Below are positions 1 through 27,662 of a DNA stretch of 27,662 bases, in pieces; position 1 is the stretch's first letter, and the number at the start of each line of letters is the position of its first letter. The position numbers and the translations under genes were made by a program. Source of the DNA: a virus; the IMG/VR virus record IMGVR_UViG_3300048117_000392, positions 1 through 27,662 of that record, one strand, 5' to 3'. A model generated the notes under the pieces. That model was given only the letters and a program-made list of their open reading frames with translations. It searched no databases and was not told where the DNA came from.

Positions 1-1013
1 TGTCCACCGGCATCAGCTACAACAGTAAAAGAATATGATACTTCTTTTTCATCATTGAAGTTGAAAAGTTCTAAATCATTACCATTCGCCCAACCACAAC
101 TTTTTCTATTTGACCTAAAGTAGAATGTTCTTCCTTCATCAAGTTTTTCTTGGTCTCTAACATTATTTTCTGGTATCTTCCACGCATAATCACCTTCTTG
201 TTTATATGAATTAGGAGGTCCACTTAATGAACGTAATATAGCAGTTTCTTCTTGTTGTGCCTCTTCAGCCGCTTCTGCCGCTTGTAAACTTTCTACTATT
301 CCTTTTTGAGCTTCAAGTAATTCCTTCAAGGTATATTTTTGAGCTTGTAAACCTCTAACTTGTGCAGCCAAAGAAACTCTTTCAATACCCTCTTTCGTAC
401 CTTTTATAATTGCAGTTGAAAAATCTCCAAGTAAATCTGAATATCTTGCATTTGTTTGAGCTGCTTCATTTTCTGCCGCAGATTGTTGTAATTTCGCAGA
501 ATCCAATTCTTCTAATGCCAAATCTAATTGAGATTTAAGGCTTTCTATTTCAGATTCTAATGTTGATATTTGTAAATTTAATTCTCGTATTTCATCTTGA
601 GCTGCATCATATTTTTCTTGTAAATTATCATATCTTGATTTTAAGATATAATCTTTTTTATTTAATTTACGTTTTTTTATTAACTCATCTACCTTTACAT
701 CAATTGCCTTTTTTAATTCCTCTTCATTATATTTAGGTTTTACTAAATCAGCTGATGTTTCTCCTCCATATGATTCTTGCTCTACTTTTATAGGAATTTG
801 CTGTTCGTTTAATTCTTCTTTTAACTTAGGGGATATTGGTTTGGATTTTTTTATCGGCTTAGTTCCAAATGGAACTTCTTTTTTCTTTTCATCAGGTCTG
901 ATTTCTTTACCATCTATTTTATTGACAAGAATATGTCCTTTCGTATCTCTACGAACTGCCTTTGAACCCTTTTTGACAAGTTCATCAATTCTAAATTTAT
1001 CCTTTAAAGCCAT
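1..1013 (-). CDS. Coiled-coil virion-associated protein, 3' part outside the window
   Basis: The reading frame is open from ATG at 1013 to the window edge (about 337 codons visible), so the C-terminus is missing. The first ~75 residues are lysine-rich and start MALKDKFRIDEL. Residues ~95-190 form a long charged helix with heptad-like spacing, rich in Glu, Lys, Leu and Gln, typical of a coiled coil. A second Ala/Gln/Glu helix follows, then a globular stretch with FYFRSNRKSCGWANG. The start lies 4 nt past the stop of the preceding structural gene and has a weak AAAGAG leader. As last visible gene of the baseplate operon it is probably a tail, fibre or whisker component, but I do not recognise the family. 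A fibrous attachment protein is inferred from the coiled coil and position only. Confidence 0.7.
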   Translation of the reverse strand, partial: MALKDKFRIDELVKKGSKAVRRDTKGHILVNKIDGKEIRPDEKKKEVPFGTKPIKKSKPISPKLKEELNEQQIPIKVEQESYGGETSADLVKPKYNEEELKKAIDVKVDELIKKRKLNKKDYILKSRYDNLQEKYDAAQDEIRELNLQISTLESEIESLKSQLDLALEELDSAKLQQSAAENEAAQTNARYSDLLGDFSTAIIKGTKEGIERVSLAAQVRGLQAQKYTLKELLEAQKGIVESLQAAEAAEEAQQEETAILRSLSGPPNSYKQEGDYAWKIPENNVRDQEKLDEGRTFYFRSNRKSCGWANGNDLELFNFNDEKEVSYSFTVVADAGG

Positions 1014-1017
1014 CTCT

Positions 1018-2079
1018 TTACTTTTCTACTGTAAATGTTAAATCTTTATCACTAAAATATTCTACCACTCCACTTCTTACAGTTTTTATTTCAATATAGT
1101 AATCTCTATTATATTCAAAGTTATTTAAATTTAATTTAAAATAGTTACCGATTGCATCACAACTAACCTTTGTATAGTTATCGTTAAATGGTACTACTAC
1201 TTCACCTGTTACTATATCTTTAATTTGATAATAAGTGGTTGATGGTAAATACTTTACATCAGTATAAGCATACTCGTTGGTGTAGGTTTTAAGAGGATAT
1301 TTCTCTCTTCCAAAAACTCTAATTGTAGGTTTACTTCCTCTTTTATATACTGTTTTTAGTCTTTTAAATGTTACATGAATATCATCGGCAGTTAATGCAC
1401 TAAGAGAACCAGTTATAAATGATGAATCATCCCAACCAATTCGTAACTTAGGTTGGTATATAGTATTTGTTTCTTTTGAAAAGAATTTTAATTGGCCATA
1501 ATCAACTGTATCATTTTCTTTAACCGAATCGTGTTTTAGAATCCAACCTTGATTTGGTATAGTACCAGCAATCCAAGAAGTAATCGAAGGTAATACATTC
1601 ATACTAATATCACTTGTTGAATATGAAAACTCTTGAGATGATGATGAGCCTGTGTACCAAGTTCCTCCCTTTCCATTAAACGAACCAGTCGTTCCACTTG
1701 CAAATCCATTTCCTAACCAATTAGTAGTTGTTGTTCTTTTGTTCCAACTACATCCATCAGTTGATATATCATCAAATCGTGTTCCGATTCCCACATCCCA
1801 AGATTGAGAAATAGGATATGCATAAATTGTATAATCAGTAGGAATTTCACTTCCTTCGCTTTCGTTAAGTATTAAATGAGCCGAACTCATTGTTACTTCA
1901 CCACTTGCAATAGAAGCAGATAATGGAGTGGTATCTATTTTAATTAACGTATGAGCTACATCTTTTAAGTTACCATAATAAGTTTTAGATATTTCTAATA
2001 TCTCATCCCTACCTGTATTTTGAGTAGGTTGTTGTAAATAAATTGTTGAATCTTTTGATGCTGTTACGAAATAATACAT
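1018..2079 (-). CDS. DNRLRE-like carbohydrate-binding-type structural protein
   Basis: A 353-aa beta-rich protein. The N-terminal ~220 residues follow the layout of DNRLRE (CBM96-like) domains: an opening KDSTIYLQ strand, an AHLIL core strand, a W-containing loop (ISQSWDVGIG), then SITSWIAGTIPNQGWILK and a closing FFSKETN...PKLRI segment. The remaining ~130 residues look like a separate beta-sandwich ending in FTVEK. The start codon overlaps the stop of the gp6-like gene by one base (TAATG) with a GGGAGGG leader. DNRLRE modules occur in secreted glycan-binding proteins of Bacteroidetes. Next to baseplate genes, the likely role is a tail or baseplate decoration that binds a surface polysaccharide. 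The domain call is by eye; there is no signal peptide, as expected for a virion protein. Confidence 0.55.
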   Translation of the reverse strand: MYYFVTASKDSTIYLQQPTQNTGRDEILEISKTYYGNLKDVAHTLIKIDTTPLSASIASGEVTMSSAHLILNESEGSEIPTDYTIYAYPISQSWDVGIGTRFDDISTDGCSWNKRTTTTNWLGNGFASGTTGSFNGKGGTWYTGSSSSQEFSYSTSDISMNVLPSITSWIAGTIPNQGWILKHDSVKENDTVDYGQLKFFSKETNTIYQPKLRIGWDDSSFITGSLSALTADDIHVTFKRLKTVYKRGSKPTIRVFGREKYPLKTYTNEYAYTDVKYLPSTTYYQIKDIVTGEVVVPFNDNYTKVSCDAIGNYFKLNLNNFEYNRDYYIEIKTVRSGVVEYFSDKDLTFTVEK

Positions 2080-4103
2080 TATACAACCCTCCCTTTTATA
2101 TCCTTGTTTGGAAATTTAATCTCAAACACAGAAGGGTCTACTGATGGATATACCATCTTACCTTTTGTTGCTTGTGATATATTATATGAATTTGTAGAGT
2201 AACTTCCATTACATTTATTAGTAATTTCACATTTAGGTACTGATTGTACTCCCTCTACTCCTGCCAATAATAATTCTATTTCAGATATATTAATTGCCAT
2301 ATTGAAAGTCCAATTATCGATATTAAAATATTCTTTAAGTTCACCTATACACTTAGTAAGAACTTCTCTTTTGTTATATCCACCATAAACTCTAATTTCA
2401 AAATCAACACCTATGTTGATTATATAACCATCTATAATATTAACACCATCGGTTAACATTCTGTATTCTCCTAGATATGTTTTTAAGTTTTGTTTGATTG
2501 CAGTATTACTTGTTAATCTTTCCAAATTCTTATTAGAATTATATCCAAGAATATATAAGTTAATTGCAAATGGATTGTTTTTTTCAGTTTGATTATTTGT
2601 TTTACTAGATAAAAACTTTTTTACTTCATTTTTTATTTCTTGTTGAGATAACTTTCTTTCTCCAAGTCCTGTTACTAAACTTGTAAACTCTTCCAATGAA
2701 TCAGGATTAGATAATATTGATGTTGGTGAGTTATTATCAAGTTCTCCATCTGGTGCACAATATGCTTTTGCAATTCCACCAAATTTAGCTGGCATAGAAA
2801 GTGCTCTTACTTGATAATCTTTTCTTGTTACTGCTCTGTTTTGTGAACCAAAGTTTGCAAGTGAGTTTTCTCTAATTTCTTCAATCGTTTCTGCACCTCT
2901 ACCACCTGTAGCAGGTACTTCGTTTTCTACAGCAACTGATTGTTTACCTTTATTATATAGTTTTAGTTCAGTTGGTGTAAACAATGTAGAATCATCATCA
3001 TATTGAATTTGTGTAATACTAGTTAAATCTCCTTTTTTTACATTCGATTCAACTCCTCCTCCAATTAAGTATCTAACTGTTAGTGTTGTATTTGAAGGTG
3101 CTTGACCATATGATTTAGTTTTTAAGAAATTAGCTGGGTCAAATGAAGCTCCTAATTTATCTATTGATGATTGTAACCCTAACCCAACATTTTTAAAATT
3201 TGGTATTAGTGTTTCATCGTTTGTTGCAGTACCTCCACCAAATATAATTGTAGTTGTATTATCTGCATTTACTTGTGTTGTAAACCTTCTTGAAGTTTTT
3301 AATAATTTTAAAACACTTGGTACTGAAGCAGAATGTTGTTTTAAATCTTTATCATATTGTTCTGTATTTGGGTAATCAACATAAACCATCTCTTGTGCCA
3401 AATAAGGAACTTGATACCATTTGTTTCCATTAGAATCTCGTACATCAAATATATCTATTACATTTTTATCTGCAATTTGTATTTTTGAAAAATCTTGAGC
3501 TGAACCGAATTGTACTTCAACTTCTTTGATTCTAGCAGATATTGCATTAACTTTTTTCTTGATTAGATATTGAGCCGGCTCATTAGTACCATCAACTCTT
3601 CGATACACACTAACTTCTCTTTCACTATCATCATTGAAATCTATAGCTTCACTTGTTCTAAATGTTACTCCTTCTTTTGATTCGATTACCATTCCTTGTT
3701 TTATTCTTAACGCATATGAGTAATCAGGTTCAACTTTACCCTCACCAATAGATTTAGATGGTACAAGTTGATATATAGATAATTTAGTTAGTGCAGGATA
3801 TGTTACCTTTGGTTGATATCCTAGGTATTTTGCTAATGCTAATACATTTTCTTCATCTTGAGCATATAACATCATTGATTCTTTCAATGTGTCATCTGTA
3901 TAGTAAGATAGAGAATCTCCAATAAAAGATGCCATTTCAATGAACATCATACCAGGTGAAGATTCGTTAAAATCAGAATAAGTTTTTGGGAAGTATGATT
4001 TAGCATACTCAATAATATTATTTCTGAATTGAGAAAAATCTTTATTGAGATACTTTATATCCCTACCATTATTACTTTTAAAGTTTGCTGAATTTAATGC
4101 CAT
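2079..4103 (-). CDS. Baseplate wedge subunit, T4 gp6-like (baseplate J family)
   Basis: At 674 aa it is close to T4 gp6 (660 aa). The N-terminus (DIKYLNKDFSQFRNNIIEYA, then FNESSPGMMFIEMASFIGD and a YLGYQPK segment) is the typical opening of gp6/baseplate-J proteins of marine T4-like phages. The middle is beta-rich. Near residues 400-430, ENSLANFGSQNRAVTRKDYQ matches the conserved region that precedes the C-terminal wedge domain. In T4, gp6 dimers form the ring linking the six wedges and change shape on sheath contraction. It follows the gp25-like gene by 3 nt with a GAGGGG leader, the same gp25-gp6 order as in T4. The family is confident; the exact structural role is carried over from T4. 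Confidence 0.9.
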   Translation of the reverse strand: MALNSANFKSNNGRDIKYLNKDFSQFRNNIIEYAKSYFPKTYSDFNESSPGMMFIEMASFIGDSLSYYTDDTLKESMMLYAQDEENVLALAKYLGYQPKVTYPALTKLSIYQLVPSKSIGEGKVEPDYSYALRIKQGMVIESKEGVTFRTSEAIDFNDDSEREVSVYRRVDGTNEPAQYLIKKKVNAISARIKEVEVQFGSAQDFSKIQIADKNVIDIFDVRDSNGNKWYQVPYLAQEMVYVDYPNTEQYDKDLKQHSASVPSVLKLLKTSRRFTTQVNADNTTTIIFGGGTATNDETLIPNFKNVGLGLQSSIDKLGASFDPANFLKTKSYGQAPSNTTLTVRYLIGGGVESNVKKGDLTSITQIQYDDDSTLFTPTELKLYNKGKQSVAVENEVPATGGRGAETIEEIRENSLANFGSQNRAVTRKDYQVRALSMPAKFGGIAKAYCAPDGELDNNSPTSILSNPDSLEEFTSLVTGLGERKLSQQEIKNEVKKFLSSKTNNQTEKNNPFAINLYILGYNSNKNLERLTSNTAIKQNLKTYLGEYRMLTDGVNIIDGYIINIGVDFEIRVYGGYNKREVLTKCIGELKEYFNIDNWTFNMAINISEIELLLAGVEGVQSVPKCEITNKCNGSYSTNSYNISQATKGKMVYPSVDPSVFEIKFPNKDIKGRVV

Positions 4104-4106
4104 ACG

Positions 4107-4538
4107 TTACCCCTCTACTGTGAATGTTACTTCTTGTGTTTCTATTTGATTACCTACTGTGAATGATAATTTAAGTTCTGCTGTGTTTTTATCTTTCATC
4201 TCATCTGTCATATTTACATCAATTTCTTCAATTGATATATAAGGTAACCAAAAGTTAACACTATTAGTAATAGTTTCTTTTAACCTTTCTTCAAAACTAT
4301 CATCCATTTGTTCAAATAGTAATGATGATAATCCTGTTCCGAAGTTTGGTTGCATTACTCTTTCACCTTTTTTAGTTAATAGTAAATTTTTTAAATTAGA
4401 TTTTGCTTGCTCGTATGATGAAAAGGCTGATTCAAAGAAACCAGTATTTCCATTTTTTACAGGCAAAGTAATTCCATATGCAAAATCATTAAATGATTTT
4501 GTATCCTTTACTACTTTTTTATCTAATATAAATGCCAT
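4107..4538 (-). CDS. Baseplate wedge subunit, T4 gp25-like (GPW/gp25 family)
   Basis: A 143-aa protein; T4 gp25 is 132 aa. Its centre has the signature of the GPW/gp25 fold: NLKNLLLTKKGERVMQPNFG, then GLSSLLFEQMD, then a helix and a final beta hairpin ending in TFTVEG. This protein acts as the sheath initiator at the baseplate, joining the wedge to the first sheath ring. It keeps the E-R-V-M-x-P-x-F-G core seen across contractile systems (gp25, W and TssE). An AAGGGG leader sits just before the ATG. It lies directly upstream of the gp6-like gene in the same transcript. Confidence 0.9.
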   Translation of the reverse strand: MAFILDKKVVKDTKSFNDFAYGITLPVKNGNTGFFESAFSSYEQAKSNLKNLLLTKKGERVMQPNFGTGLSSLLFEQMDDSFEERLKETITNSVNFWLPYISIEEIDVNMTDEMKDKNTAELKLSFTVGNQIETQEVTFTVEG

Positions 4539-4548
4539 TTTTTACCCC

Positions 4549-5139
4549 TTACCTTGTTTTAAATTTCTTTACAAGTGTAGAATTATCTCTATTTAATATT
4601 TTATCAAGACCAGGTAATCCTGTTCGTACACCAAGTCCTGTTTTATTTGGTTTTGTTGCAACATCACCATATCCCATTTTATGAGCCATCTGAGTTTTTA
4701 ATCCTCCAACTCCAGCTCCAGCTCCTAAAGAAGTAAACTCAACAGTTTTATCCATACTCTCTTGGATTGGTTGTTGTTGTGGTAGATTATCTAATACTGA
4801 TTTACCTCCACCTGGTGTTGAGCTTCTTTGTTCTTTTGAAAAAGGCTTTGTATTATTTAAAACTTCATTCAATATAGGATTGTTTGAAAGTTTTTTTGTT
4901 GGTGTTTGTCTTTGTTCCTCAAGTGCAAGTTCTGCTTGTTCAAATGGGTCTATTACATCCTCTTGAACTACCTGCGGAGAGGGAACGCTGACTACACCTC
5001 CCTTCACCTCTGCTAATCTTTTATTTACTTCCTCTTCCAATATCTTTGGAAAAGTTTTAGATAAAAAACGTTCTTGTTGTTTGGCAGTTTCTACCTCAAC
5101 AAGAGTCTTTATTACTTTTATTAATTGTTTGTTGTTCAT
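4549..5139 (-). CDS. Unrecognised virion-operon protein, helical N-terminus
   Basis: A 196-aa protein. Residues 1-45 are a charged amphipathic helix (MNNKQLIKVIKTLVEVETAK, then KILEEEVNKRLAEV), probably a coiled coil. The rest is low in predicted structure: a Gln/Pro-rich linker, SSTPGGGKSVLDNLPQQQ, and a Gly-rich GAGAGVGGLKTQMAHKMGYG segment near residue 140. The GGGKS stretch is not a convincing P-loop. It is the first gene after a candidate late promoter box and is followed 10 nt later by the gp25-like gene, so it is probably a small baseplate or tail component or an assembly factor. No family recognised. Confidence 0.7.
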   Translation of the reverse strand: MNNKQLIKVIKTLVEVETAKQQERFLSKTFPKILEEEVNKRLAEVKGGVVSVPSPQVVQEDVIDPFEQAELALEEQRQTPTKKLSNNPILNEVLNNTKPFSKEQRSSTPGGGKSVLDNLPQQQPIQESMDKTVEFTSLGAGAGVGGLKTQMAHKMGYGDVATKPNKTGLGVRTGLPGLDKILNRDNSTLVKKFKTR

Positions 5140-5160
5140 TTTAAAATCTATTGTTCTTAA

Positions 5161-5169
5161 TATAAATAT
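5161..5169 (-). promoter_or_regulatory. Candidate late promoter box ATATTTATA
   Basis: The minus strand reads ATATTTATA, ending exactly 21 nt before the ATG at 5139. The same 9-mer sits 21 nt before the ATG at 7396 and 22 nt before the ATG at 23523. Read on the plus strand it contains TATAAATA, the T4 late -10 consensus, but pointing away from the genes. A promoter role is inferred from recurrence and constant spacing. Confidence 0.4.
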
Positions 5170-5182
5170 ATCTTCTTTAATT

Positions 5183-5743
5183 TTATGGTATTGTCCAACC
5201 TGTCCAAAATAGTACTCCAGGTGCTGGTGGAACTAGTGGAAACCCAGGATATAGTGAAATTGTTATATACATTCCTTGTATTGTAGTAGAATGTATTTGT
5301 AAACTAGCAACTAATCTATCTAAAAAAAGATTAGTATTATCAGTTGGCATCAATGGCCCTACCGGTGCCCAAGTTCCAGGTACAGTTGTAAATCCAGTTA
5401 TAGTATAAAGATTTTGAAATGCTCCCATTGCTGGAATAATTGGTGGTGTATTTGATAATGTTGCTCCTGTCCAATATCCCAATACTCCTTTTCCTATATC
5501 ATCTATAAATGTATGTAACCCACTTTTTTTTGATAAACTAATTTTACAAGCAATTTTAACCAATGTAAGCATTAGTGGTTTATTGGGTGTCATGATTGGT
5601 ACTTGATTTGCGGTTTGAAGTCCTCTTCTAACACACATATCATATTCGTTAGTTAGTTTCTCTGCAAAATCATCTGAAGATTTTATACCTCCTTGATTCT
5701 TCATATAAAGAGACATATTATTTTTAAATATCTTCCAAGACAT
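5183..5743 (-). CDS. Unrecognised structural protein, hydrophobic Pro-rich C-terminus
   Basis: A 186-aa protein. The N-terminal ~45 residues are helical and basic (MSWKIFKNNMSLYMKNQGG, then DDFAEKLTNEYDMCVRR). A hydrophobic middle and a C-terminus rich in Pro, Trp and Phe follow (YPGFPLVPPAPGVLFWTGWT). There is no signal peptide and no clear transmembrane helix. It starts 2 nt past the stop of the gp5-like gene, with a GGAG motif 6 nt before the ATG, and precedes the 196-aa gene. The setting between hub and wedge genes suggests a baseplate or tail-tube-associated protein; I do not recognise its family. Confidence 0.7.
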   Translation of the reverse strand: MSWKIFKNNMSLYMKNQGGIKSSDDFAEKLTNEYDMCVRRGLQTANQVPIMTPNKPLMLTLVKIACKISLSKKSGLHTFIDDIGKGVLGYWTGATLSNTPPIIPAMGAFQNLYTITGFTTVPGTWAPVGPLMPTDNTNLFLDRLVASLQIHSTTIQGMYITISLYPGFPLVPPAPGVLFWTGWTIP

Positions 5744-5745
5744 AA

Positions 5746-6987
5746 CTACTCCGTATAATTAAGTGTAGAAAGTATAGTATCTAACTTAGATTTTATTTTG
5801 TTAAAATCACCTTTGTTATTTGGCCCTACTGCAGTTGGTCCTGATGGAGTTGAGAATACTTGTTTATTTATTGCATTAATTAGTTCTTCTAATAAATCAA
5901 TTAAAGTTTGTCCTCTTGCAATTGGTTCTGTTGTTTCTTCTGTATTAAGATATATTTCTCCAGCTCCTCCAAGAATAAAAGTATTATTATCATTGGTAGT
6001 AATTCTAACATCTCCATTAAAATTCATAGATGCCCCATCATTACCATTATCAATACTAAATTTACCATCAGAAACAAACCCATAATTACCTTTAGAAAAG
6101 AAAATCATTTCAGATTCTTTGGATGATAATATAATTCTACCACTATTAATTAATATTTGGTCTCCTTTAAGTTCACTTGGATAATCATCAAATACTTCAG
6201 GAGTTGTTTCTAATGGAGTATCTGTTGTTCCAGGTGTAAAATCTGATAAGTATTCTCCACTTGTTATTGCAATTGTTGAACCATCATCTATAATATTTTC
6301 TTCTGTGATATCTCCTATCTTTAAATCATTTAAAGATTTAGAATCTTGTCTGTTTCTGATTATAATAGTTGGGGATAGAATATTATCCGAGTTATTATAT
6401 CCACTAAAACGAATTGATTGCCCAAAACGAGATTGAAATAAATTATCTCCTTCGTATAGTTTTAATCTATTTACATTATTAATTTCAAAATAATCACCAT
6501 ACTTTGCTTCTGTTTTTGAATTAGATGTTGATTGAGCAGTACCTGTTTGTGATACACTTGAATATGAGGATGCTTTATTACCACTACTTTCATCATAACC
6601 ATCAAATTGTTTTTTTCCTGCATTTTTAGATGCACTACCTTGGTTTAAAAACTTAACAGGTATTCTTCTATAATATCTACCTACAATTTCTATTGTTTCA
6701 CCAACAATAGGTAAATCTAAGTTGGTTGAATTTTGTGGATAGTAAATTGGTAGTTTTTCTTCAGCCGTTACTTTATCACTCAAACGCCTTGCAATAACAC
6801 ACCCAACATTAAATAAATTCTTATCACCACTAAAAACTTCACTATGTCTATCTTCTACCGTATCTCTTAGTCTTGGATGTGTTTCATCTAATATCACACC
6901 AACTACAACAGCGGTATCTATTGAACTAACTCCCTTAGAATAGTTTGCAGAAGATGCAAGTGTTTGTTTAGATATTCTCTGGCTCAT
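5746..6987 (-). CDS. Baseplate hub/spike protein, gp5-like without lysozyme domain
   Basis: A 413-aa protein. Residues ~25-115 form an OB-fold-like opening (VVVGVILDETHPRLRD, then VGCVIARRL and VGETIEIVGRYYRRIPVKFL), as in the N-terminal domain of T4 gp5. A Ser-rich linker follows. Residues ~275-350 are short beta repeats (GDQILINSGRIILSSKES, FNGDVRITTNDN, GAGEIYLN) of the kind that build a trimeric beta-helix spike. The end has a helix (LIDLLEELINAINKQ), a GPTAVGPNN turn and a last helix (IKSKLDTILS), a layout common in marine T4-like hub proteins. I see no T4-lysozyme domain, so any wall-degrading role must lie elsewhere. It overlaps the upstream gene by 20 nt. Confidence 0.75.
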   Translation of the reverse strand: MSQRISKQTLASSANYSKGVSSIDTAVVVGVILDETHPRLRDTVEDRHSEVFSGDKNLFNVGCVIARRLSDKVTAEEKLPIYYPQNSTNLDLPIVGETIEIVGRYYRRIPVKFLNQGSASKNAGKKQFDGYDESSGNKASSYSSVSQTGTAQSTSNSKTEAKYGDYFEINNVNRLKLYEGDNLFQSRFGQSIRFSGYNNSDNILSPTIIIRNRQDSKSLNDLKIGDITEENIIDDGSTIAITSGEYLSDFTPGTTDTPLETTPEVFDDYPSELKGDQILINSGRIILSSKESEMIFFSKGNYGFVSDGKFSIDNGNDGASMNFNGDVRITTNDNNTFILGGAGEIYLNTEETTEPIARGQTLIDLLEELINAINKQVFSTPSGPTAVGPNNKGDFNKIKSKLDTILSTLNYTE

Positions 6988-7396
6988 TAAGTTTTACCTT
7001 TTGTTTAAGTTCTTCTACTTCATTAGTGAGTTCATCAACTTTTACATCTTGCTCATCTGCTACTTGTGAAATAGTTTCATCTAATTGTTTTAATAATTGT
7101 TCCTTTTCTTCATCGGATAAAAAGCCAGTATCCCCTTCAGCTTTATGTTGTGCTCCAATTATTCTTTGTGCAATTGCTGCCATCTTGATTAGTGAATCAT
7201 CGTTCTTAACTGATGTATCAACTAAATCTTTTATGATTGGCCCAATTACTGCCATATCCCCAGCATGCCTAATTACCTTTTTCATTTCAGCAATTAGCTC
7301 AGAGATTCTTTGTTTCTTGTTTTGTTGATTATCATAGATATCTTTAAACAATCCACTAAGGTTTTTACCAGGAAATAATTCAAAATCTGTACTCAT
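6968..7396 (-). CDS. Unrecognised late protein with C-terminal coiled coil
   Basis: A 142-aa, mostly helical protein. Residues ~30-85 are helical with a hydrophobic turn (DMAVIGPIIKDLVDTSVK). Residues ~95-137 are acidic and heptad-like (DEEKEQLLKQLDETISQV, then VDELTNEVEELKQKV), a likely coiled coil. It is the first gene of the hub/baseplate transcript, 21 nt after a candidate late promoter box and downstream of a strong terminator. Its 3' end overlaps the gp5-like start by 20 nt, suggesting translational coupling. A hub-assembly or chaperone role would be a guess; no family recognised. Confidence 0.7.
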   Translation of the reverse strand: MSTDFELFPGKNLSGLFKDIYDNQQNKKQRISELIAEMKKVIRHAGDMAVIGPIIKDLVDTSVKNDDSLIKMAAIAQRIIGAQHKAEGDTGFLSDEEKEQLLKQLDETISQVADEQDVKVDELTNEVEELKQKVKLNEPENI

Positions 7397-7417
7397 GATT
7401 ATACCATATTAGTTGTA

Positions 7418-7426
7418 TATAAATAT
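7418..7426 (-). promoter_or_regulatory. Candidate late promoter box ATATTTATA
   Basis: The minus strand reads ATATTTATA, ending 21 nt before the ATG at 7396. It lies 11 nt past the stem of the terminator at 7438-7463, so the baseplate operon needs its own start here. Same box and spacing as at 5161-5169; a third copy is at 23546-23554. Confidence 0.45.
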
Positions 7427-7437
7427 AGTAAACGAAA

Positions 7438-7463
7438 AAACCTCACTTTTTAGGGTGAGGTTT
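7438..7463 (-). terminator. Rho-independent terminator after the holin-like gene
   Basis: A perfect 9-bp stem, AAACCTCAC at 7438-7446 pairing with GTGAGGTTT at 7455-7463, with an 8-nt loop. On the minus strand the stem is followed by TTTTTTCGTTT. It separates the holin-like gene from the baseplate operon. Confidence 0.9.
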
Positions 7464-7497
7464 AATCTTTTAACGCGTTGAAGAATTAATATAATTC

Positions 7498-7728
7498 TTA
7501 CTTTTTAATAATGTGGTAAAGTACAAAGGCACCAACTAGTCCTAATAGACCTTCAGCACTCAAACTTCCTAAAATAGCCATAATATTATCAACTACTGAT
7601 ACTTCTGGCCAAAATGGGATGTCCGCTCCTTTGAAGAGTACTTCAAATACTACTCCTAGAGCAATGATACTAATACCGATTTTTGTTAATTCGTCAGCCC
7701 AAGAGCCTATTTTTTTCAAAAATTCCAT
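7498..7728 (-). CDS. Small two-helix membrane protein, candidate holin
   Basis: A 76-aa protein. It has a short amphipathic N-terminus (MEFLKKIGSWADELTK), one hydrophobic helix at ~16-34 (IGISIIALGVVFEVLF), a short loop, and a second at ~58-74 (AEGLLGLVGAFVLYHII) ending in two lysines. Size, two membrane segments and charged tail fit a class II-type holin. It has the best ribosome binding site in the window (AAAGGAG, 7 nt before ATG) and is a single-gene transcript between two terminators, which suits a strongly and independently timed lysis gene. The holin call is inference; another small inner-membrane or superinfection protein is possible. Confidence 0.6.
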   Translation of the reverse strand: MEFLKKIGSWADELTKIGISIIALGVVFEVLFKGADIPFWPEVSVVDNIMAILGSLSAEGLLGLVGAFVLYHIIKK

Positions 7729-7890
7729 ATGTTTCTCCTTTTGTTTTAATTAAATGTGAATAACTTTTCCATCTTGCAAAACTAGGGATATCCACAAATA
7801 ACTATGATATATACTTGGTAAAAAATTATGATATATATTGAAACATCAATTAGAGAGGTATATTGGGGGTTTATATATTTATGTACAAAA
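7729..7890 (-). promoter_or_regulatory. Leader region of the holin-like gene with a direct repeat
   Basis: This non-coding stretch should hold the promoter of the holin-like gene. An 11-bp direct repeat, TATGATATATA, occurs at 7803-7813 and 7827-7837 (24 bp apart). A GGATATCC palindrome lies at about 7786-7793. The minus strand has CATAAATA at 7876-7883, one mismatch from the T4 late box, but about 145 nt from the ATG. No match to the six host-type promoters was found. Confidence 0.35.
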
Positions 7891-7916
7891 AAACCCAACC
7901 GAAATTCGTTGGGTTT
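7891..7916 (-). terminator. Rho-independent terminator after the carbamoyltransferase gene
   Basis: AAACCCAAC at 7891-7899 pairs with GTTGGGTTT at 7908-7916. The stem can extend towards GAA/TTC with one bulged base. The minus strand continues as TTTTTTTGTA after the stem (the complement of 7884-7893). It closes the transcript carrying the cell-wall hydrolase, sigma factor and carbamoyltransferase genes. Confidence 0.85.
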
Positions 7917-7976
7917 CTATTCTAGCCACTTTATTATACGACCAGAGTTCTTAGTAATAAATAGAGAGTTTTACAG

Positions 7977-9686
7977 TTAACGTATCTTTTTACGAACTAC
8001 ATAAGAACCAAGTATCAACACATCCATCTCACAATTTAAAAATGTTTTAATTGCATCTTCTGGTGTGAGAACCATTGTTTGGTCTTTTAAATTAAATGAA
8101 GTATTAATAACAATTGGAAATCCAATTAGTTTTTCTAGTTCACCGAGTATTTGATAAACATATCTAGCTCTTGTATTTGTTAGAGTCTGAACTCTTGATG
8201 ATTTATCTACATGAGTTATAGATGGTAATTTATTTATAAATCTATCAACTACCTTTACTACTTGATTCATATATGGTATATCAGAATCATATTCAAAATA
8301 AGTAGTTAATGCTTCTCGTTTACATATAGGAGCAAAAGGTCTAAATCCTTCTCTTTTTTTAATTACTTTATTTAATCGAGATTTCATTTGAGGGTCACAT
8401 GGATTTGCAAATATACAACGACTTCCCAATGCTCTAGCTCCAAATTCCATTCTCCCTTGAAACCATCCTATAATATTATTCTCAGATATAAGTTCAGCAG
8501 TGTAAGGTATTAGTATATCACTTGGTTTCCATTCATAGTAAACATCTAAGTGATAATCATTAAGTGCTTTTAACATATCTTGTTTACTATAATCAGGACC
8601 TAAATATGGATTAGTATTATCATGTCTATCAATATCAATACCTTTATAAAAACTTTCGAGAGCTACCCCAATTGAAGAACCAGCATCCGATGGAGCTGGT
8701 GGTATCCAAATATTTTGAAACTTTGTTTTTTCTTTTATCTTACCATTTGCAGTTCCATTATAAGCACATCCACCACTCAAACATAAGTTCGGTGTTTCTG
8801 TTATTCTGTATAATCTGTTTAATAATTTAAAGAAATATTTTTCATATTGAAATTGTACCGATGCAGCTAAATCTTTATAATCTTGTGTTAGTTCTTCTTC
8901 TGGTAATCTATTTGATATACCTAAATGTTCTGATAGTTTTTCATTAAACATATGGTCATCAGACCAATCATATTCAAAATAATCCATATTTAATTCATAT
9001 CCACCATCTTTAGTAGAATAAATTATATCTTCAAATTTTAAATTATATTTTTCAGGATTACCATATGGAGCCAATCCCATAACTTTATACTCACCCTCGT
9101 TTGGTTTGAATCCTAAGAAAGCAGTAAATGAAGAATAAAACATTCCCAATGAATGTGGGAAATCTATACTTTGTAATTCTTTTATTTTATTCTTATCACC
9201 ATAAGATAAAGAAGTTGTTTTCCACTCACCAACACCATCTACTGATAATATAGCTGATGTTTTAAATGGAGAAGTATAGTAGGTATATGATAGGTGAGAA
9301 TCGTGATGATTACCAAAAATAACCTTAGTATTTTTACCTCTATACTTATCTATATTTTGATTTAATAAATTATAAGATTCGGTATTTCTGTTTATTATTT
9401 TTTTTCTATTAAAATATTGCCAAATACCACCTCTTTTTGTAGATTCTGTAATTCTGTCTAATTTTGTTATTGGGTTTTCATAAAAACATATTTCAGATAT
9501 ATCTTCTTTGGAAATACTAAATTTATCAAAAAACCAATTTAAGGTATTATGTGGAAATGAAGAATCGTGTTTTATACCTGTGAATCTTTCTTCCTCACAA
9601 GCAGCGATAACTTTACCATCTTTAACCAAAGAGGCAGCTGAATCGTGATATCCACAACTTATTCCTATAACATATTTTATTTTCAT
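7977..9686 (-). CDS. NodU/CmcH-type carbamoyltransferase
   Basis: A 569-aa protein, usual length for the family. The N-terminal domain opens with VIGISCGYHDSAASLV (H14-D15) and contains GNHHDSHLSYTYYTSPF near residue 125, matching the conserved metal/carbamoyl-adenylate site histidines. LSGGCAYNG lies near residue 304. The C-terminal YrdC-like half has the hallmark GRMEFGARALGSRCIFANP followed by KREGFRPFAPI. Enzymes of this type move a carbamoyl group from carbamoyl phosphate to a hydroxyl, using ATP, on a sugar or antibiotic; some T4-like marine phages carry one. The acceptor here is unknown: a surface glycan, a modified base, or a small molecule are all possible. It follows the sigma factor gene by 2 nt and is last before a terminator. 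Confidence 0.9.
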   Translation of the reverse strand: MKIKYVIGISCGYHDSAASLVKDGKVIAACEEERFTGIKHDSSFPHNTLNWFFDKFSISKEDISEICFYENPITKLDRITESTKRGGIWQYFNRKKIINRNTESYNLLNQNIDKYRGKNTKVIFGNHHDSHLSYTYYTSPFKTSAILSVDGVGEWKTTSLSYGDKNKIKELQSIDFPHSLGMFYSSFTAFLGFKPNEGEYKVMGLAPYGNPEKYNLKFEDIIYSTKDGGYELNMDYFEYDWSDDHMFNEKLSEHLGISNRLPEEELTQDYKDLAASVQFQYEKYFFKLLNRLYRITETPNLCLSGGCAYNGTANGKIKEKTKFQNIWIPPAPSDAGSSIGVALESFYKGIDIDRHDNTNPYLGPDYSKQDMLKALNDYHLDVYYEWKPSDILIPYTAELISENNIIGWFQGRMEFGARALGSRCIFANPCDPQMKSRLNKVIKKREGFRPFAPICKREALTTYFEYDSDIPYMNQVVKVVDRFINKLPSITHVDKSSRVQTLTNTRARYVYQILGELEKLIGFPIVINTSFNLKDQTMVLTPEDAIKTFLNCEMDVLILGSYVVRKKIR

Positions 9687-9688
9687 TC

Positions 9689-10438
9689 CTATAAATAATC
9701 AGTATCTATATATCTATCATCTTCCCAAAATGTTTCTTTCTTATCAACAATCAATTCTCCATGATGTAAATAATCGTTTAACATTTTTTTCTGATGCTTT
9801 TTCATTACATTTACAACTTTAGTAATATAATGAGTTTTACAATCAGTCATTTCTCTGATAAGTAGATATAAATGTTTTTTGTTAAAGTTTTCTATATGTT
9901 CACTTCTTCTAAATAATTCTAATATGGCATCTGCTATTTGTAAATCTCTTTTCTTTGTAAATACTGAATTTAAATTATTATCCCAATAAGTTAACATCAT
10001 CTGCTTGAATTCCTTAAATTCATTATTTTCTTCAACTTCATTAAAATCATTTTCAGGATTCCATGTTTCTGGCATTTGTGAAAGAAGATTATTCTGTTTC
10101 CATCTTTTGTAGTTACCATTATTCTTTAAAATCAAATGGTTCTTTGCAATAATAGTGAAGTAAGAAAACGCTCTACCCTTTCCCTCTTTGAACATATGTA
10201 TTTTTTCTACCATTGTAGAAACTACTTCTGTTTGGACATCTTTTTTCGGTACATCGAAATAAGTAAACTTGAATGTATTAAGAACATTTTCTGCAAGTTT
10301 TTCGAATGGATATTTGATTCTTTCTTCATATATTTTAGACCTTTCAATAGGGTCAGTTGAGTTATTATATTCTACTATAGCTTCTTGAGCAGGTGTTCCA
10401 AAGTATATCTTGGATTTTTTTCTTCTAGGTCTTGGCAT
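9689..10438 (-). CDS. Late-transcription sigma factor, T4 gp55-like
   Basis: A 249-aa protein, longer than T4 gp55 (185 aa). The centre (residues ~50-125) reads as a sigma region-2 fold: YPFEKLAENVLNTFKF, then KKDVQTEVVSTMVEKIHMF, EGKGRAFSYFTIIAKNHLIL and YKRW. The AFSYF-aromatic cluster and following NH are typical of core-binding and -10-binding helices in gp55-like proteins of marine T4-like phages. The basic N-terminus (MPRPRRKKSK) and acidic C-terminus are additions. In T4 this sigma, with gp33 and the sliding clamp, directs RNA polymerase to TATAAATA late promoters; the ATATTTATA boxes here are candidate targets. A different phage sigma-like factor is the main alternative. Confidence 0.7.
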   Translation of the reverse strand: MPRPRRKKSKIYFGTPAQEAIVEYNNSTDPIERSKIYEERIKYPFEKLAENVLNTFKFTYFDVPKKDVQTEVVSTMVEKIHMFKEGKGRAFSYFTIIAKNHLILKNNGNYKRWKQNNLLSQMPETWNPENDFNEVEENNEFKEFKQMMLTYWDNNLNSVFTKKRDLQIADAILELFRRSEHIENFNKKHLYLLIREMTDCKTHYITKVVNVMKKHQKKMLNDYLHHGELIVDKKETFWEDDRYIDTDYL

Positions 10439-10439
10439 A

Positions 10440-10715
10440 TTATAATTCTCTATTTAAGGTTTCAACAATTTTTTTTAATTCTAAGAAGGTTACTCCTACT
10501 TCATCATCCTTTTCAAATACTTCTCTATTATCAAGTTCTCTCATTTTATCGAGAGCAGTTCCAACAGACTGTATGGTATCATTAGTAGTTTTAACTAATC
10601 TATCTTCGAGTTGTTCGTTTTGTTTTAATAGGTTTCGAACTCCTATTAGTAGTAGTATATTTATGACTACTGAAATTCCTATAATAATATTATAGGTAGT
10701 TAATAATTCTATCAT
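10440..10715 (-). CDS. Small single-pass membrane protein with cytoplasmic coiled coil
   Basis: A 91-aa protein. One hydrophobic helix at ~6-27 (TTYNIIIGISVVINILLLIG) is followed by a charged helical tail (LLKQNEQLEDRLVKTTND, then KMRELDNREVFEKDDE and FLELKKIVETLNREL). Its ATG overlaps the stop of the cell-wall hydrolase gene by 4 nt (ATGA), so the two are probably co-translated. The pairing raises a lysis role, such as a spanin-like protein, but there is no lipobox or clear partner. It could equally be a small inner-membrane protein of unknown use. Confidence 0.65.
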   Translation of the reverse strand: MIELLTTYNIIIGISVVINILLLIGVRNLLKQNEQLEDRLVKTTNDTIQSVGTALDKMRELDNREVFEKDDEVGVTFLELKKIVETLNREL

Positions 10716-11323
10716 GAATTTGGTTTTAATTTAATATCGTATCCACTAAATTGTTTCATATACGATGTGATTTTTGTTCCATTACCATCTCTAAAAACTT
10801 TTCCATTTTTAAAGTATCGTTTTACAGAACCCTGTCCTCCAAGATGTGCAGCTGCTAATATACCACTTTCTGTTATTAACATTCCATTAACAGTTTGTCC
10901 ATCGAATACATCAATGTACTTTTGTAATTTTTCTTTGTTGTGTAGTAATAAAGCCATCATTGCTTCTTCTTGTAGTTGTGGGTTATTTAGAAATTCTTGT
11001 TTAGTTACTTTGAATCCTAATCCTTTTAAAGTACTTCTTCCAAATTGATACTTACCCATGTATCCCCATCGATTTACAACATCATATCTATTTGTTGATT
11101 CTCTATATCCAATAGCATCTAAGAATTTTTCTAATTGAAAATTATGATGTTCTATAATAGAATCACTTATACGTTGTTGTTCTTTGAGTTCTAATTCTCT
11201 TTCTTTTTCTAAATCAACTAACATAGTTTCTATGTTGTTTGATTTATCTTTTGTTACTGCGGAATCAATCATTCCAAACGATAGTAGTGAAACTACTAAC
11301 GTAAATATTATCTGTCTTTTCAT
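10712..11323 (-). CDS. Exported cell-wall hydrolase, lytic-transglycosylase-like
   Basis: A 203-aa protein. An N-terminal export signal (MKRQIIFTLVVSLLSFG) is followed by a charged helix (~25-65). The catalytic-looking domain from ~residue 70 reads AIGYRESTNRYDVVNRWGYMG, with E75 of YRES as the likely catalytic Glu. It continues with GKYQFGRSTL, NPQLQEEAMMALLLHN, GILAAAHLGGQGSV and a final YMKQFSGY. That order (E-S-x-x-x-Y, G-x-Y-Q-F, A-A-H-L-G-G) follows lysozyme-like lytic transglycosylases. It probably cuts peptidoglycan at lysis. It heads a transcript started by a host-type promoter and has a GGGGAG leader. A virion-borne role in entry cannot be excluded. Confidence 0.7.
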   Translation of the reverse strand: MKRQIIFTLVVSLLSFGMIDSAVTKDKSNNIETMLVDLEKERELELKEQQRISDSIIEHHNFQLEKFLDAIGYRESTNRYDVVNRWGYMGKYQFGRSTLKGLGFKVTKQEFLNNPQLQEEAMMALLLHNKEKLQKYIDVFDGQTVNGMLITESGILAAAHLGGQGSVKRYFKNGKVFRDGNGTKITSYMKQFSGYDIKLKPNS

Positions 11324-11345
11324 AAGGTCTCCCCTTTAATTAAAC

Positions 11346-11388
11346 ATATTATTCCACTAATATACGAAAAAAATTCCATATATCCAAG
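11346..11388 (-). promoter_or_regulatory. Bacteroidetes-type promoter with dyad, before the cell-wall hydrolase
   Basis: Minus strand: CTTG (11385-11388), a 20-bp spacer ending TTTTTTTCG, then TATATTAGT (11356-11364). A perfect inverted repeat, ATATTA-N6-TAATAT, spans 11346-11363, over the -7 box and likely start site. The ATG follows 32 nt later. The weakest -7 match of the six related promoters. Confidence 0.65.
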
Positions 11389-11405
11389 CAAAAAGTAATA
11401 AATTT

Positions 11406-11654
11406 TTAGGCTTCTCCTTGTGGGCCATAATACATCCCACTCATAACTTCTTCTTCAGTTGAAGAGGTTTCTTCAAAACCATCAAGAATACGTTGAGTAC
11501 TTTCGATGTTTTTTTCTAACCTAGATTCTAGTTCATCTTCGGTTATTATTCCACTATCTATTATAATATCTATAAGAGTTTGCATAACAACATTTTGAGT
11601 TAACAATCTATCGTTAAGTTTTTTTATGTGTATTCTTTGTGATGTTAAGCTCAT
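11406..11654 (-). CDS. Small acidic helical protein, unrecognised
   Basis: An 82-aa protein, mainly helical. Residues ~10-45 carry hydrophobic residues at helix spacing (LLTQNVVMQTLIDIIIDSG) and are followed by an acidic segment and a short Gly-rich tail (MSGMYYGPQGEA). The chosen ATG overlaps the upstream gene by 41 nt and has GGAAC nearby. A later ATG at 11585 would remove the overlap and leave 59 aa. Function unknown. It is the last gene of its transcript before the next host-type promoter. Confidence 0.5.
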   Translation of the reverse strand: MSLTSQRIHIKKLNDRLLTQNVVMQTLIDIIIDSGIITEDELESRLEKNIESTQRILDGFEETSSTEEEVMSGMYYGPQGEA

Positions 11655-11880
11655 TTAATAGTTCCTTTAATTCGTTTTTATTTTCACTTCCATAAACCAA
11701 ATCACCAAATGATTTTTTGATACTATTATTACCATACCCCATTGCAGAGGCCATTCTTATACAAACAACCTTGTATTCATTAATGTCCATATCATCTGGT
11801 ACATCAAGTTCTACTTTACTTGCTTCTCTATTATTCTCAATAAAGTCTTTGTCTGTATAGCTAAATATAAGTTTTCCCAT
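11614..11880 (-). CDS. Small unrecognised protein
   Basis: An 88-aa protein. The N-terminus (MGKLIFSYTDKDFIENN) and VELDVPDDMDINEYKVVCIRM suggest a short beta strand pair then a helix. It continues MASAMGYGNNSIKKSFGDLV and a final basic helix. The sequence is well behaved and starts 12 nt after the peptide deformylase stop, which supports a real gene. No family recognised. It shares 41 nt with the following gene. Confidence 0.6.
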   Translation of the reverse strand: MGKLIFSYTDKDFIENNREASKVELDVPDDMDINEYKVVCIRMASAMGYGNNSIKKSFGDLVYGSENKNELKELLNELNITKNTHKKT

Positions 11881-11892
11881 GTTTTCGTTTAA

Positions 11893-12513
11893 TTATAAGA
11901 TTTCAGCACCTACTGATAACAGAGGTTCTGCTTTCTTGTATTTCATAAATTGAGTAGAACCATCCGATAATTTTACCATCACTCTTTCATTTCTACCGTA
12001 TTTTTTTTCAGATTTAATTGTAGTAGTGTATCTTCTTGATGAATCTGTTATAAGGATTCCATTAAGATGGTCTATCTCATGTTGAGCACATACACACTCT
12101 AGTAATCCTTCATCTCCAAAAAATTCCTCAGAATCTTTCCATTCTTTTCCTTCTTCAATATCAGGTGAAAATATAACTGTTCCTAAATTATCACACTCTA
12201 CTGTAAATGATTTATGTCTTAAAGTTTTAACTGGTTTTTTCATTGTCTTATCTAACGATAAACATTGTTCTACATAAACAACTGTTTCTTTAGATACTTC
12301 TACAACTTTTGGATTAACTAATAGTAATGGTTCTTTTACGTTTATTAAACAAACTCTATCTGTTAAACCTATTTGATTTGCAGATAATCCCAACCCACCA
12401 TGTCTAGTTAATTCGGTTGTTAATTTTTTTGAAATATTATCTATTTGCTCCTGTGTCATCGGTGTATATTCTAAAACCGATTTTAATTTACTTGGGTCTT
12501 TAATTAGTTTCAT
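11893..12513 (-). CDS. def: Peptide deformylase
   Basis: A 206-aa protein with all three peptide deformylase motifs in order: GLGLSANQIG (40-49), EQCLSL (82-87) and QHEIDH (144-149). C84, H145 and H149 should hold the metal and E146 should be catalytic. The enzyme removes the formyl group from new proteins' N-terminal Met. Motif 2 is usually EGCLS; Gln replaces Gly here. The C-terminal ~50 residues (SSRRYTTTIKSEKKYGRNER onward) are basic and extend beyond minimal phage deformylases. Its start overlaps the upstream stop by 14 nt. Marine phages often carry short versions thought to favour maturation of phage-needed proteins; that role is inference here. Confidence 0.93.
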   Translation of the reverse strand: MKLIKDPSKLKSVLEYTPMTQEQIDNISKKLTTELTRHGGLGLSANQIGLTDRVCLINVKEPLLLVNPKVVEVSKETVVYVEQCLSLDKTMKKPVKTLRHKSFTVECDNLGTVIFSPDIEEGKEWKDSEEFFGDEGLLECVCAQHEIDHLNGILITDSSRRYTTTIKSEKKYGRNERVMVKLSDGSTQFMKYKKAEPLLSVGAEIL

Positions 12514-12727
12514 CGAATAAATTTAATTGTTTTGTTACTAATTTTTTAGTTGTATAATCTCCACCAAAAGGTCTTTCATAAACTGTTATTCCTTTATCTG
12601 GTGATTCAAAGATTTTAATATCTTTATGTTTTTCAAAGTACTCTTGATTTTTTCTGTATATATCTCGTACTGCTTTTCCCAATTCCATATCGTTTGGATA
12701 TTGTTTTACTAATTTTTCTATATTCAT
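12500..12727 (-). CDS. Small unrecognised protein
   Basis: A 75-aa protein starting MNIEKLVKQYPNDMELGKAV. The start at 12727 is chosen because that ATG overlaps the upstream stop by one base (TAATG). An in-frame extension to 12763 would lie wholly inside the upstream gene. The N-terminal half is helical; the C-terminal half is beta-like (IKIFESPDKGITVYERPFGG). It overlaps the deformylase start by 14 nt. No family recognised. Confidence 0.6.
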   Translation of the reverse strand: MNIEKLVKQYPNDMELGKAVRDIYRKNQEYFEKHKDIKIFESPDKGITVYERPFGGDYTTKKLVTKQLNLFDETN

Positions 12728-13200
12728 TATTCTGCTATGTTTAAATATTTTTCTAATAACCAAGATGAAGATTGTACTTTATCTCCCAATCCCCATACTG
12801 AATCTATTCCATATGAGTTACATACATCATTCTCTGGTGTAGTTGTTTCTGTTCTATCTCCACCATTACCAAAGGCCATTTTACCTTCTATATCATCACT
12901 ATATGTAGTATGCCATTTATGTTTTGCATGGTCAATAAAATCAATTGCTGTATCATCTCCATGTATAAGTGGATTCATTATATAAACATAATCTACATCT
13001 CTTAAAGATTCCATTATAAACTTTCGTTCTCCTTCTTTCATAAACGATTTGCCTTTTTTTCTCCTTAACCAACTATCGTTGTTAAGTCCTATCCAAACTT
13101 GTTCTGCTAACTTCTTAGCATTTTGGATACATTCGATATGACCTTTATGTACAGGGTCAAATCCCCCACTAATTAAAATTACTTTATATTTTTTACTCAT
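12727..13200 (-). CDS. Cytidylyltransferase-like nucleotidyltransferase
   Basis: A 157-aa protein of the HxGH nucleotidyltransferase superfamily. GGFDPVHKGHI (12-22) has the HxGH signature; LNNDSWLRRKKGKSFM and GERKFIMESLRDVDYV follow, as in glycerol-3-phosphate cytidylyltransferases and the HldE/RfaE2 adenylyltransferase domain. TETTTPENDVC near residue 118 is like the late substrate-binding segment of RfaE2-type enzymes. It would activate a phosphorylated sugar or polyol with CTP or ATP. The substrate cannot be read from sequence. It overlaps the SGNH-like gene by 8 nt, so the two may act on the same glycan or lipid. NMN or pantetheine adenylyltransferase is less likely given the motif spacing. 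Confidence 0.8.
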   Translation of the reverse strand: MSKKYKVILISGGFDPVHKGHIECIQNAKKLAEQVWIGLNNDSWLRRKKGKSFMKEGERKFIMESLRDVDYVYIMNPLIHGDDTAIDFIDHAKHKWHTTYSDDIEGKMAFGNGGDRTETTTPENDVCNSYGIDSVWGLGDKVQSSSWLLEKYLNIAE

Positions 13201-14170
13201 CTTTAAGTTTGTTAATTATATTTTCAGCTATTATCTCATGACATAGTTTTGATGGATGTTCATCTCTATGTGTTTTTCTATTAAATGGTATAACATCCTT
13301 ATCATTATCAATCATCATCTTTACACCCTTACACTCCTCACAGTATTTAGTTCCAGAACAATGTTGTTCTGTATTAGTGTAATGCATTTGCAATTCATGA
13401 ATAGAATTATAAGTAAATCCTTTATAGTTAAAAGGAATATGGATATTTTTTAAAAAAGGTCTATCTTTTATTGCCTTCCAATAATCTCCAGTCCAATTTA
13501 GTAGATAAACTTTTTTACCCATCTCTGAGTATTTTTTTAAAACAGATTCAACTCTATCCATTACCTGTTCTGTATGTATCTTTTCAAAATCATCAAAGGT
13601 ATAGTTGTTATCAATTAACCAATCAATGAATATTCTTTCTCCTATTTTTTTAGAATGTTGTCTTTCTTGAACACCGTGGCCTTGAACAAATACCATTTCA
13701 GATACTCTTTCAAAATTCTGTAAGTTTGGAGTTGACCACATTTTGTAATCTTTGTTATTATATTTAAATTCAAAATCACATCTATATGGTTGAGTTGTTT
13801 GAAAGAAAATATAATCAACATCATCTATATCATAGTTTTTCTTTACCATACTGTATTTATTTGTTGAAATATCAGTATTACCAAAAACCTCATCTATAAA
13901 ACGAATAGATTCATTATCATTTCCACCATTGTATCTTTTTACAATAGGAGTTCCATTTAAATATTCTGCAACTTTAGTTGGCCATCCTAATGTTTTATGT
14001 AGTTCATATGCTTCTTCAGGAACTCTTACACATTTCCACTCCACATCCATGGTATCCCTACCACCTGTATATTCAATTGACATTGGTATTTTGATATCTT
14101 TATCATAATACATCCATAGCCCCTGTCCCCAGGTAAATGAACATCCACAAAATATTATTCCTTTTTTCAT
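13193..14170 (-). CDS. SGNH/GDSL-hydrolase-like protein
   Basis: A 325-aa protein. The N-terminus (IIFCGCSFTWGQGL, residues 5-18) has the block I pattern with S11 as candidate nucleophile. Near the C-terminus, HRDEHPSKLCHEIIAENI has the D-x-H-P-S-x-x-x-H-x-x-x-A layout of block V, giving an Asp/His pair. The middle has VDYIFFQTTQPYRCDF, a likely strand before a turn. Such proteins are esterases or acyl/acetyl hydrolases acting on lipids or polysaccharides. With a nucleotidyltransferase next door, glycan deacetylation or decoration is plausible but unproven. It is the first gene after a host-type promoter whose -7 box ends only 11 nt before the ATG. Confidence 0.6.
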   Translation of the reverse strand: MKKGIIFCGCSFTWGQGLWMYYDKDIKIPMSIEYTGGRDTMDVEWKCVRVPEEAYELHKTLGWPTKVAEYLNGTPIVKRYNGGNDNESIRFIDEVFGNTDISTNKYSMVKKNYDIDDVDYIFFQTTQPYRCDFEFKYNNKDYKMWSTPNLQNFERVSEMVFVQGHGVQERQHSKKIGERIFIDWLIDNNYTFDDFEKIHTEQVMDRVESVLKKYSEMGKKVYLLNWTGDYWKAIKDRPFLKNIHIPFNYKGFTYNSIHELQMHYTNTEQHCSGTKYCEECKGVKMMIDNDKDVIPFNRKTHRDEHPSKLCHEIIAENIINKLKDE

Positions 14171-14172
14171 AT

Positions 14173-14213
14173 TATCTTATACAAAGATACGAAAATTATT
14201 TAACATATCCAAA
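14173..14213 (-). promoter_or_regulatory. Bacteroidetes-type promoter with dyad, best consensus match
   Basis: Minus strand: TTTG (14210-14213), 20-bp spacer ending TTTTCG, then TATCTTTG (14182-14189), a perfect TAnnTTTG -7 box. A perfect inverted repeat, TATCTT-N5-AAGATA, covers 14173-14189. With the ATG only 11 nt downstream of the box, the mRNA leader should be nearly absent. Confidence 0.8.
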
Positions 14214-14214
14214 T

Positions 14215-15180
14215 TTATTTCCAATTAAATCCTGCACCCATATGTCCAAACGCTGCTGAATCACCAAAGATTGGTTTTGTGAGTTCTAAGAAATCAATTA
14301 TTCCTTTAGGTGATAAATCATATCCTTTGATAAATTCATGTTCTCCATCAACGATTGCAGTTGCTTGAAGTGGTTGGTCATATCCAATCGCATAAGCAAG
14401 TTGAACCATCACTTCTTGTACCTCTGGTCTTTGTTCTAAAATATCTACAGCAATTCTTCTTCCCATATAAGCTGCACTTCTATCAACCTTAGTAGAATCT
14501 TTTCCACTAAATGCTCCTCCACCAAGTGGAACTCTTGGGCCGTAATTATCAACTGCTAACTTCCTACCAGTTAACCCAGCATCGGCAGTGAACCCACCAA
14601 TGTTCCAATCACCTGCAGGATTACAATGTAATGCTTCAATAAAATATTCAGGATAATCTTCAAAGTATTCCATTACTAATTGTTGTAACTTATCTGATGG
14701 TGCGTTCTGAAATGAACATACAACTCTAAGTGAGTTACCATTCATAGTAACTTGAGTTTTACCATCGTAAGGATATTTACTAAATACGTGCTTATTAAGT
14801 TCTCTTGATAAGAAATATTCTTGTGGTAAAAATTGTTTATTATCTCTACAAGCATAACCAATCATAATTCCTTGGTCACCTGCTCCACCAGTATCAACTC
14901 CATTAGCAATCTCTGGTGATTGTGAGTTGATATTAATGATAACATTAATTGTATCATCAGTAGTTACATCATGAACTACCTTTACAATGTTTTCTCTTGT
15001 TACTACGGCATTTGAAGTAACTTCTCCTGTGATATAAACTTCTCCCATACCACCACAAGTTTCAATTGCTACTCGTGAGTTTGGGTCTTGTTGTAAATGT
15101 AAATCTAATAATGTGTCTGATATTCTATCGCACATTTTGTCTGGGTGCATCGGTGATACACATTCTGCGGTTCTAATCAT
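14215..15180 (-). CDS. metK: S-adenosylmethionine synthetase, compact form
   Basis: A 321-aa protein, well below the ~380-400 aa of cellular enzymes. The signature sites are kept: HPDK (12-15), GAGDQGIMIGYA (99-110), DAGLTGRK (200-207) and GGGAFSGKDSTKVDRSAAY (220-238), the last being the phosphate-binding Gly-rich loop. The enzyme makes SAM from ATP and methionine. The missing length falls mostly between the GDQG motif and the central domain and at the C-terminus. It is last in the long operon that also encodes a SET-domain protein, a possible SAM user. The ATG overlaps the stop of a 37-aa gene by 8 nt. Confidence 0.93.
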   Translation of the reverse strand: MIRTAECVSPMHPDKMCDRISDTLLDLHLQQDPNSRVAIETCGGMGEVYITGEVTSNAVVTRENIVKVVHDVTTDDTINVIININSQSPEIANGVDTGGAGDQGIMIGYACRDNKQFLPQEYFLSRELNKHVFSKYPYDGKTQVTMNGNSLRVVCSFQNAPSDKLQQLVMEYFEDYPEYFIEALHCNPAGDWNIGGFTADAGLTGRKLAVDNYGPRVPLGGGAFSGKDSTKVDRSAAYMGRRIAVDILEQRPEVQEVMVQLAYAIGYDQPLQATAIVDGEHEFIKGYDLSPKGIIDFLELTKPIFGDSAAFGHMGAGFNWK

Positions 15181-15286
15181 TGTTTAGTTTTTGTTGTAAC
15201 TTTTGGATTTCTAATTTAATTTTTTGGGTTTGTGGTTTTACTAACTTTAGTTCCACTATTCTTTCTATAATTTCTTTCTTATCCAT
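15173..15286 (-). CDS. 37-aa charged helical peptide
   Basis: A short gene, MDKKEIIERIVELKLVKPQT and then a Lys/Gln-rich helix ending in LNND. It overlaps the upstream stop by 8 nt (ATGGATAA, 15279-15286) and its TAG overlaps the metK start by 8 nt (15173-15180). Tight overlaps at both ends, matching those of neighbouring genes, argue it is translated. Helical, possibly coiled coil; function unknown. Confidence 0.5.
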   Translation of the reverse strand: MDKKEIIERIVELKLVKPQTQKIKLEIQKLQQKLNND

Positions 15287-15449
15287 TTGTTATTTGTTTT
15301 TTTAAATCTTTGTACTTTTTATTCCACTTAGAAATTTCTTCCTTATAACCTTCTTTAATTAATTCTTGTTTTTCAAGTTTTAATTTAAGTTCTTTATTTT
15401 CTTTTTCGAGTTGTTGAATCTTAATCTCGTATAATCTTTTATCTTCCAT
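15279..15449 (-). CDS. 56-aa coiled-coil protein
   Basis: Begins MEDKRLYEIKIQQLEKENKE and is Lys/Glu/Leu heptad-like almost to its end (KKYKDLKKQITNG), so a coiled coil is likely. The ATG at 15449 is chosen because it lies one base after the upstream stop; an in-frame ATG at 15494 would overlap the upstream gene by 44 nt. Unrecognised small operon gene; perhaps an adaptor or inhibitor peptide, but that is only a guess. Confidence 0.55.
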   Translation of the reverse strand: MEDKRLYEIKIQQLEKENKELKLKLEKQELIKEGYKEEISKWNKKYKDLKKQITNG

Positions 15450-15450
15450 C

Positions 15451-15687
15451 TTAACTACACTTATTTTTAATTTCATTATATAGTTCATCAGCATAACCTG
15501 CTGGATTTTCTATATGTTGAGCAGTAGATTCCATTTTACCTATTAAACAATTTTTAAAATGTTTACCACTTTTACCTTTTAATAAGGTCTCTATTGCACA
15601 TGCTTTCATCCAAGTTCTTGGGTCATTCCCTTGAACTGATTTTTTAACATTGTTAATTGCTTCAATACATATTATTGGATTTGCCAT
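15451..15687 (-). CDS. Small Cys-containing protein, unrecognised
   Basis: A 78-aa protein, MANPIICIEAINNVKKSVQG, then DPRTWMKACAIETLLKGKSG and a helical C-terminus ending NEIKNKCS. It has four cysteines (positions 7, 30, 47 and 77) with no clear metal-site spacing. It starts 3 nt after the membrane protein stop. No family recognised. Confidence 0.6.
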   Translation of the reverse strand: MANPIICIEAINNVKKSVQGNDPRTWMKACAIETLLKGKSGKHFKNCLIGKMESTAQHIENPAGYADELYNEIKNKCS

Positions 15688-15690
15688 AAT

Positions 15691-15888
15691 TTATTTGTTT
15701 TTGTTTTTCATTCCAAAGTAAGTTCCCAATATTCCTATTATACCTGTAATTGATATTTGTATCAAATGTATAATTGATTCATCTACTGGTCTGTTTTCTT
15801 TTAAAGAAATAATAAAATCTCCTATTATTAACATTCCAAGTAAAACGATTATACCTACCGATAAAAGAAATACTATCTTATCTTTCAT
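15691..15888 (-). CDS. Small two-helix membrane protein
   Basis: A 65-aa protein with a membrane helix at ~4-28 (KIVFLLSVGIIVLLGMLIIG), a polar loop (KENRPVDES), a second helix at ~39-59 (IIHLIQISITGIIGILGTYF) and a lysine-rich end. Two helices with a short loop and basic tail would also fit a holin, but its place between thymidylate synthase and small genes in a metabolic operon makes that less likely than for the 76-aa protein. Function unknown. Confidence 0.6.
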   Translation of the reverse strand: MKDKIVFLLSVGIIVLLGMLIIGDFIISLKENRPVDESIIHLIQISITGIIGILGTYFGMKNKNK

Positions 15889-15889
15889 T

Positions 15890-16798
15890 TTAATTACTTA
15901 ATGGTGCTTTTATTGTTGGGTGATATTTGTATCCTTCTATTTCATAATCCCATTCTCCTTTTAAAATATCTACGTTAGAAAATTTTATTGTTGGTAATGT
16001 AAAAGAACTTCGTAATCTTTGTTCTTCTGCTTGTTCAATATGATTTTTATATAAATGAGTATCACCTAAGTTCCCAATCAGTTCACCTGGTTCTAAATTT
16101 GTTTCTTCACATAATAAGAGTAGTAGAGTACCATACGATGCAATATTAAATGGTAACCCTAAGAATGTATCAACTGAACGTTGATTCCACATTAGAGATA
16201 ACTTACCATCGTTTACATAACATTGGAATCCATAATGACAAGGAGGAAGAACTACTAGAGGTAATTCACTTACGTTCCAAGCTGATACCATCAATCTTCT
16301 ACTATCAGGATTGTTCTTTATATTATCAATAAGTTCTTTGATTTGGTCTTTACCACCTTTGTTTATCTCACCTGCAACTGGTGACCATTCTCTCCATTGT
16401 TTACCATAGATTGGTCCAAGTTTACCCCAACTAGATGCAAATGATTCATCTTCTTTAATATGTTGTATAAATTCTTTTTGGGTAAACATATCATCATGAT
16501 ATTCTGATGGATGTGCTTTACAATATGCTTTATACGCATCTCCATCCCAAATATGACAATTGTTATCAACTAAGTATTTGATATTAGTATCTCCTTTTAA
16601 GAACCACTTCAATTCAGTCATCATAGTTTTAACTGCCATCTTCTTTGTGGTTAGTAAAGGAAACCCTTCACTCATATCATGTCTAATTTGTTTACCAAAT
16701 ACAGATATAGTACCTGTACCGGTTCTATCTCCCTTTTCTTTTCCTTCTAATAAGATATCTTGTAATATCCCTTGGTATCTTAAATCTAAACTATTCAT
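15890..16798 (-). CDS. thyA: Thymidylate synthase, ThyA type
   Basis: A 302-aa protein with complete ThyA motifs: DRTGTGT (24-30, phosphate-binding Arg), LKWFLKGDTNI, YGKQWR (131-136), DSRR (165-168), LPPCHYGFQ (184-192, catalytic C187), NQRSVD (205-210), GLPFNIASY (214-222) and GDTHLYKNH (245-253). It converts dUMP to dTMP using methylene-tetrahydrofolate, feeding dTTP for an AT-rich genome. All key residues are present, so a dCMP/dUMP hydroxymethylase or other variant is less likely; N218 in the PFN motif fits a dUMP enzyme. It sits 1 nt after the SET-domain gene in the long operon. Confidence 0.97.
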   Translation of the reverse strand: MNSLDLRYQGILQDILLEGKEKGDRTGTGTISVFGKQIRHDMSEGFPLLTTKKMAVKTMMTELKWFLKGDTNIKYLVDNNCHIWDGDAYKAYCKAHPSEYHDDMFTQKEFIQHIKEDESFASSWGKLGPIYGKQWREWSPVAGEINKGGKDQIKELIDNIKNNPDSRRLMVSAWNVSELPLVVLPPCHYGFQCYVNDGKLSLMWNQRSVDTFLGLPFNIASYGTLLLLLCEETNLEPGELIGNLGDTHLYKNHIEQAEEQRLRSSFTLPTIKFSNVDILKGEWDYEIEGYKYHPTIKAPLSN

Positions 16799-16799
16799 A

Positions 16800-17126
16800 T
16801 TATGCTGTCATTCCATCATAGGATTCAAACCTATAATATACTGTTAATTCTTCTCCTGCCTTTATTGGTCTTATAGAGTGTAATATTCTTTCTTCTGTAT
16901 TGGTACTGATATAACAATTAGGATTTTCACTATGATTGATAAATCCACCAAGAGGAGTTCGTACCCATTCTCTTCTTGTAGTTGAAACTGAGAATACATG
17001 AGTTTCACCAAATACTTCTCCAGCTGAGAAATCTCTCTCTGCAGTTAACCCCAAACCTTCAATTGCACTTCCCATTATTGTTAACCCTTCTGGCAATGGT
17101 CTGTATGTATCTTCAAATTGTTTCAT
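16800..17126 (-). CDS. SET-domain protein, probable small lysine methyltransferase
   Basis: A 108-aa protein that is nearly all SET domain. It shows the N-terminal EGLGLTAERDFSAGE stretch (23-37, the G-x-G SAM-binding strand), GFINHSENPNC (61-71, the NHS-x-x-PNC knot motif) and KAGEELTVYYRF (89-100), with Y97/Y98 at the usual catalytic Tyr position. These three blocks in this order are diagnostic. SET proteins move a methyl group from SAM to lysine. The domain is compact, with little room for pre- or post-SET regions. The target could be host or phage protein. metK lies downstream in the same operon. It shares 4 nt with the upstream gene. Confidence 0.78.
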   Translation of the reverse strand: MKQFEDTYRPLPEGLTIMGSAIEGLGLTAERDFSAGEVFGETHVFSVSTTRREWVRTPLGGFINHSENPNCYISTNTEERILHSIRPIKAGEELTVYYRFESYDGMTA

Positions 17127-17662
17127 TTTAATTTTTTTGCTTTAAAAGTATTATTATCTAAACTATCCCATTCTATTCTTTCATCGGAATTGAAATGATT
17201 GGTAGTTATAAATTCATCATCTCTAATACAAATATGTGGACTGCTGTATATATTAAAGTTACGTTTTTTTAATTCTAATAATCCAGTACACCTAGTATGT
17301 ACACACATATCCCAATCCATACCTCCAACTAAAATATTATCATCTTCAGTAAATACATTAAATATATTATCTGAATCTTTCATTCCATAATATTCTTCTC
17401 CTCTTTTATTAAGAACATATGAATTAATATTATTTTCTTTTATATAACTATCAATTAAATAATGAGGATATTCATCATAATTTTGTTCACCTGCATTTGA
17501 TATAACTATATTTTTGAATTCAAATGAATTTAAATTATTTAGTAATTTATATATTGTTTTATCAGATAATATAATATCACACAAACCATTTGTTTTATAG
17601 TTATGTCTTTTTATAACATCATCATTCCATAAATCTATTAATACTAAGTAATCAAATATCAT
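17123..17662 (-). CDS. Isochorismatase-fold (cysteine-hydrolase-like) protein
   Basis: A 179-aa protein. The layout fits the isochorismatase-like hydrolase fold: an opening strand VLIDLWND with D10, a strand ending in NKRGEEYYG with K86, and DNILVGGMDWDMCVHTRCTG with C120 followed by a helix and a strand (FNIYSSPHICIRD). D10, K86 and C120 could be the catalytic triad of nicotinamidase-type enzymes. The rest is highly divergent and Asn/Asp-rich, so substrate cannot be named. Options include nicotinamidase-like NAD-cycle activity or a fold kept without activity. It overlaps genes on both sides by 4 nt. Confidence 0.5.
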   Translation of the reverse strand: MIFDYLVLIDLWNDDVIKRHNYKTNGLCDIILSDKTIYKLLNNLNSFEFKNIVISNAGEQNYDEYPHYLIDSYIKENNINSYVLNKRGEEYYGMKDSDNIFNVFTEDDNILVGGMDWDMCVHTRCTGLLELKKRNFNIYSSPHICIRDDEFITTNHFNSDERIEWDSLDNNTFKAKKLK

Positions 17663-19041
17663 TTTATATTAGCTAATCTTTCTATTTCTTGTTTTATTTT
17701 TATATTCCAAGGCCCCCAAGTAATATTATCTACCATCCACTTTCTGTAATATGGTGGAATAGATGCAACAGGTTTACCTTTATACTTTCCAAAGGTCATA
17801 TAAACTTTTTCTATATCACCATCTTCGTTTTTCTTTTCTGCAAGATTGATACCACCCTCTAAGTGGATTCCTATTTCATGCATTGGAATACCTGTAATTT
17901 GTTTTTTACCTTCTCCGAACAATTCCCATTCTTCACCACCAGTATCTTTATAATATAGTTCCTCTACTTTACCAAATCTTTCTACTGAACCTACAAAATC
18001 TACAACTAAACAATCTTCTTTATCATCGTGAATACGAGTTCCTCTACCAACAAACTGATACCACCAAGATATAGATGCGGTTGGTCTACCTGTAATCAAA
18101 CAATCCAATTCAGGATAATCAAACCCAACTGTAAGTACGTTTACTTGTACAATAACTCGTATCTGTTGATTCCTAAATTCTTCTATGATTCTTTTTCTAT
18201 CTTCTTTAGGTGTACCACCATGTACAACTGCTGCTTGTGGTATTCTTTTTGCAAGATTAGTAGCTTGTTCTATCGTTGGTACTGCAACTAATATAGATTT
18301 TCTATCTTGTACTTCTGCAATCTTCTTTACAATCTTATCACCAATGTTTTGATTCTCATAAGAACGAGCAATAGAATCTTGTGTATATTCAGCACCACTC
18401 GAATTATAAACTAAGGCACCTGTATCGAAATCATATGATTGATATTCTAACTTACTCCAATAGTTTAACTTAACAATATCTTGAATCTGTGAAACATGAA
18501 GTATGTACTTAAAAAATACACCATGTTTAGAACGATTCGTTAACATTACTAATTTAGAATACGGACCAGTATCTCCCATATTCGTTTGCAATTTCAAGGG
18601 GGTTGCAGTAAGACCAAGGACATGAGTTGCTTTCATACCATCTACAAATCTCCTTAACTGTCCTGATTTGTTTCTTGGATACCTATCACACTCATCTATG
18701 ATGATTTTACTGACCCCCATTTGTTTGAACTCGTGTGCAATATTGATTATCGAACCAATCGTTGCGTATGTTACACGACCCATTTCTTTACTACCAGCTG
18801 ATGCTGAATAGATTGATGCAGTTCCACCAAGTGTTACGAACTTATTATAGTTTTGTTCTAATAACTCTTTTGATGGTTGTAGAACCAAAATCTTTTCACC
18901 AAGTTCTTTGGCGATTGCAGCAATAACAATCGATTTACCGAAAGCAGTTGGTGCTACGATAATCGATGGTTTCATTTTTGGAGTTCGTAAAAACTCAACT
19001 CCAATTGCTACTGGTTCTATTTGATTTTCTCTTAATTTCAA
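17659..19041 (-). CDS. SF2 DNA helicase, RadD/UvsW-like
   Basis: A 460-aa protein with the SF2 motifs: Q-like RENQIEPV (4-11), Walker A APTAFGKS (30-37), DECD box (116-119), TATP (145-148), VHGGTPKEDR (motif IV/V region), VGFDYPELD and motif VI QFVGRGTR (329-336). The C-terminus (FGKYKGKPVASIPPYYRKW, 417-435) resembles the small domain found at the end of some exonuclease and RadD-like proteins. In T4, UvsW unwinds branched and R-loop structures; RadD helps crosslink repair in bacteria. DNA repair or recombination is likely, in line with the UV endonuclease in the same operon. The exact family is less certain. Confidence 0.9.
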   Translation of the reverse strand: MKLRENQIEPVAIGVEFLRTPKMKPSIIVAPTAFGKSIVIAAIAKELGEKILVLQPSKELLEQNYNKFVTLGGTASIYSASAGSKEMGRVTYATIGSIINIAHEFKQMGVSKIIIDECDRYPRNKSGQLRRFVDGMKATHVLGLTATPLKLQTNMGDTGPYSKLVMLTNRSKHGVFFKYILHVSQIQDIVKLNYWSKLEYQSYDFDTGALVYNSSGAEYTQDSIARSYENQNIGDKIVKKIAEVQDRKSILVAVPTIEQATNLAKRIPQAAVVHGGTPKEDRKRIIEEFRNQQIRVIVQVNVLTVGFDYPELDCLITGRPTASISWWYQFVGRGTRIHDDKEDCLVVDFVGSVERFGKVEELYYKDTGGEEWELFGEGKKQITGIPMHEIGIHLEGGINLAEKKNEDGDIEKVYMTFGKYKGKPVASIPPYYRKWMVDNITWGPWNIKIKQEIERLANIK

Positions 19042-19622
19042 AGTCCTAAATCTTTTCTAATATCCTCTTTTACTACTCTTAAGTATTTTGCTCTTTTCTT
19101 TTTATCAACAAATGGTACAGACCAGAATTGTTTTGTTTTAAACCACCTTGATGGTTTCCATCCAAATACAAATGTATATACTCCCATTACTAATCTTAAC
19201 TTAACTGAATTAAGATATAAAGTAACAACAGGTAACATCGGTGCTCCATGTGTAATATATGTTCTAACTTTCTTATCACTAAGAAATGGTTTTGGATAAG
19301 CATAGTATCCAAACAAAGGAACAAATTTATATGCAAATCCTGGAGTGAATACCTCATCGAAGAATGTTTCCATCTTTGGAGTCATTCTAAACCACCACAC
19401 AGGTGATACAAAGTAAATGTGAGTTGACCATGTAACCAATCTCTTATATTCCTTAATTAACTCTGTTCTATCACGATGTAGTTTATCATCATACACATCA
19501 ATAACTTCAAACACTTCTTTGTGTCTTTTCATTTGTCTTACAATAGTTTTAAATATACCATTGTAACAAAATGATTTTTGGTCAGGATGTCCGATTACTA
19601 CTAAATGTTTTTTTGTGCTCAA
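19038..19622 (-). CDS. Flavodoxin-fold NAD(P)H:quinone-reductase-like protein
   Basis: A 194-aa protein of the Flavodoxin_2 / DT-diaphorase type (MdaB, KefF, NQO1). The N-terminus LVVIGHPDQKSFCYNGI (7-23) is the FMN/FAD phosphate-binding loop. The hallmark PVWWFRMTPKMETFFDE (74-90), followed by VFTPGFAYKF, is the isoalloxazine-binding region. It would reduce quinones or similar electrophiles by two electrons with NAD(P)H. Residues ~120-180 have more hydrophobic and basic character than most relatives (YLNSVKLRLVMGVYTFVFG). It overlaps the helicase start by 4 nt. An auxiliary role in redox stress during infection is inference. Confidence 0.85.
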   Translation of the reverse strand: MSTKKHLVVIGHPDQKSFCYNGIFKTIVRQMKRHKEVFEVIDVYDDKLHRDRTELIKEYKRLVTWSTHIYFVSPVWWFRMTPKMETFFDEVFTPGFAYKFVPLFGYYAYPKPFLSDKKVRTYITHGAPMLPVVTLYLNSVKLRLVMGVYTFVFGWKPSRWFKTKQFWSVPFVDKKKRAKYLRVVKEDIRKDLGL

Positions 19623-19623
19623 T

Positions 19624-19842
19624 TTACTTTAATTTATATTTCTTTTTATATCGTTCTACAAAAGAAATTCCTACTCCTATATCAAGTATTTCATTTTCTT
19701 TTGGTATAAGTGGTTTTCTTTTTGTGGTAGTAATTATATCATCAACTCGTGTGTTCTCAAATACTTCCATTATAACTCTTGAGTTTTTACGAGGGCCTTT
19801 ATGAACCACTACTATTTCTAATATTCTATTTGTATTAGCCAT
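19624..19842 (-). CDS. Small beta-rich basic protein, unrecognised
   Basis: A 72-aa protein with short strands (ILEIVVVHKGPRKNSRVIME, VDDIITTTKR) and a basic end (VERYKKKYKLK). It starts inside an 8-nt overlap with the upstream gene (ATGGCTAA). Net positive charge may suggest nucleic-acid contact, but no family is recognised. Confidence 0.6.
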   Translation of the reverse strand: MANTNRILEIVVVHKGPRKNSRVIMEVFENTRVDDIITTTKRKPLIPKENEILDIGVGISFVERYKKKYKLK

Positions 19843-19990
19843 TAGTTATTAGACCATATATAATCATACAAATTAAAATACCACCCAAACCTAAACATCC
19901 AATTGTCAATACTTTCAAATTGTCTGAATATTGTTTATCACTTCTACCCTGCCTACTTCTATACTGTCTTACTTTTTTTGATTTTTTCAT
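19835..19990 (-). CDS. 51-aa single-pass membrane protein
   Basis: Begins MKKSKKVRQYRSRQGRSDKQ, a highly basic head, followed by one hydrophobic helix at ~27-48 (KVLTIGCLGLGGILICMIIY) ending in GLITNG. The stop overlaps the next ATG by 8 nt (19835-19842) and the start lies 1 nt after the MazG-like stop. The head-plus-helix design and the packing support a real gene. Function unknown. Confidence 0.55.
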   Translation of the reverse strand: MKKSKKVRQYRSRQGRSDKQYSDNLKVLTIGCLGLGGILICMIIYGLITNG

Positions 19991-19991
19991 G

Positions 19992-20297
19992 TTATTCATC
20001 TTTTACAAATACACCACCAACTGTTTTACCTTTTCTATCAGCAATCTCATCGTATGCTAATTGTAAACATTCTGTTGGTGAATATCCTAACTGTTGTGCA
20101 AGGATAATAAGAGTTACGAAAGAATCTCCAATTCCATCTTTGATTTCATCTTCCTTACCTTTCAGTAATGCTCCAGCAGTTTCACCTACTTCTTCCATTA
20201 CCTTTAACATTTGTTTTGGTGCATTTTCAGGTTTATCAATACCCTTTTCTATTGCCCAATTTCTTACTTTGATTTCTAATTCTGTAAATGTTATCAT
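19992..20297 (-). CDS. MazG-like nucleotide pyrophosphohydrolase
   Basis: A 101-aa all-helical protein. VMEEVGETAGALLKGKEDE carries the E-E-x-x-E metal motif (E35, E36, E39), and EIKDGIGDSFVTLIIL carries the paired Asp (D54, D58) that completes the Mg site. This fits the single-domain MazG/all-alpha NTP pyrophosphatase family, which cleaves (d)NTPs to (d)NMP and pyrophosphate. Many marine phages carry one; proposed roles are dNTP clean-up or alarmone control. It ends 1 nt before the 51-aa membrane protein start. Confidence 0.85.
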   Translation of the reverse strand: MITFTELEIKVRNWAIEKGIDKPENAPKQMLKVMEEVGETAGALLKGKEDEIKDGIGDSFVTLIILAQQLGYSPTECLQLAYDEIADRKGKTVGGVFVKDE

Positions 20298-20306
20298 ATT
20301 ATTTAA

Positions 20307-20471
20307 TTAAATTTTATTATCGTGATGTCTTTCTTTAATCTTTTTATATTTCTTTTTAAGATTTTTAGCATCAGCTTGTTTTCTTTTTTCTACTGTATCA
20401 ACAACTTCTTTAACTTTTTTTCTTTTCTCTCTTGCTGATTCTGATTTTTGTAATCGTTTTGCTCTATCCAT
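20307..20471 (-). CDS. 54-aa highly basic helical protein
   Basis: Begins MDRAKRLQKSESAREKRKKV and is Lys/Arg-rich throughout, ending KERHHDNKI. A single long amphipathic helix is likely, with possible nucleic-acid binding. It fits the space between the 103-aa membrane protein and the MazG-like gene with no other open frame. The composition could arise by chance in AT-rich DNA, so the call rests on its fit in the operon. Confidence 0.5.
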   Translation of the reverse strand: MDRAKRLQKSESAREKRKKVKEVVDTVEKRKQADAKNLKKKYKKIKERHHDNKI

Positions 20472-20481
20472 AATTTAGTTT

Positions 20482-20793
20482 TTAACATAATTCACATTCT
20501 GGCATAAACCAAACGATTAGTATGATTACAATAATAGCGATTATTGTTACTAATACCTGAACTGGTTTATTTTGTTTTTCTTTCCAAGCTTTCATTCTCA
20601 ATCCCCACTTTGTACCAACTCTACCTGCCCAATCAAATCCTCTACCAACCAAATCGAATGGTGGTACTTTTAAAATGGTTAAAAAGAAAATAAGGAATCC
20701 TTCGAATCCATATCCTTCTTGAAACATCATCCATATAGATGCTACTAAGAAGTACCATCCAATATATTTCTGTAAGTGTTGTTTAATTTTCAT
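20482..20793 (-). CDS. Small membrane protein
   Basis: A 103-aa protein. A hydrophobic aromatic stretch lies at ~11-42 (WYFLVASIWMMF, then FEGFLIFFLTILKV), an amphipathic loop with FDWAGRVGTKWGLRMKAW follows, and a clear membrane helix at ~78-97 (VQVLVTIIAIIVIILIVWFM) ends in PECELC. The two cysteines at the extreme C-terminus would sit just past the membrane. The gene overlaps the UV endonuclease stop by 11 nt. No family recognised. Confidence 0.65.
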   Translation of the reverse strand: MKIKQHLQKYIGWYFLVASIWMMFQEGYGFEGFLIFFLTILKVPPFDLVGRGFDWAGRVGTKWGLRMKAWKEKQNKPVQVLVTIIAIIVIILIVWFMPECELC

Positions 20794-21733
20794 AACTTGA
20801 TGTATTTAATAATCCACTATACTCACATTTATTTGAATTGATATATGGAAGTATAGATAATTCTTTTGCCTTAGCCTCAACCATAACATCTATATCGTTA
20901 CCATATAAGTTTGGTAATTCATTGATGTAATCTGAATGAGCTTGTACTTTAATCTTTTCATCACCTTCGTGTAATCTTTTTGATTCTGAATAATGAACCA
21001 TTGGTTTGATACCCTTAGGCCAAGTTGATATTGCCAACTCTAAAGCTTCTTGTTCTGATAAATCACCAGTACAGAATTTGTGGTGATGATAATCAAATAC
21101 AATAGGAATACCAATACGTTCATGTATGTACATCAAATCTTTTACTGAGTACATAGATGCTTTATCATCATTCTCTACTGTTAATCTTGTTTGTACTGAT
21201 TCTGGTAATCTCTCAAAGTTCTTACAGAATCTATCCATAGCGGAAATCTTATCACCATACACACCATTACAATGTATATTAAGTTTGTTATATGGTGTAC
21301 GAGATAATCCCATCATATCAAATACTTTACCATGTAATGATAAATCAGTAATAGTATTTTCTACAACGTGCTCACGAGGAGATACTAGTACATTGAATGG
21401 GCCAGGATGTGATGTAATACGAATACCATTGTCGGTAGCATATTTACCACAAGCTTGTAGTATTGTTTCAATACGTTTATAGTATGGAGAATTTTCAATA
21501 CCATATTCAGAAGCCCAAGGAAATATATCCGAGGATAATCTGAAACATTTTATATTGTGTTTATTGTTCCATTCTAGTATAGTGAATAAATCTCTAGCAT
21601 TTTGTAAAGATAATTCACCAGCATAATCAATACCTTTCTCTAAGAAGGTACGTTTAATCATTGAACGATTAGTAGTAACTTTTGGTTTGTTTTTACCAAG
21701 AGTCATGTTGATACAGGCATAACCTAAATTCAT
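20783..21733 (-). CDS. uvsE: UV-damage endonuclease, UvdE/UvsE family
   Basis: A 316-aa TIM-barrel enzyme. It starts LGYACINMTLG, a family signature, followed by FRLSSDIFPWASEYG, ITSHPGPFNVL (H109), LNIHCNGVYGDK (H154), LTVENDD (E187), VFDYHHHKFC (213-221) and MVHYSESKR. These supply the histidine and acidic ligands of the metal cluster. The enzyme nicks DNA 5' of UV photoproducts and some other lesions, starting repair without a glycosylase. T4 uses DenV instead, so this is a non-orthologous solution to UV damage that suits sunlit water. It is the first gene of the long operon, 29 nt after a host-type promoter box. Confidence 0.93.
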   Translation of the reverse strand: MNLGYACINMTLGKNKPKVTTNRSMIKRTFLEKGIDYAGELSLQNARDLFTILEWNNKHNIKCFRLSSDIFPWASEYGIENSPYYKRIETILQACGKYATDNGIRITSHPGPFNVLVSPREHVVENTITDLSLHGKVFDMMGLSRTPYNKLNIHCNGVYGDKISAMDRFCKNFERLPESVQTRLTVENDDKASMYSVKDLMYIHERIGIPIVFDYHHHKFCTGDLSEQEALELAISTWPKGIKPMVHYSESKRLHEGDEKIKVQAHSDYINELPNLYGNDIDVMVEAKAKELSILPYINSNKCEYSGLLNTSSYEN

Positions 21734-21753
21734 AATATATAGTTTTACGTTTT

Positions 21754-21795
21754 ATTTACAAAGTAAATATACGAAAAATATTTGAATTATACAAG
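21754..21795 (-). promoter_or_regulatory. Bacteroidetes-type promoter with dyad, before the UV endonuclease operon
   Basis: Minus strand: CTTG (21792-21795), 20-bp spacer ending TTTTTCG, TATATTTAC (21763-21771). The inverted repeat ATTTAC-N3-GTAAAT (21754-21768) overlaps the -7 box. The next gene upstream ends at 21798, so the promoter fills the gap exactly. It should drive all genes down to metK. Confidence 0.75.
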
Positions 21796-21797
21796 CT

Positions 21798-22136
21798 TTA
21801 TAGTGAAAAACTTTCACCACATCCACAAGTTCTTTGTGCATTTGGATTAGACCATTCAAATCCTTTACCATTTAATCCACTTGAATAATCTAATTGTGAA
21901 CCATACAGATATAAAGAAGATTGTTTATCTACTACAAGTTTTATAGTATCCAAATCAAATGATTTATCTCCATCTAATGTATCTGATTTTTCTCCAAACT
22001 CCATAAAGTATTGAAGTCCGCTACAACCACCACTTAATACACCAACTCTAAGATGGTGAGTGTCGGGTGATTTATTTTCTTCTTTTAAACTTTGTACTAG
22101 TTGGTTCTTTGCTCTATCTGTGATTGTAACACTCAT
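21798..22136 (-). CDS. A-type iron-sulfur carrier (IscA/SufA/ErpA/HesB family)
   Basis: A 112-aa protein starting MSVTITDRAKNQLVQSL. The three ligand cysteines are in place: C38 in LSGGCSGLQY and C104/C106 in RTCGCGESF, with the family core LDYSSGLNGKGFEWSNPNA between. It carries [2Fe-2S] or [4Fe-4S] clusters to apoproteins. The start at 22136 is one base after the upstream stop; an in-frame ATG at 22157 would overlap that gene and add residues not typical of the family. It is last in the three-gene set with the EF-hand membrane protein and ends just before the next promoter. Confidence 0.92.
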   Translation of the reverse strand: MSVTITDRAKNQLVQSLKEENKSPDTHHLRVGVLSGGCSGLQYFMEFGEKSDTLDGDKSFDLDTIKLVVDKQSSLYLYGSQLDYSSGLNGKGFEWSNPNAQRTCGCGESFSL

Positions 22137-22137
22137 G

Positions 22138-23337
22138 TTAATAAGTTTTTGAATCAAAGTTATCAGGATACTTTGATTTATTAATTTGATTTTTTATTGT
22201 ATCTAATGAATTTTGAGTACCTCCTTTATGATTTAACCAATAGCTTATTGCACCTCTATCATTAATCCATCTTTCTTTTTTATTCCAATCAAACCAAGGA
22301 TGATGATAATAGGGTTCTCCTTTATAAGAGTTTTTCCATCCAGTTTGTTCATAGAATATTCGTTCCTCTTCTTCGGTTACGATTCCATCTTTATCTAAAT
22401 CAGCTTCATCAAATGAATCACTATCATCATCTTCTACATCCATTAACAATGTTTTTTGTAGTTCTGTAAGTTCCTCTTCTTTATCTACTTCATCTACTTC
22501 ATCATATAACTTTCTCTTACGAATTACTTTATCTTTTTTAACAATTCCCCTATCAACCATTACTGCGTTGTTAAAAGCGATTACAAGAGCAACTGCAAGA
22601 GGGTCAAATACAAATATAATGATTAGAATAAACCAATTAATAATCTGGTCCATAGGTCTATCTAATAATCCACTAAGATATTCAAGTGGTCCTAATTCAG
22701 ATGATACACCTTCCATTGATTCTAAATCTAATATCTTTAACTGAATTGATTGTAATGAATCAGATGCTACTTCTCTTTTTGCTTGAACAGATTTACGATT
22801 CTCTTCTTCAACTTCGATACGTTTTTGTGCCAACCTAAGTTCGGAAGTTGATATCGTGGTTCTAACGCCTCCAACCACCGAGGTGTCTCGTACTTGGATT
22901 TGTTGAGATTTAGCATTGGAAAGAGTACCAATGTTAGTAGAAATTCTTTTAAGTTCTTCATCATATCTTATTACATCATCACCCCAAAACTGTTCTTTCT
23001 GTTCTAGGAATGCTAATTGTTTTTCTTTTATACTGTATTGATTAAATGTATCTTGAAATGCAGATGTTAAAAATCCATAGATACCTAATGATGTTATAAG
23101 GATTAGGATAACTACTGCAATACTTAGATAGATTCTAAATGATTTGTTTATCTTTTCCCAATAGTTGTAAAGGTATCCTGCAGTAATAAGTTTAGCTAGT
23201 TCTAATGAACTTGCCATTATTATTACAGAAAAAGATGCACCAGCAAATAGTTTCGATAATCCACTTACCGAAAAGAACGCAGCATTAAACGCTACAAATA
23301 ATGCGGATAACCCCAATAATATTGTTCTAAATTTCAT
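22138..23337 (-). CDS. Four-helix membrane protein with coiled coil and EF-hand loop
   Basis: A 399-aa protein. Membrane helices lie at ~5-30, ~34-57, ~69-94 and ~232-257. Between the third and fourth is a ~135-residue charged segment that is mostly coiled coil (YSIKEKQLAFLEQKEQFW, then LRLAQKRIEVEEENRKSV). After the last helix comes a basic patch, a very acidic stretch (VEDDDSDSFDEA), and a textbook 12-residue EF-hand loop, D313-x-D315-x-D317-G318 to E324. The last ~60 residues are rich in Trp and Tyr (YYHHPWFDWNKKERW). The leader GAAAGGGGG is strong. It may be an envelope-remodelling or membrane-sensing protein; no named family recognised. Confidence 0.8.
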   Translation of the reverse strand: MKFRTILLGLSALFVAFNAAFFSVSGLSKLFAGASFSVIIMASSLELAKLITAGYLYNYWEKINKSFRIYLSIAVVILILITSLGIYGFLTSAFQDTFNQYSIKEKQLAFLEQKEQFWGDDVIRYDEELKRISTNIGTLSNAKSQQIQVRDTSVVGGVRTTISTSELRLAQKRIEVEEENRKSVQAKREVASDSLQSIQLKILDLESMEGVSSELGPLEYLSGLLDRPMDQIINWFILIIIFVFDPLAVALVIAFNNAVMVDRGIVKKDKVIRKRKLYDEVDEVDKEEELTELQKTLLMDVEDDDSDSFDEADLDKDGIVTEEEERIFYEQTGWKNSYKGEPYYHHPWFDWNKKERWINDRGAISYWLNHKGGTQNSLDTIKNQINKSKYPDNFDSKTY

Positions 23338-23343
23338 AAAGAG

Positions 23344-23523
23344 TTACCCCCTTTCAATAAATTCCTTGACTTCTTCGAGTGATTTCTCAATTTGTTGTAA
23401 ATAAGTACTAGCTGTTTTAGGGTCAGCTGGTCTTTCACCTGTTACCATTTCTTTTACTACTTTAGATTTGTTTACACATGAATCTAGTACGTTTGAAACT
23501 TTTTGTTTGTAAATATCTTTCAT
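23344..23523 (-). CDS. 59-aa helical protein
   Basis: Begins MKDIYKQKVSNVLDSCVNKS and continues as two likely helices around GERPADPKTAS, ending EEVKEFIERG. It starts 22 nt after a candidate late promoter box and ends 6 nt before the EF-hand membrane protein. A real gene is supported by the promoter-like element, codon composition and the GGGGG ribosome-binding site for the next gene lying at its stop. Function unknown. Confidence 0.55.
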   Translation of the reverse strand: MKDIYKQKVSNVLDSCVNKSKVVKEMVTGERPADPKTASTYLQQIEKSLEEVKEFIERG

Positions 23524-23545
23524 TTGATATAGTTTATTGTATAAG

Positions 23546-23554
23546 TATAAATAT
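23546..23554 (-). promoter_or_regulatory. Candidate late promoter box ATATTTATA
   Basis: Third copy of the 9-mer, ending 22 nt before the ATG at 23523 and lying just past the terminator at 23566-23589. Its placement beside a terminator repeats the arrangement at 7418-7463. Confidence 0.4.
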
Positions 23555-23565
23555 TAAGATATAAA

Positions 23566-23589
23566 AAAAGGGGAAATTAATCCCCTTTT
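23566..23589 (-). terminator. Rho-independent terminator after hsp20
   Basis: AAAAGGGGA (23566-23574) pairs perfectly with TCCCCTTTT (23581-23589) around a 6-nt loop. On the minus strand the stem runs into TTTTTTTAT. It ends the transcript of the small heat-shock protein gene. Confidence 0.9.
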
Positions 23590-23611
23590 CTTATTTTTGA
23601 TTAATTGAGTT

Positions 23612-23983
23612 TTAATAAGAAATCTTTAAAGACTTTGCCTTTTTGTTTACTTTCTTATCAATGAGGAGAGTGAGTAACCCATTATCAAATTTAGCAGTTG
23701 TTTTTGTACCATCGTAATCAGTACCAACTGTTAATACTAAATCAATCTCCTTAACAAAAGAAGAAGTAGCTTCTCCTTTTTTAGATTTGATTGTAATTTC
23801 CTCTTCAGTAACATCTACTGTAATATCTTTTGGATTATGTCCAATAGTGTTAATTGTAACTTGTTGTTTACCATCTTCTAATATTGTTGCTTCAAATTGT
23901 GAATTCAATCTATCAGTTGGTTTTGTTGTATAGATATCCTTAAAAAAGTTATCTACGAAATTTTCATTAATTGTGTAAAACAT
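23612..23983 (-). CDS. hsp20: Small heat-shock protein (Hsp20, alpha-crystallin family)
   Basis: A 123-aa protein. The N-terminal arm (MFYTINENFVDNFFKDIY) is short. The alpha-crystallin domain covers ~27-115: QVTINTIGHNPKDITVDVTE, EEITIKSKKG, and KFDNGLLTLLIDKK (98-111) as the conserved G-x-L strand. The C-terminus LKISY keeps a weak version of the I-x-I oligomer contact. Hsp20 proteins hold unfolding proteins in an ATP-independent way; T4-like marine phages often carry them. A strong terminator follows and a tandem-repeat region precedes it, so it may be controlled apart from its neighbours. The leader AAAAAAAGGAATATT gives a modest ribosome-binding site. Confidence 0.88.
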   Translation of the reverse strand: MFYTINENFVDNFFKDIYTTKPTDRLNSQFEATILEDGKQQVTINTIGHNPKDITVDVTEEEITIKSKKGEATSSFVKEIDLVLTVGTDYDGTKTTAKFDNGLLTLLIDKKVNKKAKSLKISY

Positions 23984-24042
23984 AATATTCCTTTTTTTAA
24001 TTATACATTTACTATCTATTGTACCAAATCCGTACCAATTTA

Positions 24043-24105
24043 TTTTGTCAAGGTATAGTATGACATTTTGTCAGTTTTGTCAAGGTATAACATGACAAAG
24101 TGTCA
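24043..24105 (-). repeat. Two-unit 32-bp tandem repeat with TGACA-N3-TGTCA dyads, upstream of hsp20
   Basis: Two imperfect copies start at 24043 and 24075. Each carries TTTTGTCAAGGTATA, then ATGACA and TGTCA. The perfect inverted repeats TGACA-N3-TGTCA lie at 24061-24073 and 24093-24105, 32 bp apart (about three helical turns, same face). The second ends at the stop codon of the upstream gene. A degenerate third piece (TGTGTCAGG) follows at about 24109-24117, inside coding sequence. An operator for a dimeric regulator of hsp20 is the simplest reading. Between it and the ATG, TTTG-N19-TATAATTA may be the promoter. Confidence 0.7.
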
Positions 24106-24450
24106 TTCTGTGTCAGGTTCAATTTCAAGACCTGTTAATGCTCTATATAATATTTCCAAAGATTCTTCGTTCATACAAAACCCCAATCCATTTGAATTTG
24201 CAAGTTCTACTATAAACTCTCCCTTCTTTATACCAAACTCTTCATATTCGTCATCTGAACTAGATACTAGAGTAACACAATCATCTTCAGGATTATCCTT
24301 TGGAATAGGTAATACATAATATGTGTGATAAAGTGGTTCGCCTGATTCTTCATCATATCCATCTTTTTCACTATACTCTTCCCACTCTTGTCTTTCAAAA
24401 GTTTCTTTGGTTATGGGTACTAATGGAAACTCTATGAAATCTTTTTTCAT
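24103..24450 (-). CDS. Acidic protein, unrecognised
   Basis: A 115-aa protein rich in Asp and Glu (EEYSEKDGYDEESGEPLYHT, SSSDDEYEEFGIKKGEF). The opening FIEFPLVPITKETFERQEW and closing NEESLEILYRALTGLEIEP look folded. Strong negative charge is common in phage DNA-mimic or inhibitor proteins, but nothing specific points there. It overlaps the lipoprotein stop by 4 nt, and its own stop lies in the hsp20 control repeat. Confidence 0.65.
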   Translation of the reverse strand: MKKDFIEFPLVPITKETFERQEWEEYSEKDGYDEESGEPLYHTYYVLPIPKDNPEDDCVTLVSSSDDEYEEFGIKKGEFIVELANSNGLGFCMNEESLEILYRALTGLEIEPDTE

Positions 24451-24920
24451 TCAAGAACTATCTTTATAGTATCTGTAATAAGATATTCTCTAATAGTACC
24501 TGTTAGTATAAGAGTATCTCCTACCATTGTATTGATTGGTGCTATTACATTATGAACCTTACCATCAACCACATAAGATGCTTGATTAGATGTACTTACA
24601 TCCTCTCCTTGATAAGTCCAAGTAAGATTACTATCCCAACTTACCTTTAATGGTTCATTAGAATAATAGTTATCAACAGTACCACTTACTGTATGTATTG
24701 TTTGATTTGTATCTTGGTTTAGTGTTAAATGATAATACCCATTACCATCCATCGGTAATCTACCATCTATATCTAATGTAGGTTCTTCTAATACTAATAT
24801 ATCATCATCTGGTACTGTACAACTAACAAAAGATGCGAATACTGATAGTACCGCTATGATAAGAATTATTAGTTTAATTCCATCTAATGCGAATTTTTCT
24901 GTTTGTTCTTTTCTATTCAT
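24447..24920 (-). CDS. Probable lipoprotein with beta-sandwich domain
   Basis: A 157-aa protein. A basic N-terminus (MNRKEQTEK) and hydrophobic stretch (IKLIILIIAVLSVFASF) lead to FVSC, with C34 as likely lipid-attachment site. The residues after it are TVPDDD, acidic like the lipoprotein export signals that send Bacteroidetes lipoproteins to the cell surface. The mature part reads as a small beta-sandwich (GYYHLTLNQDTNQTIHTVSG, LKVSWDSNLTWTYQGEDV). Phage lipoproteins are often superinfection-exclusion factors that block receptors. That role is inference; the -3 residue is Phe rather than Leu, so the lipobox is not perfect. Confidence 0.6.
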   Translation of the reverse strand: MNRKEQTEKFALDGIKLIILIIAVLSVFASFVSCTVPDDDILVLEEPTLDIDGRLPMDGNGYYHLTLNQDTNQTIHTVSGTVDNYYSNEPLKVSWDSNLTWTYQGEDVSTSNQASYVVDGKVHNVIAPINTMVGDTLILTGTIREYLITDTIKIVLE

Positions 24921-25438
24921 TATAATAATTTTTCCAATATACTATCCCAATTTGGATATTCGTTTGGTTTGTTATCGTTTTCCCAATCATATCCGAATCT
25001 TAACAACTCACCACTAAACTCACCAGCACCATTCTTTAATCTATCATCAATAAGGTAATCACCCATTAATAAATCTTTTCTGTGTGTTGTGAACAATCTT
25101 TTGTGGAAGATGTTATCAAAGTAATCTTCTAACCAAAATCTTTTATCAGTAAGTGATTGTGGGTTACCCCATGGAGCTGAAGTAGCAATGAATAATTCAT
25201 ACTTACCACTTTCGTGTAATTTCTTTACGGCTTCAATCGCTCCTTTCATTGGTGGAGCTATTCTGAATAATCCTTGAATGTGGTCAGGAAAACTTTCATA
25301 TCTTTCTTTTAAATGTGGATGATTAGTAAACCAATCTTCAATTGCTTTTCCGAAATCAACTAATACGCCATCCATATCGATGTAAACTATCTTTTTTTTC
25401 AATACTTTTTGTTTTATAGGGTTAATATTATCACTCAT
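24920..25438 (-). CDS. HAD phosphatase, 5'(3')-deoxyribonucleotidase type
   Basis: A 172-aa protein of the NT5C family. Motif I is YIDMDGVLVDF (D21 nucleophile, D23 acid/base), motif II is FIATSAPWGNP (S/T near residue 86), K121 lies in THRKDLL, and motif IV is DYLIDDR (127-133). These enzymes dephosphorylate (d)NMPs. It probably trims nucleotide pools next to MazG and ThyA functions. The -7 box of the promoter ends only 7 nt before the ATG, so the mRNA may be leaderless; a TTG at codon 13 is a conceivable later start. Confidence 0.85.
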   Translation of the reverse strand: MSDNINPIKQKVLKKKIVYIDMDGVLVDFGKAIEDWFTNHPHLKERYESFPDHIQGLFRIAPPMKGAIEAVKKLHESGKYELFIATSAPWGNPQSLTDKRFWLEDYFDNIFHKRLFTTHRKDLLMGDYLIDDRLKNGAGEFSGELLRFGYDWENDNKPNEYPNWDSILEKLL

Positions 25439-25478
25439 TTACTATGTAAATATACGAAAAATATTTGGATTTACCAAA
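25437..25478 (-). promoter_or_regulatory. Bacteroidetes-type promoter with dyad, before the HAD phosphatase
   Basis: Minus strand: TTTG (25475-25478), 20-bp spacer ending TTTTTCG, TATATTTAC (25446-25454). The inverted repeat ATTTAC-N3-GTAAAT (25437-25451) runs into the start codon of the gene (25436-25438), so a bound regulator would cover both start sites. Confidence 0.8.
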
Positions 25479-25486
25479 TATTTTCG
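25455..25486 (-). terminator. Long AT-rich hairpin inside the promoter, possible terminator
   Basis: CGAAAAATATTTGG (25455-25468) pairs with CCAAATATTTTCG (25474-25486), one extra A in the left arm, 5-nt loop. It lies downstream of the 55-aa gene and could end that transcript while also holding the -33 box of the next one. The stem is AT-rich and its tail is mixed, so termination is uncertain. Confidence 0.4.
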
Positions 25487-25506
25487 TACTTATTTTACTT
25501 TATTTA

Positions 25507-25674
25507 TTATTTTATGTGAGACCTAAATCCCATTACTGGTACATGGCCTGTTATTTCTATTTCTCTTTTCTTAATAAATTGTTTAGATACTTTAAGAGTT
25601 TCTAAATCAGTTTCATTCATTACCCAATCTTTGAAAAGGTAAGTTAGTAATTTACTTTTAATTGTTTTTATCAT
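25507..25674 (-). CDS. 55-aa protein, unrecognised
   Basis: Begins MIKTIKSKLLTYLFKDWVMN and continues through a helix (ETDLETLKVSKQFIKKREIE) to a beta-like end (TGHVPVMGFRSHIK). The composition is balanced with Trp, His and Gly, unlike random AT-rich frames, which supports a real gene. It sits between the 63-aa gene and the next promoter. No family recognised. Confidence 0.55.
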   Translation of the reverse strand: MIKTIKSKLLTYLFKDWVMNETDLETLKVSKQFIKKREIEITGHVPVMGFRSHIK

Positions 25675-25685
25675 AATTTTAAGAT

Positions 25686-25877
25686 TTATATTATTTGTGA
25701 TTTATCTATTAGTGTGTTTACAGTTCCTATTATACTACTACCATAATCTACTGATACTCTAATACAACCATTAAGGTCTGCATCAAATTCACATTGGTAG
25801 TTATTATCGGTAACAATTCCTTCTTGGATTTGTCCATACTTGTTTTCAAATTTTATTTTATCGTTTACTTTTATCAT
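25686..25877 (-). CDS. 63-aa beta-barrel-like protein, unrecognised
   Basis: Reads as a small SH3-like barrel: MIKVNDKIKFENKYGQIQEG, IVTDNNYQCEF, CIRVSVDYG, TVNTLIDKSQII. The opening V-x-D-x-I-x-F and G-x-V-T-D pattern is common in short phage proteins of this type. It starts 3 nt after the upstream gene. Function unknown. Confidence 0.6.
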   Translation of the reverse strand: MIKVNDKIKFENKYGQIQEGIVTDNNYQCEFDADLNGCIRVSVDYGSSIIGTVNTLIDKSQII

Positions 25878-25880
25878 ATT

Positions 25881-26180
25881 TTAAAGGTTTAATTCTTTCA
25901 TTACATTATTAAGAATATTATTCATAATGAACTTTTCTTCTTTTTTCTGTTGGTATTTTTTCTTATTGATTATAGAATTTTGTTTCTTAATAATCATATT
26001 AAGAGCGGATATTACATCGTTCTTAGTATCACCAATCATACCAACTAACCATTTAGTTCCATCAATATTTAAAGTATCACCTAAGTTTCTTTCCCACTTA
26101 GATAACATATATTGAACGCCGTACAACTCAGTTTTACTCTCATTCATTTTTACTAATCCGATGTGTGTTTCTTTTATCAT
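25881..26180 (-). CDS. 99-aa protein, unrecognised
   Basis: Begins MIKETHIGLVKMNESKTELY. The N-terminal half has GVQYMLSKWERNLGDTL and KWLVGMIGDTKNDV; the C-terminal ~45 residues are a basic helix (NMIIKKQNSIINKKKYQQKK). ATG at 26180 is preferred to an in-frame GTG at 26210, which would add residues read from the duplicated promoter-leader sequence. No family recognised. Confidence 0.6.
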   Translation of the reverse strand: MIKETHIGLVKMNESKTELYGVQYMLSKWERNLGDTLNIDGTKWLVGMIGDTKNDVISALNMIIKKQNSIINKKKYQQKKEEKFIMNNILNNVMKELNL

Positions 26181-26199
26181 TTTTAAGGTTTTAAAGGGT

Positions 26200-26214
26200 T
26201 TAATTATCACTCAT
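26200..26214 (-). pseudogene. Four-codon vestige (MSDN stop) of a copied gene start
   Basis: ATG AGT GAT AAT TAA lies 7 nt after the -7 box. The real HAD phosphatase gene begins ATG AGT GAT AAT at the same distance from its own promoter. Similarity continues for about 15 nt beyond the stop. Probably a remnant of duplication, or a tiny leader peptide. Confidence 0.55.
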
Positions 26215-26254
26215 TTACATAGTAAATATACGAAAAATAATTGGAATAAACAAG
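26213..26254 (-). promoter_or_regulatory. Bacteroidetes-type promoter with dyad, before the 99-aa gene
   Basis: Minus strand: CTTG (26251-26254), 20-bp spacer ending TTTTTCG, TATATTTAC (26222-26230). Inverted repeat ATTTAC-N3-GTAAAT at 26213-26227. Nearly the same sequence as the promoter at 25437-25478, including what follows the start site. Confidence 0.8.
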
Positions 26255-26273
26255 CTTTTTCTTAATTATTTTT

Positions 26274-26350
26274 TGGTGAACCAGACAGGATTCGAACCTG
26301 TGACCGTCTGCTTAGAAGGCAGATGCTCTATCCAACTGAGCTACTGGTCC
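26274..26350 (-). tRNA. tRNA-Arg(UCU), CCA encoded
   Basis: A full cloverleaf. Acceptor GGACCAG pairs with CTGGTTC, followed by discriminator A and an encoded CCA (26274-26276). The D arm has AGCTCAGTTGGATAGAGC, the anticodon loop is CTTCTAA (anticodon UCU at 26314-26316), and the T arm has GGTTCGAATCC. It reads AGA, a preferred Arg codon in AT-rich phage genes. Probably co-transcribed with the upstream 102-aa gene. Confidence 0.97.
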
Positions 26351-26377
26351 ATACTGTTACGATATAGGTTGTGATTT

Positions 26378-26686
26378 TTATTTTAGGTATTCTGGTCCGA
26401 AGTAACTCCACTTATCAGTTCCATCAAAGATGTTTCCTCGTGAATGTTTGGCCGGTTGGCTCCAAGTAGCGGGTTTAAGTAAATCTCCTTTACAAACAAG
26501 AGTACCTTTGAAAACACCCTCCCACATAGAAACAAAAGCCCATACTGAACCTTCATCTATTAGTTTCATATACTTCTGTCCTTTTTTTACAGTTAAGGGA
26601 GTATATGGTTTATAGGAATAGTTTTTGTCCCAATGTTCTTTTCTCTTTTGATTAACTTCATCAAGCCACAATTCAAATTTACTCAT
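26378..26686 (-). CDS. 102-aa protein, unrecognised
   Basis: Begins MSKFELWLDEVNQKRKEHWD. The rest is rich in Trp, Gly and Lys (LTVKKGQKYMKLI, GSVWAFVSMWEGVFKGTLVC, KGDLLKPATW, KHSRGNIFDGTDKWSYFG). The composition is that of a compact folded protein. I have an impression of similar small phage proteins but cannot name a family. It follows a host-type promoter by 35 nt and precedes the tRNA. Confidence 0.7.
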   Translation of the reverse strand: MSKFELWLDEVNQKRKEHWDKNYSYKPYTPLTVKKGQKYMKLIDEGSVWAFVSMWEGVFKGTLVCKGDLLKPATWSQPAKHSRGNIFDGTDKWSYFGPEYLK

Positions 26687-26712
26687 AGGTTTTATCTTTA
26701 GTGTTATTAATT

Positions 26713-26754
26713 ATTTACATAGTAAATATACGAAAAATAAATGAGAAATCCAAG
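26713..26754 (-). promoter_or_regulatory. Bacteroidetes-type promoter with dyad, before the 102-aa gene and tRNA
   Basis: Minus strand: CTTG (26751-26754), 20-bp spacer ending TTTTTCG, TATATTTAC (26722-26730). Inverted repeat ATTTAC-N3-GTAAAT at 26713-26727, identical to that at 26213-26227. Confidence 0.8.
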
Positions 26755-26770
26755 CCGAAAGTGAATTATT

Positions 26771-27424
26771 TTAAAATAATTTTGTTGGGTCACCAAACTG
26801 TCTATATCTAAATTGTGGGTCTAATCGTTCATTGAGTAGATTAGAATCTATATTAGGTATCGCCCATTCTTGTATTATCTCTAAAGATTTGATTCTATCT
26901 TCTCCATATAAATCCTCATACCAAGTTATCGGTATATTAAGAATAGTAGATAGTTCTTTAAGTAATTGTTTTGATTCAATCAAATCTACTTGCTTCTTCT
27001 TTTGTAAAAAATTATTAATATATTCAGATGGTATCTCTTCATACTTGTATTTTAAATGTACCGATTTTTTATCATAATCCATTTTGTAATGTAAGTTTAT
27101 ATAACTTTCCAAGTGGATTTTATAATCTCTCCTATCTAATAAAATAATTTTATCAAATTCTTTTGCAAACAAGGTAATAGAAAATTCTTTATCTTTTGTG
27201 TATTTTGGTAAAGGTAATTGTTGAATATTAGAATTATCAGAAAATAGAAGGTGCTTAACAGCAATATCTGTTTTATATGAATCCCATCTTAGAGGCCATG
27301 GATATTTATTTTTATGCAAGGGTCTATTATATGGTTCAGATATTTTTTCAAAACCTTGGTCAGCTATTCTATAAAGTAGAGTAGATGTTCCTGTTCTAGG
27401 TAGAGCAAGTATTAATACTTTCAT
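26771..27424 (-). CDS. P-loop sulfotransferase-like protein
   Basis: A 217-aa protein. LALPRTGTSTLLYRI (6-20) is the 5'-phosphosulfate-binding loop of PAPS sulfotransferases (P-R-T-G-T-S-T). LLDRRDYKIHLES (95-107) carries the R and S of the 3'-phosphate-binding motif. Middle residues include SEPYNRPLHKNKYPWPLRW. It would move a sulfate from PAPS to a glycan, protein or small molecule. Sulfotransferase-like proteins are found in several large marine phages with unknown targets. The start overlaps the PhoH-like stop by one base (TAATG). A stop-spanning AT palindrome (26764-26781) follows. Confidence 0.75.
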   Translation of the reverse strand: MKVLILALPRTGTSTLLYRIADQGFEKISEPYNRPLHKNKYPWPLRWDSYKTDIAVKHLLFSDNSNIQQLPLPKYTKDKEFSITLFAKEFDKIILLDRRDYKIHLESYINLHYKMDYDKKSVHLKYKYEEIPSEYINNFLQKKKQVDLIESKQLLKELSTILNIPITWYEDLYGEDRIKSLEIIQEWAIPNIDSNLLNERLDPQFRYRQFGDPTKLF

Positions 27425-27662
27425 TACGCATAATTTTGCAATAACCTTAGTATCTCATCTAAAGATTCATGTCTGTGGTTATCTAATAGATTAACTGAGT
27501 AAACATATTTAGATTCTTTAACCTTTGGTACTTCATGTATAGCGGAATCATTAGCAAACTTTAAATCAATTTGTTGAGGGTCTCCACAAAGAATCATAGT
27601 AGAACCTTTACCTAATCTACCCAATACCATACTAAGTTGTTGTTTAGTTAAGTTTTGAAACT
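27424..27662 (-). CDS. phoH: PhoH-like ATPase, C-terminal part only
   Basis: The frame is open to the window edge, so the 5' end lies outside; 78 codons are visible. It reads FQNLTKQQLSMVLGRLGKGS (matching the D-E-x-Q-N-x-T helix and R-x-G-x-G-S strand of PhoH), then MILCGDPQQIDLK, the conserved G-D-x-x-Q-x-D motif, and a final helix. The Walker A part is not visible. PhoH-like P-loop NTPases are very common in marine T4-like phages; their role is unsettled and possibly RNA-related. An internal ATG at 27630 is not the start because homologous sequence continues upstream of it. Confidence 0.85.
   Translation of the reverse strand, partial: FQNLTKQQLSMVLGRLGKGSTMILCGDPQQIDLKFANDSAIHEVPKVKESKYVYSVNLLDNHRHESLDEILRLLQNYA

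Follow-up and report, generated by a model that had tools for sequence, protein, structure and literature searches.

How a phage that carries its own small heat-shock gene has that gene switched on is the question raised by a tandem repeat in the IMG/VR virus record IMGVR_UViG_3300048117_000392, analysed here, by computation throughout, as one window of 27,662 bp. The gene (hsp20; 23612-23983, minus strand; 123 aa; PF00011, E=1.9e-7) is the predicted target of the repeat, which spans 24043-24105 with a 32-bp period. Its two copies (24043-24073 and 24075-24105) are 31 nt long, start 32 nt apart, and are 84% identical; each contains a perfect TGACA-N3-TGTCA palindrome, the proximal TGACATTTTGTCA (24061-24073) and the distal TGACAAAGTGTCA (24093-24105), and these are the sole exact sites of this form in the whole window. 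The proximal palindrome lies 78-90 bp and the distal one 110-122 bp from the hsp20 start codon, and the distal one takes in the TGA stop codon (24103-24105) of the gene before it. That gene (24103-24450, minus strand), which encodes 115 aa and gave no match in Pfam or PHROG, is replaced by a different one in several relatives, in which the element stays. A sequence-only reading of the window had described two such copies 60-120 bp upstream of hsp20, the second reaching the neighbouring stop codon; both palindromes and the overlap with the stop codon are confirmed, and the distance is right for the repeat as a whole (60-122 bp). The window also encodes T4-like baseplate wedge proteins, whose best matches, at 41%, 39%, and 38%, belong respectively to a Microcystis phage, an uncultured phage, and Flavobacterium phages. 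Elsewhere it holds a tRNA-Arg-like stretch (about 26281-26350; approximately 90% identical to Shewanella and Synechococcus phage tRNA-Arg genes) and genes for a carbamoyltransferase and an S-adenosylmethionine synthetase (7977-9686 and 14215-15180).

The repeat does not correspond to the familiar heat-shock operators, as had been remarked for CIRCE and HAIR, neither of which is present in the leader. At up to three mismatches, the CIRCE/HrcA operator (TTAGCACTC-N9-GAGTGCTAA) and the RheA operator of hsp18 (TGTCATC-N5-GATGACA) have no match in the window, and the HAIR/HspR operator (CTTGAGT-N7-ACTCAAG) has one 3-mismatch match, outside the leader and at chance level.

A scan of IMG/VR with the phage hsp20 provided 23 relatives (60-94% identity), giving 24 loci with the window included. 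When these were checked for loss of the repeat, two exact palindromes were found before hsp20 in 22 of the 24, spaced 32 bp apart in 20, 31 bp in L021, and 22 bp in L022; of the other two loci, L003 departs from the palindrome at one position of the distal copy, and the proximal palindrome is gone from L020. The retention of the 32-bp period in 20 loci supports the earlier suggestion that both palindromes occupy one face of the helix. Across those 20 loci the palindromes, whose arms are fixed by definition, are 88-93% identical pairwise, as against 50% for the spacer, 42% for the 20 nt upstream, and 49% for the 11 nt downstream. Dinucleotide shuffles of the 24 leaders (approximately 220 nt each) yield 0.00075 exact palindromes per leader where 1.92 were observed, more than chance would give. 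The element is absent from immuto, a cultured Flavobacterium phage that is related through its baseplate protein and encodes groESL.

Conservation also bears on the idea that the repeat consists of two housekeeping promoters in which the palindromes are incidental. The sequence TTGACA-N17-TACTAT can indeed be read in the window copy; however, TTGACA is absent in L008, L012, L014, and others, where the palindromes persist, and the Bacteroidetes -7 box TAnnTTTG follows the palindromes in only seven of the 24 loci. A housekeeping promoter inside the repeat was rejected as not conserved, and this explanation is the least credible of those considered, with scarcely any probability left to it.

A different promoter-like element accompanies the palindromes throughout. 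Downstream of the last palindrome, all 24 loci carry TTGGTA-N4-TTTGGTA or a close variant, represented in the window by TTGGTACGGATTTGGTA (GG-N10-GT; 24022-24038, minus strand). The TGG that supplies the GG at -24 is invariant in the 24 phage leaders, as is the N10 spacing to an invariant G at -12 (GG-N10-G), which are the hallmarks of sigma54 promoters. The C of the -12 GC is absent from the leaders of this lineage (T in 22, A in two of 24), and the phage element is for this reason termed sigma54-like rather than a proven member of the class, although the base is variable in host composite sites too (A in 14, C in seven, T in seven, G in two). Other phages may possess a canonical -24/-12 element, as in L033, where TTGGCATTTGCATTGC lies at 12 bp. 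In the window, transcription is predicted from the sigma54 layout to start at 24009-24013 (minus strand), approximately 12 nt beyond the -12 element. An A-rich, ribosome-binding-site-like stretch that is conserved in relatives (AAAAAAAGG; 23990-23998, minus strand) precedes the hsp20 ATG. The palindromes had been read as an isolated operator, a view that does not hold, as they form a composite with this -24/-12 element, of which they make up the upstream portion.

The geometry of the composite resembles that of an activator-dependent promoter. In the phage loci, 12 or 23 bp separate the last palindrome from TGG (23 bp in the window), and in L020 the separation is 33 bp; these gaps amount to one, two, and three whole helical turns. 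Upstream activator-binding sites (UAS) of bacterial enhancer-binding proteins (bEBPs), the activators of sigma54 promoters, of the NtrC, NifA, PspF, and NorR type are repeated, helically phased dyads upstream of a -24/-12 promoter, usually about 80-200 bp upstream of the transcription start. The repeated and phased dyads of the phage leaders conform to this description; their distinguishing features are the dyad itself, TGACA-N3-TGTCA, and its unusual proximity to the promoter, the nearer centres being placed at about -45 or -56 (in the window the two centres fall near -56 and -88, the alternative layout giving -45 and -77). A sigma54-type promoter for a small heat-shock gene has a counterpart in ibpB of E. 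coli, an organism whose main heat-shock sigma factor is sigma32; we know of no paired site at ibpB like that of the phage.

Any dimer would be suited by dyad symmetry, and the palindromes may alternatively serve as operators from which a classical, perhaps TetR-like, repressor blocks hsp20 until stress lifts the block. The same palindrome word does precede many TetR-type genes, in Bacillota as well as in other phyla, among the matches listed; indeed, a scan of bacterial contigs gave mostly TetR-type and other non-Bacteroidota genes among those matches, so that the word alone is not diagnostic, and in Clostridia and others it seems to be used by a regulator family with no relation to this one. 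Paired sites, often 36 bp apart, were observed before TetR-type genes of Clostridia and others in L152, L158, L162, L212, L228, and many of L145-L263. Against repression at the phage locus, the palindromes lie upstream of the promoter element and not over it, whole-turn distances to the sigma54-type element are kept in phages and hosts, and a sigma54 promoter needs an ATP-dependent activator for transcription, for which the leader offers no other conserved dyad. A repressor is accordingly regarded as unlikely, and tandem activator sites are the preferred reading.

The host side of this comparison is provided by Bacteroidota chromosomes, which may not be those of this phage's own host. The palindrome was looked for at bacterial heat-shock genes and was found: in Kordia zhangzhouensis (Flavobacteriaceae), a 32-bp palindrome pair precedes the bacterial hsp20 and is followed 12 bp on by TGGAATACTGTTTGC (GG-N10-GC). 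The Kordia genome has four exact palindromes, two of which form the hsp20 pair and one of which is the single site at dnaK, 12 bp before TGGCATAATCATTGA; in genome G025, exact sites occur upstream of groESL, grpE-dnaJ, hsp20, and a clp ATPase gene. Across 395 Bacteroidia genomes, the pattern palindrome-N10-13-TGGNAN6TTG gave 38 matches in 37 genomes, and the reversed pattern none. With the gap left open from 0 to 30 bp there were 49 matches (three for the reversed pattern), distributed as 2, 5, 22, and 9 at gaps of 10, 11, 12, and 13 bp, as 2, 3, and 5 at 21, 22, and 23 bp, and as one at 30 bp, with none elsewhere; the longer gaps were counted by hand, and a binomial figure is indicative only, the genomes being related. 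A control set of 50 mixed non-Bacteroidota genomes, picked for carrying palindromes, contained one composite match, at a gap of 18 bp. Pfam searches of the ORFs downstream of 30 host loci identified 22 chaperones (GrpE 7, HSP90 7, HSP70 6, Cpn10 1, HSP20 1), placing grpE, htpG, dnaK, groES, and hsp20 behind the composite, and the remaining eight comprised thioredoxin (2), LemA (2), rhomboid (1), MutL (1), and others (2). Besides the -12 base of the phage leaders and the closeness of the sites to the promoter, two findings count against the activator-site reading: the sites in host groES leaders are degenerate, and exact palindrome pairs are rare in hosts, occurring in one of 396 genomes. An exact pair was rejected as a host-wide signature on the latter ground, being too strict.

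These chromosomal occurrences also weigh upon the proposal that the palindromes bind a regulator encoded by the phage, which would set the timing of hsp20 during infection. The hsp20 pair represents the only exact sites in 18 of 23 phage records, rendering the palindromes hsp20-specific in those phages, a finding in favour of such a regulator. Yet the same composite stands at host chromosomal chaperone genes, and the 24 phage records, often fragments, yielded no bEBP; the search for a phage-encoded bEBP returned three weak AAA matches only, and the one inspected (G001) is CbbQ-like. Control by a phage regulator is hence very improbable, more so than a repressor. Extra exact palindromes were noted in long intergenic stretches of the related phages G001, G009, G015, and G021 (L264:544-702, L266:1038, L267:1504-1746, and L268:1709-1824), away from chaperone genes and without a -24/-12 element.

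If the activator is supplied by the host, Bacteroidota genomes offer a candidate for it. RpoN (PF04552) is present in 56 of 60 genomes, and Kordia has two strong Sigma54_activat proteins, the first a receiver-AAA protein ending without a visible HTH and the second an AAA protein with a Fis-type HTH (PF00158, PF02954). Ortholog-like matches to the Fis-type bEBP, with E below 1e-90, occur in 56 of the 60 genomes, and the gene order EBP-lptE-(hypothetical)-secG-groES-groEL is seen in Kordia and in 16 of 20 sampled neighbourhoods; in G025 the order is EBP-lptE-hypothetical-secG-clp, with a composite element before clp. The Fis-type bEBP encoded beside groESL is the leading candidate for the activator.

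The proposed mechanism is as follows. The repeat would constitute tandem UAS belonging to the host's sigma54-dependent protein-quality-control (heat-shock) regulon in Bacteroidota, with the distal palindrome as predicted UAS 1 and the proximal one as predicted UAS 2, which the phage would have taken up ahead of its hsp20 gene. A host bEBP, most likely that of the EBP-lptE-secG-groES-groEL cluster, would bind both palindromes on one helix face and activate RNA polymerase-sigma54 at the -24/-12 element, and phage hsp20 would consequently respond during infection to the signal that induces the host chaperones. Because the palindromes match the Bacteroidota chaperone control element in both sequence and helical spacing, the host stress machinery most likely switches on the phage chaperone, and the presence of a sigma54-type element together with the same composite at Bacteroidota chaperone genes leads us to predict activation by a host bEBP rather than repression or a phage-specific circuit. 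That the repeat is a tandem UAS through which a host bEBP drives phage hsp20 is considered probable, with some room left for doubt. Of the original suggestions, a conserved regulatory site stands while the operator function gives way to predicted activation; a dimeric regulator of host or phage becomes, probably, one of the host; and separate control of hsp20 is supported as a prediction.

Both the sigma54 chaperone regulon of Bacteroidota and the use of host regulators by phages are already known. Mapping of transcription start sites in Flavobacterium psychrophilum, an organism with sigmaA, a single sigma54, and seven sigma factors of the ECF type, placed groES-groEL, lon, dnaK, grpE-dnaJ, htpG, clpB, and a rhomboid protease gene under the sigma54 motif SM4, and among its three PF00158 proteins none is assigned as activator of the chaperone sigma54 promoters in the available text (PMC9723704); a PSSM survey likewise puts Bacteroidota chaperones under predicted sigma54 control (PMC12316311). 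As far as the available portions of these two reports extend, their regulon and the composite share the same genes (groESL, dnaK, grpE-dnaJ, htpG, clpB, rhomboid, and small Hsp) and the same -24/-12 type, whereas the activator site, its phasing, the activator, and phages are not given there, and the phage differs in its two perfect sites and in GT for GC at -12 (PMC9723704; PMC12316311). Cyanophage genes are controlled by host PhoB via Pho boxes, and thus likewise comprise phage genes with binding sites for a host stress regulator, which in the present case is predicted; in the cyanophages, however, a response regulator and phosphate stress are involved (PMC10976474), whereas the phages of Bacteroidota would rely on a sigma54 activator linked to protein-quality control. 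Searches of the open-access literature turned up neither the TGACA-N3-TGTCA site and its phasing nor an activator role for the groESL-linked bEBP, nor capture by phages. For chaperone induction in Bacteroidota there are now a predicted binding site, a spacing rule, and a candidate activator, and with these three the question of how Bacteroidota switch on their chaperones becomes directly testable.

The arrangement extends beyond the relatives of this phage. A scan of IMG/VR for the composite, in which some contigs may be bacterial fragments, showed gap peaks at 11-14 and 22-23 bp among the matches listed; at these peaks 57 of 79 ORFs encode chaperones (Hsp20 38, DnaK 15, GroES 2, GroEL 1, Clp 1), compared with none of 25 at other gaps, again among the matches listed. 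In the 276-kb record G001, a site is also located before an operon with groEL (L265). The window may be one instance, seemingly a frequent one among IMG/VR contigs, of phages that tap into the heat-shock circuit of a host by means of nothing but DNA sites. A broader proposition, for which we judge the chances to be evenly balanced, is that TGACA-N3-TGTCA and the groESL-linked bEBP form an undescribed general heat-shock switch of Bacteroidota, under which diverse phages would have put hsp20, dnaK, groES, groEL, and clp (with the site doubled and perfect in the present lineage), such that the proteotoxic stress of infection would itself turn on the phage chaperones.

A further peak in the viral scan, at a gap of 26 bp, was dismissed as a coincidence arising from one conserved phage coding sequence (LFIDELIDSGMD...); it is matched in L433, L441, L486, and about ten others, and could mislead a naive motif scan. 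In other viral contigs, Sigma70-family factors are encoded directly downstream of a palindrome and -24/-12 composite (L463:684-1475 and L499:349-1164; also L501 and L516), and some phages may therefore put a transcription factor of their own under the composite. Paired palindromes were also seen between a Clp ATPase gene and a divergent small gene in L033, L498, L508, and probably L040, L048, L050, L063, and L068. The possibility that the proteins divergent from clp are Hsp20 was rejected, as all three tested carry UVR motifs (McsA-like), and the clp side of those contigs seemingly has a Bacteroidetes -33/-7 promoter instead.
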